64,000 bases of DNA from Marinobacter sp. HL-58 (GTDB lineage: Bacteria; Pseudomonadota; Gammaproteobacteria; Pseudomonadales; Oleiphilaceae): the NCBI RefSeq assembly GCF_001314605.1, contig NZ_LIHP01000018.1:186001-250000 (forward strand). Reading direction: 5' to 3'. The translations under genes and the position numbers were made by a program. This document shows, piece after piece, positions 1 to 64,000 of this stretch; position 1 is the first letter of the stretch; each line of letters begins with the position of its first letter. A model generated the notes under the pieces. That model made no database searches. It was not told the DNA's origin and saw only the letters and a list, made by a program, of their open reading frames with translations.

Positions 1-285
1 ATTGCCATACCGCTGCTGATCCAGAGCTATGGCATCTTTTTTATCGCCTATTTTGCCGCGAAGAAAATGGCCTTGCCCCACAACGTGGCGGCACCAGCCG
101 GGCTGATCGGCACGTCCAATTTCTTCGAGCTGGCGGTCGCGGTGGCCATCAGTCTGTTCGGGCTCACCTCGGGTGCTGCCCTGGCAACGGTGGTCGGCGT
201 CCTGGTGGAAGTACCGGTGATGCTGTCGCTGGTTGCGCTGGCCAACCGCACCCGCCACTGGTTTCCCGCCGCTGCGGAGACCTGA
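1..285 (+). CDS. arsB: ACR3-family arsenite efflux permease, C-terminal end only
   Basis: Only the last 94 codons are inside the window; the reading frame is open from base 1, so the gene begins upstream. The visible part has the ACR3 signature stretch [19 protein letters not shown] followed by a Gly/Val-rich last membrane helix ([16 protein letters not shown]) and a short hydrophilic tail. ACR3 proteins export arsenite across the inner membrane using the proton motive force. The next two genes are the arsenate-specific GAPDH/ArsJ pair, which fits an ars operon. Hairpin repeat copy 1 lies between this stop and the GAPDH gene. Family assignment is secure despite truncation; the usual symbol is arsB or acr3. 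Confidence 0.88.
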
Positions 286-298
286 ATATATTAGCGGA

Positions 299-403
299 GC
301 CGGATTGTGAGGCCCGTTCAAAACCCTGCGGAGCCATGGATGGCGGAGCGGAGCGTACAGGGATGTATTCACAGCGTGTTTTGAACGGGCCTCACAATCC
401 GGC
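299..403 (+). repeat. Covarying hairpin repeat, copy 1
   Basis: The arms at 299-324 and 378-403 are 26 bp long and perfectly complementary. The core holds a first small hairpin at 333-344 (GCCA-TGGA-TGGC) and a second at 356-367 (TACA-GGGA-TGTA). The second contains GTACAGGGATGT, an exact match to the known CsrA selection consensus RUACARGGAUGU. The element lies between acr3 and the GAPDH gene in their sense orientation and ends 39 nt before the GAPDH start codon. I see no target-site duplication. Confidence 0.93.
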
Positions 404-442
404 GCCCTGCACCCAACCAGGACCCATTCAAAGGAGCTCGAC

Positions 443-1447
443 ATGAGCAGGATAAAAGTAGGAATCAACGGTTTTGGACGCATTGGCAGGCTGGCACTGC
501 GCGCTGCTTTCGATTGGCCAGAGGTGGAATTCGTTGCCATCAATGATCCCGGGGCGGATGCCACCACCCTGGCACATTTGCTGACGTTCGACAGTATTCA
601 CGGCAAATGGCAGCGAGAAGCCACCGCTAGAGAGGGAAACCTGCTCATCGAAGACAGGAAAATTCGGGTCACCGCCAACAAAACCATTGCCGAGACCGAC
701 TGGTCCGGGTGCGACGTGGTTATTGAGGCCAGCGGAAAGATGAAGAAGGTAGAGGTACTGCAGGCGTACCTGGACCAGGGGGTGAAACGGGTTGTGGTGA
801 CGGCGCCGGTGAAGGAGAAAGGCGCAAAGAATATTGTGGTGGGCGTAAACGATGACATTTTCGACCCGGCCACGGATCGTATCGTCACTGCGGCCTCCTG
901 CACCACCAACTGCCTGGCGCCGGTAGTAAAGGTGATCCACGAAAAACTGGGTATCAAACACGGCTCCATCACCACCATCCACAGCCTGACCAACACCCAG
1001 ACCATTATCGACGCGCCCCACAAGGATCTGCGCCGGGCCCGGGCCTGCGGCAGCTCGCTGATTCCCACCAGCACCGGGTCGGCAACCGCCATTATCGAGA
1101 TCTTCCCGGAACTGAAAGGTCGCCTGGACGGACACGCCGTGCGGGTGCCGCTAACCAACGCATCGCTGACAGACTGCGTGTTCGAAGTGGACACTCCCAC
1201 CGATCGGGATTCCGTGAACGCCCTGCTCCGGGAAGCCGCAGACGGTGAACTGAAAGGCATTATGGGGTACGAGGAACGACCGCTGGTGTCCATCGATTAC
1301 AAGACAGACCCGCGATCTTCCATTATCGACGCGCTTTCCACCATGGTGGTCAACGGCACCCAGGTAAAAATTTACGCCTGGTATGACAATGAGTGGGGCT
1401 ACGCCAATCGCACCGCTGAACTGGTGCGCCGGGTGGGGGCCGCCTGA
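443..1447 (+). CDS. ArsJ-associated glyceraldehyde-3-phosphate dehydrogenase
   Basis: The 334-residue protein has the full GAPDH layout. There is an N-terminal NAD-binding Rossmann fold (GFGRIGR at residues 10-16), the catalytic Cys153 in SCTTNC, the partner His in TTIHS, and the C-terminal signature [12 protein letters not shown] strong Shine-Dalgarno (AAGGAG) lies 8 nt before the ATG. Known biology of this gene pair is that GAPDH uses arsenate in place of phosphate to make 1-arseno-3-phosphoglycerate, which ArsJ exports; it breaks down outside, giving net arsenate removal. The arsJ gene starts 3 nt after the stop, so the two are almost certainly co-transcribed. The arsenic role rather than a glycolytic one is inferred from this context. 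Confidence 0.93.
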
Positions 1448-1449
1448 GC

Positions 1450-2652
1450 ATGACTCCGGCCATCCGCCAGTACCTGGTCATCACCGGTAACTACTGGGCA
1501 TTCACCCTGACCGACGGCGCCCTGCGGATGCTGGTGGTGCTGCATTTCCACCAGCTCGGCTACTCGCCGCTGGAGATTGCTCTGCTGTTCATCTTCTATG
1601 AGTTCTTTGGTGTGGTCACCAATCTGGTAGGAGGGTATCTGGGCGCCCGTATGGGCCTGAATCGCACCATGAACCTTGGGCTTCTGCTGCAGATCATTGC
1701 CCTGGGCATGCTTGCGGTGCCTGCGGCCATGCTGACTGTGCCATGGGTGATGGCGGCACAGGCCATGTCCGGCATTGCCAAGGACCTGAACAAGATGTCC
1801 GCCAAGAGCGGCATCAAACTGCTGGTTCCCGATGAGCAACAGGGCCAGCTCTACAAGTGGGTGGCCATCCTCACCGGGTCGAAAAACACCCTCAAGGGTG
1901 TGGGCTTTTTCCTCGGTGGCGTGCTGCTGATGTCCACCGGCTTTACCGGTGCGGTTCTGATCATGGGTGGGGCCCTGTTGCTGGTGTGGCTGAGCAGTCT
2001 GTTCCTGCTCAAGCAGGAACTGGGCAAGAGCAAGGCGAAACCCAGGTTCACCGACATCCTGTCCAAGAGCCGCGCCATCAACGTGCTTTCCGCCGCCCGC
2101 CTGTTTCTGTTCGGGGCCAGGGATGTGTGGTTCGTGGTGGCCCTGCCGGTCTACCTGCACACGGTCTTTGGCTGGGATTTCTGGAAAGTGGGCGGCTTCA
2201 TGGCGACCTGGATCATTGGCTACGGTTTCATCCAGACCATTGCCCCCAGGATGACCGGCCGAAATCCGGATACCATGCCGGGCCGGGCCGCGGCCGGCTG
2301 GGCAGCGGTGCTGACCGCCATTCCCGCGCTTATTGCCCTTGCCCTGATGGCCGGCATTGCGCCGGAACTGGCCATCATCGGCGGGTTGCTGCTGTTCGGG
2401 GTGCTGTTTGCGGTCAATTCGTCCCTGCACAGCTACCTGATTGTCAGTTATGCCCGTGGCGATGGGGTTTCCCTGGATGTGGGCTTCTACTACATGTCCA
2501 ACGCCGCCGGCCGCCTTCTGGGCACGATTCTGTCCGGCTGGGTCTATCAGATTTATGGTCTGGAGGCCTGCCTGTGGATATCATCCGGCCTGGTGGCCAT
2601 GGCGGCGTTACTGGTCTACTTCCTGCCCGAGCGTGAGGCTGTGGCTGTTTAG
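1450..2652 (+). CDS. arsJ: Organoarsenical efflux MFS transporter ArsJ
   Basis: A 400-residue major facilitator protein with about 12 hydrophobic segments beginning near residue 15 (YWAFTLTDGALRMLVVLHF). A charged central loop (VPDEQQGQLYKWVAILTGSK) is typical of ArsJ. It exports 1-arseno-3-phosphoglycerate made by the upstream GAPDH, completing a route for pentavalent arsenate resistance that works beside arsenite export by ACR3. The ATG follows the GAPDH stop by only 2 nt. The assignment rests on the family pattern and the diagnostic gapdh-arsJ pairing. Confidence 0.92.
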   Translation: MTPAIRQYLVITGNYWAFTLTDGALRMLVVLHFHQLGYSPLEIALLFIFYEFFGVVTNLVGGYLGARMGLNRTMNLGLLLQIIALGMLAVPAAMLTVPWVMAAQAMSGIAKDLNKMSAKSGIKLLVPDEQQGQLYKWVAILTGSKNTLKGVGFFLGGVLLMSTGFTGAVLIMGGALLLVWLSSLFLLKQELGKSKAKPRFTDILSKSRAINVLSAARLFLFGARDVWFVVALPVYLHTVFGWDFWKVGGFMATWIIGYGFIQTIAPRMTGRNPDTMPGRAAAGWAAVLTAIPALIALALMAGIAPELAIIGGLLLFGVLFAVNSSLHSYLIVSYARGDGVSLDVGFYYMSNAAGRLLGTILSGWVYQIYGLEACLWISSGLVAMAALLVYFLPEREAVAV

Positions 2653-2673
2653 GCTCTGCCTCGTTGCAGGCCT

Positions 2674-2774
2674 CGTAGGTCGGATTAGCGAAGCGTAATC
2701 CGACAACCATAGGCCTATGACATTTTTGCGCGCATCAACCATTGTCGGATTACGCTTCGCTAATCCGACCTACG
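2674..2774. repeat. REP-like doublet, two GTCGGATTA hairpins in opposite orientation
   Basis: Two copies of a 33-bp unit face each other at 2674-2706 and 2742-2774, perfectly complementary and separated by 35 bp. Each unit is itself a small hairpin with stem GTCGGATTA / TAATCCGAC (2679-2704 and 2744-2769) and flank CGTAG/CTACG. This resembles the repetitive extragenic palindromes found in many gammaproteobacteria, whose spread is linked to REP-associated tyrosine transposases; none is encoded here. It lies between convergent arsJ and the patatin gene. A single diverged unit recurs at 26293-26328. Confidence 0.85.
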
Positions 2775-2799
2775 TTTGGCCATATCTGGAAAGTTGCGG

Positions 2800-2910
2800 G
2801 CATCGGTGCGGGACACCTGTCGCAAACCGTGGAGCGCCAGGGATGGCGCGACCGAGCCCTACAGGGACGTATTTACGGGCGTGTTTGCGACAGGTGTCCC
2901 GCACCGATGC
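2800..2910 (+). repeat. Covarying hairpin repeat, copy 2
   Basis: Perfect 28-bp arms at 2800-2827 and 2883-2910. The first core hairpin is longer than usual (2834-2849, six base pairs GCGCCA/TGGCGC around a GGGA tetraloop). The second carries ACAGGGACGT at 2861-2870 and is closed by GCCC/GGGC (2856-2859 with 2877-2880), a pairing absent from most copies. It sits between convergent arsJ and the patatin gene, 37 nt beyond the patatin stop codon and directly after the REP-like doublet. Confidence 0.92.
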
Positions 2911-2947
2911 AGCCCCCCAACAAGCAGGCTGAAACATACAGGAAAAC

Positions 2948-4042
2948 TCAGCGCTTCCCATCCAACGGCCGCAAAACGTCTTTCAGGCGGCCGGAATCCA
3001 CCAGCTCCATGAACTCTTCACCCAGGCGGTAACTCTCGGCAATGGCCTTGCGCCAGGCCCGCTCGCGGCCGGCGTCGTCGCCGAGGTAGCGCTCGAAGTC
3101 CTTGCGGTCCGGCAGCTTTTTGTCGGGCAGTGAATCCAGGTATTCCGGTGATGGCGACACCAGCAATACATCCTGTAGCCGGGTCGCGTCGCCCCGGCGC
3201 CAGGGCAGGGTCTTGTCGAACCAGCCCGGGATGACCTTGTCGGTGAAATGGGGATAGAGGATAACCCCGGGTTGCTGGTAAGGCAGGTCCAGATGGTAAT
3301 CCAGCAGGCCACCATCGCGGTAAAGGCCGTCCGGGGCGCCGGGAATGTTGCGGACGCCGGACATGACCATGGGAATCGAAGCAGAAGCCAGCAGGGCCGG
3401 CATCAGGTTGTCGCGGCTCAGGGCCACTTCGTGGCTTGGGAAGTCCACCAGTTTCGCAAGCGGCGCTTTCACCCGGGCGTCGTGGATGATACCCCGCTCC
3501 ATGAACCGGCCCAGATGCCGGCGGCTAACCATGTTCGCGCTGATCGCGTTCATCAGACCCAGGCTGAGACGGCCTTTGGTATCGTGCTCCAGCATTCCAC
3601 GGCTGCGGACCACAACGATGTTGAGCCGGTACCAGGGATGATTGAGGATATGATCTTCATGGCCGCCAAGCAGCTCTTCGAGGAACAGCACACTCTTGCG
3701 GCTGACCTCTGCCATGCTGACGCCCTTGGCAAAGCGCTGGGAAGTATAGAGCTCCGCCAGCCGGGCCAGTTGTGCCCTGGGGTCATCCGTGGACGCCACC
3801 GCTGCAAACCGCCAGCTTCCGATGGACGAGCCGATCAGCGAGCGTATCTGGGGCACCCGCGGGAGGAAATCCCCGAAGATGGCCTTGTCGAGGCCGGATA
3901 TGCCCAGCGCCTTCGGGCCACCGGCCGCGCCGGGAACAACGTGCACATCGGCAGCGGTAAAGGGCTTTTCCTGCAATCGCTCAAAGGCACGGCGGCCAGC
4001 ACGGACAGTCAACGCGGGCGGGCGGGTGTGGATCGCGGTCAT
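2948..4042 (-). CDS. Patatin-like phospholipase
   Basis: With the start at 4042 the protein has 364 residues. I chose this ATG because GGAGC precedes it by a normal distance; an upstream in-frame ATG at 4117 lacks such a site. Ser73 lies in the nucleophile elbow GSSIGS and the Asp partner in YRDGGLLDY, giving the Ser-Asp dyad of patatin-type lipid acyl hydrolases. No signal peptide or membrane helix is evident, so it probably acts in the cytoplasm or at the inner face of the membrane. It is divergent from the diguanylate cyclase gene. Substrate is unknown; phospholipids or storage lipids are plausible. Confidence 0.85.
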   Translation of the reverse strand: MTAIHTRPPALTVRAGRRAFERLQEKPFTAADVHVVPGAAGGPKALGISGLDKAIFGDFLPRVPQIRSLIGSSIGSWRFAAVASTDDPRAQLARLAELYTSQRFAKGVSMAEVSRKSVLFLEELLGGHEDHILNHPWYRLNIVVVRSRGMLEHDTKGRLSLGLMNAISANMVSRRHLGRFMERGIIHDARVKAPLAKLVDFPSHEVALSRDNLMPALLASASIPMVMSGVRNIPGAPDGLYRDGGLLDYHLDLPYQQPGVILYPHFTDKVIPGWFDKTLPWRRGDATRLQDVLLVSPSPEYLDSLPDKKLPDRKDFERYLGDDAGRERAWRKAIAESYRLGEEFMELVDSGRLKDVLRPLDGKR

Positions 4043-4190
4043 ATCGGCTCCTTGCACTGGACCCGCAAGTTTAGCGAACTGCTCGCCGCGCAGCCATAGT
4101 GGTGGCATTGCGGCCATGGCTGAAATCCGCCTTTCTTCCCGGGAAGGTCGTGCTAGACTTCGAAAAAGCCTGTATCGGGATGTATGGCCC

Positions 4191-4196
4191 TATAAT
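4191..4196 (+). promoter_or_regulatory. Probable -10 box for the diguanylate cyclase gene
   Basis: A perfect TATAAT lies 18 nt before the GTG start at 4215. No good -35 hexamer stands 16-18 bp upstream (GCCTGT at 4168-4173 is poor), so this is a prediction only. If used, transcription would start near 4203, after the alternative ATG at 4116, which supports the GTG start. Confidence 0.5.
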
Positions 4197-4214
4197 GAAC
4201 AGCCGGAGTATGCT

Positions 4215-5279
4215 GTGAACCCTCTTGCCGCCACAACCAAACTGGCCACAAACCCTACCCTGGCGGTGCTCGGTTTCAAGCGCCAGATCGTTTACCACCT
4301 GCACTTCTGGGCATTCGTCGCCGTGGCGCCGCTGGTAATGGTGCAATGGCGCCAGGACAACATCCTTTTGGCACTGCTACTGGCCGTTTTCTGCCTGAAT
4401 GCGGTAACGGTGATTGCATTTCTGAGGTTTCGTAGCCGCTACTTCATGCGCGGGCGTCTTTTCCCGATACTCGCGGTGGTGTGTGCGGTCTATTCCACCC
4501 TGCTTAACGGCCATGCGGGCCTTTACTGGGCCTATCCCGCCGCTGCCGCACTGTTTTTTCTGCTCCCTCTGCGGGAAGCGATGATCAGTAACATCGTTTT
4601 CGTGATCAGTATGTCCGTGGTGTCGTTTATCCAGTTTCCTGAGGCGGATTTCTGGCGTATTACTTTCTCCCTGGGCCTGACCTGCCTGTTCGTCATGATC
4701 TTTGCCTGGCTGGTCGGGCGGCTGCAGGGGGAACTGACCCGGCTGGCCACCACTGACCCTCTAACCGGGTGTCTCAACCGGTCACAACTGGCGGACGTTC
4801 TCAATGCCCAGATCCAGATGCGCGAACGCTATGAACGGGTCTCCAGCCTGATATTACTGGACATGGACTATTTCAAGACGATTAACGATCGCTGGGGACA
4901 CCTGGCTGGTGACAAAGTTCTGCAGGAGCTCTCGTCGAGGCTGCGCAAGCGGCTGAGGGAAAACGACCGGCTGTTCCGAATTGGTGGCGAAGAATTCATG
5001 CTGGTGTTGCCGGAAACCCGCCAGAAAGACGCCGACAAAGTCGCCAGGGAGCTGCTGACCACCATCAGTGCCCGCCCATTTGTTGAAGGTATCCAGGTTA
5101 CCGCCAGCGCCAGTGTGGCGGAAGTCGACAAGGGCGAAACCTGGTCCGTATGGCTGAACCGGGCGGACCAGGCACTCTATGAAGCCAAGGCCCGGGGCAG
5201 GAATCAGGTTGCCAATGCGGCCCGGCGCCAGCAAGAGGCACCACCGGAGGACGCCGACCCGGTTTTGACCGACGCCTGA
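4215..5279 (+). CDS. Membrane-bound diguanylate cyclase (GGDEF)
   Basis: A 354-residue protein from GTG 4215, preceded by CGGAG and a TATAAT box. The N-terminal part (about residues 20-170) holds five to six hydrophobic helices without a recognised sensor domain. The GGDEF domain follows, with DPLTGCLNR, the active-site GGEEF at residues 257-261 and a C-terminal ALYEAKARGRN. An allosteric I-site RxxD (REND) stands exactly five residues before GGEEF, so product inhibition by c-di-GMP is expected. It makes c-di-GMP from two GTP at the inner membrane. It is divergent from the patatin gene and its stop abuts the stop of the convergent hydrolase gene. Confidence 0.9.
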   Translation: MNPLAATTKLATNPTLAVLGFKRQIVYHLHFWAFVAVAPLVMVQWRQDNILLALLLAVFCLNAVTVIAFLRFRSRYFMRGRLFPILAVVCAVYSTLLNGHAGLYWAYPAAAALFFLLPLREAMISNIVFVISMSVVSFIQFPEADFWRITFSLGLTCLFVMIFAWLVGRLQGELTRLATTDPLTGCLNRSQLADVLNAQIQMRERYERVSSLILLDMDYFKTINDRWGHLAGDKVLQELSSRLRKRLRENDRLFRIGGEEFMLVLPETRQKDADKVARELLTTISARPFVEGIQVTASASVAEVDKGETWSVWLNRADQALYEAKARGRNQVANAARRQQEAPPEDADPVLTDA

Positions 5280-6197
5280 TTACTGTGCTTTCCGGCAAAA
5301 ATCCCGCCAGGCCCGGTACACCTCCCCGGCATTCTCGAAATGGGGGTAATGGCCGACATTGCGCAGGCTGACCACATCGGCATCCGGTATGAGCTCGCGA
5401 TAACGCCTTGCCATTGCCGCACCTGAAACCGGGTCCGCCACACCGGAAATGAGCCGCATCGGCTGTTTGGCATTCTGCAGTGCACCAACCCAGCGATGCC
5501 GGTGGCATCGGCGTTCTTCCATGAAATGAATCAGGTTATGGAGTATGCCGCGGCCATTGTTGTAGGTCAGCAGATACCAGAAGTCGTCCATATCCTTCTG
5601 GCCTGGCGCGTAACCCGGCCCGAACAGCCGCCGGAAATTCCGTTCAAAGGTGCGGCGGGTCAGTCCCCGGCTGATAAGCCCTCCCAGGGGACTGCGCAGC
5701 AGTTTCTGGATCAGCAGGGGGCTGTGCACCTCCGGGAACAGCGCTCCGTTGAGGAAACAAACCCGGGTGATCGCAAACGGCAGTACACCTTCCTGTTCCC
5801 GGGCCAGCAACTCCTGGGCGACACTGCACCCGTAGTCATGGGCAAAAAGGCTGACATTTTTTAACCCGAGGCCGGCGATCCAGCCCTCGATCATGTCTGC
5901 CTGATCTTCAATGCTGTAATCATAAAGCGCCGGCTTGTCGGAAAAGCCGAAACCCAGCATATCCAGGGTAAAAACCGTGTGGTGCTGAGTCAGCATTGGC
6001 CACAGCCGGTTCCAGTCCCAGCTGGCAGTGGGAAAGCCATGGAGCAGCACCAGGGCATCGCCCTGCCCGGCCATGCGGCTGAATATGGCATGCCCACCGT
6101 AGGAAAACCATTTGCCTTCGTGCTGCCAGCTTTCCAGCGTCCCTGTCTCTGCGCGTTGGGTTGTCAGGCCCTGCGCTCCTGCTATTACCTGTTCCAT
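5280..6197 (-). CDS. Alpha/beta hydrolase, epoxide hydrolase / haloalkane dehalogenase type
   Basis: A 305-residue alpha/beta hydrolase with HGFP oxyanion-hole motif (residues 53-56) and Asp121 in AHDYG at the nucleophile position. An Asp nucleophile rather than Ser is typical of epoxide hydrolases and haloalkane dehalogenases. The acid (GVADPV) and catalytic His (NVGHYPHFE) appear in the usual order near the C terminus. AGGAAA precedes the ATG at a good distance. The gene is convergent with the diguanylate cyclase, with no bases between the stops, and is divergent from folE. The exact substrate cannot be read from sequence. Confidence 0.82.
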   Translation of the reverse strand: MEQVIAGAQGLTTQRAETGTLESWQHEGKWFSYGGHAIFSRMAGQGDALVLLHGFPTASWDWNRLWPMLTQHHTVFTLDMLGFGFSDKPALYDYSIEDQADMIEGWIAGLGLKNVSLFAHDYGCSVAQELLAREQEGVLPFAITRVCFLNGALFPEVHSPLLIQKLLRSPLGGLISRGLTRRTFERNFRRLFGPGYAPGQKDMDDFWYLLTYNNGRGILHNLIHFMEERRCHRHRWVGALQNAKQPMRLISGVADPVSGAAMARRYRELIPDADVVSLRNVGHYPHFENAGEVYRAWRDFCRKAQ

Positions 6198-6391
6198 TCC
6201 GGTTTCCTGAAACCTGCCTCAGAGTGAAACTCTAAATCAAACCAACCGGGCCCGCCATATCCAGCCTGGCATTTTGCGATGTGGATCAGTTGTGGTGGTC
6301 TTTTTGAACCCTGTTGTCGTAATTCTGGAGGACATTGGCAAATTCCCTTAAGCTTTCGCCTTTACACCGATTACAGACAGCGGAATCCTTT

Positions 6392-6958
6392 ATGACCAAC
6401 AAGCTTGACGACCTGGCCAGCCATTTCCAGCAGATTATCGCAGGCCTGGGCGAAGATCCGGGCCGAGAGGGCCTTCAAGACACCCCACTGCGGGCAGCGA
6501 AGGCCATGCAGTTTCTTACCCAGGGTTACAAGCAGAGCCTCGAAAGCCTGGTGAATAACGCTGTGTTCGAATCCGCCATGGATGAGATGGTGGTGGTTCA
6601 GGATATAGAGCTGTACAGCATGTGCGAGCACCACATGCTGCCATTTATCGGCAAGTGTCATATTGCCTACCTGCCCCAGGGCAAGGTACTCGGGCTGTCC
6701 AAGTTTGCCCGCATTGTTGATATGTATGCACGCCGGCTGCAGATCCAGGAAAACCTGACCCGTGAAATTGCAGAAGCCGTCGAAACGGTTACCGGCGCCA
6801 AGGGCGTAGCTGTTGTTATCGAAGCACAGCATATGTGCATGATGATGCGGGGTGTGGAAAAACAGAACTCCCGCATGAAGACGTCGATGATGCTGGGCCA
6901 GTTCCGGAAATCCCAGGCCACACGCACAGAATTCCTGACACTGATTCGGGACCGCTGA
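6392..6958 (+). CDS. folE: GTP cyclohydrolase I
   Basis: From ATG 6392 the protein is 188 residues, the usual length for this family. An upstream TTG at 6335 would add 19 residues, but its Shine-Dalgarno is too close. Zinc and substrate motifs are present: MCEHHMLPF carries a zinc Cys and catalytic His, and QHMCMMMRG the second zinc Cys. The enzyme opens GTP to 7,8-dihydroneopterin triphosphate, the first step of folate and tetrahydromonapterin synthesis. The folX gene follows 27 nt later, so the two probably form one transcript feeding the monapterin branch. Confidence 0.94.
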
Positions 6959-6984
6959 ACAGCCAATGGTAAACAGGAGGCCAG

Positions 6985-7365
6985 ATGACTGCAGTGACGG
7001 GTAACAACCAGGCAACCGTGCGTATCAAGGATCTGCTGTTACGCGCCTATATCGGAATCAAGGAAGAGGAGATCAATAATCAGCAGGATGTGCTGATTAA
7101 TGTTCGGCTGACCTACGATGCTGCAGACGCCATCAATCAGAACAACATCGGGGCAGCCCTGAACTATCGCACCATTACCAAGCAGATCATCAGCCACGTA
7201 GACGGCAACCGGTTTGCTCTTCTGGAACGCCTTACCCACGAAGTGCTCAGCATCGTGATGGAACATGAGGCCGTCAGCTGGGCGGCAGTGGAAATCGACA
7301 AGCCCCATGCGTTACGCTACGCGGAATCGGTGTCTGTCTGTCTTGAGGCACACCGGGCCACCTGA
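6985..7365 (+). CDS. folX: Dihydroneopterin triphosphate 2'-epimerase
   Basis: A 126-residue tunnelling-fold protein. It resembles FolX more than Fol[21 protein letters not shown] near the N terminus, [12 protein letters not shown] in the middle and the Glu-containing [15 protein letters not shown] at the end follow the E. coli FolX pattern closely. It converts dihydroneopterin triphosphate to dihydromonapterin triphosphate, using the FolE product made by the gene upstream. An excellent Shine-Dalgarno (CAGGAGG) precedes the ATG. FolB (dihydroneopterin aldolase) is the closest alternative. Confidence 0.9.
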
Positions 7366-7380
7366 CAAACCGGTATCCCC

Positions 7381-7821
7381 ATGTCCCGAAATAATCCCGA
7401 ACAGCTACGCAGAATACTTGAAACTGTCCGTACCATTGCCCTTGTGGGCGCCAGTGACAAGCACAACCGTCCCAGCCATGAAGTGATGGCCTATCTCCAG
7501 GGTCGCGGCTACCGGGTGATACCGGTCAACCCCCGGCTGGCAGGCAAGACCGTTCTCGGAGAACCTGTCCATGCCGACCTCGGATCCATCAGCACTCCAC
7601 TGGACATGGTGGACGTCTTTCTTGCTCCAGACCGTACCGACCCGATCATCGACTCTGCCATCAAACAGCAGATACCGGTGATCTGGATGCAGATCGGCGT
7701 TATTAATGAAGAAGGTGCGGAGCGCGCGGAAAAGGCCGGCCTCACCGTTGTGATGGACAAATGCCCCAAGCAGGAAATCCCGCGCCTTGGCATTCCGCCG
7801 GTGACACAACCGGAAATGTGA
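7381..7821 (+). CDS. CoA-binding protein, YccU type
   Basis: A 146-residue single-domain Rossmann protein of the CoA-binding family. The nucleotide-loop pattern IALVGASDKHNRPSHEV is followed by GYRVIPVNPRLAGKTVLGE and a C-terminal DKCPKQE. Members bind CoA in the manner of succinyl-CoA synthetase alpha subunits, but the physiological role is not established. It starts 15 nt after folX and may be in the same transcript. Confidence 0.85.
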   Translation: MSRNNPEQLRRILETVRTIALVGASDKHNRPSHEVMAYLQGRGYRVIPVNPRLAGKTVLGEPVHADLGSISTPLDMVDVFLAPDRTDPIIDSAIKQQIPVIWMQIGVINEEGAERAEKAGLTVVMDKCPKQEIPRLGIPPVTQPEM

Positions 7822-7919
7822 TCCCCTCTGCCGGCGGGGTAGTACGGTAGCCACATACCTGTTCTGGAAACAGGATTTCTGCCATACTCCGGTCAGACAA
7901 TCAGAAGACTGGCAGAGCC

Positions 7920-9227
7920 ATGTGGTTCCGACGTAAAACCAGCAAAGTCTCCCCGCGAAAGCCGACAACCCGCTCCCAGGCAGGGTCGTTGGCACACGAT
8001 ACCCAATCCGGCATTGTGCGGGTTCGGCTCCCGGTCGACCTGCTCACCTCCGGCATGCGTGTGGTCAAACTCGACCGCCCCTGGACCGAGGTGCCTGTGT
8101 TGTTCCAGGGCTTTACCATCGAAAACGTCGAACAGGCCCGTATCTTACGCCAGTACTGTGAATGGGTGCTGGTGGAAGGCGAAGAGGAGCTGTTAGCCGG
8201 CGCCCTGGACAAGGTCACGCTGCACAAGCAGCTTACCTCCAGCCCGATGCAGGAAACCCGGCCACTGGCGCAGGAGATCCCCCGGGCCCGGGAAGCCTGG
8301 AGCAAAACACAGAATTTTGTCGAGCAGGTAACCCGTAACATCGAGCGGGGAAATGATCTCAACCTCCAGGATGCCCGCCCCGTTATTCGTGAGTGTGTTG
8401 AAAGTATCAAGGCCAACGCCAGCGCCATGTTCTGGATGAGCCGTATCAAGTCGCGGGATGCCTACACCGCCGAGCACTGCCTGCGGGTCGCTATTTTTAC
8501 CGTGGCATTCGCCCGCTTTATTGGCATGCCGGACGAAGATCTGGAGATTGCCGGCATGTGCGGCCTGCTTCACGACCTGGGCAAACTGAAAGTGCCGCCA
8601 GAGATACTCAACAAGCCGGGCGCCCTGAGCCGCGAGGAATTCGCGATCATGCAGAAACACACCACCTACGGCTATGAGCTGTTGAAGTCCGACCCGGAAC
8701 TGGACCCGATCATCGCTGATGTCACCCGCCACCATCACGAACGAATGGATGGGCGTGGCTACCCGCAGCAACTGGAGGAATGGCAGATCAGCCGCTTCGC
8801 CCGGCTGGTATCGATTGTCGATGCCTTTGATGCGATGACCAGTGACCGTTGTTACCGGGACGGTATGCCGGCCTCCGATGCCATCCGTGTTCTGTACCGC
8901 AACCGGGGCAGACAGTTTGATGCCGACATGGTGGAAACCTTTATCCGGATGGTTGGTATATACCCGCCCGGAACCCTGGTTGAACTGACGACCGGAGACG
9001 TGGCGCTGATTGTCGCTGTTCATCCTGGCAAGAAACTCAAACCCAGGGTCGAGGTGCTTCTTGATGCCGACAAAAAACCCGTTACGCCAAGAATCATTGA
9101 TCTGGCAAAACCCACGCCAGGCCAACAACCCGAGATCGTTCAGCCATTGCCTGACGGCGCATACGGGATATCATTGCAAGCGCGCATCCAACAATTAGTA
9201 ACAGGTCATCGCGTTTATCCCTCATAA
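7920..9227 (+). CDS. HD-GYP c-di-GMP phosphodiesterase
   Basis: A 435-residue cytoplasmic protein. Residues about 35-150 form a DUF3391-type N-terminal domain (VRLPVDLLTSGMRVVKLDRPW). The HD-GYP domain follows, with HD at 218-219 in HDLGK, HHE at 272-274 and GYP at 280-282, so all metal-binding motifs look intact. Such proteins hydrolyse c-di-GMP to pGpG or GMP. The GGDEF/EAL protein gene begins 54 nt downstream in the same direction; together they suggest local control of c-di-GMP. Two more GGDEF genes lie within 8 kb. Confidence 0.92.
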   Translation: MWFRRKTSKVSPRKPTTRSQAGSLAHDTQSGIVRVRLPVDLLTSGMRVVKLDRPWTEVPVLFQGFTIENVEQARILRQYCEWVLVEGEEELLAGALDKVTLHKQLTSSPMQETRPLAQEIPRAREAWSKTQNFVEQVTRNIERGNDLNLQDARPVIRECVESIKANASAMFWMSRIKSRDAYTAEHCLRVAIFTVAFARFIGMPDEDLEIAGMCGLLHDLGKLKVPPEILNKPGALSREEFAIMQKHTTYGYELLKSDPELDPIIADVTRHHHERMDGRGYPQQLEEWQISRFARLVSIVDAFDAMTSDRCYRDGMPASDAIRVLYRNRGRQFDADMVETFIRMVGIYPPGTLVELTTGDVALIVAVHPGKKLKPRVEVLLDADKKPVTPRIIDLAKPTPGQQPEIVQPLPDGAYGISLQARIQQLVTGHRVYPS

Positions 9228-9281
9228 TCAGGTGAATTCGGCCGATACCCTGTTCTGTCAATTCATCAACCGGAGCACTCT

Positions 9282-11543
9282 GTGGACAAACCTGCATCAG
9301 CGCCAACCCCGTTCGTCAGGGGCTTGCTGAACCCGGCGTTTCCAGTACTGATTTTTCTGGTGTTTCTGGCCATAGCCCTGGGTTTGTACTTCGGTATTGA
9401 AAAGCAGGACAGCAAACAGATTCAGGCCAATCTGGACAACGAAGCCCTGTCCATGGCCAACCGCCTTGAGCGGGAATTCCTGGTTCATGCGGAGGCCATA
9501 CGGCGCATGGCAAAACGGCGGGAAGCTGCTCCGGACATATCCAGGGAAATCTGGGAACAGGACGCGCGCAATTACCTTGCCGATTTTGGCGTCTACCAGG
9601 CCATTGAGTGGATTGACGACAATTTCGTAATCCGCTGGATGGAGCCCTATGAGGGCAACGAAGACGCCATTGGCTACAACGTTGCGTTTTCGCCCGAACG
9701 CCGCCAGGCACTCGAAGAGGCGAAGACAACCGGCAACCTGGATATTTCCGGTGTTATCGACCTTAAACAGGGTGGGCAGGGTCTGGTCATATATGCGCCG
9801 GTATTCTCCGGTGAGGCCAACAATGGTTTCATCGCAGGTGTATTCCGGATGGAAGTCCTTGCAAGGCACCTGCTCACCAGTCGCGCACTGGAGTCATTCC
9901 GTATTGATATCTTCGACAATGGCGAACCGGCTTACGCACTGAACCAGTCAGCCACTACGAATTCTTCATTTTCAAGCTCAGCCAGCGTTGAATTACCGAC
10001 CATCGACTGGACGCTGACAGTGACCCCCTCTGCGTCCTGGGTCAATAATCAGCGCAGCGACTGGCCTTTCGTCACTTTCGTGGTCATGTTGTGCATGGGA
10101 CTTCTGACCAGCCTTACAACATTACTGGTTCAGCAGATTCTCAAGCGTAACCGGGCCCTGCTGAAAACAAGGCGGGAACTGGACGCGGAAATCCATCAAC
10201 GCCAGGCCGTTCAGCAGAACCTTGCACGGCTTGAAACAACCGACACACTGACCGGCCTGGCCAATCGCCGGTTTTTCATGGAAGACCTGGCCCATACCCT
10301 GAGTATCGCCGACCGGCAGATGCGCCAGGTTGCCCTGGTGATGATCGACCTTGACCGTTTCCAGATGCTCAACGATTCCCTTGGCCACCAGTTCGGGGAT
10401 GAACTGCTGATCAAGGTATCAGAGCGCCTGAACGCCCTCAGCGATGAAAAAATCATGGTCGCCTATTCCGGTGGCGATGAATTCATGGTTTGCCAGCAGC
10501 ATGTGGAAGACATCGACGATGTCATCAACCTGCTGGGCCAGATCAAACAGTGTTTTGACGAGCCCTTTGATGTTCAGGGGGAGAAACACCGAGTTACTGC
10601 AACCATGGGTGTGGCGGTCTATCCCCAGAGTGGCCTGGATACCGACACCCTGTTGCGCAACGCCGATATAGCGCTTTACCGGGCCAAGGAGCAGGGCCGC
10701 AACACCTATCAGTTCTATACCGAGGGCATGCAGGACCGGGAGGTCATGCGCCTGGAGCTGGACAAGGATCTTAACCAGGCCCTGGCCAACGATGAGTTTG
10801 TACTGTATTTCCAGCCCCAGCTTGATCTCAATCACTCATCCATAAACAGTGTGGAAGCGCTGATCCGCTGGCAGCATCCCCGCCGAGGTCTGTTACCCCC
10901 ACTCGATTTCATTCCACTGGCCGAAGAGAGCGGTCGCATTACCGATATTGGTCGCTGGGTGGTCAGGGCCGCATGCCGCCAGCTGGCGAAATGGCAGGAT
11001 GGCCCCTATGCCAACCTGCGTATTGCGGTGAACCTGTCCGGTCGGGAACTGGATGATGAGAGCATTGTTGACCACATTCAGGATGTACTGGAATCCCATG
11101 GTGTTCCGGCAGACCGGCTGGAAGTGGAACTGACGGAAGAAATCTTCATCCAGAATATCGAACATAATCTTAACCAGCTCTCCAAGCTCCACAAACTGGG
11201 CGTCCATCTGGCCATTGATGATTTTGGCGTTGGCTATTCTTCGCTGGGTTATCTGCGGGACTTCCCGGTGGATCTGCTGAAAATCGATCGATCCTTCATT
11301 ACGGATGTGACCGAACGCCATGACGATGCGGTGATTACCCGGGCGGTGATCAATCTGGCCCATAACCTGGGCATTCAGGTGGTGGCCGAGGGCGTGGAAA
11401 CCCGGGAACAGCTTGATTTCCTCAAGAATCATCGCTGTGACCTGGTCCAGGGTTATCTGATCAGCCGCCCGATTCCTGCCGCTGAACTGGAGAAGGCGCT
11501 GACCGAAGGGGTGCTGAATGTGGATACACCGGTCGGTACCTGA
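9282..11543 (+). CDS. CHASE-like sensor, GGDEF and EAL bifunctional c-di-GMP protein
   Basis: A 753-residue membrane protein starting at GTG with CGGAGC upstream. A transmembrane helix near residues 20-42, a periplasmic CHASE-like domain (about 45-240) and a second helix near 265-290 form the sensor. The GGDEF domain has an intact motif at 397-401, but no RxxD I-site precedes it, so feedback inhibition is unlikely. The EAL domain begins at 525-527 and keeps DDFGVGYSS and AEGVETREQ, so phosphodiesterase activity is possible. Whether it makes or breaks c-di-GMP cannot be decided from sequence. It follows the HD-GYP gene. Confidence 0.9.
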   Translation: MDKPASAPTPFVRGLLNPAFPVLIFLVFLAIALGLYFGIEKQDSKQIQANLDNEALSMANRLEREFLVHAEAIRRMAKRREAAPDISREIWEQDARNYLADFGVYQAIEWIDDNFVIRWMEPYEGNEDAIGYNVAFSPERRQALEEAKTTGNLDISGVIDLKQGGQGLVIYAPVFSGEANNGFIAGVFRMEVLARHLLTSRALESFRIDIFDNGEPAYALNQSATTNSSFSSSASVELPTIDWTLTVTPSASWVNNQRSDWPFVTFVVMLCMGLLTSLTTLLVQQILKRNRALLKTRRELDAEIHQRQAVQQNLARLETTDTLTGLANRRFFMEDLAHTLSIADRQMRQVALVMIDLDRFQMLNDSLGHQFGDELLIKVSERLNALSDEKIMVAYSGGDEFMVCQQHVEDIDDVINLLGQIKQCFDEPFDVQGEKHRVTATMGVAVYPQSGLDTDTLLRNADIALYRAKEQGRNTYQFYTEGMQDREVMRLELDKDLNQALANDEFVLYFQPQLDLNHSSINSVEALIRWQHPRRGLLPPLDFIPLAEESGRITDIGRWVVRAACRQLAKWQDGPYANLRIAVNLSGRELDDESIVDHIQDVLESHGVPADRLEVELTEEIFIQNIEHNLNQLSKLHKLGVHLAIDDFGVGYSSLGYLRDFPVDLLKIDRSFITDVTERHDDAVITRAVINLAHNLGIQVVAEGVETREQLDFLKNHRCDLVQGYLISRPIPAAELEKALTEGVLNVDTPVGT

Positions 11544-11601
11544 TTGAAATGAGCGCCCCGAATCACCACTATTCCGGTATCAGCTTTCAAGGTACCGATC
11601 T

Positions 11602-11919
11602 ATGAGTTCAAACTATCTGACCACCGAACAGAACGAACGCCTGCGGCGGTGGGAGGCCTGGAACAAGGGCTATTTCATTTTTGCGTTCTTTTCGCTGATT
11701 GTCATCCTGGTGTTCAGCAGCCAGCTTGGGCTTTCCACTGGTGAGAGCTGGGGGCCGCTGGGCGTTCTCATTGCGCTGTTGATTACCCCCATTATCATTC
11801 TGCAGTTGCGGCTGGCCTGTCCGGCCTGTGGCCAGAAGATTGGCTGGCAGGCCAAGCTGATGGCACCTGACCAGTGCAAAGCCTGCGGTACCTTCCTCCG
11901 CTCGAAAGACTCCTCCTGA
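11602..11919 (+). CDS. Small membrane protein with C-terminal zinc-ribbon-like cysteines
   Basis: I do not recognise this 105-residue protein. It has two hydrophobic segments (about residues 24-43 and 51-72). A C-terminal cytoplasmic-looking tail carries CPACGQK and, 20 residues later, CKACGTF, which is the spacing of a zinc ribbon. The N terminus is charged. A zinc-binding membrane anchor is an inference from the four cysteines. It lies just before the MerR-type promoter of the copper block, with no clear functional tie. Confidence 0.7.
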   Translation: MSSNYLTTEQNERLRRWEAWNKGYFIFAFFSLIVILVFSSQLGLSTGESWGPLGVLIALLITPIIILQLRLACPACGQKIGWQAKLMAPDQCKACGTFLRSKDSS

Positions 11920-11927
11920 AAAAACCT

Positions 11928-11959
11928 TTGACCTGTGAGTAGCTCACAGGTTTTAGGCT
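11928..11959 (+). promoter_or_regulatory. MerR-type promoter and operator for the copper block
   Basis: The -35 TTGACC (11928-11933) and -10 TAGGCT (11954-11959) are separated by 20 bp, longer than the normal 17 and characteristic of MerR-regulated promoters. The operator is a perfect dyad, ACCTGTGAG-TAG-CTCACAGGT (11931-11951), lying over the -35 end and spacer. It points toward merR and copA. Binding by the adjacent MerR protein is inferred. Hairpin repeat copy 3 lies between this promoter and the merR start codon. Confidence 0.82.
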
Positions 11960-11998
11960 ATCCTTAATGTCTACAGCACTCATGCTTGGGTGCACTCC

Positions 11999-12108
11999 GT
12001 GGGTGGGTGGAACCATCTTCCGAAACACGCTGTAAATACGTCCATGTACGCTTGGGCTACGCCATCCATGGCTCCGCACAGTTTCGGAAGATGGTTCCAC
12101 CCACCCAC
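11999..12108 (-). repeat. Covarying hairpin repeat, copy 3
   Basis: Perfect 28-bp arms at 11999-12026 and 12081-12108, core-sense on the minus strand. The first small hairpin is at 12061-12072 (GCCATCCATGGC on the plus strand) and the second site at 12038-12047 (ACATGGACGT in core sense). The element lies inside the predicted leader of the merR-copA transcript, antisense to it, and ends 31 nt before the merR start. Confidence 0.92.
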
Positions 12109-12139
12109 TCGGCTAACTTTTGCGATGGTGATCGTAGCT

Positions 12140-12571
12140 ATGAAAGTCAAAGAGATAGCGATAGGTGCGGGCGTTAATCCGGATACCGTCCGGTTTTATA
12201 CCCGGGAAGGGTTACTGAAACCCACCCGGAATCCGGACAACAACTACCAGCAATACGATTCAGAAGACCTGCGACGGCTGCGATTTGCCCGCAAGGCCCG
12301 GCAGCTGGGGTTCTCGCTGCCGGAAATCCGCCAGATTCTGGAGCAGGCGGATGATCATCATTCGCCCTGTCCCATGGTGCGGGATGTGTTCCAGAAGCGG
12401 CTGGCGGAAGTGGAGCGGGAGATTGCCGAGTTGCAGCAGCTACGCGAGCGTATGACGGCGGCGCTATCGGCCTGGCAGGACATGCCGGACGGTACGCCGG
12501 ATGGTCATACGATTTGCCGATTGATTGAACACTGGGATGAGTCTGTCCCTGAAAATACCCGTAAGGAGTGA
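12140..12571 (+). CDS. MerR-family heavy-metal-responsive regulator
   Basis: A 143-residue MerR protein from ATG 12140 (an ATG at 12125 would add five residues). The N-terminal winged helix begins MKVKEIAIGAG and reaches TVRFYTREGLL. A long dimerisation helix occupies roughly residues 80-110. Metal ligands are probably Cys77 (HSPCP) and Cys126 (HTIC). The C-terminal Cys-rich loop of CueR is absent, so metal specificity is not certain; copper is inferred from the copA gene 6 nt downstream. Self-regulation through the operator at 11931-11951 is likely. The Shine-Dalgarno is weak. Confidence 0.87.
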   Translation: MKVKEIAIGAGVNPDTVRFYTREGLLKPTRNPDNNYQQYDSEDLRRLRFARKARQLGFSLPEIRQILEQADDHHSPCPMVRDVFQKRLAEVEREIAELQQLRERMTAALSAWQDMPDGTPDGHTICRLIEHWDESVPENTRKE

Positions 12572-12577
12572 TGCTCC

Positions 12578-15163
12578 ATGAATGAGAAAACCGCATTACA
12601 CCCGGCGCTGTCGATTTCCGGCGCGTCCTGTCAGGGCTGTGCGCGCAAGATTCGTAGTGCGCTGGAGCCACTGACCGGCAGTGCGGACCAGGTTGAGGTG
12701 AATCTGGATGAGCAGACGGTCGCCCTGCCCGACGGCATTGATACCCGCGAGGCCGCCCGTATCGTGACGGAGGCCGGTTATCCCGCCTCGCCCCTGGAGG
12801 AATCGTCCGCTACCGGGTCGGCATCGGAGGACGATCACTGTCATTCTGATGAGCGCCAGCCCGAACCTGAAACCGGGCGGGAATCCGAGATGGAGGAGAG
12901 TAAACAGGGGGTCGTCAATAACGGTGACCAGATCCATCTGGCGGTGACCGGCGCCACCTGTGCTTCCTGTGTAAACACCATTGAAAAGGCCCTGAAGTCG
13001 GTGGATGGCATTACCGGTGCCCATATGAACCTGGCGGACAATACCGCCACGGCCACCGGGCACGCGGACCCACAGGCGCTGATCAGGGCCGTGGAGAGCT
13101 CCGGTTACGGGGCCAGCGTGATCGAGGATCCGGATGCGGCGGATGACCAGAAGCAGCAAGAGGATCGCAAACAATACAAGAACCTGCTGGTGAAGATGGC
13201 CGTCAGTCTCGGCCTGGGTGTCGCGCTGATGGTTTACGGTATGGGCTTTGGGTCCATGATGGTCACCGAAGACAACCAGATGACCTGGCTTACGTTGGGC
13301 GTTCTGACCCTCGGTGTGATGGTTGCCACTGGCGGCCACTTCTTCACCGGCGCCTGGAAGGCCTTCCGGCATCACAATGCCAACATGGATACCCTGATTG
13401 CCCTGGGTACCGGCACCGCCTGGCTTTACTCCATTGTGGTGGCCAGTGCTCCTGATGCCTTGCCGGAGATGGCGCGGCATGTGTATTTCGAGGCGTCGGC
13501 CATGATTATCGGCCTGATCAACCTGGGCCAGGCCCTGGAGTTGCGGGCCAAGGGCAAGACGTCGGAAGCGGTACGGCGGCTGCTGGATCTTCGGGCCAGG
13601 ACGGCCCGGGTGATCCGCGATGGCGAGGAGCAGGACCTGCCGGTGGAGCAGGTACGCGCCGGCGACCATATCCGGGTGCGCCCCGGGGAGAGCCTGCCGG
13701 TGGACGGGGAAATCACCGAGGGCCATACCCGCATTGATGAAAGCATGCTCACCGGTGAGCCCATGCCCGTGAGCAAGGGTGAAGGCGACGAGGTGTCCGC
13801 CGGCACCCTGAACACCCACGGCTCGATTATCTACAAGGCCACCCGCGTCGGCAGCGAAACCGCCCTCGCCCAGATCATCCGGCTGGTCAAGAAAGCCCAG
13901 GGGTCGAAGCCTGCCATCGGGCGCCTGGCGGACAGGATTTCGTCGGTGTTCGTACCCAGTGTGATGCTGATTGCCGTGGTATCCGCACTGGTCTGGTATA
14001 ACGTCGGGCCGGAGCCGGCGGTGGTGCACATGATGGTCGCAGCCACCACGGTGCTGATCATTGCCTGCCCCTGTGCCCTGGGCCTCGCTACCCCGATGTC
14101 GGTGATGGTGGGCGTGGGCAAGGCCGCGGAATACGGCGCCCTGATCCGCCAGGGCGATGCCCTGCAGACTGCCGGCAAGCTGGACCTGGTGATTCTGGAC
14201 AAGACCGGCACGATTACCGAGGGCCATCCGGCTGTAACGCGTCTCCACGCCACGGACGAGGATTCCCGCAGGTTGCTCTCCCTGGCCGCCGGCCTCGAAC
14301 AGCACTCGGAACATCCCCTGGCAGAAGCCATCATGGCAAAAGCAAAGGATGAAGGCGCCAGCCCGGAGACAGTCACGGGCTTTGAAGCCCTCAACGGCAA
14401 GGGCGTAATGGGCGAACTGGAAGGCCAGCCCCTGCGCCTGGGCAACCGTCGCTGGCTGGAAAGCGAAGGCATTGATCTGGACGGATTACAGGATGAGGCC
14501 GATGCCATTACCTCGGAAGCGGGAACGCCACTGTTCCTGGCACTGGGTAACAAGGCGGTAGGCGTGATCGGCGTTGCCGACGCCGTGAAAGCGGATTCAC
14601 AGGCCGCGATCCGTCGCCTGCACGATGCCGGCATCCGGGTGATGATGGTCACCGGCGATGTGGACGCTACCGCCAGGGCCATTGCCCAGAAAACCGGCAT
14701 CGATGACTACCGTGCCGAGGTGTTGCCTGAAGACAAGTCCATCATCGTCAGCGAAATGCGCGGCAAGGGCTACACCGTGGCCATGGTGGGCGACGGCATC
14801 AACGACGCTCCCGCCCTGGCGGCTGCCGACGTGGGCTTTGCCATCGGCACCGGAACCGACGTGGCCATCGAAAGCGCCGGCATCACCCTGATGCGGGGAT
14901 CGCTGCACGGTGTTGCGGATGCCATTGAGATATCCCGGGCCACCGTACGTAATATTCACCAGAACCTGTTTGGTGCCTTTATCTACAACTCCATGGGTAT
15001 ACCGGTGGCCGCCGGGCTGTTATACCCTCTATGGGGAATGTTGATGAGCCCGATACTGGCCGGCGCCGCCATGTCGCTGTCCTCGGTGACGGTGGTCACC
15101 AACGCCAACCGGCTGCGGTTGTTCAAGACCAGCCATAAGGCCGGCAAGGAGGGGAACCAATGA
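12578..15163 (+). CDS. copA: Cu(I)-exporting P1B-type ATPase
   Basis: An 861-residue P-type ATPase. Two N-terminal heavy-metal domains carry CQGC (Cys18, Cys21) and CASC (Cys128, Cys131). They are joined by an acidic, His-containing linker (DDHCHSDE). Membrane helices begin near residue 205. The ion-site motif CPC is at 497-499, the phosphorylated Asp541 lies in DKTGT, and the last helices carry YNSMG and MSLSSV, the signature of the Cu(I) subgroup. It exports cytoplasmic Cu(I) across the inner membrane using ATP. It follows merR by 6 nt and overlaps the small downstream frame by 4 nt, so all are co-transcribed. Confidence 0.95.
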   Translation: MNEKTALHPALSISGASCQGCARKIRSALEPLTGSADQVEVNLDEQTVALPDGIDTREAARIVTEAGYPASPLEESSATGSASEDDHCHSDERQPEPETGRESEMEESKQGVVNNGDQIHLAVTGATCASCVNTIEKALKSVDGITGAHMNLADNTATATGHADPQALIRAVESSGYGASVIEDPDAADDQKQQEDRKQYKNLLVKMAVSLGLGVALMVYGMGFGSMMVTEDNQMTWLTLGVLTLGVMVATGGHFFTGAWKAFRHHNANMDTLIALGTGTAWLYSIVVASAPDALPEMARHVYFEASAMIIGLINLGQALELRAKGKTSEAVRRLLDLRARTARVIRDGEEQDLPVEQVRAGDHIRVRPGESLPVDGEITEGHTRIDESMLTGEPMPVSKGEGDEVSAGTLNTHGSIIYKATRVGSETALAQIIRLVKKAQGSKPAIGRLADRISSVFVPSVMLIAVVSALVWYNVGPEPAVVHMMVAATTVLIIACPCALGLATPMSVMVGVGKAAEYGALIRQGDALQTAGKLDLVILDKTGTITEGHPAVTRLHATDEDSRRLLSLAAGLEQHSEHPLAEAIMAKAKDEGASPETVTGFEALNGKGVMGELEGQPLRLGNRRWLESEGIDLDGLQDEADAITSEAGTPLFLALGNKAVGVIGVADAVKADSQAAIRRLHDAGIRVMMVTGDVDATARAIAQKTGIDDYRAEVLPEDKSIIVSEMRGKGYTVAMVGDGINDAPALAAADVGFAIGTGTDVAIESAGITLMRGSLHGVADAIEISRATVRNIHQNLFGAFIYNSMGIPVAAGLLYPLWGMLMSPILAGAAMSLSSVTVVTNANRLRLFKTSHKAGKEGNQ

Positions 15164-15279
15164 GCACACTTCTGGTCAATGCCGGAGGACTGATCCTGAT
15201 GGCTGCCATTGTCTGGTGGTTCTGGCTGTCACCCTCCGAAGGCAGCAAACCCGATAACGATCACAGCCATCACCACTGA
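15160..15279 (+). CDS. 39-residue membrane peptide with His-rich tail in the copper operon
   Basis: An ATGA overlap with the copA stop starts a 39-codon frame. The peptide has one hydrophobic helix (about residues 4-24, ending IVWWFWL) and a polar tail finishing DNDHSHHH. The preceding copA codons hold AAGGAGGGG, a strong Shine-Dalgarno 5-10 nt before this ATG, so translation is likely. The His tail could bind copper at the membrane beside CopA; that role is an inference. I cannot name a family. Its coupling to copA and the following DUF411 gene, only 9 nt away, supports a real gene. Confidence 0.72.
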   Translation: MSTLLVNAGGLILMAAIVWWFWLSPSEGSKPDNDHSHHH

Positions 15280-15288
15280 GGTAACGTC

Positions 15289-15738
15289 ATGAAAAAACAC
15301 ATGCTGGCCCTTGGCCTCATCGCCACCGTTGGCCTGAACAGCCAGCTACAGGCGGATGACGGACTGGAAGACATTCATGTCTACAAGTCCCCCACCTGCG
15401 GCTGCTGCACGGACTGGGTAGACCACCTGAAGGAAAACGGCTTCAAGGTGGAAGTGACGGAAACCAACAACCTGAATCCCCTGAAGCAGGATGCCGGGCT
15501 GCCCTCTTCACTGGCCAGTTGTCACACCGCTTTCGTGGGCGACTATGTGATTGAAGGCCACGTGCCTGCCAAAGACATCCATCAGCTGATTGCCGATGCC
15601 CCCAAGGCAAAGGGGCTCGCTGTTCCGGGTATGCCCGCGGGCTCACCGGGCATGGAAATGGGTGACCGCAAGGATCCCTACCAGGTGCTGATGTTCAACG
15701 AGAGTGGCCAGACCAAGGTGTTTTCAGAATACAACTAG
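15289..15738 (+). CDS. DUF411 metal-binding periplasmic protein
   Basis: A 149-residue DUF411 protein with a signal peptide (residues 1-22, cleavage after LQA). The mature part holds the family motif PTCGCCTDW (Cys37, Cys39, Cys40), plus Cys78 in LASCHT and a Met-rich stretch near the end (MPAGSPGMEMGD). DUF411 proteins occur with copper and silver resistance genes and are thought to bind the metal in the periplasm. It is the last gene of the merR-copA operon, so handling copper exported by CopA is a reasonable inference. Confidence 0.87.
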   Translation: MKKHMLALGLIATVGLNSQLQADDGLEDIHVYKSPTCGCCTDWVDHLKENGFKVEVTETNNLNPLKQDAGLPSSLASCHTAFVGDYVIEGHVPAKDIHQLIADAPKAKGLAVPGMPAGSPGMEMGDRKDPYQVLMFNESGQTKVFSEYN

Positions 15739-15892
15739 GCTGTCTGCCCACAGGCTCTCCTGCTCAGATTCCTGACAGGGAATTCCTTCTGCGCAGGGCT
15801 GCAATCGCGGTCCTGCCTGTTTTTCCTACACTCTTTGCCACCCCTGCTCTATGATATCTACTGGACAGATTCCATAGATACGAGAGACGCTC

Positions 15893-17611
15893 TTGAGCCT
15901 TAAAACCCGCCTTCTGGGTCTTGCCGCTATTCTGATGATCACCGCTTCACTGGCGTCATGGCTGGCCTACAGGGCGCTGTCCGAGGATATTATCGAACGC
16001 TGGGGTCAACAGGTCGCTGAAATACAGGTACGTTACGACAGTGCCCGCCTGTTGCAGTCACTGGAACGGGAAATCGGCCTTGCGCGCCAGATGGCGGATT
16101 CGTCTACCCTCGTGAAATGGGCAACAACACCAGAGGACGAGGCGTTAAAACGCGAAGCCATCCGTGAAATGGAAAGCTTTCGGAGCAATTTTCGTGACAA
16201 CAGCTATTTCGTAGCGCTCCGGGATTCCCGCAATTACTACTACAACAACGCCGATAACGAGTTTGAAGACAATCAGTTACGCTATCAACTCGATCCGGAC
16301 AAGCCCGAAGACGCCTGGTTCTTTCAACTGATTGAGGAAGGCCGCAATTTCCATCTCAATGTGAACCCCGATACCGAGCTCGGTGTCACCAAGCTCTGGA
16401 TCGACGTTCTGATGCGCGATGAGAATGACCGCATTGTCGGAATGGTCGGCACCGGCATGGATCTGGACGCATTCCTGCAGGATATCGTTGATATAGAGCA
16501 GGAAGGTATTACAACCCTGTTCGTTGATTACAATGGCGCGATCCAGTTATACCGTGATCGCAACTACATCGACTTTGCAAGCATCATCAAGCCCGAGGGC
16601 CAGAAAAGCACCGTGGACCTCTTGTTTGACCACGCCGAGGACAAACAGAAAGTACTGGGCATGCTGCAGATCCTGAAAAACCGGGGTGGTACCACCGGCG
16701 CTGTGGAAAGCAGCTTTGTGACCGTGGACGGACGAAAACACCTCGCTGGTGTGGCATTCCTGCCCGCCATCGGCTGGTTTGAAATTACGTTGCTGGACCT
16801 GAACACCCTCCTGCCCAGCAGTTACCTGTGGCCTCTGGTTGCAGTATTTCTCCTCAGCCTGATTATCACCCTGATACTGTTTCATCTCATTATCCGCTCG
16901 CGCATCCTCAAGCCCATCATCAGCCTGGAGAGCGCTGTGCAGAAAGTTCAGGGTGGCAGCTTTTCCCTCCCACAACTGGACAAGCCGGATAACGAGCTGG
17001 GCCGTCTCGCCAGCCACTTCGAAAAAATGACGGACACCCTCAAACACTCAACCCGTGAACTGGAACAGAAAGTGGAACAGCGCACTGACGAACTGAACCG
17101 TCTGGCGCGCATAGATGCCCTTACAGGCCTGAAAAACCGTCGCGGGCTCGACGAGGCACTGGCCGAGGAGATACAGCGGGCACAGCGGCAAGACACCGGC
17201 TTCGGGCTGATCTGGCTGGACATCGATCACTTCAAGTCCATCAATGATGAGCTGGGGCATCAGGCAGGTGATGAGATCCTATGCCGCGTCGCGCTTTGGC
17301 TGAAAGCAGGTGTACGCCCCTACGACCATCCCGGCCGGTGGGGTGGCGACGAGTTCGTTGTGGTGCTGTCCCACTGTGACCGGGATACCCTGCACCAGAT
17401 CGCCTCACGTATTCGGGAAACCATCGAAAGGGACAGCATACGGACCGGAACGCCCGTTACGGTCAGTGTTGGCGGCTATTTCTGCCAACCCGGCGACGAT
17501 GTCGACACCATCCTGCGACAGGCCGACCAGGCGCTTTACCGGGTCAAGCAACAGGGCCGGAACCGGGTCTTGATTGTTGATGGCCAGGACCGGGAAATTA
17601 ACCCCGCGTAA
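15893..17611 (+). CDS. Diguanylate cyclase with periplasmic Cache-like sensor and HAMP
   Basis: A 572-residue protein starting at TTG 15893. A transmembrane helix (residues 7-27) precedes a large periplasmic sensor, probably Cache-like, extending to about 300. A second helix (about 307-335), a HAMP-like linker (SRILKPIISLESAVQKVQGG) and a coiled coil lead to the GGDEF domain. The motif is at residues 484-488, with RxxD (RPYD) exactly five residues earlier, so the inhibitory I-site is intact. It should make c-di-GMP in response to an unknown external signal. The TTG start is supported by GAGA upstream and by the position of the first helix. Confidence 0.9.
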   Translation: MSLKTRLLGLAAILMITASLASWLAYRALSEDIIERWGQQVAEIQVRYDSARLLQSLEREIGLARQMADSSTLVKWATTPEDEALKREAIREMESFRSNFRDNSYFVALRDSRNYYYNNADNEFEDNQLRYQLDPDKPEDAWFFQLIEEGRNFHLNVNPDTELGVTKLWIDVLMRDENDRIVGMVGTGMDLDAFLQDIVDIEQEGITTLFVDYNGAIQLYRDRNYIDFASIIKPEGQKSTVDLLFDHAEDKQKVLGMLQILKNRGGTTGAVESSFVTVDGRKHLAGVAFLPAIGWFEITLLDLNTLLPSSYLWPLVAVFLLSLIITLILFHLIIRSRILKPIISLESAVQKVQGGSFSLPQLDKPDNELGRLASHFEKMTDTLKHSTRELEQKVEQRTDELNRLARIDALTGLKNRRGLDEALAEEIQRAQRQDTGFGLIWLDIDHFKSINDELGHQAGDEILCRVALWLKAGVRPYDHPGRWGGDEFVVVLSHCDRDTLHQIASRIRETIERDSIRTGTPVTVSVGGYFCQPGDDVDTILRQADQALYRVKQQGRNRVLIVDGQDREINPA

Positions 17612-17685
17612 CGGGTCTGACTCATACCGTCATAACCGGTATACTCCTCCGCAACACTCAAATTTTATCCAGTCAGGTTCTGTTC

Positions 17686-19686
17686 ATGCTCAATGCCGAC
17701 GCCCTCAGCCAGTTGCGCCAGCTGAAATCCGATATTGAAGAAAAAAAGGTGGTGTATCCTGGTACCGTCAAGGCCACAAACGGACGGTTCGGATTTGTCG
17801 CACTGGATGAAGGCAGGGATGTGTTCCTGCCACCGGAGGAAATGCAGAAAGTCCTTCCGGGCGACCGAGTCAATATCACCGAGCAGGAAGGCGATAAAGG
17901 CAAGACCCAGGGCGTGATTGACGAGCTGCTGGAAACCAGGCTGGACACCTTCGTGGGCCGTTATCTGGTGAAGGGCAAGGGCCACTTCGTGGTGCCGGAA
18001 ACCCCCGGCATCAACCGCTGGATTTTCATTCCGCCGAAGGAGCGCCAGAATGCCGAGCCGGACGACTACATCTACTGCCGTATCCACAAGCATCCAATCA
18101 AGGATGGCAAGGGCCAGGCAAAAATCCTGAAAGTGATCGGCAAAGCCGGCGAGGCCGGTATCGAACGCTCCTTCACGGTTGCCACCTTCGACCTGCCGGA
18201 CACCTGGCCGGAGCCGGTTCAGAAGCAGGCCGAGGCACTGGATGAATCCGTCATCGAAGCAAAAGGCGAAGGGCGCGAGGATCGCACCGACCAGCCCTAC
18301 GTCACCATCGACAGCCCCGGCACCCAGGACATGGACGACGCCCTGCTGGCCGAGCCCAATGCCACCGGCTGGAAACTGTCCATTGCCATTGCTGACCCCA
18401 CAGCGGTTATCGAGCCTGGCAGCCCGGCCGAGCAGGAAGCCTTCCGCCGCGCCACCGCCATCTATTTCCCCGGTGAGCCGCTGCCGATGCTTCCGGATAC
18501 CCTCAGCACCCGCCTGTGCTCACTGATGCCCGACGTGAAACGCCTGGCCCTGGTATGTGACCTGCAGGTGAACAACGACGGCAGCCTGGGCGACTACAGC
18601 TTCCATCGGGCGGTGATTCGTTCCCATGGCAAACTCAGCTATGAACTGGTGTCCAACCTGATCGAAGGCCGGGAAGACGACGACATCAAGGCGCTGCCGG
18701 ACAGCGTGTCCAACAGCCTTGACCAGCTTCACCAGGCAGCGACGGCGCTGCGCAAGTGGCGTAATGAACACGCACTGGTCAACGGTGACCGTCCGGAATT
18801 CCGCCTGCGGCTGGATGAGAACCGCAGAGTCCGGCTGATCGAACCCTCAGTGCAGAACGAAGCCCACCGGCTGGTGGAAGAGTGCATGATTGCCGCCAAC
18901 CGCTGCGCGGCCGACTTCCTCGGCCAGCAGGACAAGGGGCTGTTTATCCAGCATCCCGGCTTGCGGGACGACCGGGCCGACAATATTCGCGCCCTCCTCG
19001 AAGGCTACGCCCCGGACCTCGCCGGCGTGGATGCCACCAGTGCGGAGGGTTTTCGCGACCTGATGAAGCAGACCGAGGGGCTGGACTCGGAAGTGCCGCT
19101 CAAGGCCATCATTTCCCGCCAGCTTGCCCGCGCCGAGCTGTCGTTTACCGCCGCGCCCCACCAGGGCATGGGGCTGGCCGCCTACACCACCTTTACCTCA
19201 CCGCTGCGCAAGTTCAGCGATTTCCACGTTCACCGGCTGATTAAATCCATCCTTTGGCAGGAACCGCTGACAGACCTTGACGAAAACCAGCTGGCCGAAC
19301 TGCAACTGACCCAGTTCCGGGCCCGGCAGGCGGCCAACAGCCTGGAGAGCTGGCTCAAGAGTGATTTCGCCCGTAATCTGGGTGAAGAACCGATGACCGG
19401 TGTCATCAGCCGCACAACCCCCTCCGGCTTCTTCGTACGGCTTGATGCCAACGGCCTGGAAGGCTTTGTCAGCTGCAAGACCCTGGAAGGAAAATTCGGC
19501 TTTGATCCGGTTACCCTGCGCCTGACCCACAACAAGAACGGCCGCACTTTCCAGCTTGAGCAGCCGGTGACGGTAACCTTCGCCGGTGTGGACGATGAGC
19601 GTAAACAGATTCTGTTCAATCTCGTGGAAACACCGGCACAGGGCCCGGCCTCGGACAGCGGGGCTGACAGCACTGGCGATGCTTGA
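17686..19686 (+). CDS. rnb: Exoribonuclease II family (RNB)
   Basis: A 666-residue RNase II/R family enzyme. An N-terminal cold-shock-like OB domain (about residues 20-80) comes before the RNB catalytic domain, with TIDSPGTQDMDDALL carrying the metal-binding aspartates. A C-terminal S1 domain (MTGVISRTTPSGFFVRLDANGLEGFV) starts near residue 565. The enzyme degrades single-stranded RNA 3' to 5'. Length matches RNase II (about 640) better than RNase R (about 800). A small acidic protein gene follows at 67 nt. Confidence 0.88.
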   Translation: MLNADALSQLRQLKSDIEEKKVVYPGTVKATNGRFGFVALDEGRDVFLPPEEMQKVLPGDRVNITEQEGDKGKTQGVIDELLETRLDTFVGRYLVKGKGHFVVPETPGINRWIFIPPKERQNAEPDDYIYCRIHKHPIKDGKGQAKILKVIGKAGEAGIERSFTVATFDLPDTWPEPVQKQAEALDESVIEAKGEGREDRTDQPYVTIDSPGTQDMDDALLAEPNATGWKLSIAIADPTAVIEPGSPAEQEAFRRATAIYFPGEPLPMLPDTLSTRLCSLMPDVKRLALVCDLQVNNDGSLGDYSFHRAVIRSHGKLSYELVSNLIEGREDDDIKALPDSVSNSLDQLHQAATALRKWRNEHALVNGDRPEFRLRLDENRRVRLIEPSVQNEAHRLVEECMIAANRCAADFLGQQDKGLFIQHPGLRDDRADNIRALLEGYAPDLAGVDATSAEGFRDLMKQTEGLDSEVPLKAIISRQLARAELSFTAAPHQGMGLAAYTTFTSPLRKFSDFHVHRLIKSILWQEPLTDLDENQLAELQLTQFRARQAANSLESWLKSDFARNLGEEPMTGVISRTTPSGFFVRLDANGLEGFVSCKTLEGKFGFDPVTLRLTHNKNGRTFQLEQPVTVTFAGVDDERKQILFNLVETPAQGPASDSGADSTGDA

Positions 19687-19752
19687 AAATCCGGCGCCGG
19701 AGCACCATCGTAGATATCTAGAGGCAGCTATCTAACGCGGAGGTGAATCCGG

Positions 19753-19965
19753 ATGCCTATCAGCCCAACTGAATTCCTCAAGAAGTATGGCTTCGAAGAG
19801 GAAGAAGAGGAGCGGGACCACAGCCTGCGCCACAACGCCATGGAGCACGCCAAACACCTGAAGCGGCCACATGCCGGTACGCCCCACGACTGGGAAGAGT
19901 GGGAGCGCTACAAGAAAGAGCACCCTGACGAAGTCGAAGACGACGAGGACAGCGACAACCGCTAG
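19753..19965 (+). CDS. Small acidic conserved-looking protein
   Basis: A 70-residue, strongly charged protein with Glu runs (EEEEEERD) near the N terminus, a His/Lys-rich middle and an acidic tail (DEVEDDEDSDNR). There is no membrane segment. GGAGG lies 7-11 nt before the ATG. I do not recognise a function. The stop overlaps the stop of the convergent acyltransferase gene by 3 bases. Confidence 0.62.
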   Translation: MPISPTEFLKKYGFEEEEEERDHSLRHNAMEHAKHLKRPHAGTPHDWEEWERYKKEHPDEVEDDEDSDNR

Positions 19966-20858
19966 TTCTCCTCAAGCATTCTCGACAGGCGTTCATCTTT
20001 GGCCTGCCACTGTTCCGCCAGCCAGTTCTTTACGTTCTTGCGGTGCTCGGCATCCGTCGCATAATCCCGGCCCTTCAGGTACTCCGGGATGGCGACCGTG
20101 TCGATTTCCATCTTTACTTCCCGAACCCGTCCACACATGAAGTCCCAGAAGGTCGGCGCACCGCCCGGGTAGGCAATGGTCACATCCACCAGGGTTTCAA
20201 TGGAATCGCCCATGGCATCCAGAACGAAGGCCACGCCGCCGGCCTTGGGTGTCAGCAGGTGGGTGTACTTTGACTTCTGTTTGTCGTGCTTGGCCTGGGT
20301 GAACCGGGTGCCTTCCACAAAGTTCATCACGCTGACAGGGGTGTAGCGGAACTTCTCGCAGGCTTTGCGGGTGGCTTTGAGGTCTTCACCGCGTTTTTCC
20401 GGGTGCTTGATCAGGTACTCGCGGGTGTAGCGCTTCATGAACGGGAAATCCAGCCCCCACCACGCCAGGCCGATGACCGGCACCCAGATCAGCTGTTGCT
20501 TGAGGAAGAACTTGAGAAACGGCGCCCGGTGGTTGAAGACCCGCTGCATGGCAAAGATGTCGACCCAGCTCTGGTGGTTGCTGAGCACGAGGTACCAGCT
20601 TTCCCGTTTGAGTTTTTCGTCGCCGTGGACGGTCCATTTGGTGCCCTGGGTGAGCTTCATCCAGCCGGTGTTGCAGGCAACCCAGGCTTCGGCAATCCAG
20701 ATGATGACTTTGGTGCACAGTATCCGGAAGCCCTGGTGAGGGATGATGAGTTTCAGGATTGCCGGGATGTAGAGCAGCAGACACCAGAACAGGGTGTTGA
20801 GGCCCAGAAGGAAGGAACTGATGACGCCGATGACCGGGGCTGGCAGGAAGCTGAGCAT
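19962..20858 (-). CDS. 1-acylglycerol-3-phosphate acyltransferase-like (PlsC/YihG type)
   Basis: A 298-residue membrane acyltransferase from ATG 20858 (ACAGGACA upstream). An N-terminal hydrophobic segment (about residues 5-45) is followed by the acyltransferase motif NHQSWVD (HX4D) and by FVEGTRF, the second conserved block. Later motifs are consistent with the YihG subgroup, which acylates lysophosphatidic acid and alters phospholipid acyl composition. Longer in-frame starts exist upstream but lack a ribosome-binding site. The 342-bp gap to phaC-like 21200 holds hairpin copy 4. Confidence 0.85.
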   Translation of the reverse strand: MLSFLPAPVIGVISSFLLGLNTLFWCLLLYIPAILKLIIPHQGFRILCTKVIIWIAEAWVACNTGWMKLTQGTKWTVHGDEKLKRESWYLVLSNHQSWVDIFAMQRVFNHRAPFLKFFLKQQLIWVPVIGLAWWGLDFPFMKRYTREYLIKHPEKRGEDLKATRKACEKFRYTPVSVMNFVEGTRFTQAKHDKQKSKYTHLLTPKAGGVAFVLDAMGDSIETLVDVTIAYPGGAPTFWDFMCGRVREVKMEIDTVAIPEYLKGRDYATDAEHRKNVKNWLAEQWQAKDERLSRMLEEN

Positions 20859-21029
20859 GGTTGTCCTGTTGTTGGTGTTTTGCGATGGGCGAATGATACC
20901 AATGGTTGGCGCATTTGGGCAGTGGCCTGAAGTGACCGGTTTGCCAATGGGGATGGACGTTCTTGCCATAGCCGCATTTGGGGTTGGCCGGTAATCTTGG
21001 CCCTAGCCTGTTAGCTGAGGAGCGATGGT

Positions 21030-21134
21030 GAGGAGGGGACAGGCCTTCGTCAGACACGCCGTGAACCCATCCATGGGGGCTCGGCATTGCCATCCCTGGC
21101 AATGCACGGTCTGCCAAAGGCCTGTCCCCTCCTC
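21030..21134 (-). repeat. Covarying hairpin repeat, copy 4
   Basis: The arms at 21030-21055 and 21109-21134 pair at 24 of 26 positions. Of the two mismatches, one is a G.U wobble in core-sense RNA and the other an A.G. The first small hairpin is extended to nine base pairs (21084-21105) around a GGGA loop. The second is CCCA-TGGA-TGGG in core sense (21066-21077), where stem bases have changed on both sides while GGA is kept. It lies in the divergent 342-bp gap between the acyltransferase and PhaC-like genes; I see no other clear feature there. Confidence 0.9.
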
Positions 21135-21199
21135 CCCTGTTACTTTTCAGATAACGCTTTCTGGCCGTCACAATGACATAAACGAAATAGATATTCTGG

Positions 21200-22381
21200 A
21201 TGAAAACCGTACCAACGATGGATGCTTCGATGCCCGATCCACTGCAGTATGTCTTCAACAAAACCTCGGGGCTGACCCGACAGACGGCGCTTTATGCCGG
21301 CAACGCGTTCGACCGGGTATTCCGCGCCGCCAGCCTGGTGCAGGCGGGGCAAACGCCGTTCGAGACGTTGTATACCGATGGGCTGGTGAGCCTGCGGTAC
21401 TACCCGCCACTGGCCGAGGATTTTATCGAGCTGGATGGCGAGATGATCAACGTGGAGCGCACTCCCCACAAGACCCCGATTGTGATTGTGCCACCGCTGG
21501 CGGTGAACATGCTGATCTACGACCTGTTTCCCCAGCGCAGTCTCGTGCGCTTCCTGCGGGCGAAGGGGTTTGAGGTATACCTGATCGACTGGGGCGTGCC
21601 TACGCGGCAGCACAGCCACTACAATCTTCATACCTACGTGGCGGAGCTGCTGCCGGCGTATCTGAACCGGGTACGGGAGCACAGTGGCGAGCAGGAGCTG
21701 TCGCTGCACGGCTGGAGCCTGGGCGGGATGTTCACGCTGTTCTACTCCGCCCTCAGCCGCGACCAGCACATCCGCAACGCCATCGTGCTGGGCTCCCCCA
21801 TCGACAGCCACGCTTCCGGCCTGATGGGGCTGATGTACCAGCGGGTATCCGACGTGGCCGACTTCATCCGCAAACGCACCGGCTTCCGCCTCCACGACGT
21901 CAAACCCCACTGGTTCCACACCCCCGGCTGGGCCAACACCATCGGCTTCAAGCTCACCAACCCCATCGGCAGCGTGATGGGCTACTGGGAACTCCTCGTC
22001 CGCCTCGGCGACCGCGAATTCGTCGCCAGCCACGCCACCACCTCCGCCTTCCTCGACCGCATGGTCGCCTACCCCGGCGGCATCGTCCAGGACGCCGTGG
22101 TGCGCCTGTGGATCGACAACGAACTCTCGAAAGGCCAGATCCAGATCGGCGAAGACGTGGCCCGCCTGGAAAACGTAAACGCCAACTTACTGGCCATCGC
22201 CGGCGACAGCGACACCCTGGCCACCCCCGGCGCGGTCAAGCGCATCGAAGACCATGTCAGCTCCAAAGACGTCACCTTCCGGGTTACCCCCGGTGGTCAT
22301 ATGGGAATCCTGGCCGGCAGCAAGGCGCCGAGGGAAAGCTGGATGGAAATGGCAGAGTGGTTGGCAAAAAGATCGGATTGA
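21200..22381 (+). CDS. PhaC-like alpha/beta hydrolase with Ser nucleophile
   Basis: A 393-residue protein that follows the layout of class III polyhydroxyalkanoate synthase: PIVIVPPLAVNMLIYDL near residue 97, DWGVPTRQHSHYN, and GGHMG near the end for the catalytic His. However, the lipase box reads HGWSLGG with Ser173 in place of the Cys that PHA synthases need. It is therefore more likely a hydrolase or depolymerase-type relative than a true synthase. Starts at 21218 and 21230 are also possible. Substrate is not known. Confidence 0.75.
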   Translation: MKTVPTMDASMPDPLQYVFNKTSGLTRQTALYAGNAFDRVFRAASLVQAGQTPFETLYTDGLVSLRYYPPLAEDFIELDGEMINVERTPHKTPIVIVPPLAVNMLIYDLFPQRSLVRFLRAKGFEVYLIDWGVPTRQHSHYNLHTYVAELLPAYLNRVREHSGEQELSLHGWSLGGMFTLFYSALSRDQHIRNAIVLGSPIDSHASGLMGLMYQRVSDVADFIRKRTGFRLHDVKPHWFHTPGWANTIGFKLTNPIGSVMGYWELLVRLGDREFVASHATTSAFLDRMVAYPGGIVQDAVVRLWIDNELSKGQIQIGEDVARLENVNANLLAIAGDSDTLATPGAVKRIEDHVSSKDVTFRVTPGGHMGILAGSKAPRESWMEMAEWLAKRSD

Positions 22382-22407
22382 GCTGAAACGCTGGCTCTCA
22401 ACTATGG

Positions 22408-22517
22408 GCGAAGTGCGTCTATGGCTTTCCAAAACTGTGCGGAGCCAGGGATGGCGGAGCCCAAGCGTACAGGGACGTATTTACAGCGTGTTTTGGAAAG
22501 CCATCGACGCACTTCGC
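22408..22517 (+). repeat. Covarying hairpin repeat, copy 5
   Basis: The arms at 22408-22435 and 22490-22517 are 28 bp with one T.C mismatch. The first small hairpin is GCCA-GGGA-TGGC at 22444-22455; the second site is ACAGGGACGT at 22469-22478. It fills the gap between convergent genes, starting 27 nt after the PhaC-like stop and ending 11 nt before the dehalogenase stop. Confidence 0.92.
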
Positions 22518-22528
22518 TTCCACCAGAG

Positions 22529-23200
22529 TTACAGGTTATTCAAGGTAGCAGGCAACTCCGAAAGACTGCGAATCACCGCATTAGGCTCAATCCCCCAGTC
22601 CTCAAAAACCTTCCCGGCATCCCTCTGCACCCAAATGGCCATCAACCCCGCCGCCCGGGCCCCGATCACATCCCAGGCATTACTCGACACCAGACACAGC
22701 GGCTGCTCCATCGCCCCCGTCGCCCGCCGCGCATAGGCATACACCGCCGGGTCCGGCTTGAAACTCCTGATGTCATCCACCGACACCAGCCCATCAAACA
22801 TCGCCAACAGATCATTGTGCCCCAGCACCTTCTCCAACGCCGGATAGGTGCCATTGGAGAAAGCAAACATCAGATAATCCCCCTCCAGGGATTTCAGCGC
22901 TGGCAACGCATCATCAAACGCCGGCAATGAAAGGTAGGCGGCCATCAGCTCATCCTCCCGCTCCTGGCCCAGCGCAAACCCATGGCTGGCCATCGCGTAA
23001 CGCAATGCCTGCCGGGTACAGGCCCCGAAATCCTCATACATGCGCATCAATCCCTTGCGAAAGGAAAACTCCAGCTGCTTCTCCCGCCACTGGGCACTGA
23101 CAGACTCCGCCGCGCCCCCCGCATCCGGTGCCAGTAAATCGGCCATGCCCATGGGATCGACCAGGGTGCCGTATACATCAAACGCCAGAATCGGCTTCAT
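22529..23200 (-). CDS. Haloacid dehalogenase type II
   Basis: A 223-residue HAD-superfamily protein. The nucleophile Asp8 lies in FDVYGTLVD. Motif II is FSNGTYPAL, motif III KPDPAVY, and SSNAWDVIGA supplies the late acidic residue region. The Tyr after the nucleophile and the SNAWD block are characteristic of L-2-haloacid dehalogenases, which remove halide from short 2-haloacids. The LysR gene is divergent at 137 bp and could control it. Confidence 0.85.
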   Translation of the reverse strand: MKPILAFDVYGTLVDPMGMADLLAPDAGGAAESVSAQWREKQLEFSFRKGLMRMYEDFGACTRQALRYAMASHGFALGQEREDELMAAYLSLPAFDDALPALKSLEGDYLMFAFSNGTYPALEKVLGHNDLLAMFDGLVSVDDIRSFKPDPAVYAYARRATGAMEQPLCLVSSNAWDVIGARAAGLMAIWVQRDAGKVFEDWGIEPNAVIRSLSELPATLNNL

Positions 23201-23261
23201 CGGGTTCTCCTACACCATGCATTCAACTTATTTCACCCTTGAACCATGCCTCAAGGAAGCC

Positions 23262-23275
23262 TGAATGTATATTCA
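23262..23275. promoter_or_regulatory. Possible LysR-type T-N11-A box
   Basis: TGAAT-GTAT-ATTCA is a 14-bp partial palindrome of the T-N11-A type bound by LysR regulators. It is in the 137-bp gap between the divergent dehalogenase and LysR genes, 61 bp before the LysR start. Binding is inferred from pattern and position. Confidence 0.4.
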
Positions 23276-23336
23276 AAAATAGCACCCCGGCAATAGCACT
23301 ATTGGGAACTCGCCGTTCTGGAGTACACTCCCATTC

Positions 23337-24257
23337 ATGAACCCGATCGATACATTCAACCTGGACATTCGCTCCCTGAGCACCTTTATCGCCGTGCTGG
23401 ACGAAGGCAGCGTGTCCCGTGCGGCGGTGCGCCTGGGGGTGAGCCAGTCCGCCGTCAGCCACACCCTGGACCGCCTGCGCCAGGCCCTGGGCGATGCCCT
23501 GTTTGTAAAATCCGGCCGCGGCATTGTGCCCACCCGCTATGCGGTCCAGGCCGGGCCCCACGTTCGCCAGATTCTGGACGACCTCCACTCCCTGTCCTCC
23601 GGCCCGCCGTTCACTCCGGCCACCGCCGAATTTACCTTCACCGTCGCCGCCAACGACTATCAGCGGGACCTGCTGCTACCCGGGCTGCTGTCGGTCCTCC
23701 GGCGGGAAGCCCCCGGCATCCGCCTGCAGGTCATTCCCTCCGGCATACCGACGGCGGACATGCTGCGCAAGGACCTGTGCGACCTGATTCTCTCGCCACA
23801 CGCCCCGGAAGCCACGGACATCATGCAACGGGGCCTGATGGCGGATCGCATGGTGGTTTTCTACGACCCCGCCCACCGGCAGGCCCCGGAATCCCTGGCG
23901 GATTACCTTCAGGCGGACCACATCGGCATCCTGTTCGGCACCGGCGAAAAAACGGCTTTTGAAGGCTCACTATCCGCGAGGGGCCTTACCCGGCGAACGG
24001 CCGTCACTGTGTCCAACTTCTCCGGCCTGCCCGGTTTCCTGCGCGAAACCAATATGCTGGCCACCGCCCCAATGCGCATGAGTGAACACTTACTGAAGGA
24101 CTTTGCCTGGACGCACCTGCCCTTCGACTACAAGCCCTTCACCATGCTGATGCTATGGCACAAACGAAACCAGAATGACCCCGCCCACCGCTGGATCCGC
24201 AACCACGTAAACGGTGTTGCTGCCACTATGAATAGCCTGGTCACACCATCCATCTGA
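23337..24257 (+). CDS. LysR-family transcriptional regulator
   Basis: A 306-residue LysR protein. The N-terminal winged helix reads DEGSVSRAAVRLGVSQSAVS followed by HTLDRLRQALGD; the rest is the periplasmic-binding-like effector domain. The start at 23337 places the helix at the usual position (residues about 20-45). It is divergent from the haloacid dehalogenase gene, the classic arrangement for regulator and target. Its effector is unknown. Confidence 0.88.
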   Translation: MNPIDTFNLDIRSLSTFIAVLDEGSVSRAAVRLGVSQSAVSHTLDRLRQALGDALFVKSGRGIVPTRYAVQAGPHVRQILDDLHSLSSGPPFTPATAEFTFTVAANDYQRDLLLPGLLSVLRREAPGIRLQVIPSGIPTADMLRKDLCDLILSPHAPEATDIMQRGLMADRMVVFYDPAHRQAPESLADYLQADHIGILFGTGEKTAFEGSLSARGLTRRTAVTVSNFSGLPGFLRETNMLATAPMRMSEHLLKDFAWTHLPFDYKPFTMLMLWHKRNQNDPAHRWIRNHVNGVAATMNSLVTPSI

Positions 24258-24333
24258 TTTGTTCATACATTGTATGAAGCGTTAAGCCGTTATCCCGGCC
24301 GTTCACAAGCGTAAACTCCCGATATCAGATAGA

Positions 24334-24444
24334 GCGCTGGGTGTGAACCGGCCTTCTGAAACCGTGCGGAGCCATGGATGGCGGAGCCGAGCGTACAGGG
24401 ACGTATTCACAGCGTGTTTCAGAAGGCCGGTTCACACCCAGTGC
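24334..24444 (+). repeat. Covarying hairpin repeat, copy 6
   Basis: The arms at 24334-24362 and 24416-24444 pair over 29 bp with one G.U wobble in core sense. The first small hairpin is at 24371-24382 (GCCA-TGGA-TGGC) and the second site ACAGGGACGT at 24395-24404. It lies between the LysR gene and the MFS gene in their sense orientation and ends only 24 nt before the MFS start codon, the shortest such distance in the set. Confidence 0.93.
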
Positions 24445-24468
24445 GATACTCCAAAGTTGCCGGGATAA

Positions 24469-25677
24469 ATGATGCTCGCACTCACCAGTGTATGGACAAC
24501 GATACTATTGGCAGCTGCTGTCGCCCTCGGGCCGCTGGCGATCGATATGTATCTGCCGGCGCTGCCCAGTATGGGAGAGTCGCTCGCGGCCAGTACCGGG
24601 CAGGTTCAGCTGACGCTGAGTATTTACATGGCCGGTTTCGCGCTCGCTCAGTTGATCTGTGGGCCGCTGGCGGACCGGTTTGGTCGTAAACCGATCATGA
24701 TTGGTGGTTTCCTGCTGTTTGCTGTTGCCAGTGTTATCTGTGCCCTGGCCACCAATATTGAAACGCTGATTCTCTCCCGCTTTCTCCAGGCCCTGGGCGG
24801 CTCTGCCGGCCCTGTTCTGGGACGGGCGGCAGTGCGGGATATCTATTCGCCCCGGGAAGCGGCAAAGATCATGGCGATTCTGGCCAGTATCATGGCGCTG
24901 GCACCGGCCATTGCGCCGACCCTGGGTGGTTTCATGGTGGTGGGGCTGGGCTGGCAGTCGATCTTCCTGGCACTGGGCGGTTATGCCCTGATTATGGCAG
25001 CAGTGATTGCGGTTGGTATTCCCGAGCCAATGCGCCCGGAAAACCGGCAATCCCTGCGCATTGGCAGCCTGATAAAGAACTACCGGGCCATTGCCTCGGA
25101 CATCAGCTTCCTGGGCTATACCCTGGTCAATTCCCTGACGTTTGCCGGCCTGTTCGCCTTCCTGTCCGGGTCATCATTTGTGCTGATCGATTTCCTGGGA
25201 GTAAAACCGGAGCACTTCGGGCCCTTCTTTGCCTGCATCGTTGCCGGCTATATCGTCGGCAATCTCACCGCTGTTCGCCTGGGCAGCAGACTGGCCCCGG
25301 ATCAGATACTGGTCCGGGGCCTGGTTGTTGCCGTGGCCGGAGGCGGTTTGATGGCCGTACTGGCGGTGACTCAGGTCTATAACGCCTGGGCCGTGATCCT
25401 GCCCCAGACTTTGTTCATGATTGGCGTAGGCATGGTGCTGCCCCAGACCATGGCCGGGGCGCTGGCCAACTTCCCCCGTATGGCCGGCTCCGCTTCCGCT
25501 CTGTTCGGATTCACCCAGATGGTGGTTGCCGCAACCATCGGTGCCCTGGTGGGGTATTTTCACGACGGCACCTCCCTGGTGATGGCCGCCACCATCGCCA
25601 CCTGCGCCATCGCGGCCCTGGCCAGCTACCTGTTGCTGGTACAGCGCCACCCGGCGCCCGGATTCGAGCCCGCCTGA
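24469..25677 (+). CDS. Bcr/CflA-type MFS drug efflux transporter
   Basis: A 402-residue, 12-helix major facilitator. The start of the first helix (LGPLAIDMYLPALPSM) and motif A (GPLADRFGRKP) are typical of the Bcr/CflA drug-resistance group, which exports compounds such as bicyclomycin, sulfonamides or chloramphenicol by proton antiport. Two adjacent ATG codons (24469, 24472) could start it. The actual substrate is unknown. Hairpin copy 6 is immediately upstream. Confidence 0.87.
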   Translation: MMLALTSVWTTILLAAAVALGPLAIDMYLPALPSMGESLAASTGQVQLTLSIYMAGFALAQLICGPLADRFGRKPIMIGGFLLFAVASVICALATNIETLILSRFLQALGGSAGPVLGRAAVRDIYSPREAAKIMAILASIMALAPAIAPTLGGFMVVGLGWQSIFLALGGYALIMAAVIAVGIPEPMRPENRQSLRIGSLIKNYRAIASDISFLGYTLVNSLTFAGLFAFLSGSSFVLIDFLGVKPEHFGPFFACIVAGYIVGNLTAVRLGSRLAPDQILVRGLVVAVAGGGLMAVLAVTQVYNAWAVILPQTLFMIGVGMVLPQTMAGALANFPRMAGSASALFGFTQMVVAATIGALVGYFHDGTSLVMAATIATCAIAALASYLLLVQRHPAPGFEPA

Positions 25678-25779
25678 TAACAACTTAATTCCCTCACCGG
25701 ATGAAAAAGCATCCAAAATGAACTACACAGAGTAAGTTGTTTTACACAAACCCATCGGGCCATAAACAGGGAGATCAAA

Positions 25780-26277
25780 ATGAGCAACGTAACACTCGGC
25801 GGCGATCCGATTACCGTCAGCGGCACCTTACCGCAACCCGGCGACACCGCCCCCGACTTCACCCTTACCACCCAGGGCCTGGAAGACGTCACCCTCGACA
25901 ACTGGAAGGGCAAGCGCAAGATCCTGAACATCGTCCCCAGTGTCGATACCCCAACCTGTGCCACCTCCACCCGCAAATTCAACGAAAAAGCCAGCAGCCT
26001 CGACAACACTGTCGTGCTCGTTATTTCCGCAGACCTTCCCTTTGCCGCCGGCCGTTTCTGTGGTGCCGAAGGCCTGAAGGACGTTATTACACTGTCCAGC
26101 TTCCGCAACTACAGCTTCCAGCAGGATTATGGCGTTGCCATTCAGGACGGCCCCCTTGCCGGTCTTACCGCCCGCGCGGTGGTGGTTCTGGATGAGGACA
26201 ACAAGGTTCTGCACAGTGAGTTGGTGGGCGACATCAAGGACGAGCCGGATTATGAGGCGGCTTTGAAGGCGCTTTGA
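25780..26277 (+). CDS. tpx: Thiol peroxidase
   Basis: A 165-residue atypical 2-Cys peroxiredoxin of the Tpx group. The peroxidatic Cys60 lies in [13 protein letters not shown] and the resolving Cys94 in GRFCGAEG, the normal spacing. It reduces hydrogen and alkyl hydroperoxides with thioredoxin as donor, in the cytoplasm or periplasm. GGGAG precedes the ATG. It appears to be a single-gene transcript. Confidence 0.95.
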
Positions 26278-26292
26278 TTCTTGACCGGGCTT

Positions 26293-26328
26293 GTTGTCGG
26301 ATTACGGCTCTGCCTAATCCGACCTACG
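26293..26328. repeat. REP-like single unit
   Basis: One diverged copy of the GTCGGATTA hairpin (stem 26296-26304 with 26315-26323, followed by CCTACG) lies just after tpx. It matches the doublet at 2674-2774 in the stem but differs in the loop. Confidence 0.8.
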
Positions 26329-26393
26329 GGACTTCGCCTTCTATGCCTTTTACGGGTAAATCCGACCTGCGGGGAGATAACTGCCGAGTCTGA

Positions 26394-26505
26394 GTGCACC
26401 GGGCGGGCGGCGTTTCACAGACTGTCTTCGGCCAAGGATGGCCGAAGTCAAGCGCACAGGGACGTGCTCGTAGCGTGTCTGTGAAACGCCGCCCGCCCGG
26501 TGCAC
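26394..26505 (+). repeat. Covarying hairpin repeat, copy 7
   Basis: Perfect 29-bp arms at 26394-26422 and 26477-26505. The first small hairpin is extended to nine base pairs (CTTCGGCCA with TGGCCGAAG, 26426-26447) around an AGGA loop, replacing the usual imperfect outer part with full complementarity. The second site is ACAGGGACGT (26456-26465) inside a GCAC/GTGC stem. It lies between tpx and the MATE gene in sense orientation, 70 nt before the MATE start. Confidence 0.93.
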
Positions 26506-26575
26506 CACCGCCCAAATCAGCAAACCTGCTAGAATCACGCCTCCAGGCAAAACACCAGGAACCGAAACCCCCAAC

Positions 26576-27907
26576 GTGATCAACGCCGACTCCCAAGCCA
26601 GCCTGCCGCGCCAGTTGTTTACCATGACCTGGCCCATGCTCTTCGGCGTGCTGTCACTGATGACCTTCCAGCTCGTGGACAGCGCCTTCATCGGCCAGCT
26701 TGGCCGCGACCCGCTGGCGGCCCTGGGCTTCACCCTGCCCATGCAACAGCTCATCATCGGCCTGCAGGTAGGCCTGGGCATTGCCACCACCGCAATCATC
26801 TCCCGAACCCTGGGCGCAGGCGACCAGCTCCGGGCTGAACGCCTGGGTGGGCTGGTGGTCACCGTTGGCGCCGCTCTGGTCCTGGTTCTGTGTTTAGGCC
26901 TTTGGCTGTTACAGACCCGCATCATGGATGTGCTCGGGGCCGAAGAAAGCCTGTTGCCCCTGATCCGCAGCTACTGGATACCCTGGCTGCTTTCCGCCTG
27001 GACCGGTGCCATGTTGTACTTTGGCTACAGTGTCTGCCGCTCCCATGGCGACACCAAACTGCCGGGCTACATGATGGTGGCCACCAGCATTGCCAATATT
27101 GCCCTCGATCCGTTGTTCATATTTGTTTTCGGCTGGGGCCTGCCCGGTGCTGCCCTGGCCACCATTACCGCCTTTGGCATCGGCTGCCTGTTCATCTACC
27201 CCAAACTGCTCCGCTGCGGCTGGGTGCGCTTTGACCTGAGGCAGCTCGTTCTCGGTAAAGCACTCAGGCAACTGAACGGCATTATGGCACCGGCCATGGT
27301 CAGCCAGCTGATGCCGCCAGCGGCGGCCATGCTGGCCACCGCACTGGTAGCCGGCTTTGGCTCCGCCGCTGTTGCCGCCTGGGGCCTGGGCACCCGCCTG
27401 GAATTTTTCTCCATTGTGGTGGTGCTTGCGCTGACCATGTCCATGCCTCCCATGGTCGGTCGCATGCTGGGAGCCGGCGAGATCGGCCAGATTCGCAAAC
27501 TGGTTCGGCTTGCCGTTCGCTTTGTCGTCGTGTGGCAGCTGGCGATCGGGCTGATCTGGCTGATGGCCTCCGGGCTGGTGTCGGAACTGTTTACCAGTGA
27601 TCGTGAGGTCAGCGATGTACTTGGCAGTTACCTCGTGCGGGTGCCGCTCAGTTACAGCGGCCTTGGTATCTGCATGCTGATGGTGTCCGTATGCAATGCC
27701 CTCGGGCTGGCGCTTCGGGCCCTGCTGGTGTCCACCCTTCGTCTGTTCCTGTGTTTCCTGCCCTTTCTCTGGATTGGTGCCCAGATTGGCGGCATCAACG
27801 GGCTGATGTCCGGGGCCCTGGCTGGTAACCTGTTGGCCGGAACCATGGCGTACGGGTTCTACCGCCAGGGCATCCGGAAACTGGCGGCGCTACACAACGG
27901 TTCTTGA
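26576..27907 (+). CDS. MATE-family efflux transporter
   Basis: A 443-residue protein with about 12 hydrophobic helices in two repeated halves. MTWPMLFGVLSLMTFQLVDS and the following FIGQLG form the typical MATE N-terminal block. MATE proteins export drugs or metabolites by Na+ or H+ antiport. The GTG start at 26576 gives the normal N terminus; the Shine-Dalgarno (CCAGGA) is somewhat distant. Substrate unknown. Confidence 0.88.
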   Translation: MINADSQASLPRQLFTMTWPMLFGVLSLMTFQLVDSAFIGQLGRDPLAALGFTLPMQQLIIGLQVGLGIATTAIISRTLGAGDQLRAERLGGLVVTVGAALVLVLCLGLWLLQTRIMDVLGAEESLLPLIRSYWIPWLLSAWTGAMLYFGYSVCRSHGDTKLPGYMMVATSIANIALDPLFIFVFGWGLPGAALATITAFGIGCLFIYPKLLRCGWVRFDLRQLVLGKALRQLNGIMAPAMVSQLMPPAAAMLATALVAGFGSAAVAAWGLGTRLEFFSIVVVLALTMSMPPMVGRMLGAGEIGQIRKLVRLAVRFVVVWQLAIGLIWLMASGLVSELFTSDREVSDVLGSYLVRVPLSYSGLGICMLMVSVCNALGLALRALLVSTLRLFLCFLPFLWIGAQIGGINGLMSGALAGNLLAGTMAYGFYRQGIRKLAALHNGS

Positions 27908-28006
27908 CTTATAAGAATGAAAAAATCTCAAACGTTAGCTATACATGAAGGATGTTAATAAGCTGAACGCGCTGAAGAACTCACTCCTGACCGGCTGAAT
28001 TCCGTT

Positions 28007-30817
28007 ATGGACATTGGGCTTCTTGTCTTTTTGCCTGTACTGGGAGCCATTGCTTCGCTCCTCTCAAGGCTGAAGCAGCCCGGCCCGGATCATGTGCCGA
28101 CCCACGCGCTGGTTGCGCTGCTCGCCCCGGCCATCTGCCTGCTGCTTCTGCTCAGCTATCTTCCCCGGATCCAGTCTGGTGAAGCACTGGTCTATTCCCT
28201 TTCCTGGGTACCACAAATTGGCCTTGATCTGTCTTTCCGGCTGGACGGCCTGAGCTGGTTGTTTGCCACACTGATTACCGGCATCGGCTGCCTGATCATT
28301 CTCTATGCCCGCTATTATTTTGCCGGCAAGGACACCGCCGGCCGCTTCTTTATTCTGATCCAGCTGTTCATGACCGCCATGCTGGGCATTGTGCTGTCCG
28401 AGAACCTGCTGTTCATGCTGGTGTTCTGGGAGCTCACCAGCCTGGTGTCCTTCCTGCTGATCGGATTTACCTGGTCCAGCCGCAATGCCCGCCGGGGTGC
28501 GCGTATGTCGCTGGTGATTACCGGGGGCGGCGGGCTGGCGCTGCTGGGTGGCATTCTGTTGCTGGGGCAGATTGTCGGCAGTTATCAGATCAGCGATATA
28601 CTGACAGCCACCGATACCATCGTCAGCGATGATCGCTACCCGCTGACCCTGACACTGATATTGCTCGGTGCGTTTACCAAGTCCGCCCAGGCACCATTCC
28701 ACCTCTGGCTTCCCCATGCCATGGCCGCCCCCACACCGGTGTCTGCCTATCTGCACTCGGCCACCATGGTGAAAGCGGGCCTGTTCCTGATGGCCCGGCT
28801 GCATCCGGCCATGGGTGACACCGAACTCTGGTTCAGTCTGATTACCATCACCGGCATGGTTACCCTGATGGTGGGTGCCTTTGTGGCCATGTTCATGCAC
28901 GACATCAAGGGCCTGCTGGCCTACTCCACCATTTCTCACCTGGGGCTGATCACATTGCTGATTGGCATGGGCAGTGAAATGGCCATGGCGGCCGCCCTGT
29001 TCCACCTGACCACCCATGCCCTGTTCAAGGCGCCGTTGTTCATGATGGCAGGCATTGTCGACCAGGCCACGGGAAGCCGGGACATGCGCAATATCAACGG
29101 CCTGTGGCGCACCATGCCGGCGCTGATGCTGATCACCGCCATACCGGCGGCGGCCATGGCCGGCCTGCCACTGATGAGCGGTTATCTGAGCAAGAAGATG
29201 CTGTTCTCGGAGAGTTTGCTGGTTACCGCGCCCCACTGGGCCAACAGCCTGATTCCGACGTGGGTCACCATTGCCGGGCTGTTTTCCGTAGCGTATTCCG
29301 TTCGCATCTTTCATAACGTGTTTTTCAATGGCCAGCCGGTCGATCTTCCCCACTGGCCGCCACGTCGGAAACCTGCAGGCATGCTGGTACCGCTGTTCAT
29401 TCTTGCGCTCGCCTCGCTGGCGATTGGGCTGGCGCCACAGGCCATCTACAACGAGCTGATTCACCTGGCCGTCATGGCCACTTCCATGACCCACCTGCCG
29501 CTGTATGACTTCTCGGACCTGGCCAACGCCAATGTGCCGGCCATGATGAGCACGATCGCAATGATCGGGGGAGTCGTATTCTATCTTGCCCGCGGCCCCT
29601 TGTTTGCCATTCATCGCCAGTTGCCGGAAGTGGACGCCAAGAACATTTTTGAACAGATCATGCAGCAGAGCATCCGTTTCGCCCAGTCGCTGGTCTATCG
29701 CCTGGAAAACGGTTCACTGCAACGGTATCTGGCCTTTATCCTGATCGCGGCTATTGCACCGGCCCTGGGGATGCTCAGCGGGTACAGTGGCTGGCAGGGC
29801 CCCTCCGAGTTGACGGCAGTCAATCCGATGGTGGTTTTCGGCGCCGTCATCCTGTGCCTGTCCGCTATCGGCGTCGCCCTGTTCCACCATCAACGTCTGC
29901 CGGCCCTGCTCCTGCTGTCTGTCACCGGGCTGTTCGTAACCCTGGCCTTCGCCCAGTTTTCGGCACCGGACCTGGCACTGACCCAGCTCTCCGTGGAGGT
30001 CATGGCGGTGGTCATCATGATGCTGGCGCTCTCGTTCCTGCCCCAGACCTCCCCTAGGGAATCCGGATTTGGGCGGGTCTTTCGTGACCTGAGCCTGGCG
30101 GGGCTGGCAGGCATTGGCATTGCCCTGTTTGCCTATGCGGTGCTGACACGGCCCGCCGAAACCATCTCCGGATACTTCCTCGCCAACAGTGTTCCCGGCG
30201 GGGGCGGTACCAATGTGGTCAATGTCATCCTGGTGGACTTCCGGGGCTTCGACACCCTGGGGGAAATCACGGTACTGGGTATCGCCGCCGTGGCGGTCTT
30301 CGCCTTCACCCGTGACCTGCACCTGAAGGAAAGGGTGGCCAGCGCCGGCAGCGCTCAGGGTTTTGCCGAGCCACATCCGGTGATCCTGCAGATGATTTCC
30401 CGCATGGCCCTGCCCATCGCCCTGCTGGTATCCGCCTATATCTTCCTGCGGGGGCACAACATGCCCGGTGGCGGGTTTATTTCCGGCCTGGTGACAGCGG
30501 TCGCCCTTACCCTGCAATACATGGCGGGCGGCCTGGTATGGGCCCAGGAGCGTATGCTTACGCATTTCCGGCCACTGATCGGCGCCGGCCTGCTGATTGC
30601 CACCATCACCGGTCTGGGCAGCTGGTTTGTCGGCTATCCGTTCCTGACGTCGACTTTCAGCCATATGGACTGGCCGCTGATCGGCGAGTTCGAGCTGGCC
30701 ACAGCCTTACTGTTTGACCTGGGGGTTTACACGACCGTGGTGGGGGCCACGCTGCTGATACTGGCGAACCTCGGCAAACTCATGACCGTGGCCGGGCCCG
30801 GCCAGGAGGTTGGCTGA
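28007..30817 (+). CDS. mrpA: Mrp Na+/H+ antiporter subunit A with fused B domain
   Basis: A 936-residue subunit. The N-terminal two thirds is the NuoL/MrpA-type proton channel (LVFWELTSLVSFLLIGF, SAYLHSATMVKAGLFL, STISHLGLITLL). The C-terminal part adds MrpA-specific helices and an MnhB domain (RGHNMPGGGFISGLV), which explains the absence of a separate mrpB gene. Together with C-G it exchanges Na+ for H+ at the inner membrane, fitting a marine, salt-exposed lifestyle. No clear Shine-Dalgarno precedes ATG 28007. The stop overlaps the mrpC start by one base. Confidence 0.93.
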   Translation: MDIGLLVFLPVLGAIASLLSRLKQPGPDHVPTHALVALLAPAICLLLLLSYLPRIQSGEALVYSLSWVPQIGLDLSFRLDGLSWLFATLITGIGCLIILYARYYFAGKDTAGRFFILIQLFMTAMLGIVLSENLLFMLVFWELTSLVSFLLIGFTWSSRNARRGARMSLVITGGGGLALLGGILLLGQIVGSYQISDILTATDTIVSDDRYPLTLTLILLGAFTKSAQAPFHLWLPHAMAAPTPVSAYLHSATMVKAGLFLMARLHPAMGDTELWFSLITITGMVTLMVGAFVAMFMHDIKGLLAYSTISHLGLITLLIGMGSEMAMAAALFHLTTHALFKAPLFMMAGIVDQATGSRDMRNINGLWRTMPALMLITAIPAAAMAGLPLMSGYLSKKMLFSESLLVTAPHWANSLIPTWVTIAGLFSVAYSVRIFHNVFFNGQPVDLPHWPPRRKPAGMLVPLFILALASLAIGLAPQAIYNELIHLAVMATSMTHLPLYDFSDLANANVPAMMSTIAMIGGVVFYLARGPLFAIHRQLPEVDAKNIFEQIMQQSIRFAQSLVYRLENGSLQRYLAFILIAAIAPALGMLSGYSGWQGPSELTAVNPMVVFGAVILCLSAIGVALFHHQRLPALLLLSVTGLFVTLAFAQFSAPDLALTQLSVEVMAVVIMMLALSFLPQTSPRESGFGRVFRDLSLAGLAGIGIALFAYAVLTRPAETISGYFLANSVPGGGGTNVVNVILVDFRGFDTLGEITVLGIAAVAVFAFTRDLHLKERVASAGSAQGFAEPHPVILQMISRMALPIALLVSAYIFLRGHNMPGGGFISGLVTAVALTLQYMAGGLVWAQERMLTHFRPLIGAGLLIATITGLGSWFVGYPFLTSTFSHMDWPLIGEFELATALLFDLGVYTTVVGATLLILANLGKLMTVAGPGQEVG

Positions 30818-31155
30818 TGGAACTGGTGGTTGCCATTACTCTGGGGATGCTCACCAGCACCGGTGTCTACCTGATCCTGCGGGCACGCACCTTCTCGGTG
30901 GTGCTGGGCCTGACGCTGCTGTCCCACGGCGTGAACCTGTTTCTGTTCAGTATGGGCCGGCTGACCACGGCCTCCCCGGCGGTGATCGGACTGGTGGAGA
31001 ATTATACCGACCCTCTCCCACAGGCCCTGGTGCTCACCGCTATTGTAATCAGTTTTTCGATGACCGCGTTCGTGGTGGTACTGGCGCTCAAGGCGGCGGT
31101 GGAGTTGCGCAGTGATCATGTGGATGGCGAAGACCCGAACGAGGATCGCCAATGA
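30817..31155 (+). CDS. mrpC: Mrp Na+/H+ antiporter subunit C
   Basis: A 112-residue, three-helix protein of the NuoK/MrpC type (SVVLGLTLLSHGVNLFLFSM). The middle of the chain is PLPQALVLTAIVISFSMTAF, the family's conserved block. TGATG overlap with mrpA and ATGA overlap with mrpD indicate translational coupling. It is a membrane subunit of the Mrp antiporter. Confidence 0.93.
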   Translation: MELVVAITLGMLTSTGVYLILRARTFSVVLGLTLLSHGVNLFLFSMGRLTTASPAVIGLVENYTDPLPQALVLTAIVISFSMTAFVVVLALKAAVELRSDHVDGEDPNEDRQ

Positions 31156-32702
31156 ACCATCTGATGATCATGCCCATCGTCATCCCCCTGCTGACTGGCG
31201 CCTTCCTGCTGGTCATGTACCGCTATAACATCGGCCGCCAGCGTTCCCTGAGCATCGGCTCCACCCTGCTGCTGGTGGTGTTCGCGGTGTGGGCCGTACT
31301 TCAGGCCGGTTTGACCGACTACACCCTCTATCGCCTCGGTAACTGGCAACCGCCATTCGGGATCGTGCTGGTGCTCGACCGGCTCACGGCCATCATGCTG
31401 CTGCTGACCGCCCTGTTGAGCCTGTTCTGCGTATTGTATGCCAGCCGCGGCTCTGACCGGGAAGGCTCGCACTTCCATGCCCTGCTGCAGTTCCAGCTGA
31501 TGGGGATAAACGGCGCCTTCCTTACCGGGGATCTGTTCAACCTGTTCGTGTTTTTCGAGGTATTGCTGATCGCCTCCTATGCGCTGCTGCTCCACGGTGG
31601 TGGCCGTGCGCGCAGTCGGGCCGGGCTGCACTATGTGATCATCAACCTGGCCGGCTCCGCCCTGTTCCTGCTGGCGCTGGGCATCCTCTATGGCCTGACC
31701 GGCACACTCAACATGGCGGATCTTGCCCACGTGATTGCCAACGCGCCGGAGGCGGATCTGCCCCTGCTGAAATCAGCCTCGCTGCTGCTGATGGTGGTAT
31801 TCGGTATCAAGGCCGCCCTGCTACCGCTGCTTTTCTGGCTGCCACGGGCCTATTCCGCTGCCAGCGCTCCGGTGGCGGCATTGTTCGCCATCATGACCAA
31901 GGTTGGCTTTTACGCCATGGTGCGGGTGTTTCTGGTGGTATTCGGGCTCGATGACGCAGCGCCTGCCAACGACACCGTCATGGCGTGGCTCTGGCCTGCC
32001 GCGTTGATCACACTGGCACTCGGGGGTATCGGGGTACTGGGCGCCGCCAGCCTGCGGACACTCACTGCGTACATGGTCATTGTGTCCGTCGGCATACTGC
32101 TGGCCACATTCTCACGTAACGACGAACAGCTGCTGGCCGCCAGCCTGTTCTATCTGCTGCACAGTACCTGTATGACGGCCGTATTCTTCCTGTTGGCGGA
32201 CCTGATCGGGCGTTACCGCGACAACGGTTACGACCGTTTCTCCGTTATCTCACCGCTTTCCCACCGCTGGGTTCTCGGGAGTGTGTTCCTGGTGGCGGCG
32301 GTCAGCATGGCCAGCCTGCCTCCCTTCAGCGGATTTGTCAGCAAAGCCTGGATTCTGCAGACATCGTCCCCGCTGCCAGACTATCTCTGGCTCTGGGCGG
32401 CCATTCTCATTTCCGGCCTGATGATCATTGCAGCCCTGAGCAGAGCGGGCTCGGGGTGGTTCTGGCGGCCGGAAGAGCATTCGGCTACCAGAGCCCTGGC
32501 TATTCACAAAACCCGACCGCTGGACCATGCCCGCACAGCCACCGTGTGTGTGATGATCGCCATCAGTTTCTCACTCGCCCTCTTTGCCCAGCCGGTGATG
32601 GACTACCTGGAAGCTGCCACAAGGCTGATCTATCAGCCGTCCGGTTATGTGGACGCGGTTCTGGGGGATTATATCCACCCGGGCAGGGAGATGACCGAAT
32701 GA
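31152..32702 (+). CDS. mrpD: Mrp Na+/H+ antiporter subunit D
   Basis: A 516-residue NuoM/N-like antiporter subunit with about 14 membrane helices. The conserved FNLFVFFEVLLIASYALL carries the key membrane Glu, and KAALLPLLFWLPRAYSAA the channel Lys. It forms a proton-translocating half of the Mrp complex. It starts within the end of mrpC and overlaps mrpE by 4 nt. Confidence 0.93.
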   Translation: MNHLMIMPIVIPLLTGAFLLVMYRYNIGRQRSLSIGSTLLLVVFAVWAVLQAGLTDYTLYRLGNWQPPFGIVLVLDRLTAIMLLLTALLSLFCVLYASRGSDREGSHFHALLQFQLMGINGAFLTGDLFNLFVFFEVLLIASYALLLHGGGRARSRAGLHYVIINLAGSALFLLALGILYGLTGTLNMADLAHVIANAPEADLPLLKSASLLLMVVFGIKAALLPLLFWLPRAYSAASAPVAALFAIMTKVGFYAMVRVFLVVFGLDDAAPANDTVMAWLWPAALITLALGGIGVLGAASLRTLTAYMVIVSVGILLATFSRNDEQLLAASLFYLLHSTCMTAVFFLLADLIGRYRDNGYDRFSVISPLSHRWVLGSVFLVAAVSMASLPPFSGFVSKAWILQTSSPLPDYLWLWAAILISGLMIIAALSRAGSGWFWRPEEHSATRALAIHKTRPLDHARTATVCVMIAISFSLALFAQPVMDYLEAATRLIYQPSGYVDAVLGDYIHPGREMTE

Positions 32703-33193
32703 ACCGTCGTGAATTCTGGCTGCCAAGGCCGTTGTTCTCGCTTTTCCTGGCACTGCTCTGGCTGTTGATGGTTAACAGCTTCTCGGTGGCTCATATGCTT
32801 CTGGGGCTGGCCCTGGGTATCTCTATTCCGTTCATTACCCGGGCCTTCTGGCCGGAACAGGCCAAGGTTCGATACCTGTTGCCGCTGCTCCGGTACTTTG
32901 CTGTATTGATGGTTGATATCGTACTCTCGAACCTGATCGTGGCCAGGCGCATCCTCTGGTACCCCGACCAGCTTACACCGGGCTTTGTCACCTTCCCGCT
33001 GGAGCTGGATGACGATTTCGCCATCACCATCCTGGCCAGTACCATTTCACTGACACCGGGCACGGTTTCTGCCCACTACGACAGCCAGGCCAAGACCTTG
33101 TTGATTCACACGCTTCATGTGACCGATGAGGATGAACTGGTGCAGCAGATCAAGGAACGCTACGAACGGCCCCTGAAGGAGATCTTCCAGTGA
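32699..33193 (+). CDS. mrpE: Mrp Na+/H+ antiporter subunit E
   Basis: A 164-residue subunit starting at the ATGA overlap with mrpD. Two to three N-terminal helices (residues about 12-90) precede a cytoplasmic domain with STISLTPGTVSAHY, the family signature, and LLIHTLHVTDEDELVQ. MrpE is an accessory but conserved subunit of the antiporter. Confidence 0.92.
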   Translation: MNRREFWLPRPLFSLFLALLWLLMVNSFSVAHMLLGLALGISIPFITRAFWPEQAKVRYLLPLLRYFAVLMVDIVLSNLIVARRILWYPDQLTPGFVTFPLELDDDFAITILASTISLTPGTVSAHYDSQAKTLLIHTLHVTDEDELVQQIKERYERPLKEIFQ

Positions 33194-33459
33194 TTGCCAC
33201 CGTGATTCCATTCGTGATCGGACTGTTCTGCCTTGGTGTCCTGCTCAACCTTTACCGCCTGGCCATCGGGCCCGACATTGTCGACCGGATACTTGCCCTT
33301 GATACCCTGATGATCAACAGTATCGCGCTGATCGTTCTGGCCGATATCCAGATGTCACTGGGCATTCTGTTTGAAGCGGCCCTGCTGATTGCCCTGATGG
33401 GATTCGTCGGCACCGTGGCCATGACCAAGTACCTTTTGAGGGGGGATGTGATCGAATGA
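33190..33459 (+). CDS. mrpF: Mrp Na+/H+ antiporter subunit F
   Basis: An 89-residue, three-helix protein beginning at GTG 33190 in a GTGA overlap with mrpE. YRLAIGPDIVDRILALDTL in the first loop is the MrpF signature. It overlaps mrpG by 4 nt. Confidence 0.92.
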   Translation: MIATVIPFVIGLFCLGVLLNLYRLAIGPDIVDRILALDTLMINSIALIVLADIQMSLGILFEAALLIALMGFVGTVAMTKYLLRGDVIE

Positions 33460-33803
33460 ACGGTTCGGAGATGCCCCTGTTGCTGGAGCTGGTGATTGTC
33501 TTTTTCCTGGTTGCCGGCGCCATTGTTGCGTTGATCGGCTCCATCGGCCTGGCACGGCTGAAAGACGTCTATATGCGCCTGCATGGCCCCACCAAAGCCA
33601 GCACGCTCGGTGTGGGTTGTATCCTGATTGCCTCGCTGCTTTATTTCAGTTTCCTGAAGGGCGGGCTTTCCGTGCAGGAGGCTCTGATCACTCTGTTCCT
33701 GTTCGTGACGGCGCCTGTCAGTGCCCACATGATGGCCAAGGCGGCATTGCACCGGAAACTGCCATGCTCACCCCGGACCCGGCAGGGCCCGCCGGATCAG
33801 TGA
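33456..33803 (+). CDS. mrpG: Mrp Na+/H+ antiporter subunit G
   Basis: A 115-residue subunit with three hydrophobic helices. IGSIGLARLKDVYMRLHGPT and KASTLGVGC form the conserved MrpG core. It is the last gene of the mrpA-C-D-E-F-G operon. Its 3' end overlaps the convergent thioesterase gene by 7 bp, so the two transcripts must be antisense at their ends. Confidence 0.92.
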   Translation: MNGSEMPLLLELVIVFFLVAGAIVALIGSIGLARLKDVYMRLHGPTKASTLGVGCILIASLLYFSFLKGGLSVQEALITLFLFVTAPVSAHMMAKAALHRKLPCSPRTRQGPPDQ

Positions 33804-34318
33804 CCGTCAAAGCGCGCCCGGAAGCTCCCGGGCATGGGCACAACGGACTTGCGACGGTAATTGAAAAACACGAAACCGTATTTGGCCAGCGCCACGGGCT
33901 GCCCGCTTTCAGCCTTGGTTACCCGGAATACGAAGTCGCCGCCGTATTTGTTGAAGTCCATCAGCCCCACTTCGAAGCGGAGCATTTCCGGGAAGAAGGA
34001 TTCGGACTGATACATGGTTGCCAGGTCGGTGACGATGATGCCCACACCCTCGTTGTCAGTCTCCTGAATCCCATAATTCACCAGGAACTGTGCCCTGGCT
34101 TCGGAAAGCATTGAGATAAGGGCATCGTTGCCAAGATGGTTGGCGCCATTGATATCGGTGATCCGCACCGGCATCCTGGTTTCAAAGTAAAAAACGTCAT
34201 CCGGGAAAGAGAGCTTGATTCGAGCCAAGTGCAAGATCCTGTCTGGAGGGGCTTTAACGGAAAGCCAATGATACTTTGTTATCGTCTCACCTTCATCTCG
34301 GGACATAAGGTTGAACAT
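33797..34318 (-). CDS. Hotdog-fold thioesterase
   Basis: A 173-residue protein with a hotdog thioesterase domain from about residue 45: MPVRITDINGANHLGNDAL holds the Asp region and SMLSEARAQFLVNYG the long central helix. YbgC/FadM-type enzymes hydrolyse acyl-CoA thioesters; the substrate is not clear here. The first 40 residues are unusual for the family, so a shorter start is possible, though no better site is evident. It is divergent from the NUDIX/MBL gene, with hairpin copy 8 between. Confidence 0.75.
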   Translation of the reverse strand: MFNLMSRDEGETITKYHWLSVKAPPDRILHLARIKLSFPDDVFYFETRMPVRITDINGANHLGNDALISMLSEARAQFLVNYGIQETDNEGVGIIVTDLATMYQSESFFPEMLRFEVGLMDFNKYGGDFVFRVTKAESGQPVALAKYGFVFFNYRRKSVVPMPGSFRARFDGH

Positions 34319-34363
34319 TCGTTATTGTGGATTTATTACTGACCGCTTACACCGTTGCCGGAT

Positions 34364-34475
34364 GAAAGAGGTTGGGAGGCTACTGTCAAAACTGTGCGGA
34401 GCCATGGATGGCGGAGCTCAAGCGCCACATGGAAGTGCTTGAGCTTGTTTTGACAGTAGCCTCCCAACCTCTTTC
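34364..34475 (+). repeat. Covarying hairpin repeat, copy 8
   Basis: Perfect 29-bp arms at 34364-34392 and 34447-34475. The first small hairpin is at 34401-34412 (GCCA-TGGA-TGGC). The second has been rebuilt: CTCAAG (34417-34422) pairs with CTTGAG (34438-34443), with CAC/GTG inside, around ACATGGAAGT (34427-34436). It lies in the divergent gap and ends 37 nt before the NUDIX/MBL start, in its sense orientation. Confidence 0.93.
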
Positions 34476-34512
34476 CTGCAGCCATAGTCTGACAAAAAGA
34501 TATGGATACTCT

Positions 34513-36150
34513 ATGGATATTCGCCCTGCTGCGACGCTGGTTCTGACAAAAGACACTACCGAAGGCCTGCAGGTATTGCTGTTGCAGCGTACCTGGGAAG
34601 CAGTGTTCATGCCCGGCTTCTTTGTTTTTCCCGGTGGCTCTGTAGACGAGCAGGATATTCAGGGCCGGGCTTATGCCATTGGTCGGGGCGATTCGGATAT
34701 CAGTCAGACCATGAGTCTCGACGAAGGCGGTGCGGACTATATGCTGGCCGCGGTGCGGGAGTGTTTTGAGGAAGCCGGTGTTTTGTTGGCGCTGGATGAG
34801 CAGGATCAACCGGTTGCAGGCGATCATCCGGTTCATGAGGATCGGGATGCGCTGTTCCGGGGTGAACTGACGCTGTCGGAGGTGTGCCAGCGCCACAAGT
34901 TGACAATTCCTCTGGATCGGCTTGCCTATCTCGGCCACTGGATTACCCCGCCCGGGCCGCCCCGGCGGTTTGATACGCGCTTTTTCGTGACGGTGGCACC
35001 GGATGACCAGCTTGCCAGCCATGACGGGGTGGAGACGATAGACCATGCCTGGATCAGCCCATCGGAGGCGCTGGAAGACCATCGCTGCGGGCGGCGGCTG
35101 CTGGGGCTGCCTACCATACGCACGCTGCGCATTCTGAGTGATTTTGACACCACCGAAGCGCTGATGCGCTACGCTCACGCCAACCCGCCCGAGCCATATC
35201 CCAGCAAGCCCTGGCCGGCACTGAAAAAAGGCAAGTCCGTGATTCTGGAGCCGGGGGCGCCGGCCTATGACGAGGCCGCGAAGCTGGATCCGGAGGGGGA
35301 GGGCTCCACCCATGCGGAGATTGTTCCCGGCGAGCCGGTTGAAGTGGCAGCGGGTGTGGTGCGGCTGACGGCGCCCAATCCGGGAATGATGACCGGCCCG
35401 GGCACCAACACCTATGTACTGGGGCACAAGCGCTTCACGGTGCTGGACCCGGGCCCTGACAATTCAGCACATATCGATCGGATACTGGAACTCACGGGTG
35501 GTGCCATCGACAAAGTGGTGGTGACCCACACCCATCTGGATCATTCCCCGGCTGTGGCGGCTCTCAAGGCCGGCACCGGCTGTCGGGTATATGGCTGGCC
35601 GGCGCCCGCTGGCGCCAGCCAGGACCAGACCTTTGTTCCCGATGAAGAACCGGTCGACGGTGATCTGATAGCCACCGACGCGGGAACGCTCAAAGTGCTC
35701 CACACCCCAGGGCACGCCTCCAATCACCTGTGCTATCTGTTGATGGAGCAGGAGCTGCTGTTTTCCGGCGATCACATCATGCAGGGGTCCACGGTGGTGA
35801 TCAATCCCCCGGACGGGGATATGAAGGCCTACCTGGAATCCCTCTACGACCTGCTGGATGAACCAGTGCGTTACATCGCACCCGCGCACGGTTTCCTGAT
35901 GGGGCATCCCGAAGCGGTGATCGATTACCTCATCACCCACAGGCTGGCCCGGGAGCACAAGGTGGCCCGGGTGCTGAAGAGCCTGACCACCGCCAGCCTC
36001 AGGGATCTGACCGCCGAGGCGTATGATGACGTTCCGGCGGCTATTCACGGTGTTGCCTCACGGTCCGCACTGGCGCACCTGCTGAAACTGGAAGCAGATG
36101 GCAGGGCGTCCCGAAAAGACGACACCTGGCATGCCACACAGCACACCTGA
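34513..36150 (+). CDS. NUDIX hydrolase fused to metallo-beta-lactamase fold hydrolase
   Basis: A 545-residue two-domain protein. Residues about 1-240 are a NUDIX domain of the NUDT7/NUDT19 kind (MPGFFVFPGGSVDEQ, then AAVRECFEEAGVLL, which keeps REUxEExGU but lacks the first box Glu). Residues about 280-545 form an LACTB2-like metallo-beta-lactamase domain with HTHLDH, HTPGHASNH and FSGDHIM for two metal ions, plus a C-terminal helical region. The NUDIX part may cleave CoA or nucleoside diphosphate derivatives; the second part may act on thioesters or RNA. Neither substrate is known. The start at 34513 lies after hairpin copy 8. Confidence 0.83.
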   Translation: MDIRPAATLVLTKDTTEGLQVLLLQRTWEAVFMPGFFVFPGGSVDEQDIQGRAYAIGRGDSDISQTMSLDEGGADYMLAAVRECFEEAGVLLALDEQDQPVAGDHPVHEDRDALFRGELTLSEVCQRHKLTIPLDRLAYLGHWITPPGPPRRFDTRFFVTVAPDDQLASHDGVETIDHAWISPSEALEDHRCGRRLLGLPTIRTLRILSDFDTTEALMRYAHANPPEPYPSKPWPALKKGKSVILEPGAPAYDEAAKLDPEGEGSTHAEIVPGEPVEVAAGVVRLTAPNPGMMTGPGTNTYVLGHKRFTVLDPGPDNSAHIDRILELTGGAIDKVVVTHTHLDHSPAVAALKAGTGCRVYGWPAPAGASQDQTFVPDEEPVDGDLIATDAGTLKVLHTPGHASNHLCYLLMEQELLFSGDHIMQGSTVVINPPDGDMKAYLESLYDLLDEPVRYIAPAHGFLMGHPEAVIDYLITHRLAREHKVARVLKSLTTASLRDLTAEAYDDVPAAIHGVASRSALAHLLKLEADGRASRKDDTWHATQHT

Positions 36151-36170
36151 TTCAGGGATGCAGCCCTGTC

Positions 36171-36199
36171 AACCGCACCCCCTCAGAAGGAGTGCGGTT
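36171..36199. terminator. Bidirectional intrinsic terminator
   Basis: AACCGCAC (36171-36178) pairs with GTGCGGTT (36192-36199) across a 13-nt loop. On the plus strand ATTTCTT follows. It lies between the ends of the convergent NUDIX/MBL and YqaE genes and overlaps the YqaE stop codon. Confidence 0.65.
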
Positions 36200-36356
36200 A
36201 TTTCTTGGCGATGATATACACGGCGTGGACGATGCCCGGAATGTACCCCAGAATCGTCAGCAGGATGTTGATCCAGAAGTGTTTGCCAATACCCACCTGC
36301 AAAAAAACCCCTAATGGCGGTAACAAAATCGCAACCAGAATACGCAAAAGATCCAT
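36198..36356 (-). CDS. YqaE/Pmp3-family small membrane protein
   Basis: A 52-residue peptide from ATG 36356, with AGGGAG well placed upstream. It has two hydrophobic helices and the Pmp3 signature: ILVAILLPPLGVFLQVG, then INILLTILGYIPGIVHAVYI. Members sit in the inner membrane and are linked to salt and cold stress and membrane potential, with no precise biochemical role. It is a single gene with a terminator at its end. Confidence 0.9.
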   Translation of the reverse strand: MDLLRILVAILLPPLGVFLQVGIGKHFWINILLTILGYIPGIVHAVYIIAKK

Positions 36357-36579
36357 ACTGTTAACTCCCTGACAGACGTATAACGGATACAGAACCGTAA
36401 TATGCATCCTGTAGTCTCAATGAATAGGCTATTTTGCGGAAATCCACAAAGACTTCATGAAAGTGGCATTAAACCTTTGTCACAGCCGTATTCATGGGAG
36501 TCCGGGGCCCCTATCCTGTTGGCTGTCCTCCAAATTCCGGACAACCGGCCCCCGACTGGCTGACGACCCGAGAGGAACT

Positions 36580-37899
36580 ATGCTGTACCGCTGGCTGACA
36601 CCACTGTTTCGCGCTGGCTTTACCCTTACACTCTGTATTGGCGTGTTAGCGCCGCAGGCTGCATACGCCGAGCAATCCGGTGACTCCGACAACCAGGACG
36701 TACTCATCGCGGAACTCGCCGAAGACGAAAGCGTAGAGGATGTGGAGCAATCCCGCCCCCTGCAACCGTCGGAATCCGGATCGGATGACACCGCACCGGC
36801 GGAACAGCAGGAAGACATGGAACCGTCCGTGGAAACCGGTTCTGCGGATCCCTTTGAGGTGATCGAGGACAATCGGGAAGCCATTGCTGAAGAGTCCGAG
36901 GCTTCGCAACCCGCTGAAGGACAGCAGGAGCCGGAAGAGGCAACCAGCCTGGAACTGCTGGGTTCGGAGGTTTCACCCGGTACCTCCACCCGGCTGTCCT
37001 GGGCACCGAACATACAGATCGCCGGCCTTTCCCAGCCCACGCCTGTGCTCGTGGTCAACGGTTCCAAACCGGGCCCCAATCTTTGCCTGACAGGTGCCGT
37101 GCATGGAGATGAGCTCAATGGCATCGAAATTATACGCCGCACCATTTATGACCTGGAGCCGGACAAACTGGCGGGCCGGGTTATCGGCGTACCCATTGTC
37201 AATCTGCCCGGATTCCAGCAGGGCAGCCGCTACCTGCCCGACCGCCGGGATCTTAACCGCCACTTTCCCGGCAGTACCGATGGCAGTCTCGCAGACCGGA
37301 TCGCCCATTCACTGTTCGAGGACGTGATCCGGCACTGTGACATGCTGGTGGATATTCACACCGGCTCACTCAAGCGCACCAATCTCCCCCAGCTGAGGGC
37401 AGACATGAACAATTCCGACGTGGCTGAATTTACCCGCGGGTTTGATCGTATGGCAGTGGTGCACAGCACCGGAAGCGCGGGCATGCTCCGCTATGCTGCG
37501 GTTGAGGCGGGCATCCGGTCCGTCACCATGGAAGCCGGCGAGTCCCTCCGTATCCAGGAAGACCAGATCAAGGCCGGAGTCAACAGCCTGACCAGCCTGA
37601 TGGACAAGGAAGGCATGATCTCCAGAATGTTTGTCTGGGGGGATCCCGAGCCGGTGTACTACGACTCGGAATGGCTGCGGGCCGAAAATGGAGGCATTCT
37701 GTTCAGCGAAACGAAGCTGGGTGCCAATGTCGATGAAGGTGAAATCCTTGGTTATGTGTCTGACCCCATCACCAACGCGCAGCACCCGATCAGGGCAAGA
37801 AGCAACGGCCGGGTAATCGGCATGGCCGTGGATCAGGTGGTGATGGCCGGTTTTGCAGCCTACCACGTTGGTACGGAGGCAGAAGTACCCGGAGAGTAG
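36580..37899 (+). CDS. Exported succinylglutamate desuccinylase/aspartoacylase-like protein
   Basis: A 439-residue protein with a signal peptide (residues about 1-31, cleavage near AYA-EQ). A long acidic low-complexity linker (to about residue 130) precedes an M14-related zinc domain: GAVHGDELNG supplies His and Glu, DLNRHFPG the Arg/Asn substrate site, and VDIHTG a third ligand, with MEAGESLRI near the catalytic Glu. A C-terminal biotinyl-like segment (GYVSDPITNAQHPI) is typical of AstE-like proteins. It probably works in the periplasm, but its substrate is unknown. GAGAGGA precedes the ATG. Confidence 0.78.
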   Translation: MLYRWLTPLFRAGFTLTLCIGVLAPQAAYAEQSGDSDNQDVLIAELAEDESVEDVEQSRPLQPSESGSDDTAPAEQQEDMEPSVETGSADPFEVIEDNREAIAEESEASQPAEGQQEPEEATSLELLGSEVSPGTSTRLSWAPNIQIAGLSQPTPVLVVNGSKPGPNLCLTGAVHGDELNGIEIIRRTIYDLEPDKLAGRVIGVPIVNLPGFQQGSRYLPDRRDLNRHFPGSTDGSLADRIAHSLFEDVIRHCDMLVDIHTGSLKRTNLPQLRADMNNSDVAEFTRGFDRMAVVHSTGSAGMLRYAAVEAGIRSVTMEAGESLRIQEDQIKAGVNSLTSLMDKEGMISRMFVWGDPEPVYYDSEWLRAENGGILFSETKLGANVDEGEILGYVSDPITNAQHPIRARSNGRVIGMAVDQVVMAGFAAYHVGTEAEVPGE

Positions 37900-37908
37900 T
37901 ATCCTGTC

Positions 37909-37937
37909 GGGCTCCCGGAGAAAAGCGGGAGCCCTTT
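37909..37937 (+). terminator. Intrinsic terminator after the aspartoacylase-like gene
   Basis: GGGCTCCCG (37909-37917) pairs with CGGGAGCCC (37926-37934) around GAGAAAAG, followed by TTT. The T run is short. It ends 20 nt before the EamA start and probably separates the two units. Confidence 0.6.
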
Positions 37938-37957
37938 GATCCCAGACAGGAGCCGGC

Positions 37958-38881
37958 GTGCCTGACAATAAACCGAATTCATTGTGGCTGGCCTACACCG
38001 GGCTGGTTCTGACCCCGTTATTCTGGGCCGGCAATGCGGTTGTGGCCAAGGGGACAGTGGCTGACATTCCACCCATGTCCATGTCTTTCTGGCGCTGGGT
38101 GATCGCCCTGGCGATCCTGCTGCCTTTCGGGTTGCCCGGTGTGTGGCGTCAGCGGCAGGTCATCCGCCAGCACTGGCTTTCGATACTGGCCCTCGCCACC
38201 TTCAGCGTAGGCGCCTTCAACTCATTGCTTTACCTGGCCGCGGTCACAACCAGTGCCACCAATATTGCCCTGATCAACGCCACCATCCCTATCATGGTGG
38301 CGTTGCTTGCATGGATACTGCTGGGTGACCGGACCCGTCCGATACAGGCAGTGGGGATCGCACTGGCGGTTCTGGGCATCCTGGCGGTGGTTGCCCGGGG
38401 GGACCTTTCCGTGCTGACCGGCCTGCAGGCGCAGCCCGGCGACCTGATCATGGTTCTGGCCGTCTTCAGCTGGGGCCTGTTTTCAGTGTTACTCCGGCGG
38501 CAGGCCGTACCACTGCCTCCTCTGACGTTTCTCACGGTTCAGATCTCCTGCGGCGCACTGGTCATACTGCCTTTCTATCTGGTGGACCTGCTGTTCTTCT
38601 CCGGTGGATTCGAGGTGAACCGCGCCACTGCACTGCCCATGATGTATTTTGCGATCTTCCCCGGTATTCTGGCATACGCATTCTGGAACCATGGTGTGCA
38701 CCGGATTGGTCCCGCGAAGGCCGCCATTTTCATGTACCTGACCCCGGTATTCGCCTCCGTGATGGCCGGTATTTTCCTCGGTGAGCGGCTTGGCCTGTTC
38801 CACGTTGTGGGTGGCCTGTTGATCCTGGCGGGGCTTTTCCTCGCCACCCGCACCACCGAACTTCGCCGCAAATATCGCTGA
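37958..38881 (+). CDS. EamA/DMT-family transporter
   Basis: A 307-residue protein with ten predicted helices arranged as two EamA repeats (LTPLFWAGNAVVAKG and, in the second half, FSWGLFSVLLRRQAV). GTG 37958 follows AGACAGGAGC. Members export amino acids or other metabolites; substrate cannot be assigned. It is convergent with the PatB gene. Confidence 0.87.
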   Translation: MPDNKPNSLWLAYTGLVLTPLFWAGNAVVAKGTVADIPPMSMSFWRWVIALAILLPFGLPGVWRQRQVIRQHWLSILALATFSVGAFNSLLYLAAVTTSATNIALINATIPIMVALLAWILLGDRTRPIQAVGIALAVLGILAVVARGDLSVLTGLQAQPGDLIMVLAVFSWGLFSVLLRRQAVPLPPLTFLTVQISCGALVILPFYLVDLLFFSGGFEVNRATALPMMYFAIFPGILAYAFWNHGVHRIGPAKAAIFMYLTPVFASVMAGIFLGERLGLFHVVGGLLILAGLFLATRTTELRRKYR

Positions 38882-38908
38882 ACGGACAACCGGCAGGCGT
38901 TGGGGGAA

Positions 38909-40090
38909 TCAGTTCGGCCCGGGTGCCACCGCCTGCCGGATCTGTTCCAGGGCCGTTTCCAGCACCTGCCGCGGGCAACCGATGTTCATTCGCATGAATC
39001 CACCGCCGGCCTCACCGAAGCTGAGGCCCGGATTCATGCCGATGCCGGCCTTGTGTACAAAAAAGTGCTTCAGTTCGGTATCGGTCATCTCCAGTGCACG
39101 ACAATCCAGCCATAACAGGTAGGTTCCCTCCGGCGCGGTCACCCGTATCTCCGGCAGCTTTGTCTTGATGTAGTCCAGAACGAAATCACGATTGCCCTGC
39201 AAATAGGCCATGAGCTGATCCAGCCATTCTCCGCCATGGCGATAGCCCGCCTCAAAGCCGGCAACGCTGAACGGATTGCACTGATTCATGTGCATGGTAT
39301 CGAATACTTCCTTCAATGCCTTGCGGTGCCCGGCATCCGGCACCACCAGGGCCGACAGCCCAAGCCCCGGCATGTTGAAGGTTTTGCTGGGCGCCACCGC
39401 TGTTACCAGGGCATCCTCGCTGGTGGCCAGGCTGGCCAGCATGTGGTGAGCGGGCTTGTCGGTGTAGGTCAGATCGCAGTGAATCTCGTCGGACAGAACC
39501 AGCACCCCGTGGCGACGGGTAATCTCAAGTACCGCCCGCAACTCCTGTTCGCTCCAGACCCGACCGACCGGATTGTGGGGCGAGCAAAGCAGCAATACCC
39601 TGGCATCTTCCCGCGCGGCACAGGCCTCCAGGTGCTCCAGGTTCATCTGGTAACGGCCGTCCATCTGCTCAAGCGGGTTCTCGATCACTGTCCTGCCGGT
39701 TTTGCGAACGGAACTGAAGAACGGGGGATACACCGGAGGCTGGATGATCACTCCTTCGCCCTTACCCGCAAACGCCATTGCCGCGGCATGCAGCGAAGGC
39801 ACCACCCCGGGCGCCATCATCACCCAGTCACGCTCAATGACCCAGCCATGGCGATTGCCAAACCAGTCAATCATCGCCTCATACAGGCTTTCGGGAAACA
39901 GTGTATAACCATAGACAGGGTGTCTTGCGCGCTGCTCAAGTGCCTCAGTGACGGCCTCCGGGGCCGGGAAATCCATGTCCGCGACCCACAGCGGAATCAC
40001 ATCCTCCCTGCCGAATACCGCCTTGCGGGCATCAAACTTGACGGAACAGGTGTTTTCCCGCGAAAGGGGCAGATCAAAGGCGTCGGGCAC
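38909..40090 (-). CDS. patB: PLP-dependent C-S beta-lyase, MalY/PatB family
   Basis: A 393-residue fold-type I aminotransferase-like enzyme. VIPLWVADMDFPAPEAVTEA near the start is the MalY/PatB signature. SPHNPVGRVW and LSDEIHCDL bind the cofactor, and APSKTFNMPG holds the PLP Lys. Family members cleave cystathionine or cysteine to homocysteine or pyruvate plus sulfide. The gene is divergent from the AEC transporter gene with a 203-bp gap in which I see nothing notable. Confidence 0.88.
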   Translation of the reverse strand: MPDAFDLPLSRENTCSVKFDARKAVFGREDVIPLWVADMDFPAPEAVTEALEQRARHPVYGYTLFPESLYEAMIDWFGNRHGWVIERDWVMMAPGVVPSLHAAAMAFAGKGEGVIIQPPVYPPFFSSVRKTGRTVIENPLEQMDGRYQMNLEHLEACAAREDARVLLLCSPHNPVGRVWSEQELRAVLEITRRHGVLVLSDEIHCDLTYTDKPAHHMLASLATSEDALVTAVAPSKTFNMPGLGLSALVVPDAGHRKALKEVFDTMHMNQCNPFSVAGFEAGYRHGGEWLDQLMAYLQGNRDFVLDYIKTKLPEIRVTAPEGTYLLWLDCRALEMTDTELKHFFVHKAGIGMNPGLSFGEAGGGFMRMNIGCPRQVLETALEQIRQAVAPGPN

Positions 40091-40293
40091 GGAAAACCTC
40101 CGTTATGATGTGGACAAGTGCCGCTTTATTCTGTGGCAGTAGCGACAGCCCCTGCAACCCGGTGTTTGATTCATGGCACAGGGGCACGATCCGCCTTTGG
40201 TCGCAGTGTCACAGGTTTTGCTTGCCCGGAGCCGCCAATACTTGCGAACCTAACGGTTTGATTTCCACCCCGGTACCTGTTCGGAGCTTTTCC

Positions 40294-41181
40294 ATGGTTG
40301 CCCAGATCCTGTCCACGATGTTGCCGGTGTTCCTGATTGCCGGCTGTGGCGCGCTTTATGGTCGCTATCGCACACCCGATATCCAGGGCCTGAATACGCT
40401 GAACATGGAGCTGTTCGTCCCCATGCTGGTGTTCGCTGTGCTGGCTGACCAGCAGGCGCCGCTGCAGGAGTATACCGGTCTGGCTCTGGCCGCAACGGTG
40501 GTCGTGCTGGGCTCCGGGATTGTCCTGTATCCGCTGGCGCGGGTGCTGAACCTGAACCTGAAAACCTTCCTGCCGCCGATGATGTTCAACAATTCCGGCA
40601 ACATGGGCATCCCCGTTCTGGTGTTCGCTTTTGGCGATGCAGCACTGCCGGCGGCTATCGTATTGTTCATCGTTGAAATGCTGCTGCACTTTTCAGTGGG
40701 CCTGTACATGCTGGACCCCCACACCTCGATCCTGAAGCGGCTGCGCCTGCCCATCGTCTTTGCCAGCATTGCCGGCCTGGCGGTCAATTTCTCGGGTATT
40801 CCCCTGCCGGAATGGCTACTGGAAACCCTGAACATGCTCGGCGGTGTCTGTATTCCACTGATGCTGTTTGCGCTGGGGGTGCGCATGCTCGATGTGGACT
40901 TCAGTGACTGGAAGCTGGGCATGCTGGGTGCCATTGCCTGCCCGGCCTCGGGGCTGATCCTGGCATGGCCAATGATCGCCCTGCTGGATCTTCCCGGTAT
41001 GCAGGTGGCGGCATTGTGGGTCTTTGCAGCCCTTCCCCCGGCGGTGCTCAATTACATGGTGGCTGAGCAGTACCAGCAGGAACCTCACAAGGTGGCTTCG
41101 CTGGTATTGCTGAGCAACCTGGGCAGTCTCGTAGTGATGCCCATTGTCCTCGGGCTGGTATTCGCTGCCGGCTATGTCTGA
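40294..41181 (+). CDS. AEC-family (auxin efflux carrier) transporter
   Basis: A 295-residue membrane protein with about ten helices from ATG 40294 (CGGAG at 40282-40286). VFLIAGCGALYGRYRTPDIQGL and MMFNNSGNMGIPVLVFAFG are typical AEC segments. Such carriers move organic acids or related solutes; the true substrate is not known. It overlaps the prenyltransferase start by 8 nt. Confidence 0.87.
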   Translation: MVAQILSTMLPVFLIAGCGALYGRYRTPDIQGLNTLNMELFVPMLVFAVLADQQAPLQEYTGLALAATVVVLGSGIVLYPLARVLNLNLKTFLPPMMFNNSGNMGIPVLVFAFGDAALPAAIVLFIVEMLLHFSVGLYMLDPHTSILKRLRLPIVFASIAGLAVNFSGIPLPEWLLETLNMLGGVCIPLMLFALGVRMLDVDFSDWKLGMLGAIACPASGLILAWPMIALLDLPGMQVAALWVFAALPPAVLNYMVAEQYQQEPHKVASLVLLSNLGSLVVMPIVLGLVFAAGYV

Positions 41182-42064
41182 ATCTGCCGCGGTCGTTCGC
41201 GCCTCCCGTCCCAATTTCCTGGTACTCGCACCCCTGTGTGCGGGTCTTGGCGTGGCACTGGCCTGGCAGCAAGGTGAACCGCCGGCACTACTGGATACCC
41301 TGCTGGTTCTGACAGGTGCGGTGCTGGCTCATGCAGCGGTCAATCTGCTCAACGAATACGAGGACTTTATCTCGGGGCTGGATCTGATCACTCAGCGTAC
41401 CCCGTTCTCCGGTGGCAGCGGGGCGCTTCCGGAGCTGCCTTCCGCCGCGAAGCGGGTGTTATTTGCTGCCGCCGGCGCATTATTACTGGTGGTCGCAATC
41501 GGACTGTATTTTGTCTGGCTTCGGGGCTTACCGATGCTGGTTCCCGGCGCGGCCGGTGTTCTGCTGGTACTGACCTATACCCGGTGGATTACCCGTTCTC
41601 CCGTCATTTGTCTTCTGGCGCCGGGGCTGGGCTTCGGGCCGGTAATGATACTGGGCAGCCTGGTGGCCCTGGATGCCCGGATGGACCCGGCGGCCCTGAC
41701 CGTGTCCGCGATCAGCCTGCTGCTGGTAAGCGAGCTCTTGCTGATCAACCAGATCCCCGATGCCGACGCCGACCGACAGGCCGGACGGCGCCACCTTGTC
41801 ATCGCGCTTGGCAAACCGGCTGCTGCCAGGTTCGTCGGTATCATGTTACTGGCCGGTTACGGCGTGCTGTCAGCGGGGCTGGTGACGGGCTGGTTACCCC
41901 CCTGGAGCACCCTTGCACTGGCACCGCTGCCGGCAGCCTTTTGGATCACCTTCCGATTACCGTCACTGCTTGCCGATCCGCAACGGCTCAATACGGTTCT
42001 GGGTGTGAATGTCGCGGTATTGCTGGCCACCATGGCATTACTGATCTGCGGCCTCAGCCTCTGA
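41174..42064 (+). CDS. UbiA-family prenyltransferase
   Basis: A 296-residue, nine-helix membrane protein beginning within the end of the AEC gene. The first Asp-rich motif reads [14 protein letters not shown] and the second [17 protein letters not shown], the two Mg-diphosphate binding sites of UbiA/MenA enzymes. It resembles MenA-like 1,4-dihydroxy-2-naphthoate prenyltransferases, but acceptor and prenyl chain cannot be read from sequence. No other quinone gene is nearby. It overlaps the convergent chemoreceptor gene by 11 bp. Confidence 0.8.
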
Positions 42065-43697
42065 GCCGGAACACACTGACCCGCCCACTCAGCTGCTCCG
42101 CCAGGGTGGCAAGATTGCGGCTGGCACCGGCCACCTGCTCGGACCCGGCCGAGGTTTCCACGGTGGAGTCGTGAATACGGCTGATATTGCGGTTCACCTC
42201 TTCCGCCACACTGCTTTGCTCCTCCGCTGCACTGGCAATCTGCGCGTTCATATCGTTGATCTCGCCCACTTCCTGACGAATCTGCGCCAGTGCCTGCTCT
42301 GCCGAGCGGGTCTTTTCTACCGTGGTTTTTGCCAGGTCACGGCTGGTCTCCATCACTTCCGCCGCCTCCGAGGCCCCATTCTGCAGCTTGCCGATCATCT
42401 CCTGGATCTCGCGGGTGGAATCCTGGGTACGGGTTGCCAGTGAACGCACCTCGTCGGCCACCACGGCAAAGCCACGGCCGTGAGTGCCGGCACGGGCCGC
42501 TTCGATAGCCGCATTCAGCGCCAACAGGTTGGTCTGTTCGGCAATGGCGTTAATGACTTCAATGATCTTTTCGATGTTGGCGCTGTCGTCGGATACCCGG
42601 TGTACGGTTATAGCGGCTTTTTCGAGGGTGTCTGCCAGTTCGCCTATGGACACAGCCGTTTCCTGGACCACCCGGTTACCGGTTTCCACTTCCTGATCAG
42701 CCTTGCCTGTCGCGGTGGCGGCACTGGAGGCAAATCCCGCCACCTCATTTACCGTGGCTGCCATCTGGTTGATGGCCGTTGCCATTTGTTCCGCTTCCTC
42801 GGACTGGATGCGAATCTGGCGGTTGTTGTTATCGGAAGTCGACAACAACTCTGAAGAGCTTCTGGAAAGTTCCGTGGCGGATTGCCGGACTTCGCGGATA
42901 ATTCCGGCCAGTTGCTCCACCGTTTCCTTGAGGGCACCCATGACGCTGTCCGGATACCTGGTCTGGATATCCTGATCCAGTATGCCGTCGGAGAGCCGGC
43001 GAATGGCATCAGCCACTTCATCCGGCTCCGCCCCCAGGGTTGAACGGATCTTGCGGATAATAAGAACGGCCACAAAGATACTCAGCAACACGGCAATACC
43101 GGTCACCAGGAAGATCATTCTGTTGAAGTCTCCGGCGGCATCCCTCACCGCATCAACGTTGATGGTTATGAAGTCTTCCTGATGGTCAATGAACGCATTG
43201 ATGCGATCGAGCCAGGTTGTGTAGGCGGGTGACACCTCATCCAGCAGGAACTCCCGGGCCTCATCGGTTCGGCCCTGCTGACGCATGTCCAGCAATTCCT
43301 CAGTCAGCGCCAGGGTTTCCCGTTCAATCTCCTTGATGTCTGCCAGCAGCTCCTTTTCCCTGTCTGTTGCCCCGGCCGACCTGAACAGTTCGTCCATGGG
43401 CCGGGCGGATTCCACATAGAAGGCCTTCAACCGATCAATGTCCTGAAGCGGACCCCTCAGGGCCCTGTCGTCCCGTATCAGCACCGCGTCGCGGATAGCA
43501 ATTGCGCGGTCATGGACGCTGCCCCGGAAGTTGATGGCATAGCGCTGCTTCACCGCTGCGTCATCACCTACTTCGGTCAGTGTGCGGTCAATAAATCCGA
43601 CTCGGTGATTGCCAATCAGGCTGACCAGCACCATCAGGGAAAGGATAAGACCGAAACCCAGGGCCAGGCGTTTCGCAACAGTGAGCTGATTGAACAT
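42054..43697 (-). CDS. Methyl-accepting chemotaxis protein
   Basis: A 547-residue chemoreceptor. A transmembrane helix (residues about 10-30), a periplasmic four-helix-bundle ligand domain (about 35-190) and a second helix (about 192-212) lead into HAMP and the methyl-accepting signalling domain. The highly conserved tip is [20 protein letters not shown]. It sends signals to CheA/CheW in the cytoplasm; its ligand is not known. There is no clear sigma-28 promoter in its upstream 240 bp. Confidence 0.93.
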
Positions 43698-43936
43698 CGT
43701 TTACTCCGGCATCTCATAACGATAAATCGAACCTATGTATTCATTGGTCCTTCAAAATCAGATCAATCGTTCAACCAGAAAATGATGCTCTTTTACAATT
43801 ATTTTCATTGCTACATATCGTTACATTTCAGGGCGATTAGCCGGTATAACCGCCGGATACGCTTGCAACCATTGAGGCTTTGGCCGAAGGTAAGACTATT
43901 CAGGTTGAATTTCATTTTGATACGGAGATCCACCCC

Positions 43937-46444
43937 ATGAGTGTTCTGCTTCTCCTGCTCAGTGCGCTGGTACTGATTTACCTTGGTATTGGTGGCACCA
44001 CTGCCGCCGCTGTTCTTGTTATCGCGACGGTTATCGGACTGTTCCAGGATGGCTGGCATATCCTGAGCCTATTGTTTGGCGGTGGCCTTCTTGCCCTGAG
44101 CCTGGTGCTGGTGCTGCCGGGCGACTTGCGTCGTGAAAAACTCAGCGCCCCCCTGCTGGGCTGGGTCCGCGGTAGGCTTCCAAAACTGTCGGCAACCGAG
44201 GAAGAAGCACTTCGCTCGGGCACGGTGGACTGGGATGGCGAGCTGTTTTCCGGCCAGCCGGAATGGTCGAAACTGCTCGACGCCAAGCCCGCCCACCTGT
44301 CCAGCGAGGAACAGGCATTCCTGGATGGCCCGGTGGAAAAGCTCTGCGCCATGCTGGATGACTGGAAGATCACCCATGAGGAATACGACCTGCCCAACAA
44401 GGTCTGGAAGTTCATTCGTGAGAACGGCTTCTTCGGCCTGATGATCCCGAAGGAGCAGGGCGGCAAGGGCTTTTCCCACACCGCCCACTCGGAAATCGTG
44501 ATGAAGATTTCCACCCGCAGCGTATCCGCGGCCGTGACGGTGATGGTGCCCAACTCACTGGGCCCGGGCGAACTGCTGATGGAATACGGCACCGATGCCC
44601 AGAAAGAACATTATCTGCCCCGCCTGGCCGGGGGCGAGGAGATCCCCTGCTTCGCCCTGACCTCCCCGGTCGCCGGTTCCGACGCCGGCGCCATTCCCGA
44701 CAAGGGCATCGTCTGCAAGGGCCAGTGGGACGGCAAGGAAGTGCTGGGCCTGAAAGTCACCTGGAACAAGCGCTACATCACCCTGGCGCCGGTGGCCACG
44801 CTGATCGGCCTGGCCATCAAGGTGTACGACCCGGACAAGCTGCTTGGTGAATCCGATGACATCGGCGTGACCTGTGTCATGGTGCCCAGTGATCTGGAGG
44901 GTGTGAATTCCGGCCCCCGCCACCTGCCCATGAATACCGTGTTCATGAATGGTCCCACCTGGGGTAACGAGGTCTTTATTCCCATGGACCAGGTGATCGG
45001 TGGCCAGGACATGCTGGGCAAGGGCTGGAAGATGCTGCTGGAATGCCTGTCCATCGGCCGTTCCATCTCCCTGCCCGCCCTGGGTACCGGTGCCGGCAAG
45101 GTGGCCAGCCTGGCAACCGGCTCCTACGCATTGACCCGGGAACAGTTCGGCCGCTCCATAAGCCAGTTTGAAGGGGTTCAGGAAGCGCTGGAACCCATCG
45201 CCGGCTACACCTACATGATGGACGCCGCCAGGCTGCTGACCGCCGGCATGCTGGACCGGGGCGTACGCCCGTCCGTGCCCTCGGCGGTGCTCAAGTACCG
45301 CAATACCGACCTGATGCGCACGGTGATCAACCATGCCATGGACGTGGTGGCCGGCCGGGGCGTGATCACCGGCCCCCGCAACTTCCTGGCCCGGGCCTAT
45401 CAGGCGGTGCCCATCGGCATCACGGTGGAAGGCGCCAACATTCTCACCCGCAGCCTGATGGTGTTCGGCCAGGGTGCTATCCGCTGCCACCCGTTCATTG
45501 TGGAAGAAATTGAAGCGGCGGGCATGGAGGACAAGAAAGCGGCCGTGGAGAAATTTGACGGCATCTTCTACCGTCACATCGCCCACACCACCCGCAACGC
45601 GTTGCGTTCATTCGTGCTCGCCCTGACCGGCGGCTTCCTGGAACCGGTGCCCCGCCAAGGCAATATCCAGTCCAGCTACCGCCAGCTGGCCCGTTTCTCG
45701 GCGGCGTTTTCACTGATGACCGACGTTACGCTGCTGACCGTTGGCGGCGGCCTCAAGGCACGCCAGCGCCTCTCTGGCCGCATGGCAGACTGTCTGGTGC
45801 ACCTGTATTACGCCTCTGCTGTCATCAAGCAATGGCACGAGGAGGGCTATCCGGACGACCAGCGCCCGCTGGTGGACTGGTGCCTGCAGACCAGCCTGCG
45901 GGACCTGAAAACCTCCATGCGTGAGCTGATCATCAACTTCCCGATACCGCTGCTGCGCTGGCCCCTGAGAGTGCTGGTATTCCCGCTGGGCGCAACCGGC
46001 CTGAACGGACCGGATGACAGGCTGGGCACCGAGGTGGCCGCCAGTATTGTCAGGGACACACCGCTGCGCCAGCGCATCAGCCGGGGCAGCTATATCAACA
46101 CCGACCCGAACGATCCTCTTGGCCGTGTACTGAATGCCTACCGGCTGGCCAACGAAACCCGCGACATGCGTGAGCGCCTGCATGAAGCCCTGCGCAACCG
46201 GGACGAGGACGAGCTGGGCGGCATTGACCTGCTGATGGGCCATGAGCGCAAGGAGCTGGTGGACTGGGCCTGTGAGCAGGGTGTGGTGAAAGGCGAGGAG
46301 TGCGACAAGCTGCTGGAGGCGCTGGAAGCGCTCTATGACGTTATCCGGGTTGATGCCTTTGAGCCCGATGGCCTGAAAGCGCTGTCGCGTTGTGCCAAAG
46401 GCAAGCGCAAGGTTGTGGAACGGCCGCCCAGGGAGGAAGAGTGA
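43937..46444 (+). CDS. fadE: Acyl-CoA dehydrogenase FadE
   Basis: An 835-residue protein, close to E. coli FadE (814). It starts at ATG 43937 with GGAG 10 nt upstream. Two N-terminal membrane helices (about residues 3-60) anchor it. The acyl-CoA dehydrogenase core includes NGFFGLMIPKEQGGKGFS and CFALTSPVAGSDAGAIPD, and the C-terminal DUF1974 extension ends in a basic tail. It catalyses the first, FAD-dependent step of beta-oxidation. The 240-bp gap upstream, shared with the divergent chemoreceptor, is AT-rich; I see no certain operator in it. Confidence 0.93.
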   Translation: MSVLLLLLSALVLIYLGIGGTTAAAVLVIATVIGLFQDGWHILSLLFGGGLLALSLVLVLPGDLRREKLSAPLLGWVRGRLPKLSATEEEALRSGTVDWDGELFSGQPEWSKLLDAKPAHLSSEEQAFLDGPVEKLCAMLDDWKITHEEYDLPNKVWKFIRENGFFGLMIPKEQGGKGFSHTAHSEIVMKISTRSVSAAVTVMVPNSLGPGELLMEYGTDAQKEHYLPRLAGGEEIPCFALTSPVAGSDAGAIPDKGIVCKGQWDGKEVLGLKVTWNKRYITLAPVATLIGLAIKVYDPDKLLGESDDIGVTCVMVPSDLEGVNSGPRHLPMNTVFMNGPTWGNEVFIPMDQVIGGQDMLGKGWKMLLECLSIGRSISLPALGTGAGKVASLATGSYALTREQFGRSISQFEGVQEALEPIAGYTYMMDAARLLTAGMLDRGVRPSVPSAVLKYRNTDLMRTVINHAMDVVAGRGVITGPRNFLARAYQAVPIGITVEGANILTRSLMVFGQGAIRCHPFIVEEIEAAGMEDKKAAVEKFDGIFYRHIAHTTRNALRSFVLALTGGFLEPVPRQGNIQSSYRQLARFSAAFSLMTDVTLLTVGGGLKARQRLSGRMADCLVHLYYASAVIKQWHEEGYPDDQRPLVDWCLQTSLRDLKTSMRELIINFPIPLLRWPLRVLVFPLGATGLNGPDDRLGTEVAASIVRDTPLRQRISRGSYINTDPNDPLGRVLNAYRLANETRDMRERLHEALRNRDEDELGGIDLLMGHERKELVDWACEQGVVKGEECDKLLEALEALYDVIRVDAFEPDGLKALSRCAKGKRKVVERPPREEE

Positions 46445-46474
46445 CCGTCAAATTGGCTTTCTGAGTTTCGGGGA

Positions 46475-46586
46475 GCGTTTGGCTGGAAGGGGCCTCCCGA
46501 AACACGCTCAAGCACATCCATGTGGCGCTTGAGCTCCGCCATCCATGGCTCCGCACAGTTTCGGGAGGCCCCTTCCAGCCAAACGC
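46475..46586 (-). repeat. Covarying hairpin repeat, copy 9
   Basis: Perfect 29-bp arms at 46475-46503 and 46558-46586. In core sense the second hairpin is ACATGGATGT (46514-46523) within CACA-TGGA-TGTG, closed by CTCAAG/CTTGAG. The first is the usual GCCA-TGGA-TGGC (46538-46549). It occupies the gap between convergent fadE and LysR genes, 8 nt from the LysR stop. Confidence 0.93.
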
Positions 46587-46594
46587 CCTAGCCT

Positions 46595-47548
46595 TCAGTT
46601 GTCTTCATTTTTGTTCCTCAAGCCGCTCTGAATGGCTTCATCGACTAGCCATCGTCTTAGAATCTGTATCCCTTTTTCTCTTCGCCGGCTCGTTTTCCAG
46701 GCGAAGTAGAATTTGTCTCCAGTCATGATCGAGTGGCAGGGTAACCGCACGAAATCTCCGGCATCTTTTTTCGTGCTCATCATGTAATCATTGGTCAGGG
46801 CGATGCCCTGGGAAAACCGCGCGGCCTCCAGCGACAGCAGCATATGGCTCGAATGCAGCAACCGGCTCGATGCGGGCAACTTCAGACCCGCCTCGTGATA
46901 CCACGCCTCCCAGTCGCCACCCTCCTTGTCGTAAATACTGTGGGTGGATAACAGCGGAAATTGTGCTATCTGTTCCGGCGTCAACGACACGGCATCGCCA
47001 TCCACCTCATCCAGCGCCAGCTCGCGACGAATCCGCTGCCAGTAATCCTGGCTGCACACCGGAAACAGGCGTTCCTTGTAAAGCAGCTCATAACTGAACG
47101 CCGCCGACGAGGGCTTGATGGTAATAAAACAATCCGCCACCCGGTCCGACAGCACCGGATTCTCGCTGCTCATCTCCAGCGACAGCTCCAGTTGCGGGTG
47201 CAGCCTCTGCAGGTCCGGCAACCTAGGCGCCAGCCAGCGCACCGCAAACGAACTGAACACCGACAACCGCAACCGCGACTCCTCATGCCCCAGCAGTTGC
47301 TCGCTCACCCGCTCAATCTGCAACAACGCCGACCCGACCCCGTCCAGATACTGCCGCCCCTCGTCGGTCAGCGCCAGCGTGCGCCCGCTGCGCCAGAACA
47401 GCTTTTCACCCAGGTAGGTTTCCAGCTGCTTGATCTGATGACTGACCGCGCTCTGACTCACCGCCAGCTCCTCGGCGGCCAGCGAAAAGCTGTTCAACCG
47501 GGCAACGGCTTCGAATACGGGGAGGGATTTCAGGGGTGGAAGCTTCAT
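46595..47548 (-). CDS. LysR-family regulator, GcvA-like
   Basis: A 317-residue LysR protein. MKLPPLKSLPVFEAVARLNS and FSLAAEELAVSQSAVSHQIK form the winged helix in the GcvA-type pattern. The C-terminal effector domain is complete. It is divergent from an EamA transporter gene, a common regulator/exporter pairing, so that gene is the likely target. Effector unknown. Confidence 0.88.
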   Translation of the reverse strand: MKLPPLKSLPVFEAVARLNSFSLAAEELAVSQSAVSHQIKQLETYLGEKLFWRSGRTLALTDEGRQYLDGVGSALLQIERVSEQLLGHEESRLRLSVFSSFAVRWLAPRLPDLQRLHPQLELSLEMSSENPVLSDRVADCFITIKPSSAAFSYELLYKERLFPVCSQDYWQRIRRELALDEVDGDAVSLTPEQIAQFPLLSTHSIYDKEGGDWEAWYHEAGLKLPASSRLLHSSHMLLSLEAARFSQGIALTNDYMMSTKKDAGDFVRLPCHSIMTGDKFYFAWKTSRRREKGIQILRRWLVDEAIQSGLRNKNEDN

Positions 47549-47690
47549 TATCTATTTTTCTAATAGCAACTGTTTAAAGATCATTTTATCGGATATTAGC
47601 ACAAGCATAGAATGCTTTCTCAAGGTCGGGGAGCCGAGCGGGTAGTTCTCTCGACGAATGCTCCCAACGAGGCATATCGCCGGAGTACGG

Positions 47691-47800
47691 GAGTCAGCGG
47701 GGAAGGCCTTTCCGAAATCGTGCGGAGCCATGGATGGCGGAGCCCGAGCGTACAGGGATGTATTTACAGCGTATTTCGGAAAGGCCTTCCCCGCTGGCTC
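47691..47800 (+). repeat. Covarying hairpin repeat, copy 10
   Basis: The arms at 47691-47718 and 47773-47800 pair over 28 bp with one U.G wobble in core sense. The first small hairpin is at 47727-47738. The second site is ACAGGGATGT (47752-47761), an exact CsrA consensus match with its flanks. It lies in the divergent LysR/EamA gap and ends 41 nt before the EamA start in sense orientation. Confidence 0.93.
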
Positions 47801-47841
47801 AAACTCCCAACTTCCGGGTAACTATAGAAATAGGAGTTTTC

Positions 47842-48750
47842 ATGTCAGGCAAAACCGTAAACAGTGCAATCCTGCTGCTGGTGATCGGAAACGCCATGGC
47901 CATCATATCGGATGTGTTCATCAAACTGATGGAACCCGGCGCCCCCATATTCCAGTTTGCCTTCCTGCGCTGCGTCATCACCCTGCTGTTGCTACTGCCC
48001 CTGGCAGGACAACTCAACAGCAAGCACCTGTTTACCGGCTTCAGGATCCACGCCATCCGCGCCCACGTGCACCTCGTCGGCATCCTGTGCATGGTCGTCG
48101 CCCTGGCAAACCTGCCCCTGGCCACCGCCAACGCCGTATTCTACGCAGCACCGATACTGGTCATGGTGCTGTCCGTCATCGTGTTCCGGGAAAAACTCAC
48201 CCCCCTGAGCGTCACCGCCGTGTTCAGCGGGTTCGGCGGCATCATCGTCATCCTGAGACCAATGGAATTCAACTGGGCGGCCATCGCTGCACTGGCCTCG
48301 GCCTTTGCCCTGGCTATCAACGCCGTCATGGTACGCAAGCTGCCCCGCGAACAGTCAACGGTACACAAACTGTTCCTGAACTACGTGCTGATCATACCGG
48401 CCGCCGGCGCCCTCGCCTTATGGGAAGGCGCAGCCTGGGACAGCTCTATCCTGGTCAGCGCCCTCGGGTCCGCCCTGTTTATCCTGGGCTACAACATCAC
48501 CGTCCTGCTGGCCTACCGGCAGGTGGATGCCAACCAGGTAACCAGCGCCGAGTACACCGGGCTGATCTGGGCCGTAGGCATTGGCTGGATCTGGTTCTCG
48601 GAAGTTCCCGACCTGTGGTTCCTGGCCGGCAGCACCATGATCGTGGTGCCGCTGTTACTGATCGGACTGCAGAGCCGGCGCCGCTCGGGGGCGCCGGCGA
48701 GGGGCTTTAATCCCGACAATCAGCGGCGGGTCACATCAATGAGCAGCTGA
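47842..48750 (+). CDS. EamA/DMT-family transporter
   Basis: A 302-residue, ten-helix protein from ATG 47842, which follows TAGGAG. LLLVIGNAMAIISDVFIKLM opens the first EamA repeat and FALAINAVMVRKLPREQSTV the second. It may export a metabolite under control of the divergent LysR regulator. Its last 31 bp overlap the convergent His-rich protein gene. Confidence 0.87.
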   Translation: MSGKTVNSAILLLVIGNAMAIISDVFIKLMEPGAPIFQFAFLRCVITLLLLLPLAGQLNSKHLFTGFRIHAIRAHVHLVGILCMVVALANLPLATANAVFYAAPILVMVLSVIVFREKLTPLSVTAVFSGFGGIIVILRPMEFNWAAIAALASAFALAINAVMVRKLPREQSTVHKLFLNYVLIIPAAGALALWEGAAWDSSILVSALGSALFILGYNITVLLAYRQVDANQVTSAEYTGLIWAVGIGWIWFSEVPDLWFLAGSTMIVVPLLLIGLQSRRRSGAPARGFNPDNQRRVTSMSS

Positions 48751-49175
48751 GCACCCTGCAAAACCTGATGCTCTACCGGATACGCGCCGTTGTAGCGCAG
48801 GCGGTAGCGTGTGCCATGATCATGCTTGCGGTGATAGCGGCTCTTGTTCCAGTGACGCTTCTGGCCATGGTAGCCGTGCTTGCGCTGGTGATATTTCTTT
48901 TGCTTCCAGCCGTGGTGCCGCTTGCTGTATTTCTTGTGTTTCCAGCCATGCTTGCGGTCCTTGTAACCGTGTTTGCGGTCCCGGTAGCCATGGTAGGCAT
49001 GCTTGTCGCGATGCTCCGAGGACAACAGCTTCTTGTGCTGGGGCGCTCCCTTGCCATGGTCCACTTTCTGGTGGTAACCCGCCTGGTGATCCTGGCGTTT
49101 GTAGGAATCCGCCATGGCGGGTGCGGTGGCCATCATCAGGCCAATCAGACAACTGCCAATCAGAAATTTTTTCAT
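48720..49175 (-). CDS. Exported His/Lys/Tyr-rich low-complexity protein
   Basis: A 151-residue protein from ATG 49175 (GGGGAGA upstream). A clear signal peptide (MKKFLIGSCLIGLMMATAPA, cleavage near AMA-DS) is followed by about 90 residues made of short repeats such as HGYKDRKHGWKHKKY and KHGYHGQKRHW, rich in His, Lys, Tyr, Gly and Trp. A more normal C-terminal part (YRLRYNGAYPVEHQVLQGAQ) ends it. A metal-binding or surface-binding role is possible from the composition alone. It distantly recalls RcnB-like periplasmic proteins, but I cannot assign it. Confidence 0.72.
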   Translation of the reverse strand: MKKFLIGSCLIGLMMATAPAMADSYKRQDHQAGYHQKVDHGKGAPQHKKLLSSEHRDKHAYHGYRDRKHGYKDRKHGWKHKKYSKRHHGWKQKKYHQRKHGYHGQKRHWNKSRYHRKHDHGTRYRLRYNGAYPVEHQVLQGAQLLIDVTRR

Positions 49176-49361
49176 CGTTCTTCTCCCCGATCTTCTCAGA
49201 TCCCGGATACCAGCACCCACGGACAGTTTGTGTGTGCTCCCTGGGTTCAGAGTACGGAATTGCCGGGAGATGTCAGGCGATCGGAGGCGCCTTTGCACTT
49301 CTTTTACGTGGCCGCTGACAGTCTTTACAGAAGCAACCGTCCGTTGACCTCTCTGGCTGCC

Positions 49362-49916
49362 TCAGCGCAGGTGGGATTCCAGTTCAAACACATGGGGGTC
49401 GTGATCGCCAAGGGCACGCAACGCCTCGGCCAGGTTCAGCAGGTAGTCGCTGTTGGGGCCGCTGGGGCCTGCAGAGTTTGCGATCTGACGGGCTATTTCA
49501 GCAGACGAGGCCGGCCCCAGAAAGGCGGCATTGTCTTCGGTGGCAATATACACAAGCCCGTCGGTGCTGCTGCCATCCTCAAACGCCATGGGGGTGCTGA
49601 AGCGCAGATAGCCGTTCTTCTCCCGCACATCCAGGTGCTCAAACACTTCCGGGGATACACGGTAAGCCATGCCTTTGCACTTTGCCTCCGGCTGGCGGAT
49701 CAGCGTCACAACCCGGCCCGGGGCGTCCGGCGTTCCCCGGTGATCGTGAGACCCTTGCCAGAATCGCCTTGCCCAGCCTTCGATGGTCGCAGGGCGCTGT
49801 TCCAGAAAGGGAAAATCCACCTTGTAGATCAGGGAACCGTAACCAAACAGCCATACCGACGACATGCCCTCAAAGCTCTGGCGCAACCGGTTATGTTCAA
49901 CAGTCGATATGGTCAT
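49362..49916 (-). CDS. ChaC-like gamma-glutamylcyclotransferase
   Basis: A 184-residue protein of the glutathione-specific gamma-glutamylcyclotransferase family. VWLFGYGSLIYK (residues about 21-32) is the ChaC signature and LDVREKNGYLR holds the catalytic Glu. It degrades glutathione to 5-oxoproline and Cys-Gly. A start at the internal Met 18 (MSSVWLFGYG) is also possible. Confidence 0.88.
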   Translation of the reverse strand: MTISTVEHNRLRQSFEGMSSVWLFGYGSLIYKVDFPFLEQRPATIEGWARRFWQGSHDHRGTPDAPGRVVTLIRQPEAKCKGMAYRVSPEVFEHLDVREKNGYLRFSTPMAFEDGSSTDGLVYIATEDNAAFLGPASSAEIARQIANSAGPSGPNSDYLLNLAEALRALGDHDPHVFELESHLR

Positions 49917-49942
49917 AATTCCTGACTATCCCCGAAAGATCG

Positions 49943-50566
49943 TTAAACCGATGCCATGAATCCGGCGATGCCCGTGAGCACGATTTCCGCCGCCATGGCA
50001 GAGAGGATCAGGCCGCTGATCTTGGACAGTATGTTCAAACCGGTCTTACCCAGCACTTTCTCAAGGTAACCGGAAAGGTGCAACAGCACAGCCAGTATTG
50101 CCAGTCCCGACATCAGCCCAAGCAAACCGCCGGTTACCTCGGATACGCTGTTCAGCTCGGCGCCATAGACCAGAATGGCACCGATGGTCGCGGGGCCGAT
50201 CATCACCGGAATGGCCAGGGGTACCACGGCAATATCGTCGCGGTCCTCCTCCGGCAGGCCGGTGGCGTGATTGCGGGTGCCGCTGGTCACCAGGCTGATG
50301 GCCGTAAGGAACAGCAGGCTGCCGGCGCCGATGCGGAAGGAGTTGAGGGTGATGCCGATGGCGCTGAATAACAACGGACCGGCAAAGAACAGCACCAGCC
50401 CCAGGATCAGTGCCGAGACGGTGGAGCGGCGGATAATCGAGCTTTTCTCCGCCGCCGGCAGGCCCCGGGTCAACGCCAGGAACATGGTCACCACAAAGAA
50501 GGGCGCCAGCAGGAACAGGAAACGAATCGTGCTGCTGATGTAGGTACTGAAAAACGCTTCAAACAT
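49943..50566 (-). CDS. MarC-family integral membrane protein
   Basis: A 207-residue protein with six hydrophobic helices. It has the family pattern FFVVTMFLALTRGL, PLAIPVMIGPATIGAILVYG and a C-terminal GLNILSKISGLILSAMAAEI. MarC proteins have no established transport function. It precedes the RluF gene on the other side of a 78-bp gap and appears to be alone. Confidence 0.85.
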   Translation of the reverse strand: MFEAFFSTYISSTIRFLFLLAPFFVVTMFLALTRGLPAAEKSSIIRRSTVSALILGLVLFFAGPLLFSAIGITLNSFRIGAGSLLFLTAISLVTSGTRNHATGLPEEDRDDIAVVPLAIPVMIGPATIGAILVYGAELNSVSEVTGGLLGLMSGLAILAVLLHLSGYLEKVLGKTGLNILSKISGLILSAMAAEIVLTGIAGFMASV

Positions 50567-50644
50567 TCAGAACATCCGGCCAGGTTAAAAACGACATAGC
50601 ATAGCGGCAGTGGCGCCTGAGTGCCGTACGGAAGTGAACCTATT

Positions 50645-51592
50645 CTAGCGTTTTACACTGGATTGCCGGGGCTTGCGTGATTTTCCGGGTTTCCCGGGCT
50701 TCCCCGGCCGTGGGGCCTTGCCATGCCTGGCAGGCGGCTTTCCTGCTTTCCCCGGAGGCCCCGCCTTCCCGTTCTTGCTGCGCCCGTCCCGGGGCGGTTT
50801 ACCGGGTTTTTTCCCTGGTTTCTTCGCGGCCGGCTTCTTTGTCTCGCTGCGTGTGTCAGGGCTGGCTTCCGATGACGAGTCCCGGATCATGTCGAACAGG
50901 CCCGCCAGCTCCTTTTCCCCAAGGTCCCGCCACTCGCCCACCGGCAGCCCTTTGAGGCTGATGTTCATGATGCGCACCCGCTCGAGTTTGGTGACCTCGT
51001 AATCAAAAAACTCGCACATGCGGCGAATCTGCCGGTTCAGGCCCTGGACCAGGATGATACGGAACACGAAGCGGGAGACCTTCTCCACCTTGCAGCGCTT
51101 GGTGACCGTACCCAGGATCGGTACGCCAGAACTCATACCCTGCACGAATTCCGCGGTCACCGGCTTGTTGACGGTGACCAGGTATTCCTTCTCGTGGTTG
51201 TTGCCCGCCCGCAGGATCTTGTTCACCAGGTCGCCGTTACTGGTCAGAAAGATCAGCCCCTGGGAGTCCTTGTCCAGCCGGCCAATCGGGAAAATCCGCT
51301 CGCCGTGGCCCACATGGTTGACGATGTTCCTGGGTTCCGCCGGGTCGGTGGTGCTGACCACGCCCACGGGCTTGTTCAGGGCGATGAAAATCAGGTCTTC
51401 CTCGTCCCGGGGCTCGATCAGCTGGCCGTTGACGGTGACCCGGTCACCGGGCATGACCTGATCCCCCACCTGAGCAGCCTTGCCGTTGATGGCCACGTTG
51501 CCATTCTCGATATAGCGGTCTGCCTCCCGCCGGGAACACATGCCACTCTCGCTGATGTATTTGTTGAGGCGGGTAGAGTTTTTACCGGGCAT
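50645..51592 (-). CDS. rluF: 23S rRNA pseudouridine synthase RluF type with long basic tail
   Basis: A 315-residue protein from ATG 51592 (ACAGGAAC upstream). An S4 RNA-binding domain (residues about 6-65) precedes the RsuA-type catalytic core with Asp107 in [11 protein letters not shown] and the late motif [13 protein letters not shown], which points to RluF (23S position 2604). Residues about 240-315 are an unusual tail rich in Lys, Pro, Gly and Arg ([16 protein letters not shown]). The tail is low-complexity and perhaps binds RNA. The open frame continues far upstream, antisense to the hydrolase gene, and is not coding there. Confidence 0.9.
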
Positions 51593-51682
51593 GGGGTTCC
51601 TGTCAGGTGTGGTGCAAGCAAGGATAAGGTAGGTATCATCCCACTGCACCCCAGTCTCGAGCAAATTCCGAGGAGCCAGCGA

Positions 51683-52555
51683 ATGCAACTTTCCGACCCG
51701 AAACAGCAACAGACACCCCGTGGCCGCTTCGCCTGGCGGGAAGGGGGCCAGCCCGACGGCCAGCCGCTGGTGATGATCCACGGCTGGCCGGAGAGCTCCT
51801 ATTGCTGGGAGCATGTGGCGGCCCACCTGAAGCCGGGCTTTCGTATCATTGCGCCGGACCTGCGGGGGCTGGGGGACAGTGAACGCACCCCCGAACAGGA
51901 ACACTACCGCAAACAGGCAATGGCACAGGACGTGATCAGCCTGCTGGACAGTATCGGTATCACAGACTTCCAGCTGGTGGGCCATGACTGGGGCGGCATT
52001 GTGGCCCAGGAAGTGGCGCTGGCCATCCCCGACCGGGTGCGCCGGATGGTGATCATGAACATTGCCATCATCAACAACCTCCGGGGCAACCGGGAAGTCA
52101 TCGAGAAGGTCCGCGCCGGCAGTGGCGCCGCCTACTGGTACCAGCACTTCATGCAGACCCCGGACCTGCCCGAGGCAATGATCCCCGGCGCCGAAGAGGC
52201 CTGGCTGGGGTTCTTCCTGACAACCTGGAACAGGGAGCCCTTCCCCCGGGACGCGTTGGACGAGTACCTGCGAACCTTCCGGATACCAGGCACCGCCCGC
52301 ACCAGCTCCAATTACTACCGCACCTTCCCCGAAGACGCCAAACGCTGGGCCACCACCGCAGGCCACCGCTGGCCGATGCCCGCAATGTATGTTTACGGCA
52401 ACAAGGACAAGGTGATCATTCCCGAATACCTCAACCATATTGAGGAGTGCTTCGAGTCGATACGGGTGGAGCAGGTGGAAGCGGGACATTTTCTGCAGGA
52501 AGAACAGCCCGCGGCTGTCGCCGGCTACCTCAACGATTTTCTGAAGACCGACTGA
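51683..52555 (+). CDS. Alpha/beta hydrolase, epoxide hydrolase / haloalkane dehalogenase type
   Basis: A 290-residue hydrolase from ATG 51683 (GAGGAGCC upstream). [13 protein letters not shown] holds the oxyanion-hole region, Asp102 in VGHDWGG is the nucleophile, and [11 protein letters not shown] the catalytic His. The Asp nucleophile and HGWPES pattern point to epoxide hydrolase, with dehalogenase as the alternative. It is divergent from rluF and convergent with the unknown exported protein gene. Confidence 0.85.
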
Positions 52556-52556
52556 A

Positions 52557-53375
52557 TCACTGGCGCGATGGGCTGACGTACACCCAGTTGGTGCCCACGT
52601 CATCACACACGATGATGTCGGGATTGATCACCGTACACAGGGACAGGTCCTCTGGCAGTCTGTCGTGATAACGGGACTTTACCCCGAGGGTCTTCTTGTC
52701 CTGCTTGAGCAGTGAATAGGTCCGCTCCATGCGCTGGGCAAAGTCGACACCGCCGGCCTCCATGGTCTGGAACGCCTTGTGGAAGGCGGTGAAACTCATG
52801 GTGTTGGCGCCCAGGCCTATATCCACCATTTTCGGGATATAGCGGTCGTAGGCATCGGACAGGTAGCGGCGCACAGTCTCTTCGTCATTGCGACTGCCCT
52901 GGAACTGGCTCAGCCCCAGACGATTGCCCTCACCCAGAACGCCAGCGGCCAGCTTGCTGTTGGGCTGGTTCATGGCCAGGTTGTACTGCCGTTGTGGACA
53001 GGTAATGCGCTCTCCCTGCAGGCGGCAGTCCGCCAACCATCCGGTTTCTGGCTGATCCGCCTCGGGCTCCGAACGGTCAGGTTCCGGTTCTGTTTCAACG
53101 GGCCTGGAAGCGGCTTCCGGCTCTGCCGGCGCACCGGGTTCCGGCACGTCCAGGCCCAGTCGGCCGGCGGGGCGGCGCAGGAGCAGCGCCTGCACCTGCG
53201 GGTCGTTGCGTCTGAAGTCCGTGGGCGACGGCAGCCCCGCACCCTGCCCCTCGCTGACCACCTGGCAATAGAGCTTTTCCAGATCGGTCCTGGCGTTTTC
53301 CATGCAGGCATCATCGGCGGCATGAACAGCGGTGCTGAGGCCAAGCGCCAGCAGAGCCAGCCATCTAGCTGTCAT
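52557..53375 (-). CDS. Exported protein of unknown function
   Basis: A 272-residue protein with a signal peptide ([19 protein letters not shown], residues 1-19). An acidic, Pro/Glu-rich linker ([18 protein letters not shown]-like, about residues 75-110) divides an N-terminal Cys-containing part from a larger C-terminal domain with six Cys overall. The C-terminal segment ends [18 protein letters not shown] do not recognise a family. The ATG lies inside the end of the upstream tetR gene (11-bp overlap), so translation is probably coupled. Confidence 0.7.
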
Positions 53376-53985
53376 CACGCTGCCCCAGGGCGAGCCGCGC
53401 CATCAGGTCTTCCACTCGCCGGATGGTTTCGGCATCCCCCTTCTTGCCCGTGAGCACCACCTGGGATCCGATGGTAGCCACATACATCAGCAGGGACAGA
53501 TCCCGGATGCGCTGGGGGTCGCTGCTCAGGCGTTCATAGAGTTCGCAGTTCTGATTGATCCGGGCTTCATCCACTTCATTGACCAGGTCCGCCGCATAGT
53601 CGTTGCGCCGGGCAAAGTCCCGCACCGCCAGCTCCACCTGCAGCCGGCGGATGTTGCGGGACGCGTCCGTCAGCAGCAGCTCCAGAATCTGCCGCAACTC
53701 GGTTTCCACATCGCCGCCTTTGGGCTTCCAGTACTGCAATTCGTGAATCCGGCGGTCCCGCCAGCGATTGAGAAAACTCACCACCAGGTCTTCATGGTCC
53801 TTGAAGTGCCAGTAGAAGCTCCCTCGGGTCACCCCCAGTTTTTTCGACAATGTCAGCACCCGCAGGTTGCTGAAGCCGCCGGCGGCAATCTCTCCCGCCG
53901 CAGCGTCCAGCCAGTTATCACGGGTTAGCTGGGCTTTGTCTTTGGATGTTCGGCGACTGGTTTTCGTTGGTCTGACGTCAGTCAT
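53365..53985 (-). CDS. TetR-family transcriptional repressor
   Basis: A 206-residue TetR protein from ATG 53985. The helix-turn-helix is LGVTRGSFYWHFKDHEDLV (residues about 50-70), and the rest is a helical ligand domain with RRLQVELAVRDFARR. It is divergent from the beta-oxidation operon, whose promoter carries two matching palindromes; repression relieved by an acyl-CoA is a fair inference. The Shine-Dalgarno is weak. Hairpin copy 11 lies between this gene and the operators. Confidence 0.87.
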   Translation of the reverse strand: MTDVRPTKTSRRTSKDKAQLTRDNWLDAAAGEIAAGGFSNLRVLTLSKKLGVTRGSFYWHFKDHEDLVVSFLNRWRDRRIHELQYWKPKGGDVETELRQILELLLTDASRNIRRLQVELAVRDFARRNDYAADLVNEVDEARINQNCELYERLSSDPQRIRDLSLLMYVATIGSQVVLTGKKGDAETIRRVEDLMARLALGQRDDS

Positions 53986-54056
53986 TCTGGAATTGCATCC
54001 TGTTGCTGGCTTTGGGCAGTGCATTTTACATCCCTAGACTGCGAGTCCGTGCATTC

Positions 54057-54160
54057 GTAAGCGAACAGGCCTTTCCAGAACACGCTGTAAATACATCCCT
54101 GTACGCTCGGCCTCCGCCATCCATGGCTCCGGACGGTTCTGGAAAGGCCTGTCCGCTTAC
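54057..54160 (-). repeat. Covarying hairpin repeat, copy 11
   Basis: The arms at 54057-54081 and 54136-54160 pair over 25 bp with one mismatch that is a U.G wobble in core sense. The second site is ACAGGGATGT (54093-54102), an exact CsrA consensus match; the first hairpin is at 54116-54127. It lies in the 331-bp divergent tetR/fad gap, 71 nt upstream of the tetR start and in its sense orientation. Confidence 0.92.
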
Positions 54161-54197
54161 TTCGATGTTCAGCGGTGGATACGAGAACTTTAAACCA

Positions 54198-54252
54198 TTG
54201 ACCGCATCTGGAACATACATTAGTGTATGGATCAACAATACACCAGTGTATG
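54198..54252 (+). promoter_or_regulatory. Beta-oxidation promoter with tandem TetR-type operators
   Basis: TTGACC (54198-54203) and TAGTGT (54221-54226) are spaced 17 bp and could be the promoter. Two related palindromes overlap and follow it: CATACA-TTAG-TGTATG (54214-54229) and ATACA-CCAG-TGTAT (54238-54251). They share ATACAnnAGTGTATGG, are 23 bp apart, and lie beside a TetR gene, so TetR binding is the simplest reading. Confidence 0.65.
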
Positions 54253-54315
54253 GAGATTTCAGCAAGGGTCTTCACACCATCGATTAACCCGATTCCAGTA
54301 CCAGGGAGCTGCCCA

Positions 54316-56412
54316 ATGAGTACCGCCCATTACGACCTTAACGGCAATATCGCCGTTATCCGACTCGACAACCCGCCGGTCAACGGCCTGGGCCTGGCCC
54401 TGCGCCAGGGCATTGTGAACGGCATTCTCAAAGCCGAAGCCGATGATGCGGTGAAAGCCGTTGTGCTGATTGGCTCCGACCGTGCCTTCTCCGGTGGCGC
54501 CGACATCAGTGAGTTCGGCACCGACAAGGCCACCGCCGAACCCAACCTGAACACCGTCATCAACTACGTGGAAACCAGCCGCAAGCCAGTGATCGCTGCC
54601 ATCAGCGGTGCCTGTATGGGTGGCGGGTTGGAGCTGGCCCTGGGTTGTCATTACCGCATTGCCAAGCCGGATGCCCAGATTGCCCTGCCGGAAGTGAAGC
54701 TGGGCCTCCTGCCCGGTGCCGGTGGTACCCAGCGCCTACCGCGCGTGATTGGTGCCGAGCATGCCCTGAACATGATCGTCTCCGGCAGTGTGGTGCCCGC
54801 CAAGCAGTTCAAGGGCAGCGCCCTGTTCGATGAAATTGTCGATGGCGAATTGCTTGATGCCGCCATTGCCTACGCCACCAAGGTGGTCAGCGAAAACCTG
54901 CCGCTGAAGAAAGTGCGTGACCTGAAAGCGAAGCACCCGAATCCGGAAGGCTTCTTCATGTTCACCCGCAACACCGTGGGTGCCATGGCCAAGAACTACC
55001 CGGCGCCCCTCAAGTGCGTCGACGCCGTGAAAGCCGCCGTAACCATGCCGTTCGACAAGGGCATGAAAGTGGAGCGCGAAGCCTTCGTAAACCTGATGCA
55101 GACACCGGAATCCCGTGCCCTGCGCCACGCGTTCTTCTCCGAGCGCCTGACCAGCAAGATTGCCGATGTACCCTCTGACACTCCGGTTCGTGACATTAAA
55201 ACCGTGGGCGTGATCGGCGGCGGCACCATGGGCACCGGCATCAGCATCAACTTCCTCAACGCCGGTATCCCGGTGATCCTGGTGGAAATGAAGCAGGAAG
55301 GCCTGGACCGTGGCGTTGAAGCCATCCGGAAGGTCTATGAAGGCCGGGTGAAGAAGGGCCGCATGAGCGAAGACGACGCCAAGGCCAAGATGGCGTTGCT
55401 GACCCCATCTCTGAGCTATGACGACCTGAGCAATGTGGATCTGGTGATCGAAGCCGTCTTCGAGGAAATGGGCGTGAAACAGTCCGTGTTCGAGAAGCTG
55501 GACGAAGTGTGCAAGCCAGGCGCCATTCTGGCCTCCAACACCTCCACCCTGGATCTCAACAAGATCGCCAGCTTTACCAAGCGGCCGGAAGACGTCATCG
55601 GCCTGCACTTCTTCAGCCCCGCCAACATCATGAAGCTGCTGGAAGTGGTGCGCGGTGAGAAAACCGCCAAGGACGTGCTGGCCACTGCCATGAAACTGGC
55701 CAAGGCGATCAAGAAGACCGCCGTGGTCTCCGGCGTGTGCGACGGCTTTATCGGCAACCGCATGATCAACCAGTACCAGCGGGAAGCCCTGTTGATGCTA
55801 GAGGAAGGCGCCAGTGTGCAGCAGATCGACAAGGCCATCGAGAAGTTCGGCTTTGCCATGGGCCCGCTGCGCATGGCAGACCTGGCCGGCGGCGACATCG
55901 GCTGGGCCATCCGCAAGCGCCAGTACGAGGAAAACCCGGACATGGTGAAGATGGTGGTCGCCGACCGCCTGTGCGAAATGGGCCGCTATGGCCAGAAGAC
56001 CGGCGCCGGTTTCTACCGCTACGAGCCGGGCAACCGCAACGCCCTCCACGACCCGGAAGTGGACAAGGTGGTGGACGAAGTGCGCGCCGAGCTTGGCATC
56101 ACTCCGCGCAAGATCAGCAACCAGGAAATCGTCGAGCGCTGCGTGTACGCCCTGGTTAACGAAGGCGCCCAGATCCTGGACGAAGGCATCGCCCAGCGCG
56201 CTTCTGACATCGACATGGTGTACCTGACCGGTTACGGCTTCCCCGTGTTCCGTGGTGGCCCTATGCACTACGCCGAGGAAGTCGGCCTTCCCAACGTGGT
56301 GCGCGCCATGCAGGCCTTTACCGAAGACCGCCACACCCAGCCTGGTTTCTGGGAGCCCGCAGCGCTGCTCGCGAAGCGCGCTGAGGAAGGCAAGGGTTTC
56401 GACGCTAAATAA
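54316..56412 (+). CDS. FadB/FadJ-like enoyl-CoA hydratase and 3-hydroxyacyl-CoA dehydrogenase
   Basis: A 698-residue multifunctional enzyme from ATG 54316 (AGGGAG upstream). Residues about 1-190 form the crotonase domain, with SGGADISEF, GGGLELALGCHYRIA and EVKLGLLPGAGGTQRLP for the catalytic glutamates. The dehydrogenase part starts with the NAD loop GVIGGGTMGTGISINF near residue 297 and has HFFSPANIMKLLEVV for the catalytic His. It carries out hydration and oxidation of enoyl-CoA. The thiolase gene follows at 30 nt, giving the full spiral with the downstream dehydrogenases. Confidence 0.92.
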   Translation: MSTAHYDLNGNIAVIRLDNPPVNGLGLALRQGIVNGILKAEADDAVKAVVLIGSDRAFSGGADISEFGTDKATAEPNLNTVINYVETSRKPVIAAISGACMGGGLELALGCHYRIAKPDAQIALPEVKLGLLPGAGGTQRLPRVIGAEHALNMIVSGSVVPAKQFKGSALFDEIVDGELLDAAIAYATKVVSENLPLKKVRDLKAKHPNPEGFFMFTRNTVGAMAKNYPAPLKCVDAVKAAVTMPFDKGMKVEREAFVNLMQTPESRALRHAFFSERLTSKIADVPSDTPVRDIKTVGVIGGGTMGTGISINFLNAGIPVILVEMKQEGLDRGVEAIRKVYEGRVKKGRMSEDDAKAKMALLTPSLSYDDLSNVDLVIEAVFEEMGVKQSVFEKLDEVCKPGAILASNTSTLDLNKIASFTKRPEDVIGLHFFSPANIMKLLEVVRGEKTAKDVLATAMKLAKAIKKTAVVSGVCDGFIGNRMINQYQREALLMLEEGASVQQIDKAIEKFGFAMGPLRMADLAGGDIGWAIRKRQYEENPDMVKMVVADRLCEMGRYGQKTGAGFYRYEPGNRNALHDPEVDKVVDEVRAELGITPRKISNQEIVERCVYALVNEGAQILDEGIAQRASDIDMVYLTGYGFPVFRGGPMHYAEEVGLPNVVRAMQAFTEDRHTQPGFWEPAALLAKRAEEGKGFDAK

Positions 56413-56442
56413 TCGGTCCACGAATTTTTTCGGAGAATTATT

Positions 56443-57624
56443 ATGTCCAATGATGTTGTCATCGTATCCACCGCCCGCACGCCCCTGGCCAAATCCTGGC
56501 GCGGCGGCCTGAACATGACCCACGGCGCCACCCTGGCCGGCCATGCCATCCAGCACGCGGTCGAGCGCTCGAAAGTCGACCCCAACGAAATCGAAGACGT
56601 GCTGATGGGCTGCGCCCTGCCAGAAGGCTCCACCGGCAACGACGTCGCCCGCATGGGCGCCATCCGCGCCGGCCTGCCAGTGTCCGTGGCCGGCGCCACC
56701 ATCAACCGCTTCTGCTCTTCCGGCCTGCAGGCCATCGCCATGGCGGCCCACCACATCGCCGTGGACCGTGTGCCAGTGATGGTCGCAGGCGGCGTGGAGT
56801 CAATCTCCACGGTGCAGGCGAACGTGAACCAGAACTACTTCATGGAACCCTGGCTGGCGAAGAACAAGCCGGAGCTGTACTGGTCCATGCTGGACACCGC
56901 TGAAACCGTCGCCAAGCGCTACGACATCAAGAAAGAAGACATGGACGAATACGGCGTACGCAGCCAGACCCTGGCCGCCAAGGCCCGTGAAGACGGCAAG
57001 TTCGACGACGAAATTGTGCCCATCACCACCACCATGGGCGTCGCCGACAAGGCCACCGGCCAGCTCAGCAGCCAGGAAGTCACCGTCAGCCAGGACGAGG
57101 GCATCCGCCCCGACACCAACCTGGAGGGCGTCAGCAAGATCCGCTCGGCAATGGAAGGCGGCGTGGTCACCGCCGGCAACGCCAGCCAGTTCTCCGACGG
57201 CGCCTCGGCCTGCGTACTGATGGACAGCAAAATCGCCGAACAGCGCGGCGTTGCTCCACTCGGCATCTTCCGCGGCTTTGCCGTTGCCGGTTGCGAACCC
57301 GACGAAATGGGCATCGGCCCGGTCTTCGCGGTTCCCAAACTACTCAAGCGCGCCGGCCTGACCGTCGACGACATCGGCCTGTGGGAGCTCAACGAAGCCT
57401 TCGCCGTTCAGGTCCTCTATTGCCAGCGCAAACTGGGCATCCCCATGGACCGCTTGAACGTCAACGGCGGCGCCATCGCCGTCGGCCACCCCTACGGCAC
57501 CACCGGCTCCCGCCTGGTCGGCCACGCCCTGATCGAAGGTAAGCGCCGGGGTGTTAAGTACGTGGTCGTCACTATGTGCGTCGGTACTGGTATGGGGGCT
57601 GCCGGATTGTTTGAGGTTGCCTAA
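56443..57624 (+). CDS. Acetyl-CoA acyltransferase (thiolase)
   Basis: A 393-residue thiolase. The nucleophile Cys91 lies in [10 protein letters not shown], the His in [19 protein letters not shown], and the second Cys in [12 protein letters not shown]. It cleaves 3-ketoacyl-CoA to acetyl-CoA and a shortened acyl-CoA, the last step of each cycle. It is co-transcribed with the FadB-like gene. The following 447-bp gap holds hairpin copies 12 and 13. Confidence 0.93.
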
Positions 57625-57657
57625 AGCTCTGTTTGCCTATTGCTTGGGTGGAGGCAC

Positions 57658-57762
57658 CTGTTGGGTAGGGGGCTCCAAAACGCGCTCCTTCGGCACATCC
57701 ATGTGACGCTCGAGCTCCGCCATCCATGGCTCCGCACGGTTTTGGAGCCCCCTACCCAACAG
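57658..57762 (-). repeat. Covarying hairpin repeat, copy 12
   Basis: Perfect 24-bp arms at 57658-57681 and 57739-57762, the shortest in the set. The second site is ACATGGATGT in core sense (57695-57704) inside a CACA-TGGA-TGTG stem. The first hairpin is at 57719-57730. It follows the thiolase gene in antisense orientation and is head-out relative to copy 13, 99 bp away. Confidence 0.92.
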
Positions 57763-57861
57763 CCGCCCATAGTTTTGTGCGATGGCCGACAGGTGCAACT
57801 TTTGAACGCTTGGCGGTAACCGCCTAATGCAACGACAAGAGCAGGCACGCACTTACTCGAA

Positions 57862-57974
57862 GCGCCGGGCGGGGAGACCCTTTCGAAACTGTGCGGAGCC
57901 AGGGATGGCGGAGCCCAAGCGTCACATGGATGTGCCGAAGGAGCGTGTTTCGAAAGGGTCTCCCCGCCTGGCGC
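57862..57974 (+). repeat. Covarying hairpin repeat, copy 13
   Basis: The arms at 57862-57889 and 57947-57974 pair over 28 bp with one G.U wobble in core sense. The first hairpin is GCCA-GGGA-TGGC (57898-57909) and the second site ACATGGATGT (57924-57933). It is 96 nt before the acyl-CoA dehydrogenase gene in sense orientation. The rest of the 447-bp gap shows no other feature I can support. Confidence 0.92.
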
Positions 57975-58070
57975 AACCACCTAAAGCCGCAGACCCGGCA
58001 TTAAGAACCAACAGGCAGCCCCAAAAGCCAAAAAACCATTTACCTCAGCCAAACAGACAAGAGGTGCAAC

Positions 58071-59258
58071 ATGGATCTGAATTACACCCCCGAACAAGAG
58101 GCGTTCCGCGCTGAAGTTCGACAGTTTCTTGAAGACAACCTGCCTGATGACATCCGAGAGCGTGTACAGAAACGGCTGCGGCCGGACAAAGCCATGACCG
58201 AGCGGTGGCAGAAGATACTGTTTGAGAAAGGCTGGGGGGCTTCCACCTGGCCGACCGAATTCGGCGGGACCGGATGGGATCCGATTCAGCAGATTATCTT
58301 TGAAGAAGAATGTGCCCTGGCGGGCGCCCCGCGCCAGCTGGATTTTGGGCTGCGCATGGTTGGGCCCGTCATCATGACGTTTGGTAACGACGAGCAGAAA
58401 CGGCGTTTCCTGCCAGGCATTTTGAGCGGCGAAGACTGGTGGTGCCAGGGTTACTCTGAACCCGGTGCCGGTTCCGATCTGGCATCGCTGCGTACGTCCG
58501 CCAAGCGGGAAGGCGATCACTACATCGTCAATGGCCAGAAAACCTGGACCACCCTGGGCCAGCACGCCGACTGGATTTTCTGCCTGGTGCGTACCAGCAA
58601 CGAAGGCAAGCCGCAGCAGGGGATTTCATTCCTGCTGATCGATATGAACACCCCGGGCATCGATGTGAAGCCCATCATCATGCTGGATGGTGAGCATGAG
58701 ATTAACGAGGTGTACTTCGACAACGTCAAAGTCCCTGCCGAGAACCTGATCGGTGAGGAAAACCAGGGCTGGACCTACGCCAAGTTCCTGCTGGGCCATG
58801 AGCGCACCGGCCTGGCTAACGTGGGCCAGTGGAAGGCGTTGATGAAGCGCCTGAAGGAAGTAGCGCGGCAGGAGCAGGACGGTCAGCGGCCGTTGATCGA
58901 GAACACCCGCTTCCGCGACCGTTTGGCGCAGCTGGATGCCGAACTGCGTGCTCTTGAGCTGACGGTTCTGCGGGTGCTGACCGACAAGCGTGGCCCCGGG
59001 CCCCAGGCGTCCATCCTGAAGATTCGCGGTACCGAGATCGGCCAGCAGCTGTTCGAGATGCTGATGGAGGCGGGCGGCCAGGATTCCGTTGCCCATATCC
59101 CTGAGGCGCTGGAGCTGGACTACAACGGGCCACGTGCGGGCTCGATCGATGCCACGCCGTCAGCGGGCGATTACTTCAACATGCGCAAGCTGTCGATCTT
59201 TGGCGGGTCCAACGAGATCCAGCGCAATATCATTGCCCAGCTTGTGCTTGGTCTGTAG
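58071..59258 (+). CDS. Acyl-CoA dehydrogenase, PimC-like large subunit
   Basis: A 395-residue acyl-CoA dehydrogenase. It begins MDLNYTPEQEAFRAEVRQFL, has WCQGYSEPGAGSDLASLRTS for FAD/substrate binding and ends IFGGSNEIQRNIIAQLVLGL. This pattern fits the large subunit of two-gene dehydrogenases such as pimeloyl-CoA dehydrogenase. The next gene, 55 nt on, looks like the small subunit. Substrate chain length is unknown. RBS AGAGGTG precedes the ATG. Confidence 0.87.
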   Translation: MDLNYTPEQEAFRAEVRQFLEDNLPDDIRERVQKRLRPDKAMTERWQKILFEKGWGASTWPTEFGGTGWDPIQQIIFEEECALAGAPRQLDFGLRMVGPVIMTFGNDEQKRRFLPGILSGEDWWCQGYSEPGAGSDLASLRTSAKREGDHYIVNGQKTWTTLGQHADWIFCLVRTSNEGKPQQGISFLLIDMNTPGIDVKPIIMLDGEHEINEVYFDNVKVPAENLIGEENQGWTYAKFLLGHERTGLANVGQWKALMKRLKEVARQEQDGQRPLIENTRFRDRLAQLDAELRALELTVLRVLTDKRGPGPQASILKIRGTEIGQQLFEMLMEAGGQDSVAHIPEALELDYNGPRAGSIDATPSAGDYFNMRKLSIFGGSNEIQRNIIAQLVLGL

Positions 59259-59313
59259 AGCCATCAGCCTGTAAAGAGAGCCCTCAGCTTCTCTAAGAGC
59301 TTGGAGAGACGAT

Positions 59314-60462
59314 ATGAATTTTGATCTGACCGAAGAACAGCAAATGCTCAACGACTCCCTGCGTCGCTTCGTGGCCAATGAGTACGGCTTCGAGAAACGC
59401 CAGGAGATCATCCGCTCGGGCGCCGGCACCGACAAAACCACCTGGAACACCTTCGCGGAAATGGGCCTGCTGGGTTTCACCTTTCCCGAGGACTATGACG
59501 GCCTGGGTGGCAACGCCATCGACACCATGGTGGTGATGGAAAACTTCGGCCGCGGCCTGGTGGTGGAGCCCTACCTGGCAACCGTGGTTCTGGCCGGCGG
59601 GCTGATCCGGGATGCCGGTAATGATGCCCAGAAAGCCGATATCCTGCCGGGCATCGCCAGTGGTGAGCGTCTTCTGGCTCTGGCCCACTATGAGCCAGGC
59701 GGCCGCTATAACCTAAGCCATGTACAAACCACCGCCCGCAAGGACGGCGATCATTTCCAGATCAGCGGCCAGAAAACCACCGTGCTGCACGGCGGCCAGG
59801 CGAACCAGCTCATTGTCTCTGCCCGCACCAGTGGCGGCATCAACGACGAAAGCGGTCTTTCGCTGTTCCTGGTGGATATCGGCACCAAGGGTATTCAGGT
59901 GGACGACTTCGCCACCCACGACGGCCACCGCACCGCCGAGATCAGCTTCAGCAACGTCACCGTCAGTGCCGACAGCCTGATTGGCACCATCGACAAGGCC
60001 TTCCCGGTGATCGAAAGAACCGTGGACCTCGGCATCGCGGCCCTGTGCGCCGAAGCCGTCGGGGCCATGGACGCCATGAACGCGGCCACGCTGGAATACG
60101 TCAAGACCCGCAAGCAGTTCGGGGTGCCCATCGGCAAGTTCCAGGTGCTGCAGCACCGCATGGCGGATATGTTTATCCAGACCGAGCAGGCCAGAACCAT
60201 GGCTATCCTGGCTGCCAGCGAGGCGGACTCCGATGATCGCGCCAGCCGCCGGGAGGCCATCTCCATGGCCAAGACCCTGGTGGGCCAGGCCGCCCGCTAC
60301 GTGGGCCAGGAAGGGGTTCAGTTGCACGGTGGTATGGGTGTGACCGACGAGATGTTCGCCGCCCACCTGTTCAAGCGCCTGACGCTGATCAACCTGCTGT
60401 TCGGCGATGCCAATCATCACCTGGCCCAGGTCAGTGATGGCCTGCTGGCAAAGACCGCCTGA
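59314..60462 (+). CDS. Acyl-CoA dehydrogenase, PimD-like small subunit
   Basis: A 382-residue acyl-CoA dehydrogenase starting MNFDLTEEQQMLNDSLRRFV, with LGLLGFTFPEDYDGLGG-like core sequence and a C-terminal GVQLHGGMGVTDEMFAAHLF. The end lacks the FGGTxEIQR block that its neighbour has, which supports the two acting together as one enzyme, as in PimCD. TTGGAGAG precedes the ATG. The SDR gene follows at 18 nt. Confidence 0.86.
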   Translation: MNFDLTEEQQMLNDSLRRFVANEYGFEKRQEIIRSGAGTDKTTWNTFAEMGLLGFTFPEDYDGLGGNAIDTMVVMENFGRGLVVEPYLATVVLAGGLIRDAGNDAQKADILPGIASGERLLALAHYEPGGRYNLSHVQTTARKDGDHFQISGQKTTVLHGGQANQLIVSARTSGGINDESGLSLFLVDIGTKGIQVDDFATHDGHRTAEISFSNVTVSADSLIGTIDKAFPVIERTVDLGIAALCAEAVGAMDAMNAATLEYVKTRKQFGVPIGKFQVLQHRMADMFIQTEQARTMAILAASEADSDDRASRREAISMAKTLVGQAARYVGQEGVQLHGGMGVTDEMFAAHLFKRLTLINLLFGDANHHLAQVSDGLLAKTA

Positions 60463-60480
60463 TATTCCAAGGAGATCACC

Positions 60481-61254
60481 ATGAGTGTAAAACAGTTACT
60501 GGATCTGACCGGCAAGGTCGCCTTTATCACCGGAGGCTCACGCGGCCTGGGCCTGCAGATGGCCGAAGCCCTGGGGGAACTGGGGGCCAGAATCGCCATC
60601 AGTGCCCGCAAGCAGCATGAGCTGGACGAGGCCAGGGCGCACCTGGAAAGCCAGGGGGTGGAAGTGATCACCATCGCCGCCGACCTCTCCGACCTGGAAG
60701 GCATTCCGGGCGTGGTGGATCAGGTGGTCAGCCAGCTGGGTGACATCGACATCCTGGTCAACAACGCCGGCGCTACCTGGGGTGCCCCTGCCGAGGACTA
60801 CCCGGCGGAAGGCTGGATGAAGGTGATGAACCTGAACGTCAACGCCGCCTTCTTCCTGACCCAGACTGTGGGCAAGCGCTGCATGATTCCCCGCCACACC
60901 GGCAAGGTGATCAACATAGCCTCCATCGCGGGCCTGTCCGGCAACCCGGAAGGTATGAAAACCATCGCCTACAACACCAGCAAGGGCGCCATGGTGAACT
61001 TCACCCGTGCCCTGGCCTCCGAATGGGGCCATTACAACATCAATGTGAACGCCCTGTGCCCGGGCTTCTTCCCGTCGAAGATGTCCCAGGGGCTGCTGGA
61101 TGCCCAGGGTGAGAAGATGCTCGAGCGCATTCCCCTGAACCGCTTCGGCGGCGAGGAGGATCTCAAGGGTGCGGCGGTGTTACTGGCCTCCGAGGCCGGG
61201 CGGCACATCACCGGGCAGTGCCTGGCGGTGGATGGCGGCACGCTGGTCAGCTAG
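60481..61254 (+). CDS. Short-chain dehydrogenase/reductase
   Basis: A 257-residue SDR. The cofactor loop TGGSRGLGLQMA near residue 17, NNAGATWG, and the catalytic YNTSKGA with upstream Ser are intact; Arg after the Gly loop suggests NADP(H). CCAAGGAG precedes the ATG. It is the last gene of the acyl-CoA dehydrogenase unit and may act on a hydroxyacyl or alcohol intermediate, but its substrate is not clear. Confidence 0.87.
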   Translation: MSVKQLLDLTGKVAFITGGSRGLGLQMAEALGELGARIAISARKQHELDEARAHLESQGVEVITIAADLSDLEGIPGVVDQVVSQLGDIDILVNNAGATWGAPAEDYPAEGWMKVMNLNVNAAFFLTQTVGKRCMIPRHTGKVINIASIAGLSGNPEGMKTIAYNTSKGAMVNFTRALASEWGHYNINVNALCPGFFPSKMSQGLLDAQGEKMLERIPLNRFGGEEDLKGAAVLLASEAGRHITGQCLAVDGGTLVS

Positions 61255-61272
61255 GCGTGGTGCTTTAACCCG

Positions 61273-62238
61273 TCACAGGCACTGACTGACCTGCTCCGGG
61301 TCCAGGTTGCCGCCGGTAATGATCAGAACCGTGTTCTTTTCTGGTTCCGGCGGAACCTGGTTTTCCAGTAACGCTGCCAGGCCTACGCTGGCGCCGGGCT
61401 CGACATAGAGCCTGGCCTCGGTCAGCAGCCGTCGGGTTGCCTCCCGGATACCCGCCTCGGAAACCGTCACAATCCGGTCCACCACCTGGCGGGAGGCGGC
61501 GTAGGTGCAATCCCCCACCACCGCTGGCGCCAGGCTCGCGGCCCAGGTAGCCACCGAGTCCAGGCTGGCTGTGGCATCCTGTTTTTGCCAGGCATTGAAC
61601 ATGGTGGCTGCGCCTTCCGGCTCCACGCCAATCAGCTCAACCTCCGGCCGCTGCGCCTTGATGGCCAGCCCCAGACCGGAGATCAGCCCGCCTCCGCCAA
61701 TGGGGCACAGCACCCGATCCACAACCGGCTGCTGACGCAGCAATTCCAGGCCAACCGTGCCCTGCCCGGCCATGATGCGGACATCGTTATAGGGATGCAC
61801 CAGGGTCAGCCCCTGCTCATCCCGCATCTGGTGACACAGGGCTACGGCTTGCTGAATGGTGCCTTGAACCATCACCTCGGCACCCAGTTCTCTGGTACGG
61901 CGAATCTTCAGGGGGCTGGAGCCTTCAGGCATGACCACGGTGAGCGGCACATGCTGCATGGCCGCCGCCCAAGCCAGGGCGATGGCGTGGTTACCGGCCG
62001 AGACCGTCACCAGGCCGGCCTCGAGCTCGTGTTCGGACGCCGTCAGCAGCCAGTTCAACGCACCACGGGCCTTGAAGCTGCCGGTGCGCTGGAGGCTCTC
62101 ACACTTCAAACCCAGCGGCTGGGACATTGCGGCATTCAGATCCGGCACATTCAGAAGCGGTGTTTCGCCCAGGTGTGGTCGAATACGCCGCTCAGCCTCC
62201 AGAATCCGGGATCTATCAGGTAGGGTTAGTTGGGTCAT
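61273..62238 (-). CDS. PLP-dependent threonine/serine dehydratase-like enzyme
   Basis: A 321-residue fold-type II PLP enzyme from ATG 62238 (AGGAG 8 nt upstream; a GTG at 62247 is too near that site). RTGSFKARGALN holds the PLP Lys, SAGNHAIALAWAA the substrate loop, and GGGGLISGL binds phosphate. There is no ACT domain, so it resembles catabolic threonine dehydratase or serine racemase. It is convergent with the SDR gene. Confidence 0.85.
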   Translation of the reverse strand: MTQLTLPDRSRILEAERRIRPHLGETPLLNVPDLNAAMSQPLGLKCESLQRTGSFKARGALNWLLTASEHELEAGLVTVSAGNHAIALAWAAAMQHVPLTVVMPEGSSPLKIRRTRELGAEVMVQGTIQQAVALCHQMRDEQGLTLVHPYNDVRIMAGQGTVGLELLRQQPVVDRVLCPIGGGGLISGLGLAIKAQRPEVELIGVEPEGAATMFNAWQKQDATASLDSVATWAASLAPAVVGDCTYAASRQVVDRIVTVSEAGIREATRRLLTEARLYVEPGASVGLAALLENQVPPEPEKNTVLIITGGNLDPEQVSQCL

Positions 62239-62328
62239 GTCGCGCACTCCTGTTGCTTCCCTTATACAAAACCATGATGTAGGGAAAGCTGGCGATCAAG
62301 TCATCGGTGAGCTAACCTAACCATCAAC

Positions 62329-62434
62329 CCGGACACAGAACCGGACAAAAATTCTATTAGTTTAATTAAATTGTATCAAATATCATTATATCTCAATAAT
62401 TTATAAATAAATAATTCGGACAATTAACCGGACA
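62329..62434. promoter_or_regulatory. Paired CGGACA repeats around an AT-rich promoter
   Basis: CCGGACA occurs at 62329-62335 and 62341-62347, and (T/C)CGGACA at 62416-62422 and 62428-62434. In each pair the two are exactly 12 bp apart, and the pairs are 87 bp apart. Between them is about 68 bp of very AT-rich DNA. They precede fic and may be operator pairs, perhaps for the winged helix of Fic itself. Confidence 0.5.
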
Positions 62435-62451
62435 GAATTACTGGAACTTCC

Positions 62452-63663
62452 ATGGCCGCAGCCTCAATAATGGACCTTGCCCCCTTCGTACCCGGAGAGC
62501 AGGCACTTAGAAAATCAGCCCTGCCAGACAAGGCCATGGAGCTAAACCGGATCTCTGCAAGGCTGGCCGGACAACTGTCTCCGGAAAGCGCCGAAACCCT
62601 TCGACTGCACATGGCGGTCATCAATTCCTACTACTCCAACTTGATTGAAGGTAACCGAACACAGCCACATGAGATTCGCCAGGCCCAAAAGGGACACTAC
62701 AGCGATGATCCGGTAAAACGTGACCTGCAAAGGGAATCGCTTGCCCATATCGAGGTTCAGAAGTGGCTGTATGCCAAAGCCCCGGAACTGGATGAGATCT
62801 ATTCGCCAGAGTTCATGCTGAAGCTTCACCAGCGCTTCTATGCCCAAGTGCCGGACTCACTCAGGGAAGTTCGTGATCAAAAAGGCACTCTCCTGGAATT
62901 GGTTGAGCCGGGACAATGGCGCCAGCGTGACGTTGAGATTGGTAGGCATGTGCCGCCAGAGCATCAGGCCCTCCCCGCGCTAATGCCACGGTTCTGCGAG
63001 GAATATCATCCCAGAAAATATAGCGGTGACCACAAACTGATCGCCATTGCCGCAGCCCACCACCGCTTTCTCTGGATTCATCCATTCCTTGACGGCAATG
63101 GTCGTGTTATCCGGTTGTGGACGGATGCCGCACTGAAAGCCGCCGGGCTTGAGAGTTACGGTGTCTGGTGCCTCAGCCGTGGTCTGGCGCGATCGGCGGA
63201 AACCTATAAGGCGGCGCTGGCCCGGGCGGATTATCCCAGACAAGGGAACAGTGATGGCAGAGGCTATCTCAGCCAGACGGGATTGATGGAATTCTGCGAG
63301 TTCGTTCTGGACACAGCCCTCGACCAGGCAAACTATATGTCAGACCTGCTCGCACTCGAAAAGCTCAGGGAACGAATTGACCGTTACGTGATGGCTCGCA
63401 ACGATAAGCGGGTTCCGGGTGTCGATGCCGAACTGAAATCAACAGCCGCTCTGGTGCTGTTCAATGCCTTCATCCAGGGATCCCTTGATCGCAAGCAGGC
63501 GATTGCACTAACGGGAATGCACGAACGCAGCGCACGCAGGTTGTTGAACCAGATGAAACAGGACGGCCTGCTGAGTGAGACCAGCACCCGCTCTCCGCTG
63601 AAATGGGAGATTCCTGAACATGCGGAACCCTGGTATTTTCCGCAGTTGGCGCCAGGGGCATAG
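62452..63663 (+). CDS. Fic-domain protein with C-terminal winged helix
   Basis: A 403-residue Fic protein. The active motif HPFLDGNGR begins at His210, and the N-terminal inhibitory helix carries SNLIEGN (Ser62, Glu66), the class II arrangement that blocks ATP binding. The C-terminal part (about residues 320-390, ending GMHERSARRLLNQMKQDGLL) resembles a winged helix. Fic enzymes transfer AMP or related groups to protein side chains. The target is not known. AT-rich DNA lies directly upstream, unlike its neighbours, which suggests recent arrival. Confidence 0.9.
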   Translation: MAAASIMDLAPFVPGEQALRKSALPDKAMELNRISARLAGQLSPESAETLRLHMAVINSYYSNLIEGNRTQPHEIRQAQKGHYSDDPVKRDLQRESLAHIEVQKWLYAKAPELDEIYSPEFMLKLHQRFYAQVPDSLREVRDQKGTLLELVEPGQWRQRDVEIGRHVPPEHQALPALMPRFCEEYHPRKYSGDHKLIAIAAAHHRFLWIHPFLDGNGRVIRLWTDAALKAAGLESYGVWCLSRGLARSAETYKAALARADYPRQGNSDGRGYLSQTGLMEFCEFVLDTALDQANYMSDLLALEKLRERIDRYVMARNDKRVPGVDAELKSTAALVLFNAFIQGSLDRKQAIALTGMHERSARRLLNQMKQDGLLSETSTRSPLKWEIPEHAEPWYFPQLAPGA

Positions 63664-63683
63664 CTTTACGAACCTTATTAGAC

Positions 63684-63719
63684 TACCCAATATGGGCAAA
63701 ATTTTGCCCATATTGGGTA
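63684..63719. repeat. 36-bp perfect palindrome between convergent genes
   Basis: The sequence is perfectly self-complementary over 36 bp with centre AAAA|TTTT at 63701/63702 and arm TACCCAATATGGGCAAAA. It lies 20 bp after the fic stop and 18 bp before the monooxygenase stop. With no unpaired loop it is less like a normal terminator; a bidirectional terminator or a protein-binding site are both possible. Confidence 0.7.
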
Positions 63720-63737
63720 AGACTATGATCAGGCAGC

Positions 63738-64000
63738 CTACAATGCAGGCGCAGCCTCTCCTACTTCCACCGCTTCGGGCTCACACACATACTGCTGCGC
63801 ATCAAACCGCTTCGTCTGCTGGCGGAACTGCCAGGTGAAGCCCGGCCACAGCGTGGTGTTCTTGCCGTTTTCGTTCACATACCAGCTCTTGCAACCGGTT
63901 TGCCAAACAGAATCCCCCAGTTTGGCGTGAATCGAGGCGTTGTATCGGCTCTGGGCGTCTTCCTTCACTTCCACGCTCTTCCAGCCGTGCTTGTCCATCT
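63738..64000 (-). CDS. Flavin-containing monooxygenase, C-terminal end
   Basis: The last 86 codons of a gene that continues beyond base 64000. TGCKSWYVNENGKNTTLWPG followed by FTWQFRQQTKRFD is the typical ending of flavoprotein monooxygenases of the Baeyer-Villiger/EthA/AlmA group. The substrate (ketones or long alkanes) cannot be decided from the fragment. It is convergent with fic. Confidence 0.8.
   Translation of the reverse strand, partial: MDKHGWKSVEVKEDAQSRYNASIHAKLGDSVWQTGCKSWYVNENGKNTTLWPGFTWQFRQQTKRFDAQQYVCEPEAVEVGEAAPAL

Follow-up and report, generated by a model that had tools for sequence, protein, structure and literature searches.

CsrB, RsmY and RsmZ occupy few loci and carry many sites per locus. 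Sponge RNAs of this type are described as hosting multiple sites (PMC4383904, PMC4333381); CANGGANG is given as the Rsm-binding motif, and RUACARGGAUGU is cited as the CsrA SELEX consensus (PMC6849547). The TwoAYGGAY motif was reported by Weinberg and colleagues from human gut, gammaproteobacteria and Clostridiales (PMC2864571) and was proposed by Gardner and Eldai as a CsrA-binding sRNA, with validation in progress (PMC4333381). REPINs are inverted REP doublets (PMC3116915). MerR-family promoters carry a strong palindrome in a spacer of 19 or 20 bp (PMC1526738).

The element analyzed here lies in the merR-copA leader of the window, the whole 64,000-nucleotide stretch of Marinobacter sp. HL-58 DNA that was studied. 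Like TwoAYGGAY RNA, it has an outer stem enclosing two GGA-loop hairpins; it differs in having about 150 dispersed copies, sequence-divergent but well-paired stems, divergent doublets and invertible cores. The passages on TwoAYGGAY in PMC2864571 and PMC4333381 leave high copy number, doublets and invertible cores unmentioned. The family shares with CsrB, RsmY and RsmZ the GGA hairpins with the CsrA/RsmA consensus and a proposed titration of the protein, and it differs from them in having many loci with two sites each. On balance, the sequence evidence leads us to favor a high-copy, dispersed, partly mobile TwoAYGGAY-related RNA repeat that probably binds CsrA. The high-copy dispersed form is the contribution of this analysis; the kind of RNA and its proposed CsrA partner are already known. 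A search of the open-licence literature found no description of this family.

The hairpin in the merR-copA leader

The features of the locus are as follows.

11928..11959, + strand: MerR-type promoter, by direct reading (-35 TTGACC, 20-bp spacer, 9-bp dyad, -10-like TAGGCT)
11999..12108, - strand: focal element, perfect 28-bp stem and 54-nt core; the GGA strand is the minus strand, antisense to merR
11999..12026, no strand: left arm of the outer stem, by inverted-repeat search
12081..12108, no strand: right arm of the outer stem, by inverted-repeat search
12063..12070, - strand: CsrA/RsmA-type motif CATGGATG in the loop of inner hairpin 1, fitting the consensus CANGGANG
12039..12046, - strand: CsrA/RsmA-type motif CATGGACG in the loop of inner hairpin 2, fitting the consensus CANGGANG
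12140..12571, + strand: merR-family regulator gene, ATG at 12140, by protein-family matches
12578..15163, + strand: copA-like copper P-type ATPase gene, by protein-family matches to copper-translocating P-type ATPases

The promoter consists of a -35 TTGACC at 11928-11933, a spacer at 11934-11953 and a -10-like TAGGCT at 11954-11959, with a 9-bp operator dyad (ACCTGTGAG/CTCACAGGT) inside 11931-11951. The initial annotation had described this operator-promoter with its 20-bp spacer and perfect 9-bp dyad and had placed the merR ATG at 12140, all of which is read in the sequence. The 20-bp spacer and the dyad between -35 and -10 are those of MerR-family metal promoters of the CueR/ZntR type; the focal promoter itself is ordinary. 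A strict pattern for it matched 25 of 30 orthologous merR loci. From this arrangement, merR-copA transcription would start near 11966. A sigma-70-like promoter scan of 11800-12250 listed none; it allowed spacers of 16-18 only and was hence blind to the MerR-type promoter too. The regulator scores below the NCBIfam equivalog cut-offs for CueR, ZntR, CadR-PbrR and MerR, so its metal is not assignable by family.

The arms of the focal stem are 28 nt each and 100% complementary, with 54 nt between them. This confirms the stem and coordinates of the hairpin at 11999-12108 that had been said to fill most of the merR leader with a 28-bp stem. The two strands have folding z-scores of -9.1 and -9.3, and none of 200 shuffles was equally stable. 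The element had also been called antisense, which is right insofar as the conserved GGA-loop strand is the minus strand. An intrinsic terminator scan that allowed loops of 3-8 nt only listed none at the hairpin. A terminator role was rejected on inspection by eye, which found no T run after the stem; the loop limit of the scan would hide such a terminator. The predicted openness of 12120-12142, which includes the merR ribosome site, is 0.37 with the hairpin and 0.39 without it.

Copy number, structure and strand of the family

The window contains 13 hairpins of the family, the focal one included. Covariance model R1 was built from these 13 copies and gave the spans of the other 12, listed below with the strand that carries the GGA loops.

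298..404, + strand: family copy, not anchorable in relatives
2801..2909, + strand: family copy, not anchorable in relatives
21029..21135, - strand: family copy
22409..22516, + strand: family copy
24336..24442, + strand: family copy, with a deletion inside the stem in relative G023
26396..26503, + strand: family copy, with another hairpin type here in three relatives
34366..34473, + strand: family copy, core opposite in 5/5 relatives
46477..46584, - strand: family copy
47692..47799, + strand: family copy
54055..54162, - strand: family copy, with an inverted core in G013 and an empty site in G035, G023 and G036
57655..57765, - strand: left half of a divergent doublet
57863..57973, + strand: right half of a divergent doublet

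The window also holds a 36-bp perfect palindrome, TACCCAATATGGGCAAAATTTTGCCCATATTGGGTA, at 63684-63719.

At least 146 matches to R1 were found at E <= 0.01 in the 4.24-Mb genome, and a rescan of 15 stretches of it added one further copy (C8:426481). Extraction of 138 of the 146 matches gave 136 measured copies, two having arms too weak to measure. All 37 genomes of the genus that were searched, this one included, contain matches, with 3 to at least 67 each. Of 21 genomes that belong to the same order but to different families, 4 have matches. In a class-wide draw of 229 genomes, matches at E <= 1e-5 occur in 39 of the 228 besides this one, and in 35 of 196 genera with Marinobacter counted. An exact 22-base core pattern was searched in named genomes, and Marinobacter accounts for 73 of the 80 matches listed. 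The other seven are MAGs labelled Planctomycetota or subgroups, Kuenenia or Deltaproteobacteria (contigs L220, L239, L251, L261, L262, L277 and L293).

Copies are mostly intergenic. A simple ORF caller supplied the gene contexts, and 23 of 136 copies overlap a called ORF; these ORFs were taken, unchecked, to be mostly over-long called starts. Relative to the flanking genes, the GGA strands lie in both orientations (FF 37, FR 32, RR 27, RF 15); most copies therefore cannot be accounted for by an ordinary UTR role. The best arm identity between copies in the genome is 0.83 and the median is 0.46, compared with 0.375 for shuffled arms. Recent duplication within the genome was rejected as the source of copies because these identities are too low. 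Cores may be nearly identical where arms differ: among the 214 copy pairs whose cores share 96% identity or more, the median arm identity is 0.5.

The structure was evaluated in an alignment of 137 copies fitted to the model, in which the outer stem is 98.2% paired over 27 pairs, all 27 pairs show changes on both sides, and the inner hairpin stems are paired at 98.9% and 86.2%. The covariation score of the whole structure in this fitted alignment is 0.870, compared with 0.206 for shuffled and at most 0.161 for slid controls. Two of five measures were weak: pairs changed on both sides numbered 33 versus 31.0 shuffled (9/500), and further pair types numbered 116 versus 112.5 shuffled (81/500). 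The 12 motif positions (CA-GGA-G twice) are invariant in 137/137 aligned copies, as are columns T31 and C84, and the N positions vary. Exactly two CANGGANG motifs are present in 136/136 copies with measurable arms, the second loop base being frequently G and not Y. Hairpins with broken motifs occur at two sites in G035 and in L207.

The 24 inner stem pairs give 3264 pairings in 136 copies, of which 3153 are Watson-Crick, 74 are G-U, 4 are A-C and 33 are other combinations; 58 of the 136 copies are perfect over these pairs. G-U was counted on the GGA-loop strand, where an A-C is a G-U on the opposite strand. The G-U to A-C ratio is 20:1 in FF, 14:2 in FR, 14:1 in RR and 9:0 in RF contexts and 15:0 in copies overlapping an ORF. 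This bias, seen whatever the gene orientation, indicates that selection acts on the GGA strand, probably in the form of RNA. Selection on a double-stranded DNA palindrome could not produce such a wobble bias; selection on a folded RNA or on one folded DNA strand could.

The flanks were read as well. The motif GCGATAWCTC (at least 6 of 10 letters) accompanies 75 of 136 copies on the 5' side. A promoter within the element was considered and rejected, as this motif lacks a conserved -35 upstream, and no conserved promoter was found in the 5' flank of copies. The 3' flank of the GGA strand is A-rich and T-poor in copies of this genome, and CACCAAA and CAGCAGGCTA are common there.

The merR site across the genus

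The merR ortholog search matched all 61 genomes, 58 of them closely (E <= 1e-66), and the best 30 of the 61 loci were read. One (L098) ends 53 nt before merR, which leaves 29 evaluable leaders. In 21 of the 29 an element lies upstream of merR with its GGA strand antisense, 27-66 nt before the start codon in 20 of them. Locus L095 has a sense copy 35 nt and an antisense copy 195 nt before merR. The copy in L077 carries a large insertion inside inner hairpin 1. The other eight leaders have no intact element and keep the operator by eye: in L073 the stem persists and its core is gone, short remnants are visible by eye in L078 and L082, and the element is not intact in L079, L080, L084, L091 and L097. 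Exact removal of the core by an enzyme was considered and rejected: on our reading, both the stretch lost in L073 and the one lost at the 24336 site in G023 are bounded by short direct repeats, a pattern expected of slippage.

Stems at the merR site differ widely in sequence between species and keep their pairing. At merR identities below 84% (148 locus pairs), a mean of 11.6 stem pairs have changed on both arms and 1.1 on one arm only; at identities of 0.88-0.95 (5 pairs) the means are 5.6 and 1.2. That one-arm changes are so few fits the scarcity of G-U pairs. Presence in 21 of 29 leaders with stems diverged yet paired indicates that the element is old and maintained at the merR site, though it can be lost. 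Loci L074 and L075 have merR genes 97% identical and differ at 12 stem pairs. This pair was probably mixed by recombination, since the stem of L075 is that of L072 but for one pair.

The excess of both-arm changes between orthologs (5.6 to 1.2) is what would be expected if the arms had no selected function and were kept identical by template-switch correction of quasi-palindromes in replication, and the core inversion and internal stem deletions at other sites are typical of inverted repeats. Strand-blind correction would not leave 74 G-U against 4 A-C pairs, nor would it hold 12 loop positions invariant, and we consider this explanation highly improbable.

A cis-acting device of the merR-copA leader, whether attenuator, stabilizer or translational control, would account for the place kept between operator and merR in 21 of 29 leaders and for a structure that is conserved when sequence is not. 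This explanation has to contend with the eight leaders without an intact element, an essentially unchanged openness of the ribosome site and at least 145 other matches in the genome. The wobbles also put the selected pairing on the antisense strand: in the 21 antisense merR-leader copies, the G-U to A-C ratio is 13:1. We judge such a device unlikely.

With the ribosome site predicted to be almost equally open and the GGA strand absent from the mRNA, a specific cis role at merR-copA finds no support. In the merR mRNA, the focal hairpin is just a stable 5' stem that probably has little direct effect on translation; nothing found speaks against a mild effect of such a stem on merR mRNA decay. The initial annotation had expected the stem to affect early transcription or translation of merR-copA, and the nearly identical openness values and the eight leaders without an intact element count against it. 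It had also seen the hairpin as an element within the leader of a metal-regulated operon: the position holds and is long-standing in the genus, and the hairpin proves to be a genome-wide repeat and no device special to the operon. A perfect hairpin in a metal-operon leader thus need not belong to the control of that operon.

The proposed CsrA link and the mobile side of the family

No Rfam family exceeded its gathering score anywhere in the window. In an E-value search, RF01731 (TwoAYGGAY, clan CL00106) matched the focal copy on the minus strand over the full 168-position model with 39.8 bits (E 4e-5), below the gathering score of 43 bits. The genome gave 33 matches below this cut-off among 54 candidates scored and none above it. 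Nine listed copies exceed it; of the 38 genomes searched, 7 contain such copies, five being Marinobacter and two belonging to other genera. The control genomes gave one match, under the cut-off. The focal copy has the structure that defines TwoAYGGAY, two AYGGAY-like hairpin loops within an outer stem, and the paired CANGGANG loops expected in sequence of a CsrA/RsmA-binding RNA. A single CsrA match was found in the genome, with a length of 65 residues counted from its MLILTRRVGETL start. Rfam models of CsrB, RsmY and RsmZ gave nothing above cut-off in 23 genomes, 16 of them Marinobacter, a search with a true positive control (E. coli) for CsrB only. Weak RsmY matches occur in 9 of the 16 Marinobacter genomes, the best with 30.5 bits against a cut-off of 57.

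Gain, loss and inversion of copies were scored in 50 anchored comparisons of 11 window copies with five relatives, and an intact double-motif element was present in 32 of the 50. The site at 54055 is empty in three relatives (G035, G023 and G036); it is the one clean empty site, at which insertion and loss are both possible. Copying of the arms from the target at insertion found no support at this site, where all three relatives lack both arms. The stem at 24336 has lost its middle in G023. Two of the 11 sites have an inverted core (34366 versus five relatives, and 54055 versus G013); a strictly oriented RNA gene would not tolerate such inversion.

Close copy pairs have diverging GGA strands in 24 of 24 cases, with gaps of 39-204 nt. 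These pairs comprise 48 of 147 copies, and the rest are single. A REP doublet of another family is present in 7 of the 21 doublet spacers read. This REP-like family (CGTAGGTCGGATTAGCGAAGCGTAATCCGACA), found at 2674-2774 of the window and in some doublet spacers, forms inverted doublets and often adjoins or lies inside CsrA-type hairpin pairs. Around the copies of this genome, no terminal inverted repeats were found by eye and no GTAG tag was seen beside them. Larger repeats appear in two other genomes. In G116 (L206-L211), six copies were read, and five of them are enclosed by a repeat of about 207 bp, perhaps a MITE, whose terminal inverted repeats resemble CTAAATACGTGTTCC. In G148 (L197-L205), near-identical copies lie within larger inverted repeats, with terminal repeats recognized by eye. 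Some G148 copies carry a further GGTGCAGGGATGCACC hairpin, also with a CANGGANG loop. The divergent doublets and the larger repeats in G116 and G148 indicate that the family has a mobile side beside its maintained side.

The family resembles REPINs and MITEs in being mostly intergenic, high in copy number, arranged in inverted doublets, patchy across taxa, and gained and lost at sites. It differs in its three-way junction, which is about 110 nt long and bears two GGA loops, in stems that vary from copy to copy, and in having no demonstrated transposase partner. A REP/MITE-like DNA repeat, whose hairpin and GGA loops would be recognized by a transposase on single-stranded DNA and would not be CsrA sites, fits the high copy number, the mostly intergenic dispersal and the empty sites. 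It also fits the divergent doublets (24/24), which parallel those of REPINs (PMC3116915), the terminal inverted repeats around five of six G116 copies and the two Y1-transposase (Y1_Tnp) genes in the genome. The strand-specific pairing could likewise mark single-stranded DNA in transposition. No copy lies within the 3-kb locus of either Y1 gene. Orthologous copies keep pairing while their stems diverge, which points to selection in place, beyond transposition alone, and the motif is identical to the CsrA consensus, varying where that consensus leaves the base free. We consider a transposase-recognized DNA repeat less likely than a CsrA-binding RNA.

The CsrA-binding RNA reading starts from what is seen directly: the sequence, the covarying structure, invariant loops, strand-specific pairing, long residence at merR, high copy number across the genus, and occasional gain or loss and inversion. 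In the proposed mechanism, the minus-strand RNA would fold into an outer stem of about 28 bp holding a three-way junction and two short hairpins, each of which would expose the CsrA/RsmA recognition sequence CANGGANG in its loop. With two loops per element, one CsrA dimer could clamp one element. The GGA strand would be transcribed and bound by CsrA, and together the copies would titrate CsrA or mark transcripts as its targets. The merR-copA element would be a resident copy with its GGA strand antisense to the operon.

A wider proposal, offered tentatively, is that Marinobacter and a patchy set of gammaproteobacteria may manage CsrA/RsmA by a distributed sink and not by a few sponge genes. Such a sink would consist of about 150 partly mobile repeats per genome, each accommodating one dimer and individually dispensable, with the GGA-strand fold selected in place as the stems drift. 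Were the GGA strands transcribed and bound, dispersed repeats would occupy a large part of the CsrA capacity of these bacteria, which would change the search for CsrA regulons and sponges and join two fields, REP/MITE-type repeats and CsrA control. TwoAYGGAY-type RNAs, whose CsrA link is so far a published prediction (PMC4333381), gain a strand and many new sequences.

In G013, G023 and G016 the 26396 site is occupied by a hairpin of another type, whose outer flank is similar and whose core resembles GGGAAAAGGTGTCTGAGCGAAGCGAGTTCTTTTCCC; the stretches read for this replacement hairpin were L161-L164, L169-L172 and L177-L180.
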